Shown here: piece after piece, positions 1-64,000 of the stretch
How the letters are laid out: every line of letters begins with the position of its first letter
Numbering within the stretch: the first letter of the stretch is position 1
DNA from: Pseudomonas sp. NCCP-436
Lineage (GTDB): Bacteria > Pseudomonadota > Gammaproteobacteria > Pseudomonadales > Pseudomonadaceae
Reading direction: 5' to 3'
Assembly (NCBI RefSeq): GCF_019656335.1
Contig: NZ_BPLZ01000010.1
Span: 1-64,000, forward strand
DNA length: 64,000 bases
The notes under the pieces: generated by a model
Told to the model about the DNA's origin: nothing
Seen by the model: the letters and a program-made list of their open reading frames with translations, nothing else
Database searches by the model: none
Program-made: the position numbers and the translations under genes

Positions 1-888
<888 letters not shown>

Positions 889-897
889 CTCACAGCC

Positions 898-927
898 GCA
901 GGAGCCTTCCCCCGGGCCGGCTCCTGC
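898..927 (+). terminator. Hairpin after acs, possible terminator
   Basis: A perfect 9-bp stem (GCAGGAGCC pairing with GGCTCCTGC) with a 12-nt loop begins 10 nt after the acs stop. No T-run follows directly, so it is a weak intrinsic terminator or a 3'-end stabilising hairpin. Confidence 0.5.
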
Positions 928-1058
928 AGCGCCCCTTCTGCAAAAAATCAAACGCTTGCTTGGATTGCCTATTCAAACGTCTTTCAGGCAGCATCCGGCC
1001 ATCGGCTCGTCCAATAGTGGCGTTGCCAACCTATCCCTCACGCAATGCCGAGGCCACC

Positions 1059-1514
1059 ATGCGTATCGTCCAAGCCACTCTGGAACACCTGGATCTGCTG
1101 ACGCCCCTGTTCGTCAAATACCGCGAATTCTACGGCGAGCTGCCCTATCCCGAGTCATCACGCAAGTTTCTGGAAAAACGCCTGACGCGCAAGGAGTCGG
1201 TAATCTACCTTGCGCTGGCCGACGACGAAGAGCGTCTGCTGGGCTTCTGCCAGCTCTATCCCAGCTATTCGTCCCTGGCCCTCAAGCGCGTCTGGATTCT
1301 CAATGATATCTATGTGGCTGAGGATGCCCGCCGCCAACTGGTGGCGGACCGTCTGCTGCACACAGCCAGGCAAATGGCCAAGGACACCAATGCCGTGCGC
1401 ATGCGCGTGGCTACCAGCCGTGACAACCAGGTGGCACAAAAAGTTTACGAATCCATCGGCTTTCATGAGGACAGCCAGTTCAAGAACTACGTTCTGTCCA
1501 TCAGCGAAGACTAG
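1059..1514 (+). CDS. GNAT family N-acetyltransferase
   Basis: This 151-residue protein has the GNAT fold: an N-terminal strand and helix, a central WILNDIYVAEDARRQLVADRLL stretch covering the acetyl-CoA-binding turn in degenerate form, and a C-terminal VYESIGFHED motif typical of the last strands. The substrate cannot be told from sequence. I chose the ATG at 1059 because homologous GNATs begin with MRIVQAT-like residues; an upstream in-frame ATG would add 33 uncharacteristic residues. The gene stands alone between acs and mtfA, and a dispersed repeat starts at its stop codon. Confidence 0.8.
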   Translation: MRIVQATLEHLDLLTPLFVKYREFYGELPYPESSRKFLEKRLTRKESVIYLALADDEERLLGFCQLYPSYSSLALKRVWILNDIYVAEDARRQLVADRLLHTARQMAKDTNAVRMRVATSRDNQVAQKVYESIGFHEDSQFKNYVLSISED

Positions 1515-1653
1515 GCTCCGCACGAAAACCTTCGCGCGAAGCTCAGCAGGGAAAGAACAGGCGAAGAAGCTCGGTTCACGTGCTGTACATGATCATTGCG
1601 AACCTGTTCCTAACACCGCATAACCTAACCCGGGTACTTTTCGTAAACACTCC
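1514..1653 (+). repeat. Dispersed intergenic repeat, copy 1 (MITE-like)
   Basis: About 140 bp beginning at the last base of the TAG stop of the GNAT gene with GGCTCCGCACGAAAA and ending near TACTTTTCGTAAAC, so the ends are imperfect inverted repeats (ACGAAAA and TTTTCGT). Inside it, AACCTGTTCCTAACACCGC matches AGCCTGTTTCTAACGCCGC of the copy at 38657-38787 at 16 of 19 positions. It has no coding capacity. The rest of the gap to 1813 shows nothing recognisable. Confidence 0.6.
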
Positions 1654-1813
1654 AGGCTCGCCCAAGGTTTCTTCTGAGCTTACTTATCGGCACAGCCTAT
1701 TAGGTACTGCATAACAATCGATTTGAACGAGGCGAAAGAGTGACCTGCCCCGGGCTTGTAGCAAGCCACACAGCGCCTTAAGGTTCGCAGCCAATTCTCA
1801 CGAAACCTTAGCT

Positions 1814-2641
1814 ATGTGGTCATTCAAGGCCTGGCGCCGACGCCGCATCCTTCAACGCCATCAGATCCAGCCCGCGCAGTGGCAAGCAGTGCTCGCGCGT
1901 CTGCCGATCCTCGATGGGTTAAGCGAACAGGAGTTGCAACGGTTGCGTGAGCGCGCCGTGCTGTTTCTCCACGACAAGCGTCTGACTGCCCTGCCCGGCG
2001 TCACTCTGGGCGAGCACGAACGCCTGCTACTGGCCGTCCAGGCACAACTTCCACTGCTTAATCTGGAGGATCTGGACTGGTATCAGGGCTTCCACGAAAT
2101 CGTTCTCTACCCGGACGACTTCCTCAGCCCCCAGCGCTACCGCGACGCCAGCGGCGTCGAACATGAATGGGACGATGCCCGCAGTGGCGAAGCCTGGCAG
2201 CAGGGCCCGGTGATCCTTGCCTGGCCCGGCGTCGAGAGCAGCGGTGGCTGGGCGGGTTACAACCTGGTGATCCATGAGCTGGCGCACAAACTCGACATGC
2301 TCAACGGTGGCGCCAACGGTCTGCCACCGTTGCACCGCGACATGCGTGTGCAGGACTGGGCCAGCGCCATGCAAAGTGCATACGACGCACTGAATAAGGA
2401 GCTGGATGCGAACCCCGAGGCGGAAACCGCCATCGATCCCTATGCCGCAGAGGATCCGGCGGAATTCTTCGCCGTGACCAGCGAGTATTTCTTCAGCGCG
2501 CCGGATCTGCTGGAAGCCGCATTTTCAGAGGTCTACAGGCAACTGATGAGGTTCTACCGCCAGGATCCGCTGCAGCGCCTGCGTCGCCTGCAGGCCGAAC
2601 ACCCCGACTACCGGCCAGTCGAAAACACGACCAATGACTAA
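1814..2641 (+). CDS. mtfA: MtfA-type zinc metallopeptidase
   Basis: This 275-residue soluble protein belongs to the MtfA/YeeI family (peptidase family M90). The E. coli member binds the repressor Mlc and has peptidase activity. The HExxH zinc motif is HELAH at residues 154-158, followed by the conserved KLDMLNGGANG segment, and a likely third ligand lies in the AEDPAEFFA stretch near residue 210. The length matches the family. It lies directly upstream of ppa on the same strand, but the ppa promoter-like sequence in the gap suggests separate transcription. The physiological substrate in Pseudomonas is not known. Confidence 0.88.
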   Translation: MWSFKAWRRRRILQRHQIQPAQWQAVLARLPILDGLSEQELQRLRERAVLFLHDKRLTALPGVTLGEHERLLLAVQAQLPLLNLEDLDWYQGFHEIVLYPDDFLSPQRYRDASGVEHEWDDARSGEAWQQGPVILAWPGVESSGGWAGYNLVIHELAHKLDMLNGGANGLPPLHRDMRVQDWASAMQSAYDALNKELDANPEAETAIDPYAAEDPAEFFAVTSEYFFSAPDLLEAAFSEVYRQLMRFYRQDPLQRLRRLQAEHPDYRPVENTTND

Positions 2642-2675
2642 GCACGCCGCCGTAGTAACGCCTTCTGAATGCGCC

Positions 2676-2681
2676 TATAAT
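2676..2681 (+). promoter_or_regulatory. Probable sigma-70 -10 box for ppa
   Basis: A consensus TATAAT lies 39 bp upstream of the ppa start codon. The hexamer at the -35 position is poor, so the call rests on the perfect -10 and its placement in the short mtfA-ppa gap. Confidence 0.55.
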
Positions 2682-2719
2682 GCGCCCCACTTTTTTGGCC
2701 CCTCCCTGGGAGTTCCCCC

Positions 2720-3247
2720 ATGAGCTACAGCAAGATCCCGGCCGGTAAAGACCTGCCGAACGACATCTACGTTGCCATCGAAATCCCGGCCAACCATGCG
2801 CCGATCAAATACGAAATCGACCATGACAGCGACTGCCTGATGGTTGACCGCTTCATGGCCACCCCCATGTTCTACCCGGCCAACTACGGCTTCATCCCGC
2901 ACACCCTGGCCGACGACGGCGACCCGCTCGACGTACTGGTCGTAACTCCTTACCCGGTTGCTCCGGGTTCAGTGATCCGCGCTCGCCCGGTGGGCGTACT
3001 GCACATGAGCGACGAAGCCGGTGGCGACGCCAAACTGGTTGCCGTTCCGCACGACAAACTGACCGTTCTGTACAAGGATGTTCAGGAGTACACCGACCTG
3101 CCCCCGCTGCTGATTGAGCAGATCAAGCACTTCTTCGAGAACTACAAGGATCTGGAGAAGGGCAAATGGGTCAAGGTAGAAGGCTGGGGCAGCGCTGAAG
3201 AAGCCCGTGGCCTGATCAACAAGGCAGTCGCGGCCTACCAGAAGTAA
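2720..3247 (+). CDS. ppa: Inorganic pyrophosphatase (family I)
   Basis: This 175-residue cytosolic enzyme hydrolyses the pyrophosphate released by biosynthetic reactions. The family I signature, acidic residues in [10 protein letters not shown] near residues 64-73, binds the catalytic magnesium ions, and the length is exactly that of bacterial hexameric enzymes. A GGGAG ribosome-binding site precedes the ATG. A -10 box upstream and a strong intrinsic terminator downstream mark it as a single-gene transcription unit. It carries no unusual feature. Confidence 0.97.
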
Positions 3248-3263
3248 GCCCTGACACCTTCAT

Positions 3264-3289
3264 AAAGCCGGCCACAAGCCGGCTTTTTT
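3264..3289 (+). terminator. Intrinsic terminator of ppa
   Basis: AAAGCCGGC and GCCGGCTTT form a 9-bp stem around a CACAA loop, followed by a T-rich tail, 17 nt after the ppa stop. Confidence 0.9.
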
Positions 3290-3639
3290 ATTACTCGGAG
3301 AAATCCTGCGGCAAGTCGTGGTTTAAGAAACCCTCCACGCCCTTCCTGCACAAATCATCTCTGGCAACTTTCGAACGTTTCTGGAATCCGTAAACTGGCC
3401 GCCTTCATCGGTCCCGTGCTATTCATCACCACTCCCGGCCGGTCGGTTTCGATACTTCGGCCCACCCGGCAAGATCGGAATTCCTCTGTCATGAAATCAA
3501 CGAAAGCTCCATTCCTCAGCTTCAGCTCCTGCCATCAACCTCATTCAGAGCAAATAGCATCGCCAAACTCTGGCAGAAAGACAGCATGCCGATATGCTGT
3601 ATATGACACTTTTCAAGATCAACTGGCTGGCCTACACAC
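3290..3639. other. Non-coding gap upstream of the wsp operon
   Basis: This 350-bp stretch lies between the ppa terminator and wspA. Open frames in it have no recognisable similarity or good start signals. It should hold the wsp promoter, but I could not identify convincing -35/-10, sigma-54 or sigma-28 elements. Confidence 0.5.
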
Positions 3640-5277
3640 ATGATCAACCTGACCGTACGCACTCGAATCATCGTCAGCTTCATGCTGATCATTACCATCC
3701 TGGTGCTGCTGGTAGGTATTTCCCACACGCGCCTGACCGCTATAGAAAATGAGGCCACAAGCATACGCAACGATGCGATCGCCGGCCTAAACCAACTGAG
3801 CAAGGTGCAACACAATTGGGCGCGCCACATGCTCGATACCCGTCGCCTGCTGCTTCGCTACGGCGATGATGGAATCGAAAGTGCCACCGTGCTTGCTTCT
3901 CATCGCGAGGATCTGGCCACAAGCGAGAAGGGGCTGACCGAAAGCCTCGACGCCTTTCTGAAAACAATTACCGTAGAAGAAGAGCACAGGCTGGCAGAGC
4001 GACTGGACGAAGAAAAGCTGCTCTATCTGAGAAACCATGCCCAAATGCTGGAAATTCTCGAACATGCCGGCCTTGAAGAAGCCCGCGCCTTTAGCCGGGA
4101 TCATGTTTATACGGAATGGGAGACCGGCCAGAGCACGCTGGGAGAGCTCTTTGCTCTGGGCTCCGAACGTACCGACCGTGCCGCTGAGATGATTCGTGAG
4201 TCGGTAAACAAGCTGGAGATTGCTCTGATCATTGCGATCCTGCTTGCCATCGCCATCTCGGCCATTTGCGGCTGGCTGATGATGCGAGCCATCACTCAGC
4301 CGGTCGAGAGTATCGTCAATACCCTGAAGATTCTGGAAAACGGCGACCTCTCGGCCACCCTTGATCTGCATCGGCGCGACGAATTCAACGCCATCGAGAT
4401 AGGTTTCAACAGCATGGTCAGGGAGTTAAAGAACCTGGTCGGCAATGCCCAGCGTTCAGCCGTGCAGATGATCACGTCGGTAACCGAGATCGCCGCCACC
4501 TCCCGTCAGCAGCAGGCCACTGCCACAGAAACGGCTGCCACTACCACGGAGATAGGTGCCACCTCCAGGGAAATAGCAGCCACATCGCGTGATCTGGTAC
4601 GCACCATGGGAGAGGTATCAGACAATGCCGAGCAAACCTCCATTCTTGCCGGCACCGGTCAGCTCGGGCTGTCACGCATGGAGGAAATCATGCACCAGGT
4701 GATGGGGGCTGCCGACGTGGTCAACGGCAAGCTTTCGATCCTCAACGAGAAGGCCGGCAACATCAACCAAGTGGTCACCACCATCGTCAAGGTGGCCGAC
4801 CAGACCAACCTGCTTTCGCTCAATGCGGCCATCGAGGCGGAAAAGGCCGGTGAATACGGCAAGGGCTTCGCCGTGGTGGCCGTGGAGGTGCGCCGCCTTG
4901 CTGACCAGACCGCAGTAGCCACCTATGACATCGAGCAGATGGTGCGCGAAATCCAGTCTGCGGTCTCCGCCGGGGTGATGGGCATGGACAAGTTTTCCGA
5001 GGAGGTGCGCCGCGGTATCGGCGAGATGGCACAACTGGGCGACCAGTTGAGCCAGATCATCCAGCAGGTACAGGCACTGGCACCGCGCATCCAGATGGTC
5101 AATGAAGGCATGCAAGCCCAGTCAACCGGCGCCGAGCAAATCAATCAGGCACTGGTGCAACTGAGCGAAGCCAGCAGCCAGACGGTCGACTCGCTGCGTC
5201 AGGCCGGCAGTGCCATAGACGAGCTGAACCAGGTCGCCAATAACCTGCGCGTTGGCGTCAGTCGCTTCAAGGTCTGA
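3640..5277 (+). CDS. wspA: Wsp surface-sensing chemoreceptor WspA
   Basis: This 545-residue membrane chemoreceptor is the input of the Wsp system, which senses surface contact or envelope stress and raises c-di-GMP. It has a transmembrane helix at about residues 8-30, a periplasmic four-helix-type domain, a second helix near 193-216, a HAMP domain, and a long cytoplasmic signalling hairpin whose tip reads [18 protein letters not shown]. The AEKAGE variant of the usual AARAGE is, from memory, typical of WspA. No CheR-binding pentapeptide is present at the C-terminus. The ribosome-binding site is weak. wspB follows after 2 bp, so this is the first gene of a seven-gene operon. Confidence 0.93.
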
Positions 5278-5279
5278 AC

Positions 5280-5771
5280 ATGCCGGCCACCCGCAAGACC
5301 CAATCCGGCGAACTGCACCTGCAGTTCCGCCTCGGCCCGGACCGCTATGCCCTACCAGCCAGCGCCGTGGTCGAAGTGCTGCCCAGACGGCCGCTGAAGC
5401 AGTTGCCCGAGGCCCCCGAATGGGTTGCTGGACTGTTCGAGCATCGTGGCCGGATGATTCCGGTTATCGACCTGCCCTGCCGCCTGCTGGGTCAAGCAGC
5501 TCGCTCGCGCAGCAGCACACGCTTGGTACTGGTTCGCTTCGACGCCCGCCTGGGAGAAAATTCGCCTGTACTCGGCCTGCTGCTGGAGCAGGCAACCGAA
5601 ACCCTGCGCCTACATCCCGAACAATTCGTCGCTAACGGCCTGGAGGCAGTGCTGCCGAATTATCTGGGCCCGGTTCAGAAAAGCGCACAAGGTGTCATCC
5701 AGCGCATAGAAGTCGATCAGTTGCTCGACGATGCACTGCGCGCCATGTTGTTCCGTGCAGGCAAGGACTGA
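5280..5771 (+). CDS. wspB: Wsp coupling protein WspB (CheW-like)
   Basis: A 163-residue CheW-domain protein that couples receptor WspA to kinase WspE. The CheW fold is visible in FRLGPDRYALPASAVVEVLP near the N-terminus and in the HRGRMIPVIDL segment in the middle. It has a single domain, no membrane segment, and usual family length. It starts 2 bp after the wspA stop, consistent with translational coupling. It is one of two CheW-type proteins in the operon, the other being WspD. Confidence 0.9.
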   Translation: MPATRKTQSGELHLQFRLGPDRYALPASAVVEVLPRRPLKQLPEAPEWVAGLFEHRGRMIPVIDLPCRLLGQAARSRSSTRLVLVRFDARLGENSPVLGLLLEQATETLRLHPEQFVANGLEAVLPNYLGPVQKSAQGVIQRIEVDQLLDDALRAMLFRAGKD

Positions 5772-5775
5772 CGCC

Positions 5776-7020
5776 ATGCTTGAGCAGATCGAACGCCTGC
5801 TAAAGCAACGCATCGGCCTGGACGCCGAATCGGTTGGGCGCAGTGTCATTGAACGCGCCGTGCGTCAACGCATGAAGGCCATCGGTCAGCACGAAGCGGA
5901 AACTTACTGGTTGACCCTCTGTAGCTCGCCCGGAGAGCAGCAGGCCCTGGTAGAGACGGTCGTAGTGCCGGAAACCTGGTTTTTCCGCTACCCCGACGCA
6001 TTCCGGGCTCTGGCACGCCTGGCTCTGGAGCGGCACGCACAGTTGCAGGGGGCTCGCACCCTGCGCCTGATCAGCCTGCCGTGCTCCAGTGGCGAGGAAC
6101 CCTACTCCATGGCCATGACCCTGCTCGATGCCGGTTTTGCCCCGAGCCAGTTTCAGATCGACGCTCTGGATGTCAGTGAGAAGGTACTGGAGCATGCGCG
6201 CCGAGGCCTGTACGGACGCAACTCGTTCCGCGGCAATACCCTGGAGTTTCGCGAACGCTACTTCCGCGAGCAGGCAGGTGAATTTCTGCTCGACGAGCGT
6301 GTGCGCTCCTGCGTACGCCTGCGCGCCGGCAACCTGCTCGACAGCAATTTGCTCACGACAGAGCCACCTTACGACTTCATCTTCTGCCGTAACCTGCTGA
6401 TCTACTTTGACCGCGCCACACAGCTCCGCGCACTCCAACAGCTCAAGCGCCAGCTGCAACCCGAAGGCCTGCTATTCGTCGGTCCGGCCGAAGCCAGCCT
6501 GGCCAGCCAGAATGGTCTGCAAGCACTGGGGCACCAGCAGACCTTCGCCTTCCGTCTGTCACCCGCCACAGCAGCGGAACAACCGCCTCCCCGGGTACCG
6601 GACTGCCGCCCGCGCACGCGTGCCACGCCAGTGCCGCGTCTAGCTGCCACTGCCAAGCCACGAGCGAAGTCCCTTGAGGCCAAGCCCACACCCGCTCCGG
6701 CGAAGAGCAGCGATCTCTGGCAGGAAGTCGCCAACCTGGCCAATGCTGGTCGTAGTGCCGAAGCCCGCCTGCTCTGCGAACGTCAACTGCAACAGCAAGG
6801 GCCTTGTGCAACCGCATACTACTGGCTGGGGCTGCTCAGCGACGCAGACGGCAACGACGAACAGGCCAGCGCCTACTATCGTAAAGCGATCTATCTCCAA
6901 CCCCGGCACCGCGAAGCGCTGGCTCACCTGGCTACACACCTGGAAGCCCAGGGGGACATGGCCGGCGCCAAGCGCCTGTATCAGCGGGCGCAGACCGATG
7001 GAGTAGCGGACAATGACTGA
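5776..7020 (+). CDS. wspC: Wsp methyltransferase WspC (CheR with C-terminal TPR)
   Basis: This 414-residue protein is a CheR-type SAM-dependent methyltransferase that methylates glutamates of WspA. The N-terminal CheR helical domain is followed by the SAM-binding Rossmann domain (SLPCSSGEEPYSMAMTLL near residues 103-120, and DFIFCRNLLIYFD). A proline/alanine-rich linker then leads to tetratricopeptide-like repeats at the C-terminus (YYWLGLLSDADGND and EQASAYYRKAIYLQP), as in known WspC. The ATG at 5776 is preferred over upstream starts because it gives the CheR N-terminus MLEQIERLLKQ. Its end overlaps the wspD start by 8 bp. Confidence 0.92.
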   Translation: MLEQIERLLKQRIGLDAESVGRSVIERAVRQRMKAIGQHEAETYWLTLCSSPGEQQALVETVVVPETWFFRYPDAFRALARLALERHAQLQGARTLRLISLPCSSGEEPYSMAMTLLDAGFAPSQFQIDALDVSEKVLEHARRGLYGRNSFRGNTLEFRERYFREQAGEFLLDERVRSCVRLRAGNLLDSNLLTTEPPYDFIFCRNLLIYFDRATQLRALQQLKRQLQPEGLLFVGPAEASLASQNGLQALGHQQTFAFRLSPATAAEQPPPRVPDCRPRTRATPVPRLAATAKPRAKSLEAKPTPAPAKSSDLWQEVANLANAGRSAEARLLCERQLQQQGPCATAYYWLGLLSDADGNDEQASAYYRKAIYLQPRHREALAHLATHLEAQGDMAGAKRLYQRAQTDGVADND

Positions 7021-7681
7021 TACCAGACACCAGACTACAGTGGACGACTGCTGGAATCGCATCGGAGTTTTCGGCGACAAAAGCTGCCCGCTGGTGGAGC
7101 GACATATCCACTGCCGCAACTGCGAAACCTACAGCGCTGCGGCCATTACCCTACTCGACCGCTATGGCGACAGTCTGTCAGACAGTGGCAACTACGGAAA
7201 AGACGAAGGCCGGCAGCACAGCGCCGAGCAAAGCTCGCTATTGATTTTCCGTCTTGGTGACCAATGGCTGGCCATCGCCAGTCGCTGCCTGGCCGAGGTC
7301 ATGCCCGTTTCCCCCGTGCACGGCCTGCCCCACCGACGCAAGCGCGGCCTGTTGGGCGTGATCAACGTGCGCGGGACGCTGGTTGCCTGCCTGTCATTGG
7401 AGGAACTGCTGGGACTGGATGGCGCTACGCAAAACCACCATGAACGTCGGGTAATACCGCGCATGCTGATCCTGCAGAGCGACAGCGGCCCACTTGTGGT
7501 ACCGGTCGACGAGATCCGCGGTATCCAGCGCATCCCCGACCATGCGATCAGTCCAGGCAAGGGCGATGCCGGCCAGACCATCAGCCGCTTCACCCTCGGC
7601 GTACTGCAATGGCAGGGATACAGCATCACCCTGCTCGACGAAGAACCACTGCTGCACCATATGCTGGGGAGCCTTGCGTGA
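7013..7681 (+). CDS. wspD: Wsp coupling protein WspD (CheW-like)
   Basis: This 222-residue protein is the second CheW-type adaptor of the operon. About 80 N-terminal residues, including a CPLVERHIHCRNCETY segment with three cysteines, precede the CheW domain that begins at LLIFRLGDQWLAIASRC. The long extension separates WspD from WspB. The gene overlaps wspC by 8 bp, and its TGA stop overlaps the GTG start proposed for wspE, so translation is probably coupled. Confidence 0.9.
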   Translation: MTDTRHQTTVDDCWNRIGVFGDKSCPLVERHIHCRNCETYSAAAITLLDRYGDSLSDSGNYGKDEGRQHSAEQSSLLIFRLGDQWLAIASRCLAEVMPVSPVHGLPHRRKRGLLGVINVRGTLVACLSLEELLGLDGATQNHHERRVIPRMLILQSDSGPLVVPVDEIRGIQRIPDHAISPGKGDAGQTISRFTLGVLQWQGYSITLLDEEPLLHHMLGSLA

Positions 7682-9933
7682 CACCGGACCAGATGAGGGA
7701 TGCCTCGCTACTCGATCTCTTCCGCCTGGAGGCGGAGGCACAGAAGCAGGTACTCGAAGCCGGCCTGCTGATTCTTGAGCGCGAGCCGTCCAACGCCGCC
7801 CAACTGGAAGCCTGCATGCGCGCAGCCCACTCGCTCAAGGGTGCAGCTCGCATTGTCGGACTGGACGCCGGCGTACAGGTCGCTCATGCCATGGAAGATT
7901 TGCTGGTAGCTGCTCAGGAGGGCGTGCTACGCCTGCAGCCCGAGCATATCGACACGCTGCTGCAAGGCTCGGATCTGCTGCTGCGCATTGGCCAGTCCCA
8001 GCCCGAGGAAGGGCTTGAGGAACGGGTCGAAAGCGTCAGCAAGCTGCTTCAAGAGCTGCACGGCCAGGCACTTCCCAGCCTGCCGCCAGCGCTTGCTGCG
8101 ACAATACCTTCTCCCGTCCCGCTGCCCCCCGAAACCGGCAGTCAGCCGGCCGCGACACAGTACGCCGAGAGCGAACGTGACGAGCGAGCCCACCGCGTGC
8201 TGCGGATTTCCGCCGAGCGCTTCGACCACCTGATCGACCTTTCAGGCAAATCCGTTGTGGAATTCCAGCGCACTCGGCCGTTGAGCGAGTCGCTGCACCG
8301 TCTCAAGCGCCAGCAGGAGTCGGCCCGGCGCACGCTGGAAACACTGCGCGAACACCTGCTGGGCCAACTGCAGGATCCCACGACACAGACCCTGTTCAAC
8401 GAAAGCCGCAATCTGCTGATCGAATGCCAGCAACAATTGCAGGCCCATCAGGAGCTGTTCGAGGACTTCGTCTGGCATGGCAGTCAGCGCACACAGCAAC
8501 TGTACGATCTGGCACTGGCTTCGCGAATGCGCCCCTTTGCCGATGGTGTCACCGGCATGGCTCGCATGCTGCGCGATCTGGGCCGCTCGCTGGGCAAACA
8601 AGTACGTCTGGAGATTGAAGGCGAGCACACCCAGGTCGACCGGGACGTACTGGAACGGCTGGAAGCACCGCTGACCCATCTGCTGCGCAACGCTGTCGAC
8701 CACGGCATCGAAGAGCCAGCTGTGCGCAGTGCCAAGGGCAAGCCGACAGAAGGCCGTGTGCTGCTGCAGGCGAGTCACCATGCCGGGATGCTGGTGCTGA
8801 AAGTCAGCGACGATGGCGCCGGAATCGACCTGAAGGACGTCGCCCAGGCTGTGATAGAGCGGCACCTTGCGCCGAGCGAGCAGGTAGCGCGGATGACCGA
8901 GGACGAGTTGCTGGCTTTCCTGTTCCTGCCCGGTTTCAGTATGAGCAACCAGGTCACCGAGGTTTCTGGACGCGGCGTCGGCCTTGATGTCGTACAGCAC
9001 GAGATCCGCCGCATGCGTGGCAACGTCCGGCTGACACAGCAAGCCGAGGGCGGCTGTCACTTCCATATCGAACTGCCACTGACCCTGTCGGTAGTACGGG
9101 CTCTGGTAGTGACCATTGGCGGCGAAGCCTATGCCTTTCCGCTGGTGCAGATCGAGCGCATGCTGCGTGTACCACGTTCATCCATCGTCCAACTGGAAGG
9201 GCGACAGCACTTCTGGCTGGATGGCGAACATGTCGGTCTGATATCGGCCGCGCAACTGCTGCAATGCGAAGAGAGACCGGGCGAGGACGACAACATCGCG
9301 GTGGTACTGATCCGCAACCGTGAGCAGTGCCACGGCCTGGCCGTGGAAAGTTTTACCGGCGAGTTCACCCTGGTGCTGATGCCTCTCGACGCCCGCCTGG
9401 GCAAGCTGCGTGACGTTGCCGCCGGAGCCCTGCTGTCCGACGGCACTCCGGTGCTGATCCTCGACATCGACGACCTGCTCAATTCGGTGGACAAGCTGCT
9501 CGGCGAAGGCCGGCTTGATCGCGTCGATGCCGGCAGCCAGATCCGTCACAGCCAGCGCAAGCGCGTGCTGGTGGTGGACGACTCGCTGACCGTACGCGAA
9601 CTGGAGCGCAAACTGCTGCTCAGCCGGGGCTACGAGGTTGCCGTGGCGGTTGACGGTATGGATGGCTGGAATGCCCTGCGTGGCGACGCCTTCGACCTGC
9701 TGATCACCGACATCGACATGCCGCGGATGGATGGTATCGAGCTGGTAAGGCACATTCGCCAGGATTCGCGCCTGCGCAGCCTGCCGGTGATGGTGGTGTC
9801 CTACAAGGATCGCGAAGAAGACCGCCGCCGCGGTCTGGAAGCCGGCGCCGACTATTATCTGGCCAAAGCAAGCTTCCATGACGAGGCGCTGCTCGATGCC
9901 GTACAGACCCTGATCGGAGCCCCCCGCGAATGA
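7678..9933 (+). CDS. wspE: Wsp hybrid histidine kinase WspE (CheA-REC)
   Basis: A 751-residue CheA-type kinase fused to a receiver. The domain order is HPt with phosphorylatable His51 in AAHSLKGAAR, a dimerisation segment, a catalytic ATPase domain with GRGVGLDVV, a CheW-like regulatory domain, and a C-terminal receiver (VVDDSLTVRE, acceptor aspartate in LLITDIDMP). In the known pathway WspE phosphorylates WspR to activate it and WspF to reset the receptor. I place the start at the GTG in a GTGA overlap with wspD. An ATG at 7693 would lose five residues and is possible. Confidence 0.92.
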   Translation: MTPDQMRDASLLDLFRLEAEAQKQVLEAGLLILEREPSNAAQLEACMRAAHSLKGAARIVGLDAGVQVAHAMEDLLVAAQEGVLRLQPEHIDTLLQGSDLLLRIGQSQPEEGLEERVESVSKLLQELHGQALPSLPPALAATIPSPVPLPPETGSQPAATQYAESERDERAHRVLRISAERFDHLIDLSGKSVVEFQRTRPLSESLHRLKRQQESARRTLETLREHLLGQLQDPTTQTLFNESRNLLIECQQQLQAHQELFEDFVWHGSQRTQQLYDLALASRMRPFADGVTGMARMLRDLGRSLGKQVRLEIEGEHTQVDRDVLERLEAPLTHLLRNAVDHGIEEPAVRSAKGKPTEGRVLLQASHHAGMLVLKVSDDGAGIDLKDVAQAVIERHLAPSEQVARMTEDELLAFLFLPGFSMSNQVTEVSGRGVGLDVVQHEIRRMRGNVRLTQQAEGGCHFHIELPLTLSVVRALVVTIGGEAYAFPLVQIERMLRVPRSSIVQLEGRQHFWLDGEHVGLISAAQLLQCEERPGEDDNIAVVLIRNREQCHGLAVESFTGEFTLVLMPLDARLGKLRDVAAGALLSDGTPVLILDIDDLLNSVDKLLGEGRLDRVDAGSQIRHSQRKRVLVVDDSLTVRELERKLLLSRGYEVAVAVDGMDGWNALRGDAFDLLITDIDMPRMDGIELVRHIRQDSRLRSLPVMVVSYKDREEDRRRGLEAGADYYLAKASFHDEALLDAVQTLIGAPRE

Positions 9934-10934
9934 AGATCGCCATCGTCAACGACATGCCTCTGGCAGTCGAGGCCCTGCGCCGGGCGCTGGCAAGCGAACC
10001 GGAACTGCAGATCTGCTGGGTCGCCCGCAACGGCGAGGAGGCTGTTCAATTTTGCCGCGAAGAGCGCCCGGATCTGCTACTGATGGACATGCTCATGCCC
10101 GGAATGGACGGTGTGGAGGCAACCCGGCGGATCATGCACGACACCCCTTGCGCCATTCTTATCGTCACCGCCGACGTCGAGCGCAATATGGCGCAAGTGT
10201 TTGCCGCCATGGGTGCAGGCGCGCTGGACGTGGTCGCAGCTCCGTCGCTTGGTTCGCAACAGTTGCTCGATGCCGCCACTGTGCGGCGCAAGATACACAA
10301 CATGGCCTGGATGATCGGCCACAAGACCTCTCACTCGGGAAAGCCATCCCGCTGCCCGGTTAATGCCAGCAAGGACAAGCGCCTGGTCGCCATCGGCGCC
10401 TCGGCCGGCGGGCCTGCCTCACTGGTGGAACTGCTGCGCCAGATGCCAGCCGACTTTCCCGCCAGCATCGTGTTGGTACAACACGTCGATGAGGTATTTG
10501 CTGCCGGCATGGCCGAGTGGCTGGGCACTGAGTCGAACCTCCCGGTACGCCTGGCCCGGGAAGGCGACTCACTGCTCCCCGGTGCGGTACTGCTGGCCGG
10601 CACCAACAATCATCTGTACCTGTCAGCCGAGGGCAAACTGACCTACCGGCGCGAGCCAACCGAGCAGGTCTACCGGCCATCAATCGATGTATTTTTCGAC
10701 AGTGTGGCCAGCCACTGGCGTGGCGAGGCTATCGGCGTGCTGCTGACCGGAATGGGTCGCGACGGTGCCAGGGGACTGCTGCATATGCGCAAACGCGGCT
10801 TCCACACCATTACTCAGGATCAGGCCAGTTGCGCCGTCTATGGTATGCCCAAGGCCGCAGTGGCGCTCGAAGCGGCAGTCGAGGTGCTACCGCTGGAACG
10901 GATCGCCCCACGACTAATAGAGCGATTGAGCTAG
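9930..10934 (+). CDS. wspF: Wsp methylesterase WspF (CheB-like)
   Basis: A 334-residue receiver-methylesterase protein that demethylates WspA and so damps the pathway. Loss of WspF in other pseudomonads gives wrinkly, high c-di-GMP colonies. The receiver has its acceptor aspartate in LLLMDMLMPGMDG (Asp53). The esterase domain shows the catalytic Ser in GASAGGPASL, His in QHVDEVFA and Asp in GMGRDGA. The gene overlaps wspE by ATGA. The reading frame is intact, so the pathway is expected to be under normal negative control. Confidence 0.93.
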   Translation: MKIAIVNDMPLAVEALRRALASEPELQICWVARNGEEAVQFCREERPDLLLMDMLMPGMDGVEATRRIMHDTPCAILIVTADVERNMAQVFAAMGAGALDVVAAPSLGSQQLLDAATVRRKIHNMAWMIGHKTSHSGKPSRCPVNASKDKRLVAIGASAGGPASLVELLRQMPADFPASIVLVQHVDEVFAAGMAEWLGTESNLPVRLAREGDSLLPGAVLLAGTNNHLYLSAEGKLTYRREPTEQVYRPSIDVFFDSVASHWRGEAIGVLLTGMGRDGARGLLHMRKRGFHTITQDQASCAVYGMPKAAVALEAAVEVLPLERIAPRLIERLS

Positions 10935-10979
10935 CAATCCTCCATGCCACCCCCCCAGAACAACGGCGGAGATACCCAC

Positions 10980-11993
10980 ATGCAAGGGAAAAAATGCGAC
11001 CGCAGCCACCATCTTGGCCTGCCTGACTACTCCATGATGGTGCTGCTAGTAGACGATCAGGCCATGGTAGGCGAGGCGTTGCGCCGCGCCCTGAGTGAAG
11101 AAAGCGACATCGACTTTCACTTCTGTTCGGATCCACAGCAGGCCCTCAGCGTGGCCCAACAGATCAAGCCAACGGTGATCCTGCAGGATCTGATCATGCC
11201 CGGAGTGGATGGCCTCGAGCTGCTGACCCGCTACCGTGAAGCACCGGGCACTCAAGATGTTCCCATCATCGTGCTGTCGACCAAGGAGGATCCGCAGGTC
11301 AAGAGCGCAGCTTTCGCAGCTGGCGCCAACGACTACCTGGTAAAGCTGCCCGACAACATCGAACTGCTGGCGCGCATCCGCTACCACTCGCGTTCCTACC
11401 TGACCATGCTGCAGCGCGACGAGGCATTTCGTGCCCTGCGTGAAAGCCAGCAGCAACTGCTTGATACCAACCTGGTACTGCAACGGCTGATCAAATCGGA
11501 CGGACTGACCGGCCTGGCCAATCGCCGTTACTTCGACGAGTATCTGGAAATCGAGTGGAACCGTGCTCTGCGCGATCAGAGCGAACTAGCCCTGCTGATG
11601 ATCGATGTCGATTACTTCAAGGCTTATAACGATCTCTATGGTCATGTGGCCGGTGATGAGGTGCTGCGCCGTGTCGGCGAAAAGCTCAAGACCTGCAACT
11701 CGCGCGCATCGGATCTGACCGCACGTTACGGTGGCGAGGAGTTCGCTGTAATCATGCCGGGCACCTCGGCAGGAGGCGCGCGCCTACAGGCGGAGAAGAT
11801 TCGCCGTGAAGTTGAAGCCATGGGCATTCCGCACGATCTGCCCACGCAGGGCTCCTCGGTCAGTGTCAGTATCGGCGTCGCCAGCCTGCGACCAACGCCG
11901 GAGGGCGAGCCGCTGAGCCTGGTGGTCAAGGCCGACGAAGGCCTCTACCTGGCCAAGCATGGAGGCCGCAACCAGATCGCCATAGCCCGCTAG
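10980..11993 (+). CDS. wspR: Wsp output diguanylate cyclase WspR
   Basis: This 337-residue response regulator makes c-di-GMP. The receiver has its acceptor at Asp70 ([10 protein letters not shown]). A helical linker leads to the GGDEF domain with an intact GGEEF active site at residues 251-255. The inhibitory product-binding motif R242-A-S-D245 sits five residues upstream of it. Both positions coincide with those described for P. aeruginosa WspR. I chose the ATG at 10980, with a GGAG ribosome-binding site; an in-frame ATG 36 bp upstream lacks one. The gap to wspF is 45 bp. Confidence 0.95.
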
Positions 11994-12023
11994 CGTGCTA
12001 CACGATCGGTTCCAGCGCAGCGC

Positions 12024-12827
12024 TCAGACCGCGTCGGTGCTCAGGCGAAACAACGCCTGCGGCGCCTCGGCGCCCAGTTCATGAGTCTGGGTTTCGTCCT
12101 TCAGCGCGACACCGCTCAGGCCACGGCGTAAGGCTTCGCGCAGCAGATAGGCAGCACGCGCAGCTGCCTCATCAACAGGTTGCCCAGCCGGCCGTATATT
12201 GGAGATGCAGTTACGCTCAGCATCGTGGCGACCGCTCCGCGGTGCATAGGTCAGGTACAGACCAAGGCTGTCCGGCGAACTCAATCCAGGGCGCTCGCCA
12301 ATGAGCACCAGCACCAGTCGGGCGCGCAATAACTCGCCCACCGGATCGCCCACCGCCACCCGTCCCTGAAGCACGATGCTGGCTGGCCCGATTGTCAGCC
12401 CGGCGCTCTGCAACTGCGGCAGCAAAGCATCGATGAACGGCACCGCATGCTGCTGCACCGCCATTGCCGACAGACCATCGGCAATGACGAAAGCCAGGTC
12501 ACAGGGTTCGCCGCCCAAGGCCTGCAACTGCTGGGTCGAAGCTTCGTCCAATACGCGTCCCAGATCCGGGCGGCGCAGATAGGTTTGCCGATCCGTTGCG
12601 GCACTATGCAGGCTGAGCACGGTTTTAAAACGCTGGCGCAGCGCCCGGGACAGCGCCGGAGCATCCAGAGGCAAATGCACCGCATCACGCGCTTGAGCGT
12701 GCGCCAGCTGAAAATCGAGCCAGGGACGGGTCGGCAGACTGGATCCCGCACGGCCCAGCGCAATGCGCGCATTGGTGAACTGGCGCAGGCGCTCCCAGGG
12801 ATTGGAAGTCACGACCTTGATGCTCAT
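12024..12827 (-). CDS. eutC: Ethanolamine ammonia-lyase small subunit
   Basis: This 267-residue protein is the small subunit of adenosylcobalamin-dependent ethanolamine ammonia-lyase, which splits ethanolamine into acetaldehyde and ammonia. Recognisable blocks are [20 protein letters not shown] at the start, the [12 protein letters not shown] segment, and [13 protein letters not shown], which contains the conserved cysteine near the cobalamin site. The ATG at 12827 overlaps the TGA that ends the original eutB frame (ATGA). eutC itself is intact, but its partner eutB carries a premature stop just upstream, so coupled translation and enzyme assembly may be reduced. Confidence 0.92.
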
Positions 12828-14215
12828 GGCAGCACCGCCAGGGCACAGGCAAAGGCGCCAGGCAACTGCTGCTCCAGAGCAATGCGACCCTGCGCGTCGA
12901 AGATGCCCATTCGCTGTAGCCAATCCTAGAACTCCGGCGCCGGCCTGAGCCCCATTACCCGCCGTGCATACAGGGCATCGTGAAATGAGGTGGTCTGGTA
13001 ATTGAGCATCACGTCATCGGAACCGGGAATCCCCATGATGAAGTTGATGCCGGCGTTGCCGAGCAAAGTCAGCAGGGCATCCATATCGTCCTGATTGGCC
13101 TCGGCATGATTGGTGTAGCAGATGTCGCAACCCATGGGCACGCCAAGCAGCTTGGCGCAGAAGTGATCCTCTAGCCCGGCGCGGATGATCTGCTTGCTGT
13201 CGTAGAGGTATTCCGGACCGATGAAGCCGACCACGCTATTGACCAAGAAGGGGTCGAACTCACGCGCCACGGCATAAGCGCGCACCTCGCAGGTCTGTTG
13301 GTCAACGCCATGGTGGGCATTGGCCGACAACGCACTGCCCTGGCCGGTCTCGAAATACATCAACTGGTTGCCGACGCTGCCGCGCCTGAGCGACAGCCCC
13401 GCCTCGTGCGCCTCCCTGAGCAGGCTCAGGGAAATACCAAAACTCTCGTTGGCCTTCTGCGTTCCGGCGATGGACTGGAATACCAGATCCACTGGCGCGC
13501 CCTGCTCGATTAATTGCAGGGTATTGGTAACGTGAGTCAGCACGCACGACTGGGTGGGAATCTCGTAATTGCGAATCACCTCGTCGAGCATATGCAGCAG
13601 GCGACTTACGGTCGGCACGTTGTCGGTGGCCGGGTTGATGCCGAGAGTGGCATCGCCGTTACCGTAGAGCAGGCCGTCGACCAGCGAAGCGGCGATACCG
13701 GACAGATCATCGGTCGGATGGTTGGGCTGCAGCCGCGTGGACAAGCGCCCGGGCAGCCCCACCGTATTGCGAAAGCGGGTAACCACCTGGCATTTCTTCG
13801 CCACCAGAATCAGATCCTGCAACCGCATCAGCTTGCTCACCGCCGACACCATTTCCGGCGTCAGGCCGCGCTGCAGCGCGGTCAGCGCTGCGGTATCAGC
13901 CTGTTCGCTAAGCAGCCAGTCGCGCAGTTCGCCAACGCACAGGCCGGCAATCGGGGCGAACGCCGCACGGTCGTGCTGCGCAGCAATCAGTCGGGTAACC
14001 TCGTCCTGCTCGTAATCGATCAGCCACTCCTCGAGAAAGCGCGTCAGCGGCACCTCGGCCAGCGCACGCTGAGCGGCCACTCGTTCTTCGGCAGTGTCGG
14101 CAGCAATGCCGGCCAGCACATCCCCCGAGCGCAGGGGCGTAGCTTTGGCCAGTAGCTGCGCCAGACTGCCAAAGCGGTATTCGCGTATACCGACGCGGTG
14201 GCTATAGATGGTCAT
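12824..14215 (-). pseudogene. eutB: Ethanolamine ammonia-lyase large subunit with in-frame amber stop
   Basis: The frame encodes EutB, the substrate- and cobalamin-binding subunit, with strong motifs such as QPNHPTDD, DGLLYGNGDA, FETGQGSALSANAHHG and CDICYTNHAEANQDDMD. After 429 residues it meets TAG at 12926-12928, directly after PAPEF. The same frame then continues with DWLQRMGIF and runs 33 more codons to a TGA that overlaps the eutC ATG. Family members usually read PAPEF-E-xWLxxMGIF there, so GAG to TAG is the simplest change. Without the stop the protein would be 463 residues, the usual length. The truncated protein lacks only the C-terminal end and might keep some function. Confidence 0.85.
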
Positions 14216-14221
14216 GCTTGC

Positions 14222-14524
14222 TTAGAACCCCATCATCCGCGGCAGAGTCAGCGACAGCGCCGGGCAGTAGGTGGTCATGACCACCACCGGCAGATAGGCG
14301 AACAACAGGAATACACAGGTCGGCGAAAGCATGCGCACCAGCGGCACCTTGCCCACCAACGAGCCCAGATAGAGCAGCGGCGCCGTCGGCGGAGTGATCA
14401 GGCCCATGCCCAGGTTGGTGGCGATGATTGCGGCAAAGTGCACCGGATCGATACCCAGCTCACGCACCAGCGGCATCAACATCGGCGTGGCCAACAGAAT
14501 GGCACTGGCTTTGCGAGCCATCGC
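14222..14524 (-). pseudogene. dctM: 3' remnant of TRAP transporter large permease (DctM)
   Basis: About 100 codons match the C-terminus of DctM-type TRAP permeases, which import organic acids and related compounds with a periplasmic binding protein and a small DctQ permease. Visible pieces are ILLATPMLMPLVRELGIDP, NLGMGLITPP and the terminal PALSLTLPRMMG. The similarity ends abruptly near 14515-14530, where sequence of an oppositely oriented regulator gene begins. The 5' three quarters of dctM, and dctP and dctQ if they were adjacent, are missing. The stop lies 6 bp from the eutB start on the same strand, so the TRAP genes were probably in an operon with eutBC. Confidence 0.8.
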
Positions 14525-15350
14525 TGACTCAGGGGATACGGTACTGGCCGACATGGTCACCTATCAGGGCATCGCCGCGCTGTGCCGCACCCTGGAACTC
14601 AACCTGCTGGGCGTGGCCTCTGACGAGCGCGGCATGGATCCTCAGGCTCTGCGCGAGGCTTGTCGGCGACACAAGCCGCGCGTGGTGTTCATCGTCAGCT
14701 CGATCCAGAACCCCACCGCGATCACCCTCGACGAAGAGCGTCGCCAACAGTTGGCCGAAGTGCTCGATGAAGCGGCGTCCTGGTGATCGAAGACGATGTC
14801 TACCGGCCAATCCTCGAAAAATCGCCTGCCCCGCTGGCCTATCGCCTACCCGAGCAGACGCTGTACCTGACCTCGCTGTCGAAATGCGTAGCCCCCGGCC
14901 TGCGCGTGGGATTTCGCCAGCCTGCGGGTCGATTGCTGGAGCATCGCACCGCTGTCGGCACTGGTGGCTACCCGTCTGATCGAGAGCGGCAAGGCCCGCG
15001 ATTTGGTAGTGGTGCAGCGCGAGGAACTACGCGCACGCCAGGCCATCCTCCAGGAATACCTGGAAGGACTTGACGTGCGCAGTGGCGCCACCGCTCCGCA
15101 CGCCTGGCTGACACTGCCCGAACACTGGCTCCATGCGGACTTCTGCAAAGCCTGCCTAGAAAACGGCGTGGCCCTGCTGCCCGGCTCCGCCTTCAGCCTC
15201 GACCCCGAACGTGCGCCCAATGCCGTGCGCATCAACCTCTCCGCCGCGCCCACCCGCGAGCAACTAGCGCGGGCTCTGGAGGTGATCGCCCGGTTGGCAC
15301 ACAAGGGGCCGGATCACCCACCCAGGATCGGACATGACTCCCAGACATAA
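14525..15350 (+). pseudogene. MocR/GntR-type regulator, 5'-truncated and frameshifted
   Basis: Only part of the aminotransferase-like domain of a MocR-family regulator remains; the DNA-binding wHTH part is absent. Segments lie in three successive frames: GDTVLADMVTYQGIAALC to about 14770, then IEDDVYRPIL and LTSLSKCVAPGLRVGF with the PLP-type lysine to about 14915, then LSALVATRLIESGKARDL and the family C-terminus to the TAA at 15350. The first shift fits loss of one G near 14773, since GVLVIEDD is expected. The second coincides with a shortfall of roughly a dozen residues. The end overlaps the next gene by 17 bp, so this was probably its regulator. Confidence 0.8.
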
Positions 15351-16575
15351 CGAGATTGTTGTAATCGGCGGCGGCGCCGTGGGCATTGCCTGCGCCCTCT
15401 GGCTACGCCGCGACGGCCATCAGGTAACCCTGATCGAACCCAACGCACTGGCTGCCGAGTGCTCTTTCGGCAACGCCAGCACTCTGGCCGAGTACGGTTG
15501 CACGCCGATTGCCAATGCCTCGGTGTGGGGCAGACTGCCGAGCCTGCTGTTCTCCCAGGACTCCCCCTTCGTGGTGCGCTGGTCACGCATCCCACAACTG
15601 ATGCCCTGGTTGTTGCGCTTCCTCGGCCAGTGCAATACGCACGCGGCCAAGACCAATACCCACCGTCTGCTGCGCCTGCTAGAGCGTACCTACAGCGGTT
15701 ACGAGCCGCTGCTTGAAGCCTCTCCCGAAGCCGCCGCACTGATTCGTCGCCGGGGCTGTCTGTACGCCTACACCACCGAGCAGGGCATGCAGGCCGGACG
15801 CGCCGAAATAGCTCTCCGCGAGTCGCTCGGCATCGAGCAGGAAGTACTCAATGCCAACCAGGTAGCCGACCTGGAGCCGGTGATGGCCGGCCAGAACGTC
15901 GGCGGCGTACTGTTCCCGCGCTCCTGCCATATCCGCAACACGCAGCAATTCTTCCAAAACCTTGCAGCACCGCTGCAAGGCAGCATCAAGCGCGCCCGGG
16001 TGCAACGCGTCGTCCCGCAGGACCACGGTGTGGCAGTGAGCTGTGATGACGGCTCCACCCTGCTGGCCGACCGAGTGGTTCTGGCCGCCGGAGCCTGGTC
16101 CGCACAACTGGCCGCCAGCTTCGGCGAGCGCATTCCACTTGGCGTCGAGCGTGGTTTCCACGTCGAATTCGACCTGGAAGAAGAACTTCTGACCCGTCCC
16201 ACCTGCCCGGTGGAAAGCGCCTTCTACATGACCCCTCTGGAAGGTGGCCGCCTGCGCGCCGCCGGCACCGTCGAGCTGGCTTCGATGCGCGACCCGATCA
16301 ATCTGCGCCGCACGAACTACATCGAGGAACGCGTCAGACAAATCCTGCACCTCGAACAACCTGCCAGCCGGCGCTGGATGGGTTTTCGTCCGACTCTGCC
16401 CGACTGCGTGCCGGTTCTTGGCCCCAGCCGGCAAGACCCACGCGTGCTCTACGCCTTCGGTCACCAGCACCTGGGCATCACCCTGGCCGGAGCCACCGGC
16501 CAGCTGATTGCCGACTGCATCCACGGTCGCGCTCCACAGTGGCTGGACGAATACAGCGCCTCGCGCTTTACCTGA
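15334..16575 (+). CDS. FAD-dependent D-amino acid dehydrogenase-like oxidoreductase
   Basis: This 413-residue flavoprotein is of the DadA/glycine oxidase type. The N-terminus has the dinucleotide-binding VVIGGGAVGIACALWL (residues 9-24). The C-terminal FAD site is seen in GFRPTLPDCVPVLGPS and FGHQHLGITLAGATG. Such enzymes oxidise D-amino acids or secondary amines to imino acids and pass electrons to the respiratory chain or oxygen. The exact substrate is unclear; D-hydroxyproline and similar compounds are also handled by this family. The immediate neighbour RidA deaminates imine products, which supports an amine-oxidising role. The frame is intact although the upstream regulator is broken. 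Confidence 0.85.
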   Translation: MTPRHNEIVVIGGGAVGIACALWLRRDGHQVTLIEPNALAAECSFGNASTLAEYGCTPIANASVWGRLPSLLFSQDSPFVVRWSRIPQLMPWLLRFLGQCNTHAAKTNTHRLLRLLERTYSGYEPLLEASPEAAALIRRRGCLYAYTTEQGMQAGRAEIALRESLGIEQEVLNANQVADLEPVMAGQNVGGVLFPRSCHIRNTQQFFQNLAAPLQGSIKRARVQRVVPQDHGVAVSCDDGSTLLADRVVLAAGAWSAQLAASFGERIPLGVERGFHVEFDLEEELLTRPTCPVESAFYMTPLEGGRLRAAGTVELASMRDPINLRRTNYIEERVRQILHLEQPASRRWMGFRPTLPDCVPVLGPSRQDPRVLYAFGHQHLGITLAGATGQLIADCIHGRAPQWLDEYSASRFT

Positions 16576-16595
16576 ACATCAAGCAAGGAGTCATC

Positions 16596-16946
16596 ATGAC
16601 CATCAAGCGTCTTCATACCGGCACCCGCATGAGCCAGATCGTCATCCACAACAACACCGTATACCTCGCCGGCCAGGTCGGAGAGCCCGGTGCCAGTGTG
16701 GCCGACCAGACCCGCCAGGCCATCGCTGAAGTGGAGCGGCTGCTGGCCGAGGCCGGCACCACCCCAGAGCACATCCTGCAGACCGTGATCTGGCTGGCCG
16801 ACATTAACGACTTCGAAGAAATGAACAGTGTCTGGGATGCCTGGGTTCCGGCCGGCCATGCTCCGGCCCGCGCCTGCGGCGAAGCCCGCCTGGCGACCCC
16901 GGAGTACAAGGTGGAGCTGATCGTCACCGCCGCTCTGCCGGCCTGA
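16596..16946 (+). CDS. RidA-family enamine/imine deaminase
   Basis: This 116-residue protein belongs to the Rid/YjgF/YER057c family, small trimeric enzymes that hydrolyse reactive enamine/imine intermediates to 2-ketoacids. NTVYLAGQVGE near residue 20 and the PARACGEARLA region, with the conserved active-site arginine, are present. The AAGGAG ribosome-binding site 6 nt before the ATG at 16596 fixes the start. It lies 20 bp after the oxidoreductase gene, so the two are co-transcribed and the product most likely clears the imino acid formed by that enzyme. Confidence 0.9.
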   Translation: MTIKRLHTGTRMSQIVIHNNTVYLAGQVGEPGASVADQTRQAIAEVERLLAEAGTTPEHILQTVIWLADINDFEEMNSVWDAWVPAGHAPARACGEARLATPEYKVELIVTAALPA

Positions 16947-16960
16947 TCCTGAGCACATCA

Positions 16961-16982
16961 GCCCCCGCCCGCCTGCGGGGGC
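16961..16982 (+). terminator. Hairpin after ridA
   Basis: GCCCCCGC pairs with GCGGGGGC over 8 bp around a 6-nt loop, 14 nt after the stop. The T-run is poor (CTTCA), so efficiency is uncertain. Confidence 0.6.
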
Positions 16983-16985
16983 GCT

Positions 16986-17189
16986 TCACGTCCGTAGAAA
17001 GCTCCGCAAGCGCAAACCAACCGATAATCGTCGCCCCACTCTCACCAACTCACTAGCGCGCTCAACCACCGTGTGGTTACCGGGCTCTAACCCTCTCGGC
17101 AAACTCACCAGCGCATCCACTGCAGGCATGCTCTCGCCGATCACCGTCTGAATGATGTTCTCGCGAGTCTTTCCGGAACGCTCTTGCAT
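16986..17189 (-). CDS. Small hypothetical protein
   Basis: A 67-codon frame on the minus strand encoding a basic product ending in SVGLRLRSFLRT. I do not recognise it. Codon use is compatible with the neighbouring genes and an AAGGG sequence lies upstream of the ATG, but nothing else supports it. It fills a 280-bp gap between ridA and the DMT transporter gene and could equally be a chance frame or the remnant of a longer gene. Confidence 0.3.
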   Translation of the reverse strand: MQERSGKTRENIIQTVIGESMPAVDALVSLPRGLEPGNHTVVERASELVRVGRRLSVGLRLRSFLRT

Positions 17190-17225
17190 AGCGCGCCCTT
17201 AAGAGAGTGCCTCAGTCATATGCGA

Positions 17226-18101
17226 TCAAACCTGCCGCTGCGTCCACAATGCGGCCAGGCCGCTCAGGCAGATGATGGCAATACCGGCCAGAGCGCTGAG
17301 CTCCGGGACATGACCGAACATCAGCAGACCAAGCAGCCCGGCGAAGATGATCTGACCGTAGCCGAACGGTGCCAGCATCGCCGGCGCGGCATAGCGGAAG
17401 GAATGGGTCAGCAGCAGATGGGCCCCCATTCCGCAGCCTCCCAGAGCCAGCATTAGCAGTGCATGACCGAAGCTCGGTATCTGCCAGAAAAAGGGCACCA
17501 GCAGACTCATCATCAGCGTATTGACCAACCCGGCGAAAAAGTTGCTGGTGGTGGCGCTGTCCACCTCGCTGAGTCGGCGCGTCAGGATCTGATACAGGCT
17601 GAAGCTGAGCGCGGCACTCAGAGGCAGCAGGACTGCCGGAGTAAACAGTTCACCGCCAGGATGGACGATAACCAGCACACCGGTGAAACCGACAATCACC
17701 GCAATCCACTGCCCCAGACTTACCCGTTCGCCCAGCAGCGGCACCGACAGTGCTGTCACCAGCAGCGGCGCTAGGAAAATCACCGCAGTAGCCTCGGCCA
17801 GCGGCAGGAACATCAGCCCGGCAGTGAACAGCAGGCTGACCAGCAGCAGACACAGCGCCCGCAGAAACTGTAACCCGGGGCGCCGGGTACGCAGCACACT
17901 CAGACCGGATCGCGGCAGAAACACCACAGCCATCAGCAGGGTGTGCACGGCGTAACGTGCCCAGACGATGAGGATGATCGGGTAGAAGCCGGAGAGGTAC
18001 TTGGACAGGGCGTCGTGGCTGGCAAACAGGAAGGTGGCCAGCACCATCAGGGCAATGCCGCGCAATGGCCGGCTGGTACCGGACAGGGGTGTGGAACTCA
18101 T
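17226..18101 (-). CDS. DMT-superfamily transporter (EamA domains)
   Basis: This 291-residue integral membrane protein has about ten hydrophobic helices arranged as two EamA repeats. The first begins at RGIALMVLATFLFASHDALSKYL and the second at LLPLSAALSFSLYQILTRRLS. Members of the drug/metabolite transporter superfamily export amino acids, nucleosides or other metabolites from the inner membrane; the substrate cannot be inferred. The gene is alone on its strand and convergent with ridA across a small gap. The start is supported by a hydrophilic N-terminus before the first helix. Confidence 0.85.
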   Translation of the reverse strand: MSSTPLSGTSRPLRGIALMVLATFLFASHDALSKYLSGFYPIILIVWARYAVHTLLMAVVFLPRSGLSVLRTRRPGLQFLRALCLLLVSLLFTAGLMFLPLAEATAVIFLAPLLVTALSVPLLGERVSLGQWIAVIVGFTGVLVIVHPGGELFTPAVLLPLSAALSFSLYQILTRRLSEVDSATTSNFFAGLVNTLMMSLLVPFFWQIPSFGHALLMLALGGCGMGAHLLLTHSFRYAAPAMLAPFGYGQIIFAGLLGLLMFGHVPELSALAGIAIICLSGLAALWTQRQV

Positions 18102-18420
18102 GAAATACCCGGCGAGCGGACAGACCGCAAATAGATAGGCGACTAACTATACAACCCATGAGCCACTTCCGCCTATGCCAACATCGCCTTGCGAGCTACC
18201 GGCAGACTGACGGAGCAAAGCCTGTAAAGAATCGGCAAGAGCCGCAGACAGGCCACCGGGCCCGCCTCCGCCCCAGCCTGAGCCAGTCGTTGCCAAGCAC
18301 GCTCAGTCCTGAAAGCCGAGCCCCGGACACGACATACCACGCACCCGAACAGCGGTTCTTTCGTATTTCTCGTATCACGAATTGAAATAACCAGGAGGAG
18401 CTGCGCCGCATCGACCCGCG
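18102..18420. other. Non-coding gap between the DMT transporter and DJ-1 genes
   Basis: About 320 bp with only short unsupported frames. It contains an AT-richer patch around 18355-18390 that could hold the transporter promoter, but no clear -35/-10 pair is visible. Confidence 0.4.
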
Positions 18421-19014
18421 TCAGCGATGCGTTGCACTGCAGTCTGGCGGCTCAGTCCGGTCCATCACCAGCATCGCCCGCGCCACATTCTGACGAACGC
18501 TGCGTCCACACAGCTGCTCCACCAGACACAGAGCGAAGGGCAGCGCAGTGGCCGGCCCCTGGCTGGTAATGCAGTGGCCGTCGACCACCACCGGTGCGTT
18601 GACAAAACTACAGCCGCTCAGGCGCTCGGCAAAGCTTGGGTAGCAGGTCACTCGGCGCTGCTGCAATACGCCGTAGGCCTGTAGTGCCACCGCCGGAGCG
18701 GCGCAGATGGCGGCGAACAGGCCGCCGGCCTCGGCCTGACGACGCACTCGCTCAGCCAACAGCTGGCAGTCGGCCAGACGCTGCGCGCCAGGCATGCCAC
18801 CGGGCAGCACGATCAGATCGAAATCCTCTGCGATCACGTCCACCAGCATGGCATCGGCGGTCAGCCGGGTGCCACGGGCACCGGTGATCATCCGCCGCGC
18901 TTCGACGCTGGCTACCACCACCTCGATATCGGCACGCCGCAGCACGTTGATCAGCGTTACGCTTTCCAGATCCTCGCTGCCATCGGCGACGGCAATCAGT
19001 GCACGCTTGCACAT
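18421..19014 (-). CDS. DJ-1/PfpI family protein (YajL-like)
   Basis: This 197-residue protein has the class I glutamine-amidotransferase-like fold of the DJ-1/YajL family. It opens with KRALIAVADGSEDLESV, carries DLIVLPGGMPGAQRL, and has the reactive nucleophile-elbow cysteine in AAICAAPAV near residue 105. E. coli YajL and relatives act as chaperones or glyoxalase/deglycase-type enzymes against carbonyl and oxidative stress; the precise activity is debated. The gene is divergent from the NCS2 permease and stands alone. Confidence 0.87.
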   Translation of the reverse strand: MCKRALIAVADGSEDLESVTLINVLRRADIEVVVASVEARRMITGARGTRLTADAMLVDVIAEDFDLIVLPGGMPGAQRLADCQLLAERVRRQAEAGGLFAAICAAPAVALQAYGVLQQRRVTCYPSFAERLSGCSFVNAPVVVDGHCITSQGPATALPFALCLVEQLCGRSVRQNVARAMLVMDRTEPPDCSATHR

Positions 19015-19102
19015 GGCTTATCCCTCCAAAAACAACCGTCCCAGAAGCTTCGGTGCAACTGGCAAAAGCCTGCTGCTATGATGCATGACGCAGTTAAAAC
19101 CA

Positions 19103-19165
19103 ACACTTTACCTGCCCATTGCGGGCAAGTGTGCTTTGCTGAGCATTGTCGGCGCGCCTTGCGCC
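19103..19165 (+). promoter_or_regulatory. Structured 5' leader of the purine permease gene
   Basis: Two hairpins precede the start codon. The first has an outer stem ACACT/AGTGT and an inner stem TGCCC/GGGCA with a one-sided bulge (19103-19132). The second is GGCGC/GCGCC (19151-19165), ending a few bases before the ribosome-binding site. This could be a regulatory leader; no known riboswitch class was recognised. Confidence 0.35.
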
Positions 19166-19181
19166 TCAGGGGAGTTTCGCC

Positions 19182-20474
19182 ATGCTGGAAAGACTGTTCC
19201 AACTCAAAGCCCACAACACCTCGGTGCGCACCGAAGTACTGGCCGGGATCACCACCTTCCTGACCATGGCCTACATCCTCTTCGTCAACCCCAACATGCT
19301 GGCCGAGACCGGCATGGATCACGGCGCGGTGTTCGTCGCCACCTGCCTGGCTGCTGCCGTCGGTTCGCTGGTGATGGGCCTGCTGGCCAACTACCCGATC
19401 GCCCTGGCGCCGGGCATGGGCCTGAACGCCTTCTTCACCTACACCGTGGTCATGACCATGGGCTACAGCTGGCAGACTGCCCTGGGCGCCGTATTCCTCT
19501 CCGGTGCGATCTTCTTCCTGCTGTCGATCTTCAAGATCCGCGAATGGATCATCAACAGCATCCCCCTGGCCCTGCGCGCCGGTATTGCCGCCGGTATTGG
19601 CCTGTTCCTGGCGATCATCGCGCTGAAGAACGCCGGCATCGTGGTCGATCATCCCGCCACCCTGGTCGGCCTCGGCGACATGAGCCAGGGCGGCGCGCTA
19701 CTGGCCTGCCTGGGCTTTTTCGTCATCGCGGCGCTGGCCTATCGCAAGGTCACCGGCGCGGTGATGATCGGCATCCTGCTGGTCACCGGCCTGTCCATCG
19801 CTCTGGGTCTGTCCGAACTGCCGGGCGTGATCTCCATGCCGCCATCGCTGATGCCGACCCTGCTGCAACTGGATATCGCCGGTGCGCTGGATATCGGTCT
19901 GATCAGCGTCATCTTCGCCTTCCTCTTCGTCGACCTGTTCGACACCTCGGGAACCCTCGTGGGCGTCGCTCAGAAGGCCGACCTGCTGGACAAGGACGGC
20001 AAGATGCCGCGCCTGGGCCGTGCCCTGATGGCCGACAGCACCGCCACCATGGCCGGCGCCGCGCTGGGTACCAGCACCACCACCAGCTATATCGAATCCG
20101 CGGCCGGCATCAGTGCCGGCGGACGCACCGGTCTGACCGCCTGCGTGGTCGCAGCGCTGTTTCTGCTCAGCCTGTTCTTCGCACCGCTGGCCGGTTCGGT
20201 GCCGGCTTACGCCACCGCTCCGGCGCTGCTGTTCGTCGCCGTACTGATGATGAGCAGCCTGGCGCAGATCGACTGGGACGACCTGACCGTCGCCGCCCCG
20301 GTTGTGGCCGCCGCCCTGGCCATGCCGCTGACGTTCTCCATCGCCAACGGCATCGCCTTCGGCTTCATCGCCTGGACCGGCATCAAGTTGCTGTCCGGCC
20401 GTGCCCGCGAACTGAATGCCGCGATGTGGGTGCTCTCCGCCCTGTTCATCGTCAAGCTGGCGTACTTCGCCTGA
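19182..20474 (+). CDS. NCS2-family purine (hypoxanthine/guanine or adenine) permease
   Basis: This 430-residue inner-membrane protein belongs to the AzgA-like branch of the NCS2 nucleobase transporters (E. coli AdeP, GhxP and relatives). It has about a dozen hydrophobic helices, the early motif VLAGITTFLTMAYILFVNP, the APGMGLNAFFTY motif, and the GTSTTTSYIESAAGISAGGRTG block that lines the substrate site. It imports purine bases with protons; hypoxanthine/guanine versus adenine cannot be separated here. I chose the ATG at 19182, preceded by AGGGGAG, over one 36 bp upstream. Confidence 0.92.
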   Translation: MLERLFQLKAHNTSVRTEVLAGITTFLTMAYILFVNPNMLAETGMDHGAVFVATCLAAAVGSLVMGLLANYPIALAPGMGLNAFFTYTVVMTMGYSWQTALGAVFLSGAIFFLLSIFKIREWIINSIPLALRAGIAAGIGLFLAIIALKNAGIVVDHPATLVGLGDMSQGGALLACLGFFVIAALAYRKVTGAVMIGILLVTGLSIALGLSELPGVISMPPSLMPTLLQLDIAGALDIGLISVIFAFLFVDLFDTSGTLVGVAQKADLLDKDGKMPRLGRALMADSTATMAGAALGTSTTTSYIESAAGISAGGRTGLTACVVAALFLLSLFFAPLAGSVPAYATAPALLFVAVLMMSSLAQIDWDDLTVAAPVVAAALAMPLTFSIANGIAFGFIAWTGIKLLSGRARELNAAMWVLSALFIVKLAYFA

Positions 20475-20609
20475 TTCATCAGACTGGAGCGTTCCCATGC
20501 AGTGTGTGGGGACGCCTCAACGCCTGCCCGCACCAGTCATCGACAGCCAGGCACGACAACATCGGCTCCGCTACAATGGCGCCCCGTTTTTCTGCCCCAT
20601 GAGTGACCG

Positions 20610-21698
20610 ATGAGCCGTCCCGCATTCGACCCCGCCACCTACGACGCCCAACTCGCCGAGAAGAAGGCCCGTCTGGTCGAATTGCTGGCGCCGTTCGCCG
20701 CACCTGAGCCCGAGGTGTTCGATTCGCCGCGCGAGCATTACCGCATGCGCGCCGAGTTTCGTCTGTGGCGCGAAGACGGTCAGCGCCACTACGCGATGTT
20801 CGCGCCGGGCGACAAGCACACACCCATCCTGCTCGACGACTTCCCCATCGCCAGCCTGCGCATCAACGAACTGATGCCGCGCCTGCGCGCGGCCTGGCAG
20901 GCCAGTGAGGCGCTGTCGTTCAAGCTGTTCCAAGTCGAGTTCCTCACCACCCTGGCCGGCGATGCGCTGATCACCCTGGCCTACCACCGTCCGCTGGACG
21001 AAGCCTGGCAGGCCGCAGCAGAAAAACTGGCCGGCGAACTGAACGTCAGCCTGGTCGGCCGTTCACGCGGCCAGCGCCTGGTAATCGGTCGTGACTACGT
21101 GAAAGAAGAACTGAACGTGGCCGGACGCAGCTATCGTTACCGCCAGCCGGAAGGCGCCTTCACCCAGCCCAACGCCCGGGTGTGCGAGAAGATGCTGGGC
21201 TGGGCCTACGAGGTGCTCGGCCAGCGCGACGACGATCTGCTGGAACTGTACTGCGGCAACGGCAACTTCACCCTGCCGCTGGCCACCCGCGTGCGCCGCG
21301 TGCTGGCCACCGAGATCAGCAAGACCTCGGTGAACGCGGCCCTGGCCAACCTGGCCGACAACGGCGTGGATAACGTCGAGCTGGTGCGTCTGTCCGCCGA
21401 GGAACTGACCCAGGCCCTGAACGAGGTGCGCCCGTTCCGCCGCCTGGCCGGCATCGACCTGAAGAGCTACAAGTTCGGCAGCGTCTTCGTCGACCCGCCG
21501 CGCGCCGGCATGGATCCGGACACCTGCGAACTGACCCGCCGCTTCCAGCGCATCCTCTATATTTCCTGCAATCCGCAAACCCTGGCGGACAACATCGCCC
21601 AGTTGAGCGACACCCATCAGGTAACGCGTTGCGCGCTGTTCGACCAGTTCCCCTATACCCATCATATGGAAGCCGGCGTACTGCTGGAACGGCGCTAG
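20610..21698 (+). CDS. trmA: tRNA (uracil-5-)-methyltransferase
   Basis: This 362-residue enzyme makes 5-methyluridine at position 54 of the T-loop of tRNAs, using SAM. The SAM-binding motif [13 protein letters not shown], the DPPRAGMD motif, and the catalytic cysteine in ISCNPQTL are all present, followed by a C-terminal [12 protein letters not shown] that contains the general-base glutamate. It lacks the N-terminal TRAM domain of RlmD/RlmC, as expected for TrmA. A possible -10 (TACAAT) lies about 35 bp upstream of the ATG. Confidence 0.96.
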
Positions 21699-21797
21699 AC
21701 GCCCTTCCAGCCGACCATCTGCCGCAGTCTGTTGCAACAACTTGGGCTCATCGCGATCCAAGCCTAAGCTTCCCCAACCTTCCTTCTGGAGACCGTC

Positions 21798-22232
21798 ATG
21801 CGTCGCGCGCTGTTTACCCTCTTTCTCTTCACCGGCCTGGCCCAGGCCGGAGAGACTCTGGTCATCGACGTCCACCGCGATGCCAACTGCGGCTGTTGCA
21901 AGGCCTGGATCAGCCACCTGCAAGACAACGGCTTTACCGTTAACGATCATGTCGAGGCCGATATGGTGGAGGTCAAGCAGCGCCTCGGAGTGCCGCCCCG
22001 CCTGGCCTCGTGCCACACCGGGGTGATCGATGGCAAGTTTGTCGAAGGCCATGTGCCGGCTGCCGACATCCTGCGCCTGCGTCAGCGCCCGGATCTGATC
22101 GGCGCCGCTGTGCCGGGCATGCCGGTAGGCTCGCCGGGTATGGAGTACGGTGACCGTGTCGATGCCTATCAGGTCATCGGCCTGGATAAGCAGCGTCAGG
22201 ATCAACTGCTGGCTGACTACCCCAGTCGCTGA
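21798..22232 (+). CDS. DUF411 periplasmic metal-binding protein
   Basis: This 144-residue protein has an N-terminal signal peptide (MRRALFTLFLFTGLAQAGE, cleavage probably after AQA). The DUF411 core follows: the metal-binding CGCCKAW cluster near residue 32, a conserved CHTGVIDGKFVEGHVPA stretch, and GMPVGSPGMEYG. DUF411 proteins are often found near copper-handling genes, but none are adjacent here and the role is not established. An AG-rich site (CTGGAGA) precedes the start. It lies 45 bp upstream of the YpfJ gene on the same strand. Confidence 0.87.
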   Translation: MRRALFTLFLFTGLAQAGETLVIDVHRDANCGCCKAWISHLQDNGFTVNDHVEADMVEVKQRLGVPPRLASCHTGVIDGKFVEGHVPAADILRLRQRPDLIGAAVPGMPVGSPGMEYGDRVDAYQVIGLDKQRQDQLLADYPSR

Positions 22233-22277
22233 TCAGCGGCAACTACACTGCACGGATCACTATCAGGAGGACGAGCC

Positions 22278-23138
22278 ATGCGCTGGCAACGAGGCAGACG
22301 CAGTGACAACGTGGTAGACGCACGCGGCCGCTCGGGCATGCGCGTAGGTGGCGGACTGAGCCTCGGCGGGGTCGCAATGATCGTCATTGTCGGCCTGCTG
22401 ATGGGGCAGGATCCGCTGCAGATTCTCGGCCAGATTGCCGGCCAGGCCACTCAGCCGCAGGTCAGCCAGCCCGCCGGTACGCCACCGGCCGATGACCAGC
22501 AGAGCGAGTTCGTCCGGGCGATCCTCGGTGATACCGAGGACACCTGGCGCGAACTGTTTCGCAGCGCCGGCCAACAATACCGTGACCCGACACTGGTGCT
22601 GTTCAGCGGTGGGGTGAACTCGGCCTGCGGATTTGCCAGTTCGGCAGTAGGCCCCTTCTACTGCCCGGGCGACCAGCGCGTGTACCTGGACATGGCCTTC
22701 TTTCGCGAAATGGAGCAGCGCTTCGCCGCCGCCGGCGACTTCGCCCAGGCCTACGTAATTGCCCATGAGGTGGGTCACCACGTACAAACCCTGCTGGGCG
22801 TTTCGGCACAGGTCAATATGGCCCGCCGCCGTGGTGAACGGGTCGAGGGCGATGGCGGCCTGCTGGTACGCCAGGAGCTGCAGGCCGACTGCCTTGCGGG
22901 GGTCTGGGCTCACCATGCCCAGCGCCGCCATGACTGGCTGGAGCCAGGTGACCTTGAGGAAGCCCTGAACGCCGCCAGCGCCATCGGCGATGACCGCCTG
23001 CAAAAACAGGCCCGTGGTCAGGTAGTCCCCGATGCCTTCACCCACGGTACCTCAGCACAGCGCGTACGCTGGTTCCGCACCGGCTTCGACAGTGGCCGGC
23101 CCGGCAGTTGTGACACCTTCAAGGCCGCCCGCCTGTAG
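22278..23138 (+). CDS. YpfJ-family neutral zinc metallopeptidase
   Basis: This 286-residue protein belongs to the YpfJ family (putative_zinc_pep). A short basic N-terminus, MRWQRGRRSDNVVD, leads to one membrane helix at about residues 30-50 (GGVAMIVIVGLLMG), then the outer domain. The zinc motif is HEVGHH near residue 165, with later LQADCLAGVWAHHAQ conserved in the family. The substrate is not known. A GGAGG ribosome-binding site lies 7 nt before the ATG. The gene may share a transcript with the DUF411 gene. Confidence 0.88.
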   Translation: MRWQRGRRSDNVVDARGRSGMRVGGGLSLGGVAMIVIVGLLMGQDPLQILGQIAGQATQPQVSQPAGTPPADDQQSEFVRAILGDTEDTWRELFRSAGQQYRDPTLVLFSGGVNSACGFASSAVGPFYCPGDQRVYLDMAFFREMEQRFAAAGDFAQAYVIAHEVGHHVQTLLGVSAQVNMARRRGERVEGDGGLLVRQELQADCLAGVWAHHAQRRHDWLEPGDLEEALNAASAIGDDRLQKQARGQVVPDAFTHGTSAQRVRWFRTGFDSGRPGSCDTFKAARL

Positions 23139-23202
23139 ACAGCAGGCGGGGTTCCAAACAGGGCAGGAGAGGCAAAGAATACCCGACGCCAGATGCCCGA
23201 TC

Positions 23203-23311
23203 GGACGAAAAGTCCCCGCGCATCGGTGCCACTTCGTCAAAACGGGTTGGGACTGCTCGCCTACAGAGCGCAAATCCGGCTTCTGCCTCGCCTGCTCTTC
23301 GCTTAACGGCT
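23203..23311 (-). repeat. Dispersed intergenic repeat, copy 3 (diverged, reverse orientation)
   Basis: Read on the minus strand, this stretch begins directly after the TAA of the HAD gene and ends GGGGACTTTTCGTCCG. That parallels copy 1 (GGGTACTTTTCGTAAAC) and copy 2 (AGGTACTTTACGTAC). Internal blocks GCAGGCGAGGCAGAAGC and CCAACCCGTTTTGACG also align with copy 1. It is the most diverged of the three. The rest of the 170-bp gap has no gene. Confidence 0.5.
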
Positions 23312-23911
23312 TTACCTACATAGCAGCTGCGCCAGTAACTGTCCGCAGTCACGAACATGCAGACTGGTCAGTTCCGGCCAGGGATTGTCCGGCAGATTGA
23401 CCAGGACACTACGAGCGCCGGCCGCCTGGGCGCACTTCAGATCGAAGCTGTGGTCGCCGACCATTACCAGCTCGGCAGGCGCCACGCTCCAACGTTCAGC
23501 CAGGTGCAGCAGTCCGCCCGGGTGTGGCTTGGGCGGCGCCTCGTCACGACCAAGGATGTCATCGACGGCGAAGCAGTCATCAAGGCCAATGGCTGCAAGC
23601 GTCAGCAACGCCAGCTCGCGGGCATTGCGCGTGAGAATGCCAAGCCGGCAGTCACGCGCGAGCAAACTGCGCACCAGCGCCTCGGCACCCGCTGCCGGGC
23701 GGGCAGCCAGTGCCAGCTCGCGCTCGTGCGCAAGCAGCCAGGCATGCTTGGCTGCTGCCTCATCGGCAGGCAGTGCAGCCAGGTAATGAAGAATGTCGGC
23801 CTCCTGCGGAATACCCAGCTCCCGTTTGATGGCCGCAAAGTCATGTACCGCCAGGGTCAGGGTACCGTCCATATCGAATACCCAGTGGCGGGCCGCCTGT
23901 AACGTCTTCAC
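23312..23911 (-). CDS. HAD-family hydrolase (phosphoglycolate phosphatase-like)
   Basis: This 199-residue cytosolic phosphatase has the HAD motifs. Motif I is VFDMDGTLT at residues 12-20, with both catalytic aspartates. Motif II is in LGILTRNAREL, and motif III/IV is in the KPHPGG and MVGDHSFDLKCAQAAGARS segments. A helical cap lies between motifs I and II. The substrate is not evident; the family covers phosphoglycolate, sugar and nucleotide phosphates. Its start overlaps the end of tesB by 4 bp on the same strand, so the two are co-transcribed, though no functional link is obvious. Confidence 0.87.
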   Translation of the reverse strand: MKTLQAARHWVFDMDGTLTLAVHDFAAIKRELGIPQEADILHYLAALPADEAAAKHAWLLAHERELALAARPAAGAEALVRSLLARDCRLGILTRNARELALLTLAAIGLDDCFAVDDILGRDEAPPKPHPGGLLHLAERWSVAPAELVMVGDHSFDLKCAQAAGARSVLVNLPDNPWPELTSLHVRDCGQLLAQLLCR

Positions 23912-24777
23912 TTCCAGTCCTCACGTAAACGGATCAGCCCCTCCTGGGCCACCGAGGCGACCAGTTCGCCCTGGCTGTTGTAGATGCTGGCACGGGAGAA
24001 ACCTCGGGCGTTGCCGGCCCAGGGGCTGTCCATGCTGTAGAGCAACCAGTCGTCCATACGCAGGTTGCGATGGAACCACAGCGAGTGGTCGAGGCTCGCC
24101 ACCTGCATGAATTTCTGGAACACCGAGACGCCGTGCGGCTGCAGCGAAGTGATCAGCAGGTTAAAGTCGCTGGCGTAGGCCAGCAGATACTTGTGCAGTT
24201 GCGGATCGTCCGGCAGCTCGCCAGAGGCGCGGAACCACACATGTTTGACCGGCTCGCAGGGCTTGGGATCGAAGGGGTTTATCAGCGTCACCGGACGAAT
24301 CTCGATCGGCTTGTCAGCGGTAAAACGCTCGCGCAGGCGCTCCGGAATCATAGGTGCCACCAGCCGGGCCAGCTCGGTTTCCGACTTCAGGCCCTCCGGA
24401 CCGACCACCTCGGGCATCTCCGTCTGATGGTGAAAACCTTCCTCATCGGACTGGAACGAGGCACTGCAGAAAAAGATCGGCTGGCCTTTCTGTACGGCAA
24501 CTACCCGCCGGGTACTGAAACTGCCGCCATCGCGGGTGCGCTCGACCTGATAGAGCACAGGTAGCTCAGCATCGCCCGGACGCAGGAAATAACCATGCAT
24601 AGAGTGCACATGACGCGCATCAGCCACCGTCTGGCTGGCAGCCGAAATGCACTGACCCAGCACCTGACCGCCAAACAGCTGGCGAAAACCGAGATCCTGG
24701 CTATTTCCACGAAACAGGTTCTCCTCAATTTTTTCCAGATTCAGCAAGGCCACCAGATCATCCAGAACCCGGGTCAT
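23908..24777 (-). CDS. tesB: Acyl-CoA thioesterase II
   Basis: This 289-residue enzyme hydrolyses medium- and long-chain acyl-CoAs to free fatty acids and CoA. The double hotdog fold is visible as two similar halves. The first carries FGGQVLGQCISAASQTV and HSMHGYFLRPGD, and the second carries ASLDHSLWFHRN, with the conserved aspartate, and GFSRASIYNSQGELVASVAQEGL. The length equals E. coli TesB. The gene is first in a two-gene unit with the HAD phosphatase and is divergent from the DosP-like gene. Confidence 0.95.
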   Translation of the reverse strand: MTRVLDDLVALLNLEKIEENLFRGNSQDLGFRQLFGGQVLGQCISAASQTVADARHVHSMHGYFLRPGDAELPVLYQVERTRDGGSFSTRRVVAVQKGQPIFFCSASFQSDEEGFHHQTEMPEVVGPEGLKSETELARLVAPMIPERLRERFTADKPIEIRPVTLINPFDPKPCEPVKHVWFRASGELPDDPQLHKYLLAYASDFNLLITSLQPHGVSVFQKFMQVASLDHSLWFHRNLRMDDWLLYSMDSPWAGNARGFSRASIYNSQGELVASVAQEGLIRLREDWK

Positions 24778-25010
24778 TTCAACTTTCCTCTAAATACAGT
24801 GGTTGCGAGGGTAGACAATGGTAAAGGATCGGCAGACAAAACGCCGCCATTCGCAGCAAAAGCCCTCTTTTTCATCGCAGACTCTTGCCACAAACGTGCC
24901 ATCACGACCAAAGCCTACTTGAAGGCACTTAACGCTCCGTCTTAGGGTCTAAAGCTCGCTGCAACCGCCAGACCGGTGCATATTTCCTCCAATCGTCACG
25001 GCTGATTCCC

Positions 25011-27551
25011 ATGACAACCCGAAATCTCTCGGAAATCTTCATCCAGACTCTGGAACAAGCCGTCGACAGCGTGGTGGTCATCGACGGCAGCAACCAGGTC
25101 ATGCTGTTCAATCGTGCGGCAGAGCAGCTCTGGGGCCTGAATCGCGAGCAGGTACTGAACCGCAACGTCAACCTACTGGTGCCCCCCGAGTTGCGCCAGC
25201 ATCACGACGGTTACATTGAGGCCAATCGCCTCACCGGGATCAACAAAATCGTCGGCAGTACCCGCACGCTGGAAATCCGGCGCCCCGACGGCAGCACACG
25301 CTGGGGGTCAATGTCCATCTCCAAGATCGAGACTGGCAGCGAGGTGCTCTACACGGCCTTTGTCAAGGACATCACCGAACAATACCTGCAGGACGAGAAA
25401 CTGCGCCTGCTCTCACTGGTGGTCGATCATACCGACAGCGCCATTCTCATAGTCGACGATCAATGGCGCATCCTCTACGTCAATGACGGTTTCACCCATA
25501 TGTTCGGCTATGGCCGCGAACATCTTGATACACGCTCGCCAATGGAGCTACTGACGCCTTATCTGACGCCAGCGCGTATCGTCGCCGTCCGCACCCAGTT
25601 ACTGGCCGGCAAACCCTACGCTAACGACGAGCTGATCTATTGCGCCAATGGCCAGCGCATCTGGTGTCACATGGCAGTCAACCCGATCATCGACAGTAGC
25701 GGTGCGATGAACAATGCCGTGGCGGTATTCACCGACATCACCCAGTCGAAGATGCACGAAGTACTCCAACAACGCATTCTCGAAGCGATGGCCCAAGAAG
25801 ACCCTCTGGAAACGCTGATGGACAAGGCCTGTCGCGAGGTCGAACGCATCGCTCCGGAGATCACAGCCTCCATCCTGCGCGTCAGCGAGAACGGCCAACT
25901 GCAGCCACTGGCTGGCCCCAATCTGCCACCCAGCTACTGCGCGGCTCTGGAGGGCGTGCAGATCAGTCCCCGATGCGGTTCCTGCGGCACGGCCGCCTAC
26001 TGCGGCGAAGCGGTACTGGTCGAAGATATCGAAAACGACCCGCTGTGGATCGACTACAAGGAACTTGCACTGCCAGCAGGGCTACGCGCCTGCTGGTCCA
26101 CACCGATCAAGGACAACCACGGCCGCGTACTCGGCACCTTCGCCTTCTACTACCGCGAACGCCGAGGCCCAAGCGCCTTTCATAAGCGCCTGCTGGATGT
26201 ACTGGTACACCTCTGTTCACTGGCCCTGCAACGCGAGGAAAACCGCGCCCAGATCCGTCGACTGGCCTTCTACGACAGCCTGACCCAACTGCCCAATCGC
26301 AGCCTGCTGCACGCCCAAGCCGATCTGCTGCTTGCCGAAGCAGGACGCAACACACAGACAGTGAGCGTACTGTTCGTCGATCTCGACCGCTTCAAGCAGG
26401 TCAACGACTCCCTCGGCCACCACGCTGGCGACGAACTGCTGCGCCTGGTTGCCAAGCGCCTGAGTGAAAACCGCCGGGCCGATGACATCGTCGGCCGACT
26501 GTCCGGTGATGAATTCGTTTTAGTACTGCCGCGCTGTGGCAACCAGCAGATTGCCGAGACGATCGAGCAACTGCGCCATAACCTCAGCCAACCCTGCCGG
26601 ATTTCCGGAGTAACACTGTGCCCGTCGGCCAGCATCGGCATTGCCATGTTTCCCACAGATGGCCACGACATGGGCACGCTGATTCAGCGTGCCGACATGG
26701 CCATGTATCAGGCCAAGAACACCGGTCCCGGCCGCTACAGCTTCTTCAGGCATGAGTTGAACCAGTTGGCGCAGGAGCGTATGACCCTAGAAAGCGCTTT
26801 TCGCGAAGCCCTTGAGCAGGGTCAACTGAGTCTTAACTACCACCCACAGGTACGCATGGACGACGGCCGCCTGCACGGGCTCGAAGCCCTGGCGCGCTGG
26901 CACCACCCGCAGCTGGGCGAGATTTCTCCGGAGCGCTTCATCCCGCTGAGCGAGGAGTGCGGCCTGATCAACCAGTTCGGTCTGTGGGCCGTGCGCGAAG
27001 TCTGCCGCCAGTTGGCTCAATGGCGACGCAAGGGGCTATCGATCCCTGCTGTTTCGGTAAACCTCTCGCCGACCAACTTTCACAATCTCGATCTGCCGGA
27101 AACGATCGCCACAATCCTCAGAGAGAACCAATTGCAACCGGATGACCTGATCCTGGAGATCACCGAAAGCGTGCTGCTGGATAACAATCCCCGTACGCTG
27201 AATATCCTCGATGAAATACATAGCCACGGCATCCGGATGTCCATGGACGATTTCGGCACCGGCTACTCCAGCCTCAGCTACCTGCGCCGCCTGCCGGTAC
27301 AGGAACTCAAGCTCGATCGCAGCTTCGTCCTCGACCTGGAACAGGACACCACCAACCAGGCGCTGGCAGAAGCGGTGATCCGCCTCGGCGAGAGCCTGAG
27401 CCTGACTGTTGTCGCCGAAGGCGTGGAAACCGCCGCTCAGCACGAAATCCTCCGCCAGCAGGGCTACCATGTGGGCCAGGGCTACCTGTTCTCCCAGCCG
27501 CTCTCGAGCGCCGATCTGGAGGTTTGGCTGCAAAATCTCAGCCAAGCCTGA
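25011..27551 (+). CDS. DosP-like PAS-PAS-GAF-GGDEF-EAL c-di-GMP protein with FixL-type haem PAS
   Basis: This 846-residue soluble protein has PAS (about 8-125), PAS (about 133-250), GAF (about 265-405), GGDEF (about 415-575) and EAL (about 590-840) domains, the order of E. coli DosP. The first PAS has LRQHHDGYI with His65 at the place of the haem-ligating histidine of FixL and DosP. Arg85 in KIVGSTRTLEI lies 20 residues later, the spacing of FixL His200 to Arg220. The cyclase motif is SGDEF (498-502) with an I-site R489-A-D-D492; the EAL signature (625-627) and DDFGTGYSSL are intact. It is probably an oxygen- or redox-gas-responsive phosphodiesterase, possibly with cyclase activity. Its end overlaps the convergent GNAT gene by 14 bp. 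Confidence 0.9.
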   Translation: MTTRNLSEIFIQTLEQAVDSVVVIDGSNQVMLFNRAAEQLWGLNREQVLNRNVNLLVPPELRQHHDGYIEANRLTGINKIVGSTRTLEIRRPDGSTRWGSMSISKIETGSEVLYTAFVKDITEQYLQDEKLRLLSLVVDHTDSAILIVDDQWRILYVNDGFTHMFGYGREHLDTRSPMELLTPYLTPARIVAVRTQLLAGKPYANDELIYCANGQRIWCHMAVNPIIDSSGAMNNAVAVFTDITQSKMHEVLQQRILEAMAQEDPLETLMDKACREVERIAPEITASILRVSENGQLQPLAGPNLPPSYCAALEGVQISPRCGSCGTAAYCGEAVLVEDIENDPLWIDYKELALPAGLRACWSTPIKDNHGRVLGTFAFYYRERRGPSAFHKRLLDVLVHLCSLALQREENRAQIRRLAFYDSLTQLPNRSLLHAQADLLLAEAGRNTQTVSVLFVDLDRFKQVNDSLGHHAGDELLRLVAKRLSENRRADDIVGRLSGDEFVLVLPRCGNQQIAETIEQLRHNLSQPCRISGVTLCPSASIGIAMFPTDGHDMGTLIQRADMAMYQAKNTGPGRYSFFRHELNQLAQERMTLESAFREALEQGQLSLNYHPQVRMDDGRLHGLEALARWHHPQLGEISPERFIPLSEECGLINQFGLWAVREVCRQLAQWRRKGLSIPAVSVNLSPTNFHNLDLPETIATILRENQLQPDDLILEITESVLLDNNPRTLNILDEIHSHGIRMSMDDFGTGYSSLSYLRRLPVQELKLDRSFVLDLEQDTTNQALAEAVIRLGESLSLTVVAEGVETAAQHEILRQQGYHVGQGYLFSQPLSSADLEVWLQNLSQA

Positions 27552-28092
27552 GCAGGCCTTCATCCCGGCCGATGCGGTACAGCAGATGCAGACGCAGCGG
27601 ATGCCCCGGCGGCAACCGTGGATGCTCGAACACACCGTCGCGGCGCATGCCAAGACGCTCCATAAGCCCCCAGGAGCGCTGGTTGGCTAGCGTGGTGAAG
27701 GCCACCACCTGATCCACGTCCAGCTCTTCGAAGGCAAACCGTAGCGCCCGCTGCGCAGCCTCACGCGCATAGCCCTGCCCCCAGTACGGGAGCGCCAGGC
27801 GCCAGCCGATCTCCACTGCCGGCGTGAAGTGCGCGGCAAAGCCGACCCGTGCCAGCCCGGCGAAGCCGACAAAGGCAGCGTCGACCTGTCGCTGCAGATA
27901 CCAGAAAGTAAAGCCGTGCTCGTCCTGGTGCTCCTGCAAACGACGCAGCAACGCCTCACTGCCGGTGCGATCCAGAGGCGCGGGGAAGTGCGCCATGACC
28001 TCGGGATCCGAGCACAACCCTGCCAGGGCATCGAAATCTTCATCGCGCCAGGGGCGCAGGATCAGCCGCGCGCTGCGCAGAGGGGTCGACAT
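27538..28092 (-). CDS. GNAT family N-acetyltransferase (RimJ/RimL type)
   Basis: This 184-residue protein has the layout of the RimJ/RimL-like acetyltransferases: SARLILRPWRDEDFDALAGL at the start, EIGWRLALPYWGQGYAREAA carrying the acetyl-CoA pyrophosphate loop, and ANQRSWGLMERLGMRRDGVFEHP near the end. These enzymes acetylate N-terminal amines of proteins, small amines or antibiotics; the substrate is unknown. The gene is convergent with the DosP-like gene, with a 14-bp tail overlap, and divergent from the HDAC-like gene. Confidence 0.88.
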   Translation of the reverse strand: MSTPLRSARLILRPWRDEDFDALAGLCSDPEVMAHFPAPLDRTGSEALLRRLQEHQDEHGFTFWYLQRQVDAAFVGFAGLARVGFAAHFTPAVEIGWRLALPYWGQGYAREAAQRALRFAFEELDVDQVVAFTTLANQRSWGLMERLGMRRDGVFEHPRLPPGHPLRLHLLYRIGRDEGLLRLG

Positions 28093-28127
28093 ATACTGGC
28101 CAGCCTAGCGTTCATCCCGGACCTCCC

Positions 28128-29045
28128 ATGTTGCCACTGGTCTATCACGACGACTACAGCCCGCCCTTCCCCGCCGGACACCGTTTCCCCATGGAAAAAT
28201 TCCGCCTGCTACGCGATCACCTGGTCGATAGCGGCCTGACCAGCGATGCCGCACTGCAACGGCCACAGCCCTGCCCGGCCAACATCCTCGCCCTGGCCCA
28301 CTGCCCGGACTACATTGCCCGCTACATGGCCGGCGAACTGTCGGCGCAGGACCAGCGCCGTCTCGGCCTGCCCTGGAGCCCGGCATTAGCGCAGCGCACA
28401 GTGCGCGCCGTAGGTGGCTCGCTACTGACCGCCGAGCTGGCGTTGCAGCACGGTCTGGCCTGCCACCTGGCTGGCGGCACGCACCATGCGCACTACGATT
28501 TTCCTTCCGGCTTCTGCATTTTCAACGACCTGGCAGTGATTGCCCGCTACCTGCTGGACGCCGGTCGAGTGCAGAGGGTGCTGATCTTCGACTGCGACGT
28601 GCACCAGGGTGACGGCACTGCCCGCCTGCTGGAGGATGTGCCAGAAGCGGTCACCGTGTCACTGCACTGTGAACAGAACTTTCCGGCACGCAAGGCCCAA
28701 AGCGATTGGGATATCCCTCTGCCGTGCGGCCTCGGCGACGAGGACTACCTGAAGGTGGTGGACGATACGCTGAACTACCTGCTGCCAATCTACCAGCCGG
28801 ATCTGGTTCTCTATGACGCTGGCGTCGACGTACATAAGGATGACGCGCTGGGTTACCTGCGACTGACCGATAGCGGCCTGGCTGCTCGGGACGAAGCCGT
28901 GCTGCAGCACTGCCTGGGCCGCGACATCCCGGTAATGGCCGTGATCGGCGGCGGCTACTCGAAGGACCTGCCCGCCCTCGCCCGCCGCCATGGCGTCCTC
29001 CACCACAGCGCGGCGCGCGTGTGGGCCGCGCGCGGGCTGGGCTGA
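28128..29045 (+). CDS. Histone deacetylase-like amidohydrolase
   Basis: This 305-residue cytosolic zinc hydrolase belongs to the bacterial branch of the HDAC/AcuC/APAH superfamily. Visible active-site pieces are LAGGTHHAHYDFPSGFCIFND with the paired histidines, LIFDCDVHQGDGTA with the zinc-binding aspartate and histidine, and LYDAGVDVHKDDALGYL with the second zinc aspartate. Substrates in bacteria may be acetyl-lysine proteins or acetylated small amines; I cannot choose. The gene lies 35 bp from the divergent GNAT gene, and a functional pairing of acetylation and deacetylation is possible but only suggested by position. Confidence 0.9.
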   Translation: MLPLVYHDDYSPPFPAGHRFPMEKFRLLRDHLVDSGLTSDAALQRPQPCPANILALAHCPDYIARYMAGELSAQDQRRLGLPWSPALAQRTVRAVGGSLLTAELALQHGLACHLAGGTHHAHYDFPSGFCIFNDLAVIARYLLDAGRVQRVLIFDCDVHQGDGTARLLEDVPEAVTVSLHCEQNFPARKAQSDWDIPLPCGLGDEDYLKVVDDTLNYLLPIYQPDLVLYDAGVDVHKDDALGYLRLTDSGLAARDEAVLQHCLGRDIPVMAVIGGGYSKDLPALARRHGVLHHSAARVWAARGLG

Positions 29046-29122
29046 GCGACAAACGCGAACAGCGCTATCGATTCGGCCATGGCATCGGCATAATCCGCCG
29101 TTGCCCTCAAGGAGAACACCTC

Positions 29123-29947
29123 ATGGATGATTCATTCGCGCTGAACAAGGCCAACTGGAACGACCGCGCCGCCCTGCATGCGGCCTCCCCCGAGTACCAG
29201 GCGCAGCAGTTCATCGACACGGCCGAGCACCTGTCCGACGTGGTGCGCTTCGACCGTGTTCGCCTCGGCGATATCAGCGGGCTGCAGGCGGTTCACCTGC
29301 AATGCCACATCGGCACCGACACCCTGTCACTGGCGCGCCTGGGCGCCGAGCTTACCGGCCTGGACTTTTCCGATGCGTCGCTGGCGCAGGCGCGACAGCT
29401 GGCCAGTGCCTGCAACCAGCCTATCCGCTTCGTCGAGGCCCCGGTCTACGACGCTGCGCAGGTGCTCGGCGAGCAGCGCTACGACCTGGTCTACACGGGC
29501 ATCGGCGCGCTCAACTGGCTGCCACGCATCGACAACTGGGCCGCCAACGTGGCCGCTCTGCTCAAGCCGGGTGGGCGACTCTTTCTGCGCGAGGCGCACC
29601 CCGTTCTGCTGAGCCTCGACGAGACCTGCGAAGGTGAGTTGCGCATCGTCCATCCGTACTTCGAACACCGCGAGCCGCTGGTCTGGGACGACGCGCAGAC
29701 CTATGTGCAGACCACGGCGCCGCTGACGGCGACCGTGACCCACGAGTGGAACCACGGCCTGGGCGAGATCATCTCGGCCCTGCTGCGCCACGGCATGCAG
29801 CTGAGCGCACTGCAAGAGCACGACAGTGTGCCCTGGGAGGCGTTGCCAGGGCAGATGGTGCGCGGCGCTGATGGTGAGTGGCGCCTGCAAACGCGGCCGG
29901 AGCGCCTGCCGCTGAGCTACACGCTGCAGGCGGTGAAACGCTCCTGA
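29123..29947 (+). CDS. Class I SAM-dependent methyltransferase
   Basis: This 274-residue protein has a Rossmann-type methyltransferase domain. Motif I appears as AVHLQCHIGTDTLSLARLG near residues 58-76, followed by acidic AELTGLDFS and the post-I region YDLVYTGIGALNWLP. The last 100 residues are a separate beta-rich region typical of this uncharacterised family. I chose the ATG at 29123, with AAGGAG 7 nt upstream, over an upstream in-frame ATG. The substrate is unknown. The next gene is convergent. Confidence 0.87.
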   Translation: MDDSFALNKANWNDRAALHAASPEYQAQQFIDTAEHLSDVVRFDRVRLGDISGLQAVHLQCHIGTDTLSLARLGAELTGLDFSDASLAQARQLASACNQPIRFVEAPVYDAAQVLGEQRYDLVYTGIGALNWLPRIDNWAANVAALLKPGGRLFLREAHPVLLSLDETCEGELRIVHPYFEHREPLVWDDAQTYVQTTAPLTATVTHEWNHGLGEIISALLRHGMQLSALQEHDSVPWEALPGQMVRGADGEWRLQTRPERLPLSYTLQAVKRS

Positions 29948-29954
29948 GCGTGCT

Positions 29955-31087
29955 TCAGGGCGCCAGCACCTTGTCCAGCGCCTGTTCCAGGGTTGCCACG
30001 CTGCGCTCGACGTTGCCCAGCTTGTCCAGCCCGAACAGGCCCAGGCGGAAGGTCTGGAAGTCCGCCGGCTCATCGCATTGCAGTGGCACGCCCGCGGCGA
30101 TCTGCAGGCCGACGGCAGCGAACTTGGCGCCGCTTCTGATCTGTGCATCGTCGGTGTAGCAGACCACCACGCCCGGGGCCTCGAACCCCTCGGCAGCAAC
30201 GCTGGCGAAACCGCGAGCAGACAGCAGACCGCGCACCCGCCGGCCCAGCTCCAACTGCTGCTCACGCACCCTTTCAAAGCCGATATCCCTGGCCTCGAAC
30301 ATGGCGTCGCGGAAACGCGCCAGGGCATCGCTGGGCATGGTCGCAGGTAGGCATGTCCGCCCTGCTCGTACGCCTGCATGATCTGCAACCACCTCTTCAG
30401 GTCACAGGCGAAGCTGGTGCTCTGCGTGGCCTCGACACGCGCCCGGGCTTTCTCACTGAGCATCACCAGAGCACAGCACGGTGAAGCACTCCAGCCCTTC
30501 TGCGGCGCGCTGAGCAAAACGTCCACACCACAAGCCTGCATGTCCACCCAGAGAGTACCGGAGGCAATACAGTCAAGCACGAACAGGCCGCCAACGGCGT
30601 GTACCGCATCGCTCACGGCACGCAGGTAATCGCCCGGCAGCAGCATGCCCGAAGCAGTTTCCACGTGCGGAGCGAACACCAGCTGCGGCCGGTATTCGGC
30701 GATGCAGGCCAGTACCTCATCCAGCGGTGCAGGGGCAAAGGCAGCCTGAGCGTGCGTGGACACCCGACGAGCCTTGAGCACTCGTGCCTCGGCCGGAATG
30801 CTTCCTGCCTCGAAGATTTGCGACCAGCGATAGCTGAACCAGCCGTTACGCAGAACCAGGCACCTCTGCCCCGTGGCCAACTGGCGTGCCACCGCCTCCA
30901 TGCCATAGGTGCCGCTACCAGGCACCACCGCGACAGCATGGGCATTGTAGACCTGCTTCAGCGTTGCGGAGATGTCGCGCATGACACCCTGAAAGGCCTG
31001 TGACATGTGGTTGAGCGCACGGTCCGTGTAAACCACCGAGAATTCAATCAGGCCATCGGGATCGACAGCGGGATGGATTTGAGACAT
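29955..31087 (-). pseudogene. Class V PLP aminotransferase, disrupted by a frameshift
   Basis: The gene encodes an alanine-glyoxylate/serine-pyruvate-type aminotransferase. The N-terminal 250 codons include GSGTYGMEAVARQL, FAPHVETASGMLLP and the PLP lysine in SAPQKGWS. At about 30343-30347 the frame changes. After GGHAY the correct continuation ATMPSDALARFRDAMFEARDIG is in another frame and runs to a TGA at 29955-29957. Insertion of one base (TACCTGCG restored to TACCATGCG) would rejoin the halves and give the expected YHATMP. The full-length product would be about 377 residues. Unless this is a sequence error, the protein loses its C-terminal domain. Confidence 0.85.
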
Positions 31088-31164
31088 GGCTGACTCCGGG
31101 CAGAAAGACTGCCCCTGAACCTGCACGAAACGCGGCCAAATGACAAGGCTGCCGATCTCTCGGG

Positions 31165-31170
31165 TAGAAT
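31165..31170 (+). promoter_or_regulatory. Possible -10 box for the flavoprotein gene
   Basis: TAGAAT lies 31 bp upstream of the start codon at 31201. An ATGACA hexamer upstream sits at a long 19-bp spacing, so this is a weak promoter candidate. Confidence 0.35.
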
Positions 31171-31200
31171 ACGTTACCTCTTTCCTGCCGCCCTGCCAGC

Positions 31201-32454
31201 ATGTCCGCAGCCAGCTCCGTTACCGCTCACCGTGTCGCCGTCATCGGCGGCGGCCCCGCTGGCCTGATGGCCGCTGAAGTACTGGCCCGGGGCGGCGTGC
31301 GCGTCGACTTGTTCGATGCCATGCCCTCGGTAGGACGCAAGTTTCTGCTGGCCGGCGTCGGCGGTATGAACATCACCCATGCCGAGGCCAGACCAGCCTT
31401 CCTCAGCCGTTACGGCAAGCGCCAGGCAGAACTCACCGAGCTGCTACAGGATTTCGATGCAGACGCTCTGCGTGCCTGGATTCACGAGCTGGGCATCGAC
31501 ACCTTCGTCGGAACATCCGGCCGCGTCTTTCCAACCGACATGAAAGCAGCACCACTGCTGCGCGCCTGGCTGCGGCGCCTGCGCGAACTGGGCGTGGCCA
31601 TTCACACCCGCAGCCGCTGGCTGGGCTGGAACGCCGACGGCAGCCTACGCATCGCCGGTATCGATGGTGAACAGGCAGTGTCGGCAGACGCCTGCCTGCT
31701 GGCCCTCGGTGGAGGCAGTTGGCCACGCCTGGGTTCCGATGGTGCCTGGACCTCGCTGCTACAGGAACGCGGAATACAGGTGACAGCGCTCAAGCCAAGC
31801 AACTGTGGTTTCGAAACAGCCGGCTGGAGCGAACATCTGCGCAACCGCTTCGCTGGCGCGCCACTGAAGAACGTCGCTCTGGCACTGCCAAACCAGCCAG
31901 CCCGCATCGGTGAGTTCGTGCTCACCGAGCGTGGTGTCGAAGGCAGTCTGATCTACGCCTTTTCCGCCGCCATCCGCGACACCATCGAAACCGAAGGCCG
32001 GGCTGTCGTCCACCTCGATCTACTGCCGCAGACTCCGCTGGCGAAGCTGCAACAGGCCCTGGCCCGGCCACGCGGCAAGCAATCGCTAGCCAAGCACTTG
32101 CACCGCCAAACCAGTCTGGAGGGCGTCAAGGCCGCCCTGCTGCGCGAACTTGCAGCGCCGGAGGCCTTCGCCGAGCCCGCTTCGCTGGCCCCCTGGATCA
32201 AGGAATTGCCACTCACGCTGGTACGCCCGCGTCCGCTGGATGAGGCCATCAGCAGCGCTGGCGGCGTGCGTTTCGAGGACCTGAATGCACAGCTGATGCT
32301 CAAGACCATGCCCGGAGTATTCTGCGCCGGCGAAATGCTTGACTGGGAAGCGCCCACCGGCGGCTACCTGCTCACTGCCTGCTTCGCCAGCGGCAGGGCA
32401 GCGGCAAAGGGCTTGCTGGCCTGGCTCGGCGACCGGTCAGACATCTGTCACTGA
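31201..32454 (+). CDS. HI0933/BaiN-like FAD-dependent oxidoreductase (TIGR03862 type)
   Basis: This 417-residue flavoprotein belongs to the HI0933/YhiN/BaiN family. The N-terminal FAD-binding motif is VIGGGPAGLMAAEVLARGG, followed by PSVGRKFLLAGVGGMNITHAE, which is diagnostic of the family, and the C-terminal FAD contact GVFCAGEMLDWEAPTGGYLLTACF. Family members reduce unsaturated or keto steroid-like substrates in gut bacteria (BaiN), but the physiological role in Pseudomonas is unknown. It is divergent from the broken aminotransferase, and no operon partner is clear. Confidence 0.88.
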   Translation: MSAASSVTAHRVAVIGGGPAGLMAAEVLARGGVRVDLFDAMPSVGRKFLLAGVGGMNITHAEARPAFLSRYGKRQAELTELLQDFDADALRAWIHELGIDTFVGTSGRVFPTDMKAAPLLRAWLRRLRELGVAIHTRSRWLGWNADGSLRIAGIDGEQAVSADACLLALGGGSWPRLGSDGAWTSLLQERGIQVTALKPSNCGFETAGWSEHLRNRFAGAPLKNVALALPNQPARIGEFVLTERGVEGSLIYAFSAAIRDTIETEGRAVVHLDLLPQTPLAKLQQALARPRGKQSLAKHLHRQTSLEGVKAALLRELAAPEAFAEPASLAPWIKELPLTLVRPRPLDEAISSAGGVRFEDLNAQLMLKTMPGVFCAGEMLDWEAPTGGYLLTACFASGRAAAKGLLAWLGDRSDICH

Positions 32455-32551
32455 GCGGGACAACGCAGAAAGCCATCACACTCCTGTGACGCGATACTGG
32501 CGGAAGGCTATGCTCATAGCCAGCGTTCCCACACACAGGTCATTTCCCGCC

Positions 32552-33559
32552 GTGATTCCCCTGTTGGTCTGCGACGATTCGAACATGGCGCGCAAGCAGC
32601 TGATACGCGCTCTGCCGGCCGACTGGCCGGTATCCATCAGTCAGGCTGCGAACGGCCAGGAGGCGCTGACTCTGATCCGTCAGGGACAGGCCCGGGTAAT
32701 GCTGCTGGATCTGACCATGCCGGTACTCGACGGCTACCAGACTCTTGCAGCACTGCAGGCCGAGGGCCTGAGTTGCCAGGTGATCGTGGTCTCCGGCGAT
32801 GTGCAGGAAGAGGCCGTACGCCGCGCACTCCAGCTCGGTGCCCTGGCCTTCCTGCGCAAGCCTGCGGATCCTGCGGAACTGCACCGGACACTGGCCGAAC
32901 TGGGCCTGCTGACGCCGTCGGAGCCCACGCCCGCCCCGGCAACAACTTCAGCGCCGGAGTTGCCGGAACTGAAAGTCAGCTTCCGTGACGCCCTGCGCGA
33001 GGTCAGCAACGTTGCCATGGGCCGTGCCGGCGCACTTTTGGCCCGGGCACTGGGAGTATTCGTACAACTGCCAATCCCCCAGGTAAACATCTTCGAAGTC
33101 GGCGAACTGCACATGACCTTGCTCGAAGCCCAGCGCGGCGAGCAATTCAGCGCCATCTGCCAGGGTTTTATCGGCGAAGCCATCGCCGGCGAGGCCCTGC
33201 TGCTGTTCCACGACTCACAGCTGCAGGACATGGCCCGCCTGCTCGGCATCCAGCCACACGACAATACGCAGAACGCGGAGATGCTGCTGGATCTGGCCAG
33301 CATTCTGATTGGTGCCTGCCTCAGCGGGATTGCCGAACAGCTGGATCTGCGCTTTTCCCAGGGCCATCCGCAGTTGCTCGGCCAGCATGCCTGTCTTGAA
33401 CAACTGATCCGCGTCAACAGCCGGCGCTGGCGCAAGACCCTGGCAGTGGAGATCAGTTACAGCCTCGAAGGACACGCCATCCATTTCGACCTGCTGCTTT
33501 TATTCACCGAAGACTCGATCCGGCGCCTGACCGCCAAGATCGGCTACCTGATGGAGTGA
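32552..33559 (+). CDS. Response regulator with CheC-like phosphatase domain
   Basis: About 335 residues: a receiver (LLVCDDSNMARK, acceptor aspartate in VMLLDLTMPVLDG, lysine in FLRKPADP), a proline/alanine-rich linker, and a CheC/CheX-type domain starting at VSFRDALREVSNVAMGRAGALLA. CheC enzymes dephosphorylate CheY-P through paired E-x-x-N sites. The first site (EVSN) is present; the second reads DLAS and looks lost. The start is uncertain. I favour the GTG at 32552, because the upstream ATG at 32510 overlaps a promoter-like sequence and its ribosome-binding site is too close. The gene is 4 bp upstream of a single-PAS gene, probably co-translated. Confidence 0.8.
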   Translation: MIPLLVCDDSNMARKQLIRALPADWPVSISQAANGQEALTLIRQGQARVMLLDLTMPVLDGYQTLAALQAEGLSCQVIVVSGDVQEEAVRRALQLGALAFLRKPADPAELHRTLAELGLLTPSEPTPAPATTSAPELPELKVSFRDALREVSNVAMGRAGALLARALGVFVQLPIPQVNIFEVGELHMTLLEAQRGEQFSAICQGFIGEAIAGEALLLFHDSQLQDMARLLGIQPHDNTQNAEMLLDLASILIGACLSGIAEQLDLRFSQGHPQLLGQHACLEQLIRVNSRRWRKTLAVEISYSLEGHAIHFDLLLLFTEDSIRRLTAKIGYLME

Positions 33560-33563
33560 GGCG

Positions 33564-33998
33564 ATGCCCGCACAGATCGACATCCGCGAAGTCCACTGGC
33601 TGCTGGATATCATCCAGTGCATCGACGTGGGCATTATGGTGCTCGATCGTCAGTACCGCATCGAAGTCTGGAACGCTTTCATGGAGAATCATTCAGGCCT
33701 CAGCCCGGATCAGGTGCAGGGACGTTCGCTGTTCGAACTGTTTCCGGAAATCGACCGCCCCTGGCTGGAGCGCAAGGTCGAGAGCGTGGTATTGCTCGGC
33801 ACCCGCGCTTTCAGTCTGTGGCAGCAGCGCCCCTACCTGATGCGCTTCAACAGCTATCAGCCAATCACCGGCCAGGCCGACTTCATGTACCAGAACGTCA
33901 CCCTGCTGCCGCTGGCCGGCCAGCCGGTGGAGCATATCTGCCTGGTGATCTACGACATGACCGGAGTCGCGGTGCAGGCACAGCAGACCGCCGATTGA
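33564..33998 (+). CDS. Single PAS-domain protein
   Basis: This 144-residue protein consists almost entirely of one PAS domain: CIDVGIMVLDRQYRIEVWNAFMENHSGL, then GRSLFELFPEIDRPWLERKV, and the C-terminal strands ending HICLVIYDMTGVAVQAQQ. There is no kinase, cyclase, helix-turn-helix or membrane part, so it must act by binding a ligand or a partner protein. It begins 4 bp after the REC-CheC gene and a GAGGCG site precedes the ATG, which points to a joint function. No ligand can be named. Confidence 0.82.
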   Translation: MPAQIDIREVHWLLDIIQCIDVGIMVLDRQYRIEVWNAFMENHSGLSPDQVQGRSLFELFPEIDRPWLERKVESVVLLGTRAFSLWQQRPYLMRFNSYQPITGQADFMYQNVTLLPLAGQPVEHICLVIYDMTGVAVQAQQTAD

Positions 33999-34082
33999 GT
34001 CATCCGCCTCCGGCAACGGCACGGCGGTTCTTGGCCGACATGGCTGGCTGCACTAGAGTGGAGGCACGTTCAGGAGCATCGC

Positions 34083-34640
34083 ATGCAGCTCGATCTTGCC
34101 AGCGGCTGGTTCAACGGAATACGCCACTGCCCCTCGCCCAACTTCAACACCCGCCCGACCGGGGAAATTTCCCTGCTGGTGGTGCACAACATCAGCCTGC
34201 CGCCCGGAGAGTTCGGCACAGGGCGGGTACAGGCGTTCTTCCAGAACCGCCTGCCGGTGGAGGAACATCCTTTCTTTGCCGAAATTGCCTCGCTGCAGGT
34301 CTCGGCGCATTTCCTCATCGAACGCGACGGCAGCCTGACCCAGTTCGTATCCTGCCTCGACCGGGCCTGGCATGCCGGAATGTCGCAGTTCGACGGGCGC
34401 GACAACTGCAACGACTTTTCCCTTGGTGTGGAGCTGGAAGGCACGGACGACCTGCCTTATACCGATGCCCAGTACCACTGTCTGGCCGCACTGACCCGTC
34501 AGCTGCTAGCCGCCTACCCGGCGTTGACGCCGGAACGCATCCGCGGCCACAGCGACATCGCCCCCGGCCGCAAGACCGACCCGGGCCCGGCCTTTGACTG
34601 GTCGCGCCTGTATGCCGAACTGAAGGAGAGATGGTCATGA
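34083..34640 (+). CDS. ampD: 1,6-anhydro-N-acetylmuramyl-L-alanine amidase AmpD
   Basis: This 185-residue cytosolic zinc amidase cleaves the peptide from anhydro-muropeptides during cell-wall recycling. Through muropeptide levels it keeps AmpR-dependent beta-lactamase repressed. The zinc ligands are visible: His in LLVVHNISLP near residue 34, and His and Asp in GHSDIAPGRKTDPGPAFDW near residues 155-165. No signal peptide is present, as expected for AmpD rather than AmiD-type paralogues. It overlaps ampE by ATGA. The frame is intact, so basal repression of any ampC would be normal. Confidence 0.96.
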   Translation: MQLDLASGWFNGIRHCPSPNFNTRPTGEISLLVVHNISLPPGEFGTGRVQAFFQNRLPVEEHPFFAEIASLQVSAHFLIERDGSLTQFVSCLDRAWHAGMSQFDGRDNCNDFSLGVELEGTDDLPYTDAQYHCLAALTRQLLAAYPALTPERIRGHSDIAPGRKTDPGPAFDWSRLYAELKERWS

Positions 34641-35470
34641 GTTTTCTGGTGATTCTGCTGGTTGTCTGGGCGGAGAAATTTTCTTCCGCACGTCAGCACA
34701 TCCAGCAGGACGACCTCTGGCTCGCCCAGCTACAGCGTCTCCAGCAAAGCAGCCTGCAGCACTCACCCTGGCTCTGCCTGGCGCTGCTGGTGCTGCTGCC
34801 GGTACTGCTATTGGGCCTGCTGCTGATGTTGCTGGAACCACTGGCCTACGGCTGGCTGGCACTGCCACTGCATCTGCTGGTACTGATCTACAGCCTGGGA
34901 CGGGGTGACCTGCAGGCAGCACTGGGACCGTTCCGTGACGCCTGGCGCCGCGGTGATCTACAGGCAGCCTACAGGGTGGCCGAACGGGATCTGGCCCTGC
35001 AACCGGAAGAAGGCCTGGCGCTGTTGCGGCAGGTTCAGGGGCATTTGCTCTGGCAGGCCTACCAGAGCTTCTTCGCCGTACTATTCTGGTATCTCCTGCT
35101 CGGCCCACTGGCAGCACTGGCCTACCGCCTGCTGGCGCTGACTGCCGAACGCGCCGAACTGTCCGGTTTGCGCGAGCGTGCCGGCCAACTGCGACATGCC
35201 TTCGACTGGCTGCCGGTACGAGTATTGGCCTTCAGTTTCGCCCTGGTCGGCAACTTCGTCGCTGTCAGCCGCGCTCTGCTGCATGAGCTACTGAACTGGG
35301 ATCTCTCCGCCGATCAATGGATGGCCCGGGCTGGCCGCGCTGCCGCTGAGCTGGATACTCCGGTCAGCGGCGAGCACGGTGTGGAGACACTGGATCGGCT
35401 CTGGCAATTGCTGATCCGTGCCGCAGTGGTCTGGTATGCCGGTTACGCATTGTGGGTTCTGCTGGTCTAG
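34637..35470 (+). CDS. ampE: AmpE inner-membrane protein
   Basis: This 277-residue membrane protein is encoded directly after ampD, as in other gammaproteobacteria. It opens with the conserved MSFLVILLVVWAEKFS. Helices follow at about 50-90 (LCLALLVLLPVLLLGLLLMLL and the next segment), then a cytoplasmic stretch with LRQVQGHLLWQAYQSFFAVLFWYLLLGPLAALAYRLL. The last helix, VWYAGYALWVLLV, ends the protein. Its function is not settled; a role in sensing or transport linked to beta-lactamase induction has been proposed. The ATG in the ATGA overlap is preferred over the ATG 6 bp upstream. Confidence 0.93.
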   Translation: MSFLVILLVVWAEKFSSARQHIQQDDLWLAQLQRLQQSSLQHSPWLCLALLVLLPVLLLGLLLMLLEPLAYGWLALPLHLLVLIYSLGRGDLQAALGPFRDAWRRGDLQAAYRVAERDLALQPEEGLALLRQVQGHLLWQAYQSFFAVLFWYLLLGPLAALAYRLLALTAERAELSGLRERAGQLRHAFDWLPVRVLAFSFALVGNFVAVSRALLHELLNWDLSADQWMARAGRAAAELDTPVSGEHGVETLDRLWQLLIRAAVVWYAGYALWVLLV

Positions 35471-35504
35471 CCTAGCCCGCAAGTAGCACAGCGCCATCTT
35501 AACC

Positions 35505-35531
35505 TTAAGTTACAGAGCGACAGGTCGATAC
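35505..35531 (+). promoter_or_regulatory. Sigma-28 (FliA) promoter for the chemoreceptor gene
   Basis: TTAAGTTA, an 11-bp spacer and GTCGATAC match the FliA consensus (TAAAGTTT-N11-GCCGATAA) at 6 of 8 bases in each half with exact spacing. It sits in the 244-bp gap after ampE, 184 bp before the chemoreceptor start, in the right orientation. Chemoreceptor genes are commonly FliA-controlled. Confidence 0.65.
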
Positions 35532-35714
35532 GAGGTATAAAGAGCTCGCAGTCATGCCAGTTCGGTGATATTTCCGCCCTTTTTCTGCCCGCAACACCGG
35601 CGGCATCACCTCCCCAGGCTGGCTTGTCTGCAAAGGATGCCTGGCAGCGATCCATAGCGGATCGGTAGTCGTCACGGCCACATCTATAACAATAATGGCA
35701 TCTGGAGAACTCCA

Positions 35715-37745
35715 GTGAAGACCGTGTTGTATCCGGCCATCGCGCTGATGAACCGTCTCAGCTTCGGCATGAAGTTCAGCCTGATCAGCATCCTGTTCTT
35801 CCTGCCCATGCTGATCAGCAACTTTTATCTGGTGCGCGACTCTTATCGCCAGTTCGTCGATACCCGTATTGCTCTGGACAGTCTCGAACTGCTTGGCAGC
35901 AGCCTGCAATTGCGCCGCGACCTGGAGAGCCTGAACGACCTGGCGCAGATCAACGCACTGATCGGTCAGTCCGGCCAGGCCGGCAACCTGGAAAGTCGCA
36001 TCGCTCAGCTGGAAAAGACCCTGCTCGACGGACTGCAGCAACTCGAACCGGTGACTCGCGACGTCGAGCAGGCCGGCGAATTCATCAGCAAGCGCGATGA
36101 GCTGCTGGCCGAACTGCGCAACGCCCAAACCGAATCCTCGCTGCAGAGCAAGGCAGTGATGGTAGAGAAGCTGATCAGCTCCTCCCAGGTATTTATCAAG
36201 CTGGTGGTCAGCCAGGCTGGCCTCAGCCAGGATCCGCAGCGGCAGATCCGCCAGATCAGCGAACTGATCAGCAACGTCACCCCGCAGATCACCAGCGCCC
36301 TGAGCCAGGGACGCGCCATCGGCTCCTATTCTCTTGGCCAGGGCTTCCTCAATTCTGCTGCCAGCACCCAGTTCGACGAACTACTACAACGTCTCGAAAG
36401 ACTGCATGCCGAGTACGGCCTAAATCTCCAGGAAGCGCTCAACGGCAACGCAGCCGCCCGCAACGGGCTGGGTAGTCTGGCCGAAGCCAGCCGCCAGACA
36501 CTCAAGGACAGCGCCACGCTGTTCGAAGACCAGGTGATAGTGGCAGACAGCCTGGATACCCCGTGGAGCCAGTTCTACGACCAGGTCAGCGAACAGTTGG
36601 CCCGCACCTATGCCTTCAACGACGGCCTGCTGGCGTTCCTCGACACCCAACTGGAGCAACGCCTGGAGCACAAGCGCTTGCAGATGCTCTTGCTGGTCGC
36701 TGCGCTGGTCGGCGTATTTATGCTGATCCTCTACCTCTACAGCGGCTTCTACGTGTCCATCCGCTCCACCCTTAAGAATTTCGGCCAGGTGATGGATCGG
36801 GTCGCGGCCGGCGACATGACCGTCCACTACCAGCCACACAGCCGCGACGAACTCGGCGAACTGGGCCAGGTCTTCAACCAGACCGTGGTGCGAATCCACG
36901 AACTGATCCAGCGGGTCGGCCAGACCGTTGGCGAAGTCGGCACCCAGGCCGACCGCGTTGAACACATCTCCGGCGAGAGCAACCAGGCGGTAATCAACCA
37001 GCGCGCCCAGATCGAACAGGTTGCCACAGCGATGAACCAGATGTCGGCCACAGCCCAGGAGGTGGCACGCAGCGCTGCGGCTGCCGTCAATAGCGCGCAG
37101 AGCGTCAACCAGGAAACCGTCAATGGACGCGAGCTGGTCGAGACCCAGGTGGAAGCCATTCGGAAGCTGGCCGGCGAGATCGATCAGTCGGTTGCAGTCA
37201 TCAACCAGCTGGCCAGTGACAGCGCAGCCATCAGCCAAGTACTGGATGTGATCAAGGGCATCGCCGAACAGACCAACCTGTTGGCACTCAATGCCGCCAT
37301 CGAGGCTGCACGGGCCGGCGAGCAGGGCCGTGGGTTTGCCGTGGTTGCCGACGAAGTGCGCAATCTGGCCAAACGCACGCAGCACTCCACCGAAGAGATC
37401 GAAACGATGATTGCCCGGCTCCAGGGAGGTGTCGATGCCGCGGTGCAGACCATGAGCAGCAGCCACCAGATGGCCGACGCCACCGTCAGCCAGTCGGCCC
37501 AGGTGCAGCAGGCACTGGAAAACATCCTCGCCGCTGTTGGCATCATCGTCGACCAGAACCAGCAGATCGCTGCAGCTGCCGAGCAGCAGACGGCGGTCGC
37601 CCATGACATCGACCGCAACATCGTCGAGATCAACCACACCGGCGAACGTACCGCCCAGGGAGCCAGCCAGACCGAGCAGGCCAGCCACGAGCTGAGCGAG
37701 CTGGTTACACGCCTGAAACAATTGATCGGCGCCTTCCGCGTCTAA
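35715..37745 (+). CDS. Methyl-accepting chemotaxis protein
   Basis: This 676-residue chemoreceptor has a transmembrane helix at about residues 18-38, a large periplasmic helical region of about 280 residues, a second helix near 320-340 ([21 protein letters not shown]), a HAMP domain, and a cytoplasmic methyl-accepting domain. The tip of that domain is the standard [32 protein letters not shown]. The last residues LIGAFRV do not form a CheR-tethering pentapeptide. The periplasmic domain has no family I can name, so the ligand is unknown. Position after ampDE matches, from memory, PA4520 of P. aeruginosa. A likely FliA promoter precedes it. Confidence 0.92.
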
Positions 37746-37857
37746 TCTCGCGCTGGCTCATCAACGACCATGCAAACAGGACAGATTGCCGGTTCGCATG
37801 GCCGCCCAATCCTCCTACAATCGCGACCCTGAACAGCAACGGGATCGCAATGGCGTC

Positions 37858-38466
37858 ATGAAACCCTGGATACTCGGCCTCACTGGCGGCATCGGCAGCG
37901 GCAAGAGCGCGGCTGCCCAAGGCTTTATCGAGCGCGGAATACTGGTGGTCGACGCCGATCATGCGGCGCGCTGGGTGGTCGAGCCGGGCCGCCCGGCGCT
38001 GGCGCGCATCGTCGAGCACTTCGGCCCGCAGGTACTACAAGCCGACGGCCAGCTCGACCGCGCCGCCCTGCGCCAGCAGATCTTCGCTGATGCCGAACAG
38101 CGGCGCTGGCTGGAAAACCTGCTGCACCCGCTAATCGGCCAGGAAATTGTTCGGGTTCTGAATCAGGCCGAATCGCCCTACGCCGTGCTGGTCTCACCTC
38201 TGCTGATCGAATCCGGTCAACACCGCATGACTCAACGCATCCTGGTGGTCGACACGCCGCCCGAGCGACAGATCGAGCGCACCATTGCCCGCGACCGAAA
38301 CAGCGAGCAGCAGGTACGGGCCATTATGCAGGCCCAGGCCAGCCGCGAGGAACGACTGCGCCATGCCCACGACGTTCTGCTCAACGATCGCGACCTGGCC
38401 TGGCTGGATCGCGAAGTCGAACGCCTGCACCACTTCTACCTGTCCCTGCGCGGAGGCCAGCCATGA
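37858..38466 (+). CDS. coaE: Dephospho-CoA kinase
   Basis: This 202-residue enzyme phosphorylates dephospho-CoA in the last step of coenzyme A synthesis. The P-loop is [14 protein letters not shown] at residues 7-20. It is followed by [15 protein letters not shown], where the aspartate contacts substrate, the lid-region arginines ([16 protein letters not shown]), and [11 protein letters not shown] near the C-terminus. The ATG at 37858 is chosen because it gives the canonical short N-terminus; upstream starts add a non-homologous extension. It overlaps yacG by ATGA, the usual arrangement. No pilBCD genes precede it here. Confidence 0.95.
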
Positions 38467-38657
38467 CCACTATCGTCAAGTGTCCAACCTGTGGCGCACC
38501 CGTCGAATGGAAGACGGAAAATGCCTATCGTCCCTTCTGCTGCGAACGCTGCAAGCTGATAGACCTGGGGGCCTGGGCAGCCGAACAACACGCCATTCCC
38601 GGCAACGAGCTGGAAGACGAACTGTTCAGCACCGATTTGCCGACCCGACCGCACTAG
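38463..38657 (+). CDS. yacG: DNA gyrase inhibitor YacG
   Basis: This 64-residue zinc protein binds GyrB and inhibits gyrase in E. coli. The four zinc cysteines are seen in KCPTCGAPV near the N-terminus and in [14 protein letters not shown]. The acidic C-terminal tail has the usual length. The gene overlaps coaE by 4 bp. A dispersed repeat begins at its TAG stop codon. Confidence 0.95.
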
Positions 38658-38787
38658 GCTCTGTACGGAGCGTCGTCGAGCGCAAGTGAGCCAAGTGAAC
38701 AGGCGCTGCTTACCGATCGTAAATGCGCATTCTGAGCCTGTTTCTAACGCCGCTCCTCGATTGCACAGGTACTTTACGTACAAAGCC
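38657..38787 (+). repeat. Dispersed intergenic repeat, copy 2 (MITE-like)
   Basis: 131 bp bounded by GGCTCTGTACG and CGTACAAAGCC, which are inverted repeats with one mismatch in 11. It starts at the last base of the yacG stop codon. The inner block AGCCTGTTTCTAACGCCGC matches copy 1. The ends resemble those of transposon-derived miniature elements. It encodes nothing. Confidence 0.65.
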
Positions 38788-38813
38788 CAAGCTACACCGC
38801 AAGGCCTATCCCC

Positions 38814-39029
38814 TCAGGGGCGGATAAAGCCATAGTCGCGCTGCAGATCGAGGTTGTCAGCGAGAAATTGCAGTTCGTGTGCCAGTTCAGCGGGGGCGCG
38901 CCGACTGCCATTGAGTTCCACGCAGACCTCCGGCAATGCCCGCACTGCCAGCAACGGATCTCGCCCCTGCATCTCGGCTGCGTTCAGACTGGCCTGCAGT
39001 TGCTCTCTGGCCCATTGATGAATCGTCAT
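38814..39029 (-). CDS. Conserved small hypothetical protein
   Basis: A 71-residue hydrophilic protein (MTIHQWAREQLQASLNAAE at the start, LADNLDLQRDYGFIRP at the end). I recognise no domain, but a gene of this kind lies near yacG in other pseudomonads. It is predicted to be mostly helical and soluble. The gene is convergent with yacG across the repeat copy and upstream of the same-strand permease gene's 3' end, so it may be a separate unit. Confidence 0.7.
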   Translation of the reverse strand: MTIHQWAREQLQASLNAAEMQGRDPLLAVRALPEVCVELNGSRRAPAELAHELQFLADNLDLQRDYGFIRP

Positions 39030-39133
39030 GTCGTTGCCCTCCAGGCTATGCCCAGATTGCCAGCGGCGCTGTCCGGCCCTTCCTGATCCGGATCAACTGC
39101 CACGAACGATTCAATCCGCAAATGAGCGGTCAT

Positions 39134-39820
39134 TCACTCGTCGCGCCCCTCATTCCATGGGGCCGAGAGATATCGGGTTCGATTGAAGGTTTCCAGCCAG
39201 TCCGGACAGAATACCACCAGCGCACTGACCACGGTGCCGTTGATGAAGGCCTCCGGAAACATCACCAGCCACAGGTAGCCGGCAAAATCCTGAAGCCAGG
39301 GCGGCATGGGGTACAAACCATCGAACCACAGCAATCCCATGCCGCCCAGCAGTGAGAGCAGCGTGGCCAAGGCGGCCGGAAAGAAGCCGCAACAGAAGAT
39401 ATAGACGAACAGGTTGCGCGGTTGCGCCCGCTCCACGCGCAGCGCGCAGAACTCGGTGACCAGTACCGGCAACAGCACCAGCAACACCCCGTTAACCCCC
39501 AGTGCAGCCAGATCGAGTCGGCCAATGGCCAACAGCCCAAGCTGGGCCGCCAGACCTGCCAGCACGGCCAGTGGCCAGTCCAGCAGCAAGGTGACGGCAG
39601 TCATGCCGATGAAATGGTAGGAAAGCCCCGAATCGAAATCACGACGCACCAGCCAGAGCAGAAAAAGAGCCAACATGGTGCCGAACAGCAGGTGCTGCCG
39701 GCGCAGATCGCTGAACAGCTCCAGCCATGGCGCCCGCAAACCCGCCCAGAACAGCGCCAATGCATAGATCAGCCAGCCGCAAAGCAGCGTTGAGAATGCC
39801 AGCAGGTTGGAAGCGATCAT
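39134..39820 (-). CDS. CbiM-like energy-coupling factor permease
   Basis: About 228 residues with six or so hydrophobic helices. Key pieces are SGLSYHFIGMTAVTLLLDWPLAVLAGL, in which a histidine recalls the metal-coordinating region of CbiM-type S-components, and FPEAFINGTVVSALVVFCPDW near the end. Such proteins take up cobalt or nickel, sometimes without ATPase partners; none is encoded nearby. The ATG at 39820 is preferred, with AAAGGG upstream; a start 18 bp further up is possible. Metal specificity is not determinable. Confidence 0.75.
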   Translation of the reverse strand: MIASNLLAFSTLLCGWLIYALALFWAGLRAPWLELFSDLRRQHLLFGTMLALFLLWLVRRDFDSGLSYHFIGMTAVTLLLDWPLAVLAGLAAQLGLLAIGRLDLAALGVNGVLLVLLPVLVTEFCALRVERAQPRNLFVYIFCCGFFPAALATLLSLLGGMGLLWFDGLYPMPPWLQDFAGYLWLVMFPEAFINGTVVSALVVFCPDWLETFNRTRYLSAPWNEGRDE

Positions 39821-39966
39821 GCACAGACACCCTTTCATTCGTCGACAAGCCCGAAGCTACGCAGTCTACACTGCCGACCGCAGCACCGGTCGCCGTGCCT
39901 ATCCACTCTGTGCCCCGGAGGCTACCTACTGGAAGGCGGGGACAGGCTACGGCTAAGCTTGATCCC

Positions 39967-40596
39967 ATGAACGAGTCCGACTACCTGCGCCTACTAACCA
40001 GACAGGCCGAGGAAGCCAATGCCTTCCTCTCCAATGCCCGCAAGTGGGAACGTGAACGCTGGGTCTGCCAGCGACTGCTGCAGGCACTCAACGTTCGCCA
40101 TCATCCTGAAGAGTTCGCAACCAGCCCGCAGGAGCCGCCAGATGTACTTTTTCGCGACGCCAACTTCGAGGTATTCTTCGTGCTCGATGAGGGCCGCCGC
40201 CTGAATGACGAATGGCGCGCCGAACTGGAGCGACGGCGTAGCGCCTTCTCGCTCAGCCAACTGGTGCGACGCGAAACTCGCCCCAAACGCATCCCAGCCA
40301 GCGAGATGCAGGCCCGACTGGGGCCCACGCTGCGCAAGAAGGCCGGCAACTATCGCGAACGAGGCATCGACCCGGGCGAGTTGGATCTGGTGGCCTTCGT
40401 CAGTCTCAAACGTGCGGTACTGGACTACAACAGCTACTTCCCACCGCCCACCGAGTACCTGCGCCAGAGCTGGCGTTCACTGTCACTGGTCAGCCCGCGT
40501 TTCGCCAGGGTGCTGTTTGCCCATCCGGATGCCCCCGACTTCCTGCGTCACAACCTGGGACGCAGCCTTCTGTTCGACGTCGGCATAGGCCTATGA
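39967..40596 (+). CDS. DUF1780 family protein
   Basis: This 209-residue soluble protein is conserved in pseudomonads (DUF1780). It opens MNESDYLRLLTRQAEEANAFL and carries WVCQRLLQALNV, DVLFRDANFEVFFVLDEGRRLNDEW and the C-terminal FLRHNLGRSLLFDVGIGL. The mix of acidic and aromatic residues in the middle faintly recalls restriction endonuclease-like folds, but that is speculation. The ATG at 39967 is chosen from the conserved family start. It is the first of three same-strand genes ending with ndh. Confidence 0.82.
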   Translation: MNESDYLRLLTRQAEEANAFLSNARKWERERWVCQRLLQALNVRHHPEEFATSPQEPPDVLFRDANFEVFFVLDEGRRLNDEWRAELERRRSAFSLSQLVRRETRPKRIPASEMQARLGPTLRKKAGNYRERGIDPGELDLVAFVSLKRAVLDYNSYFPPPTEYLRQSWRSLSLVSPRFARVLFAHPDAPDFLRHNLGRSLLFDVGIGL

Positions 40597-40655
40597 CTCG
40601 CCAAGGCTGGCAGGCGGGCCTAAAATGCTGCTCATTCACGCAGAGGCCCGCCGAG

Positions 40656-40829
40656 ATGACCAGCCGCCTGAGCCCGGAAGACCAGCAGAGAGTCCAGCAG
40701 TACCTGAGCGCCCCCCAGCATCAGGTTGAACGTCGGCCCTTTCGCGTCTGGCTTCTGTTGCTGGTGGTACTGGCCGTGGTCATCGGCCTCGGACTGCTAA
40801 GCCGCTTTCTGGGAAGACTGGTGCTATGA
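40656..40829 (+). CDS. DUF3094 small membrane protein
   Basis: This 57-residue protein has a hydrophilic N-terminus (MTSRLSPEDQQRVQQYLSA) and one transmembrane helix (VWLLLLVVLAVVIGLGLLSRFL), the DUF3094 pattern conserved in Pseudomonas. The ATG at 40656, preceded by CCGAGA, gives the family start; an upstream ATG adds 21 unrelated residues and overlaps DUF1780. The function is unknown. Its position next to ndh is, from memory, conserved, so a role at the membrane near the NADH dehydrogenase is conceivable. Confidence 0.78.
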   Translation: MTSRLSPEDQQRVQQYLSAPQHQVERRPFRVWLLLLVVLAVVIGLGLLSRFLGRLVL

Positions 40830-40892
40830 GCTGCCTCGCGCTCTCCCGGTCCCTCCCACACTGCCTTCTTCAAAGCCTTGTGAGCAATAACC

Positions 40893-42194
40893 ATGTCCCA
40901 TCGCATAGTGATTGTCGGCGGCGGCGCCGGCGGTCTGGAACTGGCTACCCGCCTGGGTAGAAAACTCGGTCGTAGCGGCGCAGCCCAGATCACTCTGGTC
41001 GATGCCAAGCTCACCCACATCTGGAAACCACTGCTGCACGAAGTGGCTGCCGGCTCGCTGAACTCCGCGGAGGACGAGCTGAACTACGTGGCCCAGGCCA
41101 AGTGGAACCACTTCGAGTTCCAGCTTGGCCGCATGTGCGGACTGCAGCGCAGTACCCGACAGATCGTACTGGCTCCGGTACTCGATGAGGACGGCCGGCA
41201 GCTGCTGCCGGAACGGCGCATCGGCTACGACAGCCTGGTGCTTGCAGTTGGTAGTACCACCAACGACTTCGGCACGCCTGGAGCCGCCGAGCACTGTATC
41301 TTCCTCGATACCCGCGAACAGGCCGAACGCTTCCACCGACGCATGCTCAGCCATTATCTGCGTGCTCATGCCAGCACACAAACGGATAGCGCGCACATCG
41401 ATATTGCCATCGTCGGTGCAGGGGCCACCGGCGTCGAGCTGGCCGCCGAGCTGCATCATGCCGCGCGCCAGCTGGCCGCCTACGGCCTCGACCGGATTCG
41501 CCCGGAGGACATGCGCATTACCCTGATCGAGGCCGGCCCGCGGGTGTTGCCGGCGCTACCGGAACGCATCGCCCAACCGGTGCACCGCACACTGGAGAAA
41601 CTTGGCGTTACCGTGCTGACCGGCGCAGCTGTCAGCGAAGTGACGGCCGAGGGCCTGAAAACCGCCGATGGCCAATTCATCCCGGCCAGTCTCAAGGTTT
41701 GGGCGGCAGGCATTCGCGCACCGGCCTTCCTCAAGGACCTGGACGGCCTTGAGAACAACCGAATCAACCAACTGCTGGTGCGCCCTACCCTGCAAACCAC
41801 ACTCGACGACGATATCTTCGCCTTCGGTGACTGCGCGGCCTGCCCCCAACCGGGTGGCGACGGCCGCAACGTGCCTCCCAGAGCGCAGGCGGCGCATCAG
41901 CAAGCATCGATGCTGACCCGTTCACTGAGACTGAAGATCAGCGGTCAGCCGCTACCGGAGTACCGCTATCGCGACTACGGTTCGTTGATCTCACTGTCGA
42001 GCTTTTCTGCTGTCGGCAACCTGATGGGTAACCTGACCGGTAGCGTCATGCTTGAGGGCTGGCTGGCCCGGGTGTTCTACGTCTCGCTCTACCGCATGCA
42101 CCAGATGGCGCTGTACGGCTTGCCGCGGACCCTGCTGCTGATGCTCAGCGACCGCATCGGCCGTAGCACCGAGCCACGCCTGAAATTGCACTGA
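40893..42194 (+). CDS. ndh: Type II NADH:quinone dehydrogenase
   Basis: This 433-residue peripheral membrane flavoprotein oxidises NADH and reduces quinone without pumping protons. The FAD motif is VIVGGGAGGLELATRLG at residues 5-21. The NADH-binding motif is IAIVGAGATGVELAAELHH near residue 171. The second FAD contact IFAFGDCAACP and the downstream PPRAQAAHQQA quinone-site region are intact. The C-terminal amphipathic helix region probably anchors it to the membrane. It is the end of a short same-strand gene series. Confidence 0.93.
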   Translation: MSHRIVIVGGGAGGLELATRLGRKLGRSGAAQITLVDAKLTHIWKPLLHEVAAGSLNSAEDELNYVAQAKWNHFEFQLGRMCGLQRSTRQIVLAPVLDEDGRQLLPERRIGYDSLVLAVGSTTNDFGTPGAAEHCIFLDTREQAERFHRRMLSHYLRAHASTQTDSAHIDIAIVGAGATGVELAAELHHAARQLAAYGLDRIRPEDMRITLIEAGPRVLPALPERIAQPVHRTLEKLGVTVLTGAAVSEVTAEGLKTADGQFIPASLKVWAAGIRAPAFLKDLDGLENNRINQLLVRPTLQTTLDDDIFAFGDCAACPQPGGDGRNVPPRAQAAHQQASMLTRSLRLKISGQPLPEYRYRDYGSLISLSSFSAVGNLMGNLTGSVMLEGWLARVFYVSLYRMHQMALYGLPRTLLLMLSDRIGRSTEPRLKLH

Positions 42195-42204
42195 GTCGCC
42201 CTGC

Positions 42205-42223
42205 GCGGGGCCTTGCGCCCCGC
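42205..42223 (+). terminator. Hairpin after ndh
   Basis: GCGGGGC pairs with GCCCCGC around CTTGC, 11 nt after the ndh stop. There is no T-run. A second, stronger hairpin follows at 42256-42293. Confidence 0.45.
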
Positions 42224-42255
42224 TCATCCGGCGACACGGAAAGCAGGCGTGCAGA

Positions 42256-42293
42256 AACGACAAAGCCCGCTCATGGCGGGCTTGTCGTTTTTA
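42256..42293. terminator. Bidirectional terminator between ndh and the tRNA operon
   Basis: A long stem (AAACGACAAAGCCCGC against GCGGGCTTGTCGTTT) with a short loop and A/T tracts on both sides. It can end transcription of ndh from the left and of the tRNA operon from the right. Confidence 0.85.
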
Positions 42294-42294
42294 T

Positions 42295-42370
42295 GGTGGG
42301 TCGTGAAGGACTCGAACCTTCGACCAATTGGTTAAAAGCCAACTGCTCTACCAACTGAGCTAACGACCCA
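42295..42370 (-). tRNA. tRNA-Lys (anticodon TTT)
   Basis: The minus strand folds as a 76-nt tRNA including an encoded CCA. The acceptor stem is GGGTCGT/ACGACCC, the D-loop contains AGTTGGTAGA, the anticodon loop is CTTTTAA, and the T arm is GGTTCGAACC. It is the last of three genes in the array. Confidence 0.97.
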
Positions 42371-42377
42371 AATAAAT

Positions 42378-42454
42378 GGTCGGGGTAGGGGGATTCGAAC
42401 TCCCGACATCTTGCTCCCAAAGCAAGCGCGCTACCGGACTGCGCTATACCCCGT
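42378..42454 (-). tRNA. tRNA-Pro (anticodon TGG)
   Basis: 77 nt including an encoded CCA, with acceptor CGGGGTA/TACCCCG, anticodon loop TTTGGGA and T arm GAGTTCGAATC. It starts with the C1 typical of bacterial tRNA-Pro. It is the middle gene of the array, separated from its neighbours by 7 and 9 nt. Confidence 0.97.
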
Positions 42455-42463
42455 CTGGAAGTT

Positions 42464-42539
42464 GGCTCCGCGACCTGGACTCGAACCAGGGACCCAATGA
42501 TTAACAGTCATTTGCTCTACCGACTGAGCTATCGCGGAA
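42464..42539 (-). tRNA. tRNA-Asn (anticodon GTT)
   Basis: 76 nt including an encoded CCA, with acceptor TCCGCGA/TCGCGGA, anticodon loop CTGTTAA and T arm GGTTCGAGTCC. It is the first gene of the tRNA operon. Confidence 0.97.
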
Positions 42540-42600
42540 CATTCGGCCTTCCATCTCTGCAGTGCTTCAGCTTTTTGCTTTAGCGCTTCAGAGGCGCGCC

Positions 42601-42628
42601 ATTTTACGTAGCAGAACGTCCCTGTCAA
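42601..42628 (-). promoter_or_regulatory. Strong sigma-70 promoter of the tRNA operon
   Basis: On the minus strand a perfect TTGACA (42623-42628) is followed after 16 bp by TAAAAT (42601-42606). That puts the transcript start about 55 nt upstream of tRNA-Asn. The rest of the 346-bp gap to ettA holds only the ettA terminator. Confidence 0.85.
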
Positions 42629-42837
42629 CCCCCGCAAACTGCTTTTATGCCAATACCTTGCAGAGACTCCCCGTTCCCCCTGGCTGCGACGCTTGCTGGC
42701 ACACTATGAAGACCTACCCGGAGCTTTCGCAGACAACCGCCCCTCTTCAGCGTCGGTTCGGCTGCATCCCTGACATACAGGTTAGCGGCCCAGGCTGCGC
42801 ACACCTGAACCTGCCGTTCGGAAACGGCCAAGACGCA

Positions 42838-42867
42838 AACGAAAACGGAGCCCGCAGGCTCCGCTTT
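42838..42867 (-). terminator. Intrinsic terminator of ettA
   Basis: Read on the minus strand, GCGGAGCC and GGCTCCGT form a stem around TGCG, followed by TTTCGTTT, about 20 nt after the ettA stop. Confidence 0.85.
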
Positions 42868-42886
42868 CAGGCGTATCACCGACGCA

Positions 42887-44554
42887 TTACTGCGCCAGCT
42901 TCTTGTAGCGTACGCGGTGCGGCTGCGCAGCAGCTTCGCCCAGGCGTTTCTTGCGGTCGGCTTCAAACTCGGTGTAGTTACCTTCGAAGAAGGTCACCTT
43001 GCCATCGTCCTCGTAGGACAGGATGTGCGTAGCAATACGGTCGAGGAACCAGCGATCGTGGGAAATCACGATGGCCGAACCCGGGAAGTCCAGCAGCGCC
43101 TCTTCCAGCGCACGCAGGGTTTCCACGTCAAGATCGTTGGACGGTTCGTCGAGCAGCAGCACGTTGGCGCCCTGCTTGAGGGTCAGTGCCAGGTGCAAAC
43201 GACCGCGCTCACCGCCGGACAGATCCTTGACGAACTTCTGCTGATCCGCGCCCTTGAAGTTGAAGCGTCCGACATAACCGCGTGACGGTACTTCGTAGTT
43301 GCCCACCTTGATCATGTCGAAACCGTCGGAAATCTGTTCCCACACGGTTTTGCTGCCGTCGAGGTTGTCGCGGCTCTGGTCGACGCTGGCAATCTGCACG
43401 GTTTCGCCGATTTCGATGGTGCCGGAATCCGGCTGCTCCTTGCCGGTGATCATGCGCAGCAGGGTCGACTTGCCCGCGCCATTGCCACCAATCACGCCGA
43501 CAATGGCACCTTTGGGGATGCTGAAGGACAGGTTGTCGATCAGCACACGGTCGCCGAAGGACTTGGACACGTTGTGGAAGTCGATGACCTTGTCCCCCAG
43601 GCGCGGGCCCGCCGGGATATAGATCTCGTTGGTTTCACTGCGCTTCTGGAATTCCTGCGACTGCATTTCCTCGAAACGCTGCAGACGCGCCTTGGACTTC
43701 GCCTGACGCCCCTTGGCGCCCTGGCGAACCCATTCCAGCTCGGCCTTCATGGCCTTGGCATGAGCAGCCTCCTGCTTGGCCTCCTGAGCCAGACGGGCAG
43801 CCTTGGATTCCAGCCACTGGGAGTAGTTGCCCTCGAACGGGATGCCATGACCACGGTCAAGCTCGAGAATCCAGCCGGCAACGTTATCGAGGAAGTAACG
43901 GTCGTGGGTAATGGCTACCACGGTGCCCGGGAAGTCGTGCAGGAAGCGCTCAAGCCAGGCCACCGAGTCAGCGTCCAGGTGGTTGGTCGGCTCGTCCAGC
44001 AGCAGCATGTCGGGGGCTGACAACAGCAGGCGGCACAGGGCCACCCGGCGTTTCTCGCCACCGGAAAGGTGCTCGATCTTCGCCTCCCATGGCGGCAGAC
44101 GCAGCGCATCAGCGGCTACTTCCAGCTGACGCTCCAGATTATGACCGTCAGCGGCCTGCAGGATGGCTTCGAGCTTGGCTTGTTCAGCAGCCAGTGCATC
44201 GAAATCGGCATCCGGTTCGGCATAGGCGGCGTAAACCTCATCCAGGCGGGCCTGAGCCTGCTTGATCTCGCCAACGGCTTCTTCAACCACATCGCGCACG
44301 GTCTTGCTCGGATCGAGCTGCGGCTCCTGCGGCAGGTAGCCAACCTTGATACCGGGCATCGGCCGGGCTTCGCCGTCAATCTCGGTGTCGACGCCGGCCA
44401 TGATGCGCAACAGGGTCGACTTACCCGCACCGTTCAAACCCAGAACGCCGATCTTGGCGCCCGGGAAGAACGACAGGGAGATGTCCTTGAGAATTTCACG
44501 CTTCGGCGGGACGACCTTGCTGACCCGATGCATGCTGTAGACGTACTGAGCCAT
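42887..44554 (-). CDS. ettA: Energy-dependent translational throttle protein EttA (ABC-F)
   Basis: This 555-residue cytosolic ABC-F ATPase binds the ribosomal E site and gates entry into elongation according to energy charge. Two ABC domains are seen. The first has Walker A GLNGAGKST and signature LSGGEKRRVALCRLLL; the second has GGNGAGKST and LSGGERGRLHLALTL. Between them lies the charged linker with KAARLAQEAKQEAAHAKA. There are no membrane segments, as for all ABC-F proteins. The length equals E. coli EttA. It is an unlinked single gene with its own terminator. Confidence 0.96.
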   Translation of the reverse strand: MAQYVYSMHRVSKVVPPKREILKDISLSFFPGAKIGVLGLNGAGKSTLLRIMAGVDTEIDGEARPMPGIKVGYLPQEPQLDPSKTVRDVVEEAVGEIKQAQARLDEVYAAYAEPDADFDALAAEQAKLEAILQAADGHNLERQLEVAADALRLPPWEAKIEHLSGGEKRRVALCRLLLSAPDMLLLDEPTNHLDADSVAWLERFLHDFPGTVVAITHDRYFLDNVAGWILELDRGHGIPFEGNYSQWLESKAARLAQEAKQEAAHAKAMKAELEWVRQGAKGRQAKSKARLQRFEEMQSQEFQKRSETNEIYIPAGPRLGDKVIDFHNVSKSFGDRVLIDNLSFSIPKGAIVGVIGGNGAGKSTLLRMITGKEQPDSGTIEIGETVQIASVDQSRDNLDGSKTVWEQISDGFDMIKVGNYEVPSRGYVGRFNFKGADQQKFVKDLSGGERGRLHLALTLKQGANVLLLDEPSNDLDVETLRALEEALLDFPGSAIVISHDRWFLDRIATHILSYEDDGKVTFFEGNYTEFEADRKKRLGEAAAQPHRVRYKKLAQ

Positions 44555-44944
44555 GGAGAACCTGACTTAAGGAAAATGGGAGCGGAAAATGGCGTGCCAT
44601 GCAGACCGGACACTGGCGGCCGACATTCACCTGCCGAAACCGCTGACAGTGCCTGAGCCAGCCTGCGCGTACACTGTGAACAGCGACCTTAGTCCCTGCC
44701 GAGGCGAACGCCAACCATCGCGCGGATCGATTCAACGCGCGGGCGCAAAGCTACCGGAATGTGGACTACAGGGCAAACCTGGCGCATCGGCACATCTGGC
44801 ACTTGGCCACATTTACAGGCATTCTAGCTCACCGCATGCCATCGGACAGGCCATTGCCGTCATCCCGCCTCCAGCCCGATGTAACGGCAGGACGTCAATC
44901 GCATCATTGCAACCTCTTCGCCGTAGCCGCAGGTTCATAAGCAC
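44555..44944. other. Non-coding gap between ettA and morA
   Basis: This 390-bp divergent intergenic region must hold the promoters of both genes. I found no element I would defend; a TAGAAT on the minus strand near 44821 lacks a matching -35. No RNA gene or repeat is evident. Confidence 0.4.
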
Positions 44945-47900
44945 GTGTCGAGCCCCCCGCAACTCCCCTCCTTTTCTCCGGGCGAGCCTCAACCGCCCAG
45001 CCGCCGTGAACTACTGCGACGGCTGCTGATAGTGCTGGTACTGGTCATCCTGGGTCTGCTGGCCTGGCAACTGAGTGGGCAATATCGTCAACTGCTCGAC
45101 ACCCGCCAGCAGCTAGCTCGCAGCTACAGCGAACAACTGGCACGCCATCTTGAGCTGAACATGCGCCTGAAGGCCAAATCCGGCCTGGCCGTACTGCAGA
45201 ATAACGACAGCACCACGATTATCCCGGCACTCAGAGGGCTGTTTCCCGGCCTCGAAAGCCTGGTGAACTTTGACAGCCGCGGCAGGCTGGTCGACGACTC
45301 GGCACGCGGCACAGAAGATCTTCTGCTCATCCGCGAGTTACTGCCGCGCGATGTGCCCTACCATTTCGCCTTCAATCCTTACGACAACGACCGACTTTAC
45401 CTGCTGCTGCGCCTGGACGACGGTAGCAGACGGGTGCTGCGCCTGCAGGTGAGCGTCCTGCGCGAGTGGCTGCGCGAGCAGCACACCGGCGAGCATCGCT
45501 GGCTGCTGGAAGACATACCAAGCGGCCAGGTGATTGCTCGCGCCGATGCAGCGCTGCCAGCAGATGTCGGTTTTCGGGCACCTGCTTCGGAAGAACTGGC
45601 GCAGAGCCTGCACCTGATTCCGCTAGAGGGAAGCGACTGGCAACTGCGCGCCCTGTTCGACGCCAATGCAGTTCGTCAGCAACTGGCAGGTTCTCTGAGC
45701 GGCAAGTTCCTGCTTTTTGCACTCTGCAGCCTACTGATCCTGCTCGTACTGCACGGTCTGCAACGTGAGCAACGCCGCCTGCAGCGGCTGAACAGTGAAA
45801 CCCGGCGCTCCCTGCGCCAGGCCGCCACAGCGCTGGCAGCAGTTGAGGAGCGCATTTTAGTGACTCAGGCCGACGGCCGGCTGCGCTACCTCAATCCCCA
45901 GGCAGAAGCACTGTTCGGCCTCAGCAGCCTGGCCGCCTGGGATCTGCACCTGTCGGATCTTATTCCGGATCTTGACCCACAACTGCTCAGCAATGCGGAC
46001 AACGTCGAAGCAGGCTCAAAACTGGTGCAAGTCACACAGAACAGCATTTCCCGCCTGTTTGCCGTCACCCGTAGAGATATCAGCGGCTTCGACTCTCAGG
46101 TCGGCTATGTCTGGGTATTGCGCGACGTCACCGACGAGCAACAGGCGATGCGCGTGCTGCAGGAGACCCGCCGGCGCTATCAGGACATTTTCGAAGGCAC
46201 CGGCGTGGCCTTGTGCGTACTCGACCTCGCCGGACTGCGCGACCTGCTGTTGCAGCATAGACTGCGCGACTCAGCCGGCCTGGCGCGCTGGATGGCCACC
46301 GACGGCAGCCACCTGCAACTGGTACAGGAGCGGATCCGCATCACCGAGGCCAATCAGGTGGCGCTCAACCTGCTGGGAGTGAAATCCACGGATCAGGCCT
46401 GGCAGCAACTACTCGACAACGGCCCGCAGCGCAGCGACGACCTGTGCCGACGCTTGGCCATGGCCGTACTGGAAGGCCCCAATCTGGTGGAGCTGGAAAC
46501 CCAACTTATCACCGCCCAAGGCCTGCAGCGCCATGTCTGGCTGGTACTGCGCCTGCCGGAAATGATCGAAGACTACCAGGCCGTCACTTTAAGCATCAGC
46601 GACATTACCAGCCGCAAACACATCGAGCTGTCACTGGCCGAGCGCGAGCGCTTCTGGTCCGAGGTGGTTCGCTCGGTACCAGATCTGCTTTACGTACATG
46701 ACATACAAAATCGCCGACTGCTGTTCAGCAATCACAGCCTCGGCCTGCAATTGGGCTACAGCAAAGCCGAACTTAAGGCCATGCCTGGCGAGTTCTGGGT
46801 CCAGGTGCTGCACCCGGACGACAGCGAGTACTACTGGCGTATCCGTAACCTGCAGCAGGTGATCGGCGACGGCCTGCTGCTGGAGTCAACGTTGCGCTGG
46901 CGTCACCGCAACGGTCAGTGGCGCTGGTTCAGCATCCGTGAGCAGGCTCTGGCTCGTGACGAACATGGCAGGGTCAGTCGCCTGATCGGCGTGGCCAAGG
47001 ACATCACCGAACAGATCCAGCGCAATCAGTCGCTACACGAGAGCGAACAGCGCTACCGCCTGCTGGCAGAGAGCATCAGCGACGTGATTTTCTCCACTGA
47101 CAGCAGCCTGACGCTCAATTACGTAAGCCCCTCGGTGCAACCGGTGCTGGGCTATTCGGTGCAATGGATCATGAGTGGTGGCCTTGACAACCTTCCGGCC
47201 AATCCGCAGCAGCTCGACAGCCTGAAGCATAAGCTCGATCTGATTCGCGATGCGCTGAATGACCGCAATCGCCTGCAGCGCCTGCGTGACGAGTTGCCGG
47301 ATCAACTGTTCGTACTCGACTGTCTGCGCGCCGACGGCCACAAGATCCCGATAGAACTGCGCCTGGTTCTGATGTGGGACGAAAACGGTCATTTTGAGGG
47401 GCTACTCGGTGTCGGCCGCGACATCAGTCAACAACGCCGTGCGGAAAAGGATCTGCGCATGGCCGCCACGGTATTCGAACACTCTACAGCAGCAATCCTT
47501 GTCACCGATCCGGCCGGTTATATCGTGCAGGTCAACAACGCTTTCAGTCGTGTCACCGGCTATTCCGCTGCCCAGGTGCTCGACCAGCAACCGGCCATGC
47601 TCACCGCCGATCGCCAGCAGGCCAGCCACCTGCAGTACATTCTTTCCCAACTCAGCCAGCACGGCAGCTGGGAAGGTGAGGTCTGGCTCAAGCGTCACGA
47701 CGGCGAGCCCTTCCCCGCCTGGGTCGGCATCACCGCCGTACACGACGAAGAAGGCGATCTGGTCAGCTACGTCAGCTTCTTCAGCGATATCAGCGAGCGC
47801 AAGGCCAGCGAACAGCGTATCCACCGCCTGGCCTATTACGATGCCCTGACCCATCTGCCCAACCGTACGCTGTTCCAGGACCGACTGCACAGTGCCTTGC

Positions 47901-49141
47901 AGTATGCCGAGCGCCACGGCCAGTGGGTGGTACTGATGTTCCTTGACCTCGACCGCTTCAAGCCGATCAACGACTCCCTGGGTCATGCTGCTGGCGACCA
48001 CATGCTCAAAGACGTAGCCGTCCGTCTATCCACCTGCGTCGGCGGTGAAGACACGGTGGCACGCATGGGCGGCGATGAATTTACCCTGCTGCTGCAGCCC
48101 CAAGCCAAACGCGAGAGCGCGCTGAATCGCGCCATCCACGTGGCCGAGCAGATTCTCTCCAGCCTGGCCTGCCCCTTCATCCTCGAGGGCCGCGAGTTTT
48201 TCGTCAGTGCCAGTATCGGCATTGCTCTCGCACCGCAAGACGGCGATGAACTCAGTCAGCTGATGAAAAATGCCGACACCGCCATGTATCACGCCAAGGA
48301 GCGCGGCAAGAACAACTTTCAGTTCTATCAGGCGGACATGAACGCCCGAGCGCTGGAGCGCCTGGAACTGGAAAGTGACCTGCGTCATGCCCTGGAGCAG
48401 AGCCAGTTCATACTTCACTACCAGCCGCAGTTCTCAGGCGACGGGCAGCGCCTGACTGGCGTCGAAGCGTTGCTGCGCTGGGATCACCCAACCCGCGGCC
48501 TGGTGCCACCTGGCGATTTCATTCCAGTGCTGGAAGAACTGGGTCTGGTGGTGCAAGTTGGCGAATGGGTGCTGGAAGAGGCTTGCCGCCAGATTCACCG
48601 CTGGCACGCGGCGAAGATCCGCATCCCGAAGGTGGCGGTCAACCTCTCCGCCCGCCAGTTCTCCGAAGGCAATCTGAGTACGGCCATCGCCGCCATCATC
48701 GAACGCACGGGCATACCGCCGGCCTGCCTGGAGGTCGAGCTGACCGAAAGCATCCTGATGCGTGACGTTTCCAGCGCCATGCAGACATTGGCCGATCTCA
48801 AACGCCTCGGCCTGTGCATCGCGGTTGACGACTTCGGTACCGGCTATTCATCGCTGAACTACCTCAAGCAGTTCCCCATCGACGTGCTGAAGATCGATCG
48901 CAGCTTCGTCGATGGACTGCCCGAAGGCGAGCAGGATGCACAGATCGCCCGCGCCATTATTGCCATGGCCCACAGTTTGAATATGGCGGTGATTGCCGAA
49001 GGAGTGGAAACCCAGGAACAACTGGATTTCCTGCGCGAGCATGACTGCGACGAAGTACAAGGCTACCTGCTCGGACGGCCAATGCTGGCTGGGCAGATCA
49101 GCGCGGCGTTCAGCGGCAAGGCGCTGTTCGAGCTGACCTAG
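44945..49141 (+). CDS. morA: Membrane-bound multi-PAS GGDEF-EAL protein MorA
   Basis: A 1398-residue inner-membrane c-di-GMP enzyme. A helix at about residues 24-44 and another near 250-268 flank a periplasmic sensor region. About five PAS domains follow (starting near 290, 410, 570, 700 and 838), then GGDEF with an intact MGGDEF motif, and EAL with intact GVEALLRWDHP and DDFGTGYSSL. MorA controls flagellar development, biofilm and protease secretion in Pseudomonas. The pairing with glyA downstream matches, from memory, PA4601-PA4602. The start is a GTG at 44945 with only a weak ribosome-binding site. Confidence 0.9.
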   Translation: MSSPPQLPSFSPGEPQPPSRRELLRRLLIVLVLVILGLLAWQLSGQYRQLLDTRQQLARSYSEQLARHLELNMRLKAKSGLAVLQNNDSTTIIPALRGLFPGLESLVNFDSRGRLVDDSARGTEDLLLIRELLPRDVPYHFAFNPYDNDRLYLLLRLDDGSRRVLRLQVSVLREWLREQHTGEHRWLLEDIPSGQVIARADAALPADVGFRAPASEELAQSLHLIPLEGSDWQLRALFDANAVRQQLAGSLSGKFLLFALCSLLILLVLHGLQREQRRLQRLNSETRRSLRQAATALAAVEERILVTQADGRLRYLNPQAEALFGLSSLAAWDLHLSDLIPDLDPQLLSNADNVEAGSKLVQVTQNSISRLFAVTRRDISGFDSQVGYVWVLRDVTDEQQAMRVLQETRRRYQDIFEGTGVALCVLDLAGLRDLLLQHRLRDSAGLARWMATDGSHLQLVQERIRITEANQVALNLLGVKSTDQAWQQLLDNGPQRSDDLCRRLAMAVLEGPNLVELETQLITAQGLQRHVWLVLRLPEMIEDYQAVTLSISDITSRKHIELSLAERERFWSEVVRSVPDLLYVHDIQNRRLLFSNHSLGLQLGYSKAELKAMPGEFWVQVLHPDDSEYYWRIRNLQQVIGDGLLLESTLRWRHRNGQWRWFSIREQALARDEHGRVSRLIGVAKDITEQIQRNQSLHESEQRYRLLAESISDVIFSTDSSLTLNYVSPSVQPVLGYSVQWIMSGGLDNLPANPQQLDSLKHKLDLIRDALNDRNRLQRLRDELPDQLFVLDCLRADGHKIPIELRLVLMWDENGHFEGLLGVGRDISQQRRAEKDLRMAATVFEHSTAAILVTDPAGYIVQVNNAFSRVTGYSAAQVLDQQPAMLTADRQQASHLQYILSQLSQHGSWEGEVWLKRHDGEPFPAWVGITAVHDEEGDLVSYVSFFSDISERKASEQRIHRLAYYDALTHLPNRTLFQDRLHSALQYAERHGQWVVLMFLDLDRFKPINDSLGHAAGDHMLKDVAVRLSTCVGGEDTVARMGGDEFTLLLQPQAKRESALNRAIHVAEQILSSLACPFILEGREFFVSASIGIALAPQDGDELSQLMKNADTAMYHAKERGKNNFQFYQADMNARALERLELESDLRHALEQSQFILHYQPQFSGDGQRLTGVEALLRWDHPTRGLVPPGDFIPVLEELGLVVQVGEWVLEEACRQIHRWHAAKIRIPKVAVNLSARQFSEGNLSTAIAAIIERTGIPPACLEVELTESILMRDVSSAMQTLADLKRLGLCIAVDDFGTGYSSLNYLKQFPIDVLKIDRSFVDGLPEGEQDAQIARAIIAMAHSLNMAVIAEGVETQEQLDFLREHDCDEVQGYLLGRPMLAGQISAAFSGKALFELT

Positions 49142-49224
49142 CGCCACTCTCATCAAGTAAAACGATGAAGGCCTTTTGTCCAGCTCATGATCGACCTTCA
49201 TGTGCCTGCTTGCGACCTTTGCGG

Positions 49225-49230
49225 TAGAAT
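49225..49230 (+). promoter_or_regulatory. Possible -10 box for glyA
   Basis: TAGAAT lies 45 bp upstream of the glyA start in the 133-bp morA-glyA gap. No good -35 accompanies it. Confidence 0.35.
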
Positions 49231-49274
49231 CCGCACCCTCTTTCATCCGCCCAACGGGTTTTCAGGGGAGTGCC

Positions 49275-50528
49275 ATGTTCAGCCGTGATTTGAATCTTGC
49301 TCGTTTTGACGCCGAATTGTTTGCCGCGATGGAGCAGGAAGCCCAACGCCAGGAAGAACACATCGAGCTGATTGCCTCGGAAAACTACACCAGCCCTGCG
49401 GTGATGGAAGCCCAAGGCAGCGTACTGACCAACAAGTATGCAGAAGGCTATCCGGGCAAGCGCTACTACGGCGGTTGCGAGTACGTCGATGTGGTCGAGC
49501 AACTGGCCATCGACCGCGCCAAGGAACTGTTCGGTGCCGATTACGCCAACGTCCAGCCGCACTCCGGCAGCCAGGCCAACAGCGCCGTCTACATGGCCCT
49601 GCTCAACGCCGGTGACACTGTGCTGGGCATGAGCCTGGCCCACGGCGGTCACCTGACCCACGGTGCCAGCGTCAGCTTCTCCGGCAAGATCTACAACGCC
49701 GTTCAGTACGGCATCAACGATCAGGGTTTGATCGACTACGACGAAGTCGAGCGTCTGGCCGTCGAACATAAACCGAAAATGATCATCGCCGGCTTCAGCG
49801 CCTACTCGCAGGTACTGGACTTCCCGCGCTTCCGCGCCATCGCAGACAAAGTCGGCGCCTACCTGTTCGTCGACATGGCTCACGTGGCCGGTCTGGTGGC
49901 TGCCGGTCTGTACCCGAACCCGGTTCCGTTCGCTGACGTGGTTACCACCACTACCCACAAGACCCTGCGCGGTCCGCGGGGCGGCCTGATCCTGGCGCGT
50001 AAGAACGAAGAGCTGGAGAAGAAGCTGAACTCCGCCGTATTCCCGGGTGGCCAGGGCGGCCCGCTGGAGCACGTGATCGCTGCCAAGGCCGTGTGCTTCA
50101 AGGAAGCGCTGCAGCCCGAGTTCAAGGCCTACCAGGCCCAGGTCATCAAAAACGCCCAGACCATGGCTCAGGTGTTTATCGAAAACGGCTATGACGTCGT
50201 ATCCGGCGGCACCGAAAACCACCTGTTCCTGCTGTCGCTGATCAAGCAGGACATCACTGGCAAGGACGCTGACGCCGCCCTGGGTCGCGCCTTTATCACC
50301 GTGAACAAGAACAGCGTTCCGAATGACCCACGCTCGCCGTTTGTCACCTCGGGCCTGCGCATCGGCACCCCGGCTGTGACCACTCGCGGTTTCAAGGAAG
50401 AGGAATGCCGCCTGCTGGCCGGCTGGATCTGCGAAGTACTGGCCAACATCGGCAACGACGAGGTCGAAGGCCGCGTACGCGAGCAGGTCAAGGCGCTGTG
50501 CGCCAAGTTCCCGGTCTACGGTAACTAA
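49275..50528 (+). CDS. glyA: Serine hydroxymethyltransferase
   Basis: This 417-residue PLP enzyme interconverts serine and glycine while charging tetrahydrofolate with a one-carbon unit. [21 protein letters not shown] at the N-terminus, the YYGGCEYVD segment and the PLP-binding lysine in [16 protein letters not shown] near residue 229 are unmistakable. A GGGGAG ribosome-binding site precedes the ATG at 49275; an upstream in-frame ATG is not supported. Pseudomonads carry more than one glyA, and this is the copy next to morA. A strong terminator follows. Confidence 0.97.
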
Positions 50529-50542
50529 GGTTCAGCCTGCCT

Positions 50543-50570
50543 AAAAAACCCGGCCCCGGCCGGGTTTTTT
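50543..50570 (+). terminator. Intrinsic terminator of glyA
   Basis: AAAAAACCCGGCC and GGCCGGGTTTTTT form a strong GC stem flanked by A and T tracts, 15 nt after the stop. Confidence 0.93.
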
Positions 50571-50659
50571 GTGCGCAGACAATTCGCTGTGTGCGTCACA
50601 GTGCGTGCGCAGTGGCTCGCTATACTTAAGGCCCAACACATCCGCCGAGGACATCTGTC

Positions 50660-51058
50660 ATGCGACTGCTGCCCCTGACCTGGCTGTGTTTGAGCCTTTC
50701 GCTCAGCACCACCTACGCGCAAGACGACGGCCTTAACCACGATCTCCCCAGCGATGCCACTGCCCTGACCGGCCAATGGGATCTGTGGCAAGACGGTGAG
50801 GGCGGTGCCACTTGCCCGCTGCGACTTACCGACGAGCTCACCGTGGGCGGTCTGGCGGTGCATATCGATGCGACCTGCGCTGAAGACCTGGGGCTCAGCG
50901 ATACGCCACATGCATGGTTCTTGCGTCAGGACGGCGCGCTGATCATCAGCGATGCCACACGCCAGGTGCTGCTGCAGCTTTCTCCCTTGCCCGACGGCAG
51001 CTTCCGCGATGTACGCAACGGCGAATACGTCGACGCCGTACTGCTCACCCGTCCCTAG
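50660..51058 (+). CDS. AprI/Inh-like metalloprotease inhibitor
   Basis: This 132-residue periplasmic protein has a signal peptide (MRLLPLTWLCLSLSLSTTYA, then QDDG). The mature part resembles the AprI/Inh inhibitors of serralysin-type proteases: TGQWDLWQDGEGGATCPLRL and the second cysteine in DATCAEDLGL, which would form the single disulphide. These proteins protect the periplasm from secreted alkaline protease. No protease or type I secretion genes lie near, so it is an orphan here. It is upstream of the OmpA-like pseudogene. Confidence 0.78.
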   Translation: MRLLPLTWLCLSLSLSTTYAQDDGLNHDLPSDATALTGQWDLWQDGEGGATCPLRLTDELTVGGLAVHIDATCAEDLGLSDTPHAWFLRQDGALIISDATRQVLLQLSPLPDGSFRDVRNGEYVDAVLLTRP

Positions 51059-51078
51059 GTCACACCGGATGGTTAGCG

Positions 51079-52155
51079 ATGGACACCCGAGCCCTGCTTT
51101 TACCCTTGATACTATTGGCCACCCCGACGTTGGCCGATGCCCCGCTGCCCAGTGCCGATCTGCCCGGTGCGCGTGACAGCGAACTGCTCAAACGCTACGA
51201 AGGCGCCTATATCATTTCCTACCAGCACAGTGAGTACGATGCCCTGCGCATTCCGCTTTCCCCTCTCAAACCCACTGACACCGCAGGCGAAACCGACGCA
51301 CACAACAACCGTCTGCACCGGCCCGAGCGCAGCGTCACGGCCTAGGGCAAGACCACGCGGCTGGTCTACCTGATACCGGAGAACCGCTCACCGCTGGAGG
51401 TACTGCGCAATTATCAGCAAGAACTTGAAGCCCTGGGTGGTTCGGTTGAGTTTGAGTGCCAGGGCCCCGAATGCGGCGGCGATCCACACCGTGCCACCTC
51501 GGGAGGCGGCGGCAAGATGAGCCTGGCGCAGTATTTTCTCTACGAGGACAGCATCAAGGACGCGGCGTTCTCCAATGGCGCCTGTGCACTCACCTCCCGC
51601 ATCGACGAACAACGCTTCCTCGCTGTCCGGGTACCACAAGAACACACCGACAATTGGGTTACCGTGCACACCTACCGACTAACCCCCGGCAGCTACTGCA
51701 AGCCGCTGTCCAGCCGAGTCGCGGCACTGGTACACGTGATCCAACCCAAGCTCCGCGAGCAGAAGATGGTGCAGGTCAGCGCCGACGAAATGGCAGGCGC
51801 ACTGACGGCCGACGGCAGCATTGCCCTCTACGGAGTCTACTTCGACACCGACCAGGCGCAGATCAAGCCGGATTCGGCCGCAACCCTGCAGGAAATCGCC
51901 GCACTTTTACAGCAACACGCCAACCTGAAACTTCTGGTGGTTGGACATACGGACAATCAGGGGGATTACGCCCACAACCTCAGTCTGTCCGACCGTCTCG
52001 CTCAGGCGGTCAAGGCGGCGCTTGAGCAGCAGTTTGGTATCGCCCCGGCACGTTTGACAGCCGCCGGCGCAGGCATGCTCGCTCCAGTGGCCAGCAACGA
52101 CACCGAAGCAGGGCGAGCAAAGAATCGCCGTGTCGCCCTGGTGAAACTCCAATAG
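51079..52155 (+). pseudogene. OmpA-family outer-membrane protein interrupted by an amber stop
   Basis: The frame starts with a signal peptide (MDTRALLLPLILLATPTLA) and a DUF4892-like N-terminal domain. It meets TAG at 51343-51345 after RPERSVTA. The same frame then reads GKTTRLVYLIPENRSPLEVLRNY and continues to an OmpA/MotB peptidoglycan-binding domain (YFDTDQAQIKPDSAATLQEIA, VVGHTDNQGD, NRRVALVKLQ) and a TAG at 52153-52155. CAG or GAG changed to TAG is the simplest explanation. Without it the protein would be 358 residues. An internal ATG at 51517 could give only a signal-less fragment. Confidence 0.85.
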
Positions 52156-52166
52156 GCGACTGGAGA

Positions 52167-52197
52167 TAAAAAAGCCCGGTCTATACCGGGCTTTTTT
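52167..52197. terminator. Bidirectional terminator between the OmpA-like and DUF3015 genes
   Basis: AAAAAGCCCGG and CCGGGCTTTTTT flank a TCTATA loop. The A and T tracts on both sides let it serve both convergent genes. Confidence 0.92.
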
Positions 52198-52206
52198 CGC
52201 GGCGGA

Positions 52207-52713
52207 TCAGGCCGATTGCTTAACGTAACGTGCCAGCTGCGCGTCGCGGCTCATAACGTCCAACGTAGCAGCCAGAACCTGCTCACTGGAAACATCAGCC
52301 CCGCTGAAAATGCTGGAGAAGTTTTCGTGGGTCACTTTGGCGAAATGCGCTCGATCCTGCGCCTCGACCCCCAGCAGAGTAGCATAGGCATCCAGTGCCT
52401 CCCCCTGCCCCTGTGCCATGTCCTCGGCAATGGAGTCGAGCATACCGTTCATCGCCAGCAGCGAACGACCGTTGTAGCCGAGCGCGCCGCTGGTATCGCA
52501 GCCATTGGTGCCGGAGGTCATGCCGAAGGTGGCGTTGCCCGAGGTACCGTTGGTGGTGGTGGCCAGAATGTGTGGTGCAAAACCACGCTGCCCCTCAAAT
52601 AGCATGTTGCCCCAGCCGCAGCCGTTTCCGCCGGCGGCATCGGCAAACGCCCCTGCACTGGCCATGCTCAGCAGACCGAAGATCAAACCCTTGCCCAGCA
52701 GTCGCTTGCTCAT
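52207..52713 (-). CDS. DUF3015 family exported protein
   Basis: This 168-residue protein has a signal peptide (KRLLGKGLIFGLLSMASAGAFA, cleavage before DAAG) and a mature domain of the DUF3015 family: GGNGCGWGNMLFEGQRG, TTTNGTSGNATFGMTSGTNGC and the later DMAQGQGEALDAYATLLG. The two cysteines probably pair in the periplasm. The function is unknown. The ATG at 52713, with GGAGTG 8 nt upstream, is favoured over an upstream ATG that would put 39 extra residues before the signal peptide. Confidence 0.85.
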   Translation of the reverse strand: MSKRLLGKGLIFGLLSMASAGAFADAAGGNGCGWGNMLFEGQRGFAPHILATTTNGTSGNATFGMTSGTNGCDTSGALGYNGRSLLAMNGMLDSIAEDMAQGQGEALDAYATLLGVEAQDRAHFAKVTHENFSSIFSGADVSSEQVLAATLDVMSRDAQLARYVKQSA

Positions 52714-52874
52714 ATGTATCACTCCGTAATAATAAGTTGCGAAAAACGCATAAGTAGATTTGGCGAGATAAGCCTCGCTGTCAATCCCGTTTATCAATAC
52801 CTGATGACACGAATGACGCCACCGACCCACGCATTGACTATATTCAGACTAGACTGACACAGGCGGAGTTCGGG

Positions 52875-53249
52875 ATGACTGACAAGGATCATGACCGTCG
52901 GCGCTTTCAGCGTATCGACTTCAATGCCCCCTGCCTGCTTGTACAAGGCAAGCGACAATGGCCGGTGAAACTCCACGATCTGTCCCTCAAGGGACTGATG
53001 GTGGAGCCCCCAGGCGACTGGGACGCCGATCCCGAGCACCCGTTCGAAGTGCACATCAGGCTGGGCAATGAGGCAGAGGTAACCATGGAGGTACTACTGG
53101 CTCGCAGCCAGAACCGATACCTCGGTTTCGTCTGCAGCCACATCGACCTGGACTCCATCAGCCACCTACGGCGCCTGGTAGAACTGAACCTAGGCGACGA
53201 AGCGCTACTGGAGCGCGAGCTGAACGCCCTCGGCGAAGCCTCTGACTGA
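52875..53249 (+). CDS. mapZ: PilZ-domain c-di-GMP adaptor MapZ
   Basis: This 124-residue protein consists of one PilZ domain. The c-di-GMP-binding motifs are intact: RRFQR at residues 9-13 (RxxxR type) and DLSLKG at 35-40 ([D/N]xSxxG). In P. aeruginosa the radA-adjacent PilZ protein MapZ (PA4608) binds a chemotaxis methyltransferase and slows receptor methylation when c-di-GMP is high. The length and the location next to radA support this assignment. It thus links the cyclases in this window to chemotaxis. Confidence 0.88.
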   Translation: MTDKDHDRRRFQRIDFNAPCLLVQGKRQWPVKLHDLSLKGLMVEPPGDWDADPEHPFEVHIRLGNEAEVTMEVLLARSQNRYLGFVCSHIDLDSISHLRRLVELNLGDEALLERELNALGEASD

Positions 53250-53303
53250 CGAATATTGCTCACCTGGCGATGAAGCCCGCGCCACACAGCTTCACGATGC
53301 CAA

Positions 53304-53399
53304 CGCGCCGATAGCTATCGGCGCGACTCAGCGCCATGCAAAAGGCAGACACCAGCCTGATCCCCGGAGGTCCTGATTGACCATGAATCCCCGGGGATC
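53304..53399. repeat. Cluster of palindromes downstream of mapZ
   Basis: A perfect 22-bp palindrome (arm CGCGCCGATAG) occupies 53304-53325. A second inverted repeat, GATCCCCGG/CCGGGGATC, lies at 53359-53367 and 53391-53399, and its right arm overlaps a 12-bp palindrome (ATCCCC/GGGGAT). They lie in the convergent gap between mapZ and a small gene; no T-run follows. Confidence 0.55.
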
Positions 53400-53459
53400 G
53401 CCCCGGTAGCGGGATGACCGACTAGCGGCCGGCGGGCTGCCCCCCCGTAGGTTAACCGC

Positions 53460-53594
53460 TTAGCGCAGGCGGTCACCGCTGTTGCGGCGCAGACGGCGCG
53501 CCTTAAGCTGCTGACGCTCTTTGTCGGTGAGCTGTTCGCGACGGGGCTGATCGATCTGGAAGGATTTGGCGAAAATATCGAAGAAGAGAAACAC
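53460..53594 (-). CDS. Conserved very small basic protein (44 residues)
   Basis: A GTG-initiated frame encodes FLFFDIFAKSFQIDQPRREQ followed by LTDKERQQLKARRLRRNSGDRLR. The aromatic N-terminal stretch could sit at a membrane, and the C-terminal half is strongly basic with a predicted helix. I believe similar short proteins occur beside radA in other pseudomonads, but cannot name it. The start is uncertain because there is no clear ribosome-binding site and the upstream ATG is in another frame. Confidence 0.6.
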   Translation of the reverse strand: MFLFFDIFAKSFQIDQPRREQLTDKERQQLKARRLRRNSGDRLR

Positions 53595-53713
53595 GGTGGT
53601 ATACCCATTGTGGATGGATGTGCCTATTCTAGCTCAAAGTTAGGCAGCTAACTATCGATTTAGGTCAATCGCAGCTCGCCTCTGCCTCTGACATAACGCC
53701 GCACCCCGCCGCC

Positions 53714-55072
53714 TCACTCAAAAAGCGCATCCAGCGCCTGCTCAAGACGAGTAACCGCAATTACCTGAAGGCCCGCCGGCGGCTCTTTCGGCGCATTCCC
53801 TCTCGGCACGATGGCGCGCTTGAAGCCATGCTTGGCCGCTTCCTTAAGGCGCTCCTGACCGCTGGGTACCGGGCGAATCTCCCCAGACAGGCCGATTTCG
53901 CCGAACACCAGAAGATCATGCTCCAGGGGCCGGTTGCGCAGACTGGAAATCACTGCCGCCATCAGCGCCAGGTCGGAGGCTGTCTCCAGCACCTTGACCC
54001 CACCAACCACGTTGAGGAACACGTCCTGGTCGTAGGTCGGAATACCGCCATGTCGATGCAACACGGCCAGGAGCATGGCCAGGCGGTTCTGATCCAAACC
54101 CAGGGTAACGCGACGCGGATTGGCCAGGTGACTGGTGTCGACCAGTGCCTGAACCTCCACCAGCATCGGTCGCGAGCCTTCCCAGGTAGCCATCACTACA
54201 CTGCCAGGCACCGACTCTTGGGCACGGGTAAGAAAAATCGCCGATGGATTGGACACCTCCTTGAGCCCCTTGTCGGTCATGCCGAACACGCCCAGCTCAT
54301 TGACCGCGCCGAAACGGTTCTTCACAGCCCGCAGGAGACGCAGCCGACCATCGGACTCGCCCTCGAAATACAGCACAGTGTCGACCATGTGTTCCAGCAC
54401 CCGAGGACCGGCCAGTGCGCCCTCTTTGGTCACGTGGCCGACCAGGAAGATTGCCGTACCGCTCTGCTTGGCATAGCGCACCAGCAGTGCTGCACTCTCT
54501 CGCACCTGAGCCACGCCGCCGGGTGCCGATTGCAACTGCTCGGTGAAGATGGTCTGGATTGAGTCGATCACCATCACCTTGGGCTTTTCCTGGCGGGCGG
54601 TGGCGATGATCGCCTCGATACAGGTCTCGGTCATTACCTTGAGGCGATCCAGCGGCAAATCCAGCCGCCGGGCACGCATCGCCACCTGCTGCTGGGATTC
54701 CTCACCTGTGACGTACAGCGCCGGAAATTGCCTGGCGATGTTGCACAGTGTCTGCAGCAAGATGGTCGATTTACCGATACCCGGATCACCACCAATAAGC
54801 ACCACAGAGCCATCTACCAGGCCGCCACCAAGCACCCTATCCAGCTCTCCGGAAGCAGTGGAAAAGCGCGGAATCTCCTCAACGCTGACCTCGGCCAAAG
54901 TTCTGATATTGGCCCGGTCGCCGGCCCAGCCACTGCGTCCGGACGCGGCCCCTCCCTCAATCAGAGTCTCCACAAGGGTATTCCAGGCACCGCAATCGCC
55001 ACACTGCCCGGCCCACTTGGGAAAGGTGGAGCCGCACTCGGTGCAACCGTACATGCGCTTTGCCTTGGCCAT
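53714..55072 (-). CDS. radA: DNA repair protein RadA
   Basis: This 452-residue RecA-like ATPase promotes branch migration during recombination repair. It has an N-terminal zinc finger (Cys10, 13, 24 and 27 in YGCTECGSTFPKWAGQCGDC), Walker A GGDPGIGKST, the RadA-specific KNRFG motif in VKNRFGAVNELG, and a C-terminal Lon-like domain (FGEIGLSGEIRPVPSG). All are intact and the length is standard. It is convergent with nothing close and starts a single-gene unit beside mapZ. Confidence 0.97.
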   Translation of the reverse strand: MAKAKRMYGCTECGSTFPKWAGQCGDCGAWNTLVETLIEGGAASGRSGWAGDRANIRTLAEVSVEEIPRFSTASGELDRVLGGGLVDGSVVLIGGDPGIGKSTILLQTLCNIARQFPALYVTGEESQQQVAMRARRLDLPLDRLKVMTETCIEAIIATARQEKPKVMVIDSIQTIFTEQLQSAPGGVAQVRESAALLVRYAKQSGTAIFLVGHVTKEGALAGPRVLEHMVDTVLYFEGESDGRLRLLRAVKNRFGAVNELGVFGMTDKGLKEVSNPSAIFLTRAQESVPGSVVMATWEGSRPMLVEVQALVDTSHLANPRRVTLGLDQNRLAMLLAVLHRHGGIPTYDQDVFLNVVGGVKVLETASDLALMAAVISSLRNRPLEHDLLVFGEIGLSGEIRPVPSGQERLKEAAKHGFKRAIVPRGNAPKEPPAGLQVIAVTRLEQALDALFE

Positions 55073-55197
55073 AAGGAGACTCCCACCGCTGTAACTGAGG
55101 GCGAAACCATACCGAACAACTGGATAAATTTACAGACCCATAGTGCTTCATCTGCCGGAGATAATGCCCCGCAATCCAGCAACATCCGGGCCAGACC

Positions 55198-55692
55198 ATG
55201 CATATAGAACTGTTTCCCGCCACGCCGGATCAGCAGTCGCTGATCCGCAACCTGTACCAGTTCTATGCCTACGACAGCTCGGACTGGGAGGGAGAAGATG
55301 TCGAAGCCGACGGTCGTTTCTATATCAACGATGCGCACTTGCTGCGCTATTGGCAGGAGCCGGGCTGGAGCGCCCACCTGATACTTGCCGATGGATTCAT
55401 CGCCGGCTTCCTGCTGATCGAACGCAGCGAGCTGCCGAGCCTCGATGTGCCGGAGTTCGCCGATCTGTTTCTGCTCAGACGTTATCGCCGACTGGGCATC
55501 GGCCGTGCCCTTGTTCTGCAGTTGATGGGCGATGGCAGTAGCTGGCTGCTGCGCTTCTACCGACAGGACGAACTCGCCAACCGATTCTGGCAGCAGTTGT
55601 TTACCGAACTACCGAGACCCCCACTGGAAGTCTCGGACCTGGACGAGACAGACGGGCTGCTCAGCTATCTGATCAACCCGCCCGTGCATTAG
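55198..55692 (+). CDS. GNAT family N-acetyltransferase
   Basis: This 164-residue protein opens MHIELFPATPDQQSLIRNLYQFYAYD. It has the acetyl-CoA-binding loop in LFLLRRYRRLGIGRALVLQLM near residues 92-112 and a C-terminal WLLRFYRQDELANRFWQQLF block typical of the YjgM-like subfamily. The substrate is unknown. It is convergent with the TerC gene, 18 bp away, and divergent from radA with a 125-bp gap. Confidence 0.87.
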   Translation: MHIELFPATPDQQSLIRNLYQFYAYDSSDWEGEDVEADGRFYINDAHLLRYWQEPGWSAHLILADGFIAGFLLIERSELPSLDVPEFADLFLLRRYRRLGIGRALVLQLMGDGSSWLLRFYRQDELANRFWQQLFTELPRPPLEVSDLDETDGLLSYLINPPVH

Positions 55693-55710
55693 GAAGGCCG
55701 CAAGAGGGTC

Positions 55711-57261
55711 TCAGCCAGCCAGCGGCTGCAACAGCACCTTGCTGACCCGGCGATCCTTAACTTCGGTCACGGTCAACTGCCAGCCGGCATGTTCCAGACT
55801 ATCGCCAGTCACCGGCAGACGGTCGAGCAGGCTCATAACCAGGCCGGCGAGCGTCTGATAATCGTCGCTTGGCGCCGCAGCAAAACCTAGCCGTTCGCGC
55901 AGCACCGCCAGGTTCAACGCACCATTGATGCGGTAACCGGTGCCGGCGGCTTCGATTTCCGGGCCGTCAACTTCACTGGCGTCCGGCAGTTCGCCGGCTA
56001 TTGCCTCGAGGATATCGGTCATGGTCAGCAGCCCTTCGAAGGCACCGAACTCGTTGACTACGAAGGCCACGTGGGTGGATGCCTGGCGCATCTGCTCCAA
56101 TGCACTGAGCACCGAGACACTATCCGGCAGGTTTATCGGTGCACGCACCAGTGGCTCGATGTCCAGTACCTCCCCCTTGAGCAACTCCTTGAACAGCTCC
56201 TTCTTGTGGATATAGCCGAGCGGCTCGTCGGGGCTGGTGGAACGACACACCAGCAGACGAGAGTGCGGCGAGTCCAGCAGAACCTGATGGATTTTCTCCT
56301 GCGGCGCGTCGATGTCGATGCGATCCACCTCCATGCGATCCGTCATGGCCTTGCGAATCGACTGCTCAGCCAGGCCCAGCACACCACGGATCATAACCCG
56401 CTCACGACGATCGAACAGCACCTGATCGCTGCTGTCACCGATCATGTCGGCAATCTCCTCGCCTACTTCATCCGCCTCCAGCTTGCCTCCGAGCAGACGC
56501 AATACGGCGTGCGCTGTGCGCTCGCGCAACCCCCGCTCACCCTGCAGGCTGCGCTTGCGCCGGGAGCGGGCAATCTGGTTGAACACTTCGATCAGGATCG
56601 AGAAACCGATGGCGGCGTACAGGTAGCCTTTCGGAATATGGAAACCCAGTCCTTCTGCAGTCAGACTGAAGCCAATCATCATCAGGAAGCCCAGGCACAG
56701 CATGATCACTGTCGGCCGGGCATTGACAAAGGCGGTCAGCGGCTTGCTGGCCACGATCATCAGGCCGATAGAGACAATTACCGCCAGCATCATCACCTGC
56801 AGGTGCTCGACCATTCCCACAGCAGTAATCACCGCATCAAGCGAGAACACTGCATCAAGCACGATAATCTGTACCACCACCGGCCAGAAACGTGCGTAGA
56901 TGCGGCTGCCGCCGGCTTTGTGGACATGGCCTTCGAGACGCTCATGCAACTCCATGGTGGCCTTGAACAGCAGGAATACACCACCAAACAGCATGATCAG
57001 GTCACGCCCGGAGAAATTCTTGCCAAATACCTCCAGCAGAGGTTCGGTCAGGGTCACCAGCCAAGCCATGCTGGCCAGCAGGCCCAGACGCATCAGCAGC
57101 GCCAGACTGAGGCCGATCACCCGCGCACGGTCACGCTGCTCGGGTGGCAACTTGTCGGCGAGGATGGCAATGAACACCAGGTTGTCGATGCCCAGAACGA
57201 TCTCCAGGACGATCAGAGTCAGCAGGCCCAGCCAGGCCGTCGGATCAGCGATCCATTCCAT
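55711..57261 (-). CDS. TerC-family membrane protein with CBS and CorC/HlyC domains
   Basis: This 516-residue protein joins an N-terminal TerC domain of about seven helices ([26 protein letters not shown] at the start, [20 protein letters not shown] near residue 130), a CBS pair ([21 protein letters not shown] to about 430) and a C-terminal transporter-associated CorC_HlyC domain ([13 protein letters not shown]). E. coli YoaE and YegH have the same build. TerC proteins are linked to tellurite resistance, manganese export and metalation of secreted enzymes; which applies here is unknown. Confidence 0.9.
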
Positions 57262-57543
57262 CTAATGTGCAGCTCTCTGTTGGGAAGGATGAAGACAGCC
57301 GAAAGCGCTGCACAAACACGGAGCTGGCAGAAGGAAACTCGGCTGGCGGAGAAAATGCGTGGCGACGAACCACAGAGAGGAAAAGTGCCAGACGACACTA
57401 TCCCCAGGATGTATCACCCTCGCTCCATACGGCGAGGGCGATCGACTACTGTCGCTGTCCATGAAGACCAGAAAATGGGAAACAGGCCCTGCAATCTACT
57501 GGAGCCGAACCGGCACTTAAAGGGCATAGATTGTTACCAGTTC
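57262..57543. other. Gap between the TerC and fpr genes
   Basis: This 282-bp stretch has no supported gene. It contains one 7-bp hairpin (CCCTCGC/GCGAGGG, 57417-57438) without a T-run, which may protect or end the fpr transcript, and presumably the promoter of the TerC gene. Confidence 0.4.
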
Positions 57544-58320
57544 TTACCAATAGTTCTCCACCGCCACCTGTCCGGGTCGACGCGTCAGACTGAGATTCAG
57601 TCCGCGCGCCTTCAACCGCTGGCGAATATCGGTGATCATCTGTGGGTTACCGCAGATCATTACCCGCGAATGTTCAGGGCTCAGTTCCAACCCGGCGGCC
57701 CGCTCCAGCTCGCCATTATCGAGTAGCGTGGTGATCCGCGCGCCAAGACATCCAGGCGCCTGCTCGCGGGTGACCAGCGGCAGGTAGGTAAGCTTGTGGG
57801 TGAACTCGGCCAGATGTTCCTGCCCGCCCAGGCCGTGTATAAGCGGCTGATAGGCCAGCTCGGCAAGACTGCGGGCGCTGTAAACCAGCACGATGCGCTC
57901 GAAACGCTGCCAGACCTCGAAGTCCTGCAAAATCGACAGAAACGGCGCCACCCCCGTACCACTACCAAGCAACCAGAGATCGCGACCATCGACGAAGCGA
58001 TCCAGGGTCAGGAAGCCGGTGGCCATCTTTTCCACCAGCAGCTCGTCGCCAACCTGCAGGCGACTCAACTCACTGGTGAACTCGCCGCCAGGCACGACAA
58101 TGGAGAAGAACTCGAGGAATTCATCATGCGGCGCCGATACCAGCGAGTAGGCCCGCCAGACGATGTCCCCACTGGTCTTGCGCACGCCTAGACGGACAAA
58201 CTGCCCGGCACGGAAGCGGAAACCGGCATCTCGCGTGCAACGCAGGCTGAACAGGCTGAGCGACCACACACGAACCTCTGTCAGCGTCTGGCGAGTGAAC
58301 TTGTCTTCGCTGGCGGTCAT
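57544..58320 (-). CDS. fpr: Ferredoxin/flavodoxin-NADP+ reductase
   Basis: This 258-residue FAD enzyme moves electrons between NADPH and ferredoxin or flavodoxin. The FAD motif RAYSLVSAPHDEFLEFF near residue 55, the NADP-binding GSGTGVAPFLSIL near residue 117 and the ICGNPQM block near 215 are intact, and the C-terminal VENYW aromatic residue is of the bacterial FPR type. The ATG at 58320 directly follows a GGAGG ribosome-binding site; an upstream start adds 19 unrelated residues. It is divergent from rlmG with a 68-bp gap. Confidence 0.94.
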   Translation of the reverse strand: MTASEDKFTRQTLTEVRVWSLSLFSLRCTRDAGFRFRAGQFVRLGVRKTSGDIVWRAYSLVSAPHDEFLEFFSIVVPGGEFTSELSRLQVGDELLVEKMATGFLTLDRFVDGRDLWLLGSGTGVAPFLSILQDFEVWQRFERIVLVYSARSLAELAYQPLIHGLGGQEHLAEFTHKLTYLPLVTREQAPGCLGARITTLLDNGELERAAGLELSPEHSRVMICGNPQMITDIRQRLKARGLNLSLTRRPGQVAVENYW

Positions 58321-58388
58321 AATTCCTCCTTCACTGAATTGACTGACAGTCTCGCGCAAACCGCGCACGACAAACACCGACGGTTTCC

Positions 58389-59513
58389 ATGCCTATTCTC
58401 ACCACGCCCTTCGCCGTACTCGACCTGATTCGCCAACCCGAGCAGCGGGACGAACCACTGCAAGCCTTCGATGCCGCAGACGAGTACCTGCTCAAGGATC
58501 TGCACGAACGTCCGTTGGCCGCCGGTAGCCGGGTGCTGGTACTCAATGATGGCTTCGGCGCACTTGCCTGTTCACTGGCTGCCCATTATCGGGTAACCAG
58601 CAGCGGCGACTCACATCTGGGCCATCTTGCCCTGCGCAAGAATCTGGCGCGCAACGGGCTGGCCGAAGATGCCGTGAACTTCATTCCGGCCGGACAAGAC
58701 GCCGCTGGCCCGTTCGATCTGGTGCTGATCCGTGTACCGAAAACTCTGGCTCTACTGGAGGATCAACTGATTCGCCTGCACGGCCATTTGGCGCCCGGCG
58801 CACGGGTAGTGGCTGGTGCGATGATCAAGCATTTGCCGCGCGCCGCAGGCGATCTGCTGGAGCGCTACGTGGGTTCAGTGCAGGCCTCGCTGGCGGTTAA
58901 GAAGGCCCGTCTGCTATTTGCCACACCACAGAACAGGCCTGCTCCGCAGTCGCCCTACCCGACCCACTACCGTCTCGACCAGCCGCCACTTAATCTGGTC
59001 AACCACGCCAACGTATTTTGCCGGGAAGGACTGGACATCGGCACCCGCGCCTTCCTTCCGCACCTGCCACGACATACGGGGCCGATCCGCGTCGCCGACC
59101 TTGGCTGCGGCAACGGAGTACTTGGCATCGCCTATGCGCTGGCCAGCCCACAGGCGCAGTTGACCCTGATCGACGAGTCATACATGGCCGTGCAGTCGGC
59201 GCGCGAGAACTGGCAGGCAGCACTGGGCCCGCGTGCAGTACAGATCCGTGCCGACGACGGACTGGCCGGACAGCCGGCCGAGTCGCTGGATCTGGTGCTG
59301 TGCAACCCGCCCTTCCATCAACAGCAGGTGGTCGGCGACTTCCTGGCCTGGCGCATGTTCCAGCAGGCCCGAGCGGCACTGGTGCGCGGTGGCGAGCTGT
59401 GGATCGTCGGCAACCGCCACTTGGGCTATCACGTCAAGCTGGGCCGCTTGTTCCGCCAGGTAGAGCAGGTGGCGGCCACACCCAAGTTCGTGGTGCTCAG
59501 GGCAATTCGCTAG
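58389..59513 (+). CDS. rlmG: 23S rRNA (guanine-1835-N2)-methyltransferase RlmG
   Basis: This 374-residue enzyme methylates G1835 of 23S rRNA. It has a duplicated MTase build: a degenerate N-terminal Rossmann half (VLVLNDGFGALACSLA) and an active C-terminal half with motif I VADLGCGNGVLGIAYAL near residue 236 and the catalytic NPPFH motif near residue 305. The length matches E. coli RlmG. The upstream neighbour is divergent fpr; downstream it converges with the small DUF2474 gene with 12 bp between them. Confidence 0.93.
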   Translation: MPILTTPFAVLDLIRQPEQRDEPLQAFDAADEYLLKDLHERPLAAGSRVLVLNDGFGALACSLAAHYRVTSSGDSHLGHLALRKNLARNGLAEDAVNFIPAGQDAAGPFDLVLIRVPKTLALLEDQLIRLHGHLAPGARVVAGAMIKHLPRAAGDLLERYVGSVQASLAVKKARLLFATPQNRPAPQSPYPTHYRLDQPPLNLVNHANVFCREGLDIGTRAFLPHLPRHTGPIRVADLGCGNGVLGIAYALASPQAQLTLIDESYMAVQSARENWQAALGPRAVQIRADDGLAGQPAESLDLVLCNPPFHQQQVVGDFLAWRMFQQARAALVRGGELWIVGNRHLGYHVKLGRLFRQVEQVAATPKFVVLRAIR

Positions 59514-59525
59514 CGGCCGGCCGAG

Positions 59526-59699
59526 CTAGGGAGTCCCCAGCCCGGCTGCGTTCATAAACTGACGCAACAGCCAGGCCAGCATGCCCAGGCTCAGGACACT
59601 GGCCGACCAGATCAGCACCAGCCATCCCAGGCGCTGCCACAAAGACTTGCAGCTCGCTTCATTGCGGATCATTCGGCGGGCCTCAGTGATAACCGTCAT
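59526..59699 (-). CDS. DUF2474 small membrane protein of the bd oxidase operon
   Basis: This 57-residue protein has a basic N-terminus (MTVITEARRMIRNEASCKSLW) and one transmembrane helix (GWLVLIWSASVLSLGMLAWLL). It overlaps the 3' end of cioB by 17 bp in another frame. DUF2474 proteins occur after cydAB/cioAB genes and probably play the part that CydX plays in E. coli, as a small single-helix subunit. That role is an inference from position and topology. Confidence 0.82.
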   Translation of the reverse strand: MTVITEARRMIRNEASCKSLWQRLGWLVLIWSASVLSLGMLAWLLRQFMNAAGLGTP

Positions 59700-60690
59700 G
59701 CTGGGTTACCTTGCCGCGGAACACGTAGTAGCTCCAGGCGGTATACATCAGGATGAACGGGATGATCAGCAGCGCGCCCACCAGCATGAAGCCCTGGCTC
59801 TGCGGCGGTGCTGCGGCCTCCCAGATGCTGATCGACGGCGGAATTACGTTCGGCCACAGGCTGATACCCAGCCCGCTGTAGCCGAGGAATATCAGCGCCA
59901 GAGTAAGCAGGAACGGCGAATAGTTACGGTTGTCGGCCACCGCACGCAGCAACGCCCAGGTGCACAGCAACACCAGCAGAGGCACCGGCATGAACCAGAA
60001 CAGGTTGGGCAGACTGAACCAGCGCTCGGCAATGGCCGGATGCGCCAGCGGCGTCCACAGACTGACGATGCCGGTGGCCGCCAGCAGAACGAACACCAGC
60101 GGCCGGGCCAGATCGTGCATCTGCCGCTGCAGACGGCCATCAGTCTTCATAATCAGCCAGGTACACCCCAACAGCGCATAGGCGGCGATCAGCGCCAGGC
60201 CACAGAACACCGGGAAGGGCGTCAGCCAGTCTAAGGAACCGCCGACAAAGCGCCGTCCTTCTACCGCGAAACCCTCGATATAGGCACCCAGTGCCACCCC
60301 CTGAAAGAAGGTCGCAGCCAGTGAGCCACCGATAAAAGCCTTATCCCATAGGTGTTTGCGCTGCGCCTTGGCCTTGAAGCGAAACTCAAAGGCCACGCCG
60401 CGGAAGATCAGCCCCAGCAGCATCAGAATCAGCGGCAGATACAGCGCATGCAGCACCACCGAGTAGGCCAGCGGAAAGGCGCCAAACAGGCCGGCGCCAC
60501 CCAGCACCAGCCAGGTCTCGTTGCCGTCCCAGACCGGAGCTACGGTGTTCATCATCACATCGCGCTCACCCTCGTCACGGACGAAGGGAAAAAGGATGCC
60601 GATACCCAGGTCGAAACCATCCATTACCACGTACATCATCACGCCGAAGGCAATGATGACCGCCCAGATCAGCGGCAGGTCGATACCCAT
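59683..60690 (-). CDS. cioB: Cytochrome bd-type (cyanide-insensitive) oxidase subunit II
   Basis: This 335-residue membrane protein has about eight helices. It opens MGIDLPLIWAVIIAFGVMMYVVMDGFDLGIGILFP, the classical CydB start, and also has DGNETWLVLGGAGLFGAFPLAY. It lacks haem ligands and forms the structural partner of subunit I. The length equals, from memory, P. aeruginosa CioB. It lies 2 bp after cioA and overlaps the DUF2474 gene, so the three are one operon. Confidence 0.93.
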   Translation of the reverse strand: MGIDLPLIWAVIIAFGVMMYVVMDGFDLGIGILFPFVRDEGERDVMMNTVAPVWDGNETWLVLGGAGLFGAFPLAYSVVLHALYLPLILMLLGLIFRGVAFEFRFKAKAQRKHLWDKAFIGGSLAATFFQGVALGAYIEGFAVEGRRFVGGSLDWLTPFPVFCGLALIAAYALLGCTWLIMKTDGRLQRQMHDLARPLVFVLLAATGIVSLWTPLAHPAIAERWFSLPNLFWFMPVPLLVLLCTWALLRAVADNRNYSPFLLTLALIFLGYSGLGISLWPNVIPPSISIWEAAAPPQSQGFMLVGALLIIPFILMYTAWSYYVFRGKVTQHDGYH

Positions 60691-60692
60691 GC

Positions 60693-62132
60693 TCAGTTCC
60701 TCCCAGGCAACGAATCGGTTTCGCCATCTTCAAGGCCCTCGCCGGGAGCCGACAGCGGCCGCGCCGGAGTACGCGGCTGGCCCGGCCCACCCGGCACCAC
60801 CTCGCGGCCTTCGTCGAGCTGCGGGCCTTTGCGTACCAGGCGCAGCATGTAACTGATGCCGGCGCCAAACAGCGCGAAGTAGACAATTACGAACAGCGCC
60901 AGGGTGAAACCCAACTGCTCGGCGCTGTGCCCGGAGGAGGCGTCGGCAGTGCGCATCAACCCCTGGACGATCCAGGGCTGACGGCCTATTTCTGTGGTGT
61001 ACCAACCGGCCAGAATGGCGATCACCCCGCTCGGCCCCATCCATAGCGCCAGATGCAGGAACGGCCGGCAGTTGTACAAGCGCTCACCGCGTCGCAACCA
61101 GGCTCCCCAAACACCAAGCAGGATCATCAGCAGGCCTATACCGACCATCAGGCGGAAACTCCAGAACACTATGGTGGAGTTGGCCCGGTCTTCCGCTGCA
61201 AACTCCTTCAGTGCCGGCACCTGCTGGTCCAGGCTGTGGGTCAGGATCAGGCTGCCCAGCGCAGGAATCTCGATCTTGAAGCGGGTCTCCTCACGCTCCA
61301 TGTCCGGCCAGCCAAACAGAATCAGCGGAGTAGGCTCGTCACCGACGTTCTCCCAGTGTCCCTCGATGGCCGCGATCTTGGCTGGCTGGTACTTAAGGGT
61401 ATTGAGCCCGTGAAGGTCGCCGATAAAGGCTTGCACCGGCGCCACCAGCAACGCCATCCACACCGCCATCGACAACATTTTGCGAATCGCCGGGTTGTTC
61501 CGTCCGCGCAACAGGTGCCAGGCAGCAGACGAACCGACAAAGAAGGCGGTGGCGAGGAAAGCGGCGGTGACCATGTGCGCCAGGCGATAGGGAAACGAGG
61601 GGTTGAACACGACCGCAAGCCAGTCCACCGGGATCACCCGACCGTCAACGATCTCGAAGCCCTGCGGAGTGTGCATCCAACTGTTGGAAGCCAGGATCCA
61701 GAAGGTGGAGATCAGCGTGCCGATGGCCACCATCACCGTTGAAAAGAAGTGCAGCCCCGGGCCGACGCGATTCCAGCCAAACAGCATCACCCCGAGAAAA
61801 CCTGCCTCCAGAAAGAAAGCGGTGAGCACTTCATAGGTCAGCAGCGGCCCGGTAATGGCCCCGGCAAAGTCGGAGAAGGCACTCCAGTTGGTACCGAACT
61901 GGTAGGCCATGACCAGTCCGGAGACCACGCCCATGCCGAAGTTGACCGCGAATATTTTCACCCAAAAGTGATAGAGGTCGCGATACAGGGGCTTTCCGGT
62001 TCTCAGCCAAAGGCCTTCGAGCACGGCCAGGTAGCTGGCCAGGCCGATGGTGATGGCCGGAAAGACGATATGAAAGGAAATGGTGAAGGCGAACTGAACG
62101 CGAGCGAGATCAAGCGCCTCAAGGCCGAACAT
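60693..62132 (-). CDS. cioA: Cytochrome bd-type (cyanide-insensitive) oxidase subunit I
   Basis: This 479-residue membrane protein is the quinol-oxidising, haem-carrying subunit. The start LARVQFAFTISFHIVFPAITIGLASYL includes the conserved haem histidine, WILASNSWMHTPQGFEI is diagnostic, and GRQPWIVQGLMRT lies in the late helices. The periplasmic Q-loop is short, as in CioA-type enzymes and unlike the long-loop E. coli CydA. The proline-rich cytoplasmic tail (PGGPGQPRTPARPLS) is common in this subgroup. Such oxidases serve at low oxygen or when cyanide is present. Confidence 0.93.
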   Translation of the reverse strand: MFGLEALDLARVQFAFTISFHIVFPAITIGLASYLAVLEGLWLRTGKPLYRDLYHFWVKIFAVNFGMGVVSGLVMAYQFGTNWSAFSDFAGAITGPLLTYEVLTAFFLEAGFLGVMLFGWNRVGPGLHFFSTVMVAIGTLISTFWILASNSWMHTPQGFEIVDGRVIPVDWLAVVFNPSFPYRLAHMVTAAFLATAFFVGSSAAWHLLRGRNNPAIRKMLSMAVWMALLVAPVQAFIGDLHGLNTLKYQPAKIAAIEGHWENVGDEPTPLILFGWPDMEREETRFKIEIPALGSLILTHSLDQQVPALKEFAAEDRANSTIVFWSFRLMVGIGLLMILLGVWGAWLRRGERLYNCRPFLHLALWMGPSGVIAILAGWYTTEIGRQPWIVQGLMRTADASSGHSAEQLGFTLALFVIVYFALFGAGISYMLRLVRKGPQLDEGREVVPGGPGQPRTPARPLSAPGEGLEDGETDSLPGRN

Positions 62133-62277
62133 GGCACATCCTCATACAGGTTATCCCGGCCCGGCCTGCTTGCCGGACATGGGCTCCAAGCGTTGGAGTC
62201 GCAACCGCCACGATTGTTCTTATGGCATGAGACGCGGGCGCCCATCGCTCGCCGGAGAACGCCCCGGAAATTGCGTA

Positions 62278-62291
62278 TTGACCCAGGTCAG
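62278..62291. promoter_or_regulatory. Weak candidate Anr/FNR-type site upstream of cioA
   Basis: TTGACCCAGGTCAG is a dyad in the 270-bp gap upstream of cioA and matches the Anr consensus TTGAT-N4-ATCAA at 7 of 10 defined bases. It lies 146 bp from the cioA start. It is suggestive only. Confidence 0.25.
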
Positions 62292-62402
62292 TTCTCGGGA
62301 AAAAGCTTACGCCTTCCGTCGGAAAGCCATGCTGTGGTTATTTGCCGCGTGACAGATCACCACGGCACCAACATGGGAAAGGGCACAGGCAGGGGGCTGC
62401 AC

Positions 62403-63413
62403 TCAGCGGAAATCACCGACGTCGGCGAGTTTGCGGCCGTTCTTGCGGAACTCAACCGGCGTCTGGCCGACCCAGCGTTTGAAGGCCCGATAGAAGGTGC
62501 TTGGTTCGGAAAAACCGGTACGCTCGACAATCACCTCGATGCGCTCATCGGTGTTGAGTAGCAGTTCCTTGGCCAAACGACAACGGTAGTCACTGGCCAG
62601 ATCGTTGAAACGCACACCAGTCATGGCCAGGCGCTCGCGCAATCGCCGTACCGGCATATCAAGACGGGTCGCCACCTGCTCCAGGGTCACGCCGCCATCG
62701 GCCAGCAGCTCAGCGATCAGCTCGCGCACCTGGCGCACCAGTTGCTGCCGCTCGGCCTCCATCAACCGGCGCCGCAACAGCTTTTCATGCATGCGCAGCT
62801 CCGGCGTTGCGACATGCCGTAACGGACGCGCCAGCACTGACGCATCAAACATCAGCACACAAGCCTCAGCCCCGAGGTATACCGGACAACCGTAAGCCGC
62901 CTGGTAGTATTCGTCCGAAGCCCCCTCGGCATGGGCAAAATGCACTTCGTGCAGACTAAAGGAACCGTCGCTCAGACTTGCAAACAGACGAACCAGCACG
63001 CCGACCAACATTTCCGACCAGTGCCGTGGCATGTTCGCTGGCAACGTGATGCGTAATCGCGCCCGGGCCGTATCGCATTCCAGCTGCGCTTCGGCCGACT
63101 CGCATAACAGCCGCATATAGCGCAGGGCATGGCGCAGGCCGGCGCCAAATGTTGGGCCGGAGAAGAACAGGGCCTGCAGCCACTGCAGCTGGATGCTTGG
63201 CAAATGCCGGCTGAGGAACAGGCCGACATGCTCCTCGCCACAGAGTTCTCCGGCAGCCTGCCAGAACACCGCCTGGTGTTCACCGTCCAAGCGGCCGTCT
63301 TCTGAGAGGGAAATGCGCGCCAACAGCGCGGCCGGATCCACCCCACAGGCCTGCAAGGCATCAATCACCGGACGCGTCAACGCCATGTCCCTGGTCAGAT
63401 CACGCATGTTCAT
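62403..63413 (-). CDS. AraC-family transcriptional regulator
   Basis: This 336-residue protein has an N-terminal ligand or dimerisation domain of the Arabinose_bd/OruR type (residues 1-200, MALTRPVIDALQACGVDPAALL). The C-terminal AraC double helix-turn-helix includes VTLEQVATRLDMPVRRLRERL and the second motif IEVIVERTGFSEPSTFYRAFKRWVGQTPVEFRK. It is upstream of and in line with cioA on the same strand but 270 bp away, so it is probably not co-transcribed. The target genes are not apparent. Confidence 0.88.
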   Translation of the reverse strand: MNMRDLTRDMALTRPVIDALQACGVDPAALLARISLSEDGRLDGEHQAVFWQAAGELCGEEHVGLFLSRHLPSIQLQWLQALFFSGPTFGAGLRHALRYMRLLCESAEAQLECDTARARLRITLPANMPRHWSEMLVGVLVRLFASLSDGSFSLHEVHFAHAEGASDEYYQAAYGCPVYLGAEACVLMFDASVLARPLRHVATPELRMHEKLLRRRLMEAERQQLVRQVRELIAELLADGGVTLEQVATRLDMPVRRLRERLAMTGVRFNDLASDYRCRLAKELLLNTDERIEVIVERTGFSEPSTFYRAFKRWVGQTPVEFRKNGRKLADVGDFR

Positions 63414-63555
63414 CGCTGTTATTGTGATTTTTGAACCGCGTCATCTTATGGCCGTGTGCCATCTCACGCAAATCATCAGCCACCATTCTGGTTGCGCCGG
63501 CGCTTGCAGCACGCGACATTCGCCCCGAAGCTATGCGGCTCGAAAGGAGCCCTCG

Positions 63556-63861
63556 ATGAACCTGCACGAACTAACCGCCCGTCTGCACGCCATTCGCGAC
63601 CACAACCAGTGGCAGCGTTTTCACAGTCCGAAGAATCTGGTCATGGCCGCCAGCGTCGAAATGGCTGAGCTGATGGAAATCTTCCAGTGGCTGAGCGAGA
63701 ACGAATCGCGTCGCCTGGGCGACGAACAGCTTGCCCATGCCGGCCAAGAGATCGGCGACGTTGTGCTCTATCTGTTGCTGCTGTGCAGTGAGCTTGGTCT
63801 GGACATGGATAAGGTAGTACGCGACAAACTGGCCGACAGCGAGAGGCGCTTCGTCCGATGA
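63556..63861 (+). CDS. MazG-like nucleotide pyrophosphohydrolase
   Basis: This 101-residue all-helical protein is of the MazG/RS21-C6 type, which hydrolyses (d)NTPs, commonly dCTP or damaged nucleotides, to monophosphates. The metal-binding EEXX-like pairs appear in MAASVEMAELMEIFQWLSE and QEIGDVVLYLLLLCSELG. The ATG at 63556 follows AAAGGAG and gives the family start MNLHELTARLHAIRDHNQWQRFH. It overlaps the next gene by ATGA. Confidence 0.88.
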   Translation: MNLHELTARLHAIRDHNQWQRFHSPKNLVMAASVEMAELMEIFQWLSENESRRLGDEQLAHAGQEIGDVVLYLLLLCSELGLDMDKVVRDKLADSERRFVR

Positions 63862-64000
63862 GCGACCGTCACTTCGATGAGCTGGCCGCACGCTTCGCCG
63901 AGAAGATCTACGGCGGCGCCAAAGGCGCCATCCGCCTGGCCGTGCTGCAGGCTGATCTGGCCGAAGCACTGCCACAGCGCCCCTTGCGCGTGCTGGATGT
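63858..64000 (+). CDS. cmoM: tRNA 5-carboxymethoxyuridine methyltransferase, N-terminus (partial)
   Basis: Only the first 47 residues are in the window. MSDRHFDELAARFAEKIYGG followed by AKGAIRLAVLQADLAEAL and LRVLDV aligns well with the start of E. coli CmoM (formerly SmtA), which methylates the wobble modification cmo5U in tRNA. The frame runs off the window edge at the beginning of the SAM-binding motif. It overlaps the MazG-like gene by 4 bp. Confidence 0.8.
   Translation, partial: MSDRHFDELAARFAEKIYGGAKGAIRLAVLQADLAEALPQRPLRVLD

Follow-up and report, generated by a model that had tools for sequence, protein, structure and literature searches.

We identified, within the 64,000-nucleotide stretch of Pseudomonas sp. 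NCCP-436 DNA that was analysed (the window), a gene that with a probability of about 0.8 codes for a soluble gas sensor that uses haem and belongs to the PDEA/DosP family, with hydrolysis of c-di-GMP as its output and, by analogy with AxPDEA1, activity in the deoxy state. The protein is an ordinary member of this known family; it does not represent a novel fusion of two sensor types. It is most likely a haem-O2-regulated phosphodiesterase, probably at its most active when deoxy, as the behaviour of AxPDEA1 would suggest.

Pfam resolves the protein as PAS-PAS-GAF-GGDEF-EAL (Table 1) and reports PAS, GAF, GGDEF and EAL domains only, with no kinase domain. The earlier note had given the remaining order as PAS-GAF-GGDEF-EAL, that of E. 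coli DosP; E. coli DosP itself has no GAF domain by Pfam at E values up to 0.01. The top NCBIfam match is DosP (NF008467), with a score of 766 bits where the strict equivalog demands 857; a Komagataeibacter PDEA-type protein likewise falls under this cut-off at 822 bits. The Met distal ligand at His+18 that characterises the strict DosP equivalog is absent, this position being occupied by Ser83. All 12 EAL positions checked in a 57-row full-length alignment, which we take to be the catalytic ones, are intact in the window protein. The proposal that a haem-PAS sits on a c-di-GMP enzyme of the GGDEF-EAL type has held up, as the top PDB matches of the first PAS (PAS1) are haem-PAS domains by both sequence and fold and the EAL domain is intact.

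Table 1. Coordinates of the sensor gene and its features within the window
Feature	Position	Strand	Assignment	Evidence
ORF, 846 aa, ATG start	25011..27551	+	DosP/PDEA-like haem-PAS c-di-GMP enzyme	ORF call, Pfam, NCBIfam, Foldseek
PAS1, residues 1-136	25011..25418	+	predicted haem-binding sensor	PDB sequence and fold matches
His65 codon	25203..25205	+	predicted proximal haem ligand (DosP His77, FixL His200)	alignments, structural alignment
Ser83 codon	25257..25259	+	position of DosP Met95 / FixL Ile218	alignments, structural alignment
Arg85 codon	25263..25265	+	predicted O2 contact (DosP Arg97, FixL Arg220)	alignments, structural alignment
PAS2, residues 143-245	25437..25745	+	probable signal relay	PF13426
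GAF, residues 265-407	25803..26231	+		PF13185, 63.6 bits
GGDEF, residues 419-572	26265..26726	+	SGDEF with RxxD upstream	Pfam, alignment
EAL, residues 596-830	26796..27500	+	phosphodiesterase domain, catalytic residues intact	Pfam, alignment

In PAS1 the putative haem ligand His65 (the second H of HHDGYI) is followed exactly 20 positions later by the putative gas contact Arg85 (in VGSTRT), and the place of DosP Met95 holds no Met, both as noted earlier. Five of the genome's 30 PAS domains (33 PAS_9 matches, 30 of them with loci) contain an H-x19-R pair somewhere, PAS1 being one of the five, and PAS2 has none; by itself this spacing is weak evidence. By our reading of the positions, the window pair appears to be the only one of the five placed in the F helix and G strand. 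The pair nevertheless goes beyond chance because the homologous positions are conserved: of 98 distinct related domains including that of the window (116 rows before identical ones were dropped), 89 have both His and Arg, and neither residue varies among 17 hand-chosen rows aligned over their full length (17/17). The 98 domains were drawn by similarity to the window, and their counts should not be read as a census. The nearest named relatives, from P. alcaligenes and P. guineae, keep His, Ser and Arg as well. Among the 89 domains the +18 position holds Thr (67), Ser (12), Val (4), Ala (3), Gly (1), Met (1) or Ile (1). A second, class-wide draw centred on E. coli gave matches in 58 of 369 genomes; in the best 30 loci, which comprise 35 domains with that of the window, His is present in 35/35, Arg at +20 in 31/35 and Ile at +18 in 22/35. 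Judged from these alignments, the His/Arg spacing is a general feature of such PAS domains and no mark of FixL. Met occupies +18 in only one of the 57 full-length rows (window included), that of E. coli DosP, so that in this sample a Met-free pocket, as predicted from the aligned residues, is the usual form and E. coli Met95 the exception. Tandem arrays of two to four PAS domains that each carry this conserved His were also observed (L029, L030, L062, L065, L064, L066, L067, L068, L100, L148 and L150), for example four domains in the 604-aa frames of L029 and L030; Arg at +20 is kept in all of these loci except L150, and L100, on a Marinobacter plasmid, adjoins a chemotaxis gene.

In the mechanism that we propose, PAS1 would bind haem b through His65, and O2, probably also CO or NO, would bind on an open distal side and be held there by Arg85. 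As Ser83 stands where DosP has Met95, a five-coordinate ferrous haem is expected. Arg85 and a network of haem propionate and N72 would move the FG loop, and PAS2 and GAF would then relay the signal to GGDEF and EAL. The predicted output is c-di-GMP hydrolysis by EAL, and the GGDEF domain (SGDEF) may have a regulatory role or some weak activity; if the deoxy form is the active one, as in AxPDEA1, low O2 would lower c-di-GMP. Met101, at the place of DosP Phe113, was considered as an alternative distal ligand. This reading is not favoured on the aligned residues because the position takes Leu about as often as Met (43 Leu and 41 Met among the 89 domains).

The sign of the O2 effect is uncertain because E. 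coli DosP and AxPDEA1 respond oppositely. Activation by O2, of the kind known from E. coli DosP, might take place via Arg85 or the FG loop despite the missing distal Met, and both the full-length homology to DosP (34.3% identity over 792 alignment columns) and the DosP-like residues W41, N72 and Y114 agree with such a switch. However, DosP is described as unlocked by the displacement of Met95 by O2, and its five-coordinate M95A and M95L variants as binding O2 more tightly and being highly active with no further enhancement by O2 (PMC4263535). That switch cannot operate in the window protein because Ser83 replaces Met95; another is therefore needed, for which the PDEA type, active when deoxy, is the nearest precedent. 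PAS1 is also nearer to a Komagataeibacter PDEA-type protein (47% identity) than to E. coli DosP (39%), and we regard activation by O2 as possible but rather unlikely.

The GGDEF domain raises the further idea of a bifunctional O2 switch, in which one haem would toggle between making and breaking c-di-GMP and the genus would repeatedly have shed the haem from an enzyme that stayed bifunctional. This is conceivable because a near-intact SGDEF motif and the RxxD inhibition site are kept beside an intact EAL, unlike the EGASF of the E. coli plasmid copy of DosP (L098) and the GGDQF, GGDEY or GANEF of Acetobacteraceae PDEA-type rows; we nonetheless consider it improbable.

We observed departures from the haem site in 9 of the 98 related domains. 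Eight lack the His, all of them from genomes of the same genus, Pseudomonas, and P. thermotolerans (L046) has Leu for Arg. The homologues concerned are L178-L183, L144, L145 and L046; besides these, the His/Arg pair is not intact in the full-length alignment of L006 and L008, two full-length relatives outside the PAS1 search set. Seven of the nine (L178-L183 and L145) were read as whole genes and all keep SGDEF and 12/12 EAL residues; L178, L179, L180, L181, L182 and L183 are the same loci as L031, L032, L035, L033, L034 and L027, respectively, and the frame of L178 is shorter (764 aa). L145 is 38% identical to the window protein in PAS1, 70% in the remainder and 65% overall. Parsimony requires six state changes on a PAS1 tree built without the motif columns, which is poorly resolved. 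As these homologues lost the site and kept the enzyme, enzymes of this type can do without haem in Pseudomonas; the repeated loss of haem is the better lead. The eight His-less domains of the genus also lend some credit to a PAS1 that would no longer bind haem in the window protein and would serve as a dimerisation module instead. Against this, PAS1 still has His and Arg together with the FG-loop motif, features that the His-less relatives lost wholly or in part, and the P. alcaligenes and P. guineae proteins retain the same His/Ser/Arg set, leaving such a loss very unlikely here.

The affiliation of PAS1 with DosP and PDEA rather than FixL is seen in sequence, tree and subtype residues. Searched against PDB sequences, PAS1 matches DosP (1v9y, E 1.3e-25) ahead of FixL (2cmn, E 4.1e-21). 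Its AlphaFold2 model (44 sequences) has a pLDDT of 88.4, and residues 78-83 fall below 50 in the full-length model. The fold comparison proposed in the earlier note placed haem-PAS structures on top and gave no preference for FixL over DosP: in VIA-align, FixL 1dp8 (Z 17.5) and DosP 1vb6 (Z 17.2) tie within 1 Z, and among the matches listed the haem-PAS structures (Z 15.0-17.5, the lowest being the haem-PAS FG214 at Z 15.0) outrank all other PAS entries, the best of which reaches Z 13.9. Gapless alignments pair residues 18-135 with 153-270 of FixL 1dp8 and residues 8-136 with 20-148 of DosP 9cmf, and His65, Ser83 and Arg85 superpose on FixL 200, 218 and 220 and equally on DosP 77, 95 and 97. 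For the full-length model the top Foldseek match is DosP 9cmf (834 columns, 33% identity), with a TM of 0.35-0.38 and an rmsd of 22, values that reflect the lack of a defined placement of the domains relative to each other in this model (pTM 0.42).

In the PAS1 tree (133 columns, few for its 96 rows) three FixL-type rows are split from the other 93 with an SH-aLRT of 100, and the window falls in a set of eight rows (support 95) to which P. alcaligenes, P. guineae and congeneric genomes also belong. As far as this alignment resolves it, PAS1 lies on the PDEA/DosP side, apart from FixL; E. coli DosP sits on a long branch and its exact sister group is not claimed. PAS1 has W41, N72, R73 and Y114 where DosP has W53, N84, R85 and Y126, and S. 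meliloti FixL has F, Y, M and F at these positions and Ile at +18. DosP W53, N84 and Y126 have been tied to haem contacts and signalling (PMC4263535). The combination of W41, N72 and R73 with a +18 residue other than Met is that of the PDEA subtype. The counterparts of FixL His200 and Arg220 are present yet not FixL-specific, and the window protein has neither Ile at +18 nor a histidine-kinase output.

A FixL-type sensor recombined onto a DosP output as a novel combination, as the earlier note had it, would be in keeping with the FixL entries heading the fold list and with I80 and I103, counterparts of the FixL distal hydrophobics that we take to be I215 and I238, but we reject it as extremely improbable: E. 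coli DosP (L098) has the same His/Arg spacing, which hence does not point to FixL, DosP is the top sequence match, FixL occupies a separate branch and its Ile at +18 is Ser in PAS1. Nor is Met-free ligand chemistry joined to a DosP output new, since PDEA-type enzymes have it already. The motif observation was sound and had been over-read as FixL-type.

The gene stands alone; thioesterase and HAD genes precede it on the other strand, and downstream of it lies a convergent GNAT (acetyltransferase) gene that overlaps its end, followed by a deacetylase-like gene. Of 18 loci compared, with up to 4 kb of flank each, P. alcaligenes L038 shows the same setting, P. guineae L040 and the MAG locus L039 show it without the GNAT gene, and the remaining 15 did not show it. 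The synteny with P. alcaligenes and P. guineae also points to Pseudomonas as the genus. No Anr/FNR site (TTGATN4ATCAA, up to two mismatches) was found in the upstream stretch 24778-25010, from which nothing is concluded. By our tally, 29 of the 398 genomes drawn from the genus, including the window's own, have a best PAS1 match at E ≤1e-20; they include a FixL-like one (G325), two with tandem PAS (G301 and G312) and several haem-less ones. In Pseudomonas botevensis (L056) two DosP-like coding stretches (541-2691 and 4001-6505) lie close together on opposite strands. The window holds a second multi-PAS GGDEF-EAL protein of 1398 aa (44945-49141, + strand). The same genome also encodes a globin-PAS-GGDEF-EAL protein (L146, G000:C1:16931-17374) and a globin-GGDEF protein with a GGEEF motif (L147, 242598-243005); because of these globin proteins, c-di-GMP is probably linked to O2 through several haem proteins.

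The gene adds a Pseudomonas branch to the haem-PAS phosphodiesterases, and Met95, the textbook switch of E. coli DosP, is unusual in the sample to which it belongs. As the sign of the O2 response is opposite in DosP and AxPDEA1, a Met-free enzyme with natural haem-less relatives is a good system for what sets it.

Of the known systems, the haem PAS of FixL from S. meliloti and B. japonicum shares with PAS1 the PAS fold and the His and Arg positions, and its output is described as a histidine kinase (PMC4263535). PA0285 of P. aeruginosa is a PAS-PAS-GGDEF-EAL hybrid from the same genus, which according to PMC10874727 has transmembrane domains and lacks residues that could coordinate haem; the fragments tested there did not bind haem. 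P. putida PP2258 was considered as the same protein and dropped; the relevant part of PMC6093933 mentions only a PAS of unstated cofactor. Among the open-licence papers listed, none stood out as dealing with a haem-PAS homologue of DosP/PDEA from Pseudomonas; PMC10904736 concerns iron and c-di-GMP in P. aeruginosa and names DosP, and PMC13141831 concerns O2 and c-di-GMP in Kosakonia.

E. coli DosP (EcDOS) is the best solved-structure match over the full length, with a similar domain order, His77/Arg97, counterparts of W53, N84 and Y126 and an intact EAL; the window protein differs in having no Met95 counterpart and a clear Pfam GAF. The PDEA/DosP sensor family has been described since 2001, AxPDEA1 being a haem-PAS phosphodiesterase inhibited by O2 (Chang 2001, as cited in PMC4263535, PMC4646962 and PMC6559022) whose activity is raised by O2 dissociation (PMC4263535). 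The PDEA-type proteins of Komagataeibacter, Novacetimonas and Gluconacetobacter, of which AxPDEA1 is the characterised member, were compared through Acetobacteraceae loci, none of them matched to AxPDEA1 itself. In three of these loci (L072, L086 and L088) the gene is followed immediately, in the same orientation, by one for a GGDEF-EAL protein, the layout seen in pdeA-dgc operons; a motif scan found no such gene in that place in the other Acetobacteraceae loci within the stretches examined. This arrangement, which the stand-alone window gene lacks, is a trait of cdg operons and not of every PDEA-type gene. The PDEA-type proteins are about 39-42% identical to the window protein over the full length and share with it the haem-PAS, the second PAS, GGDEF and EAL, with a GAF-like region that is weak (Komagataeibacter L075, Pfam E up to 0.01); they have His, Arg at +20 and, at +18, Thr and not Met, where the window protein has Ser.
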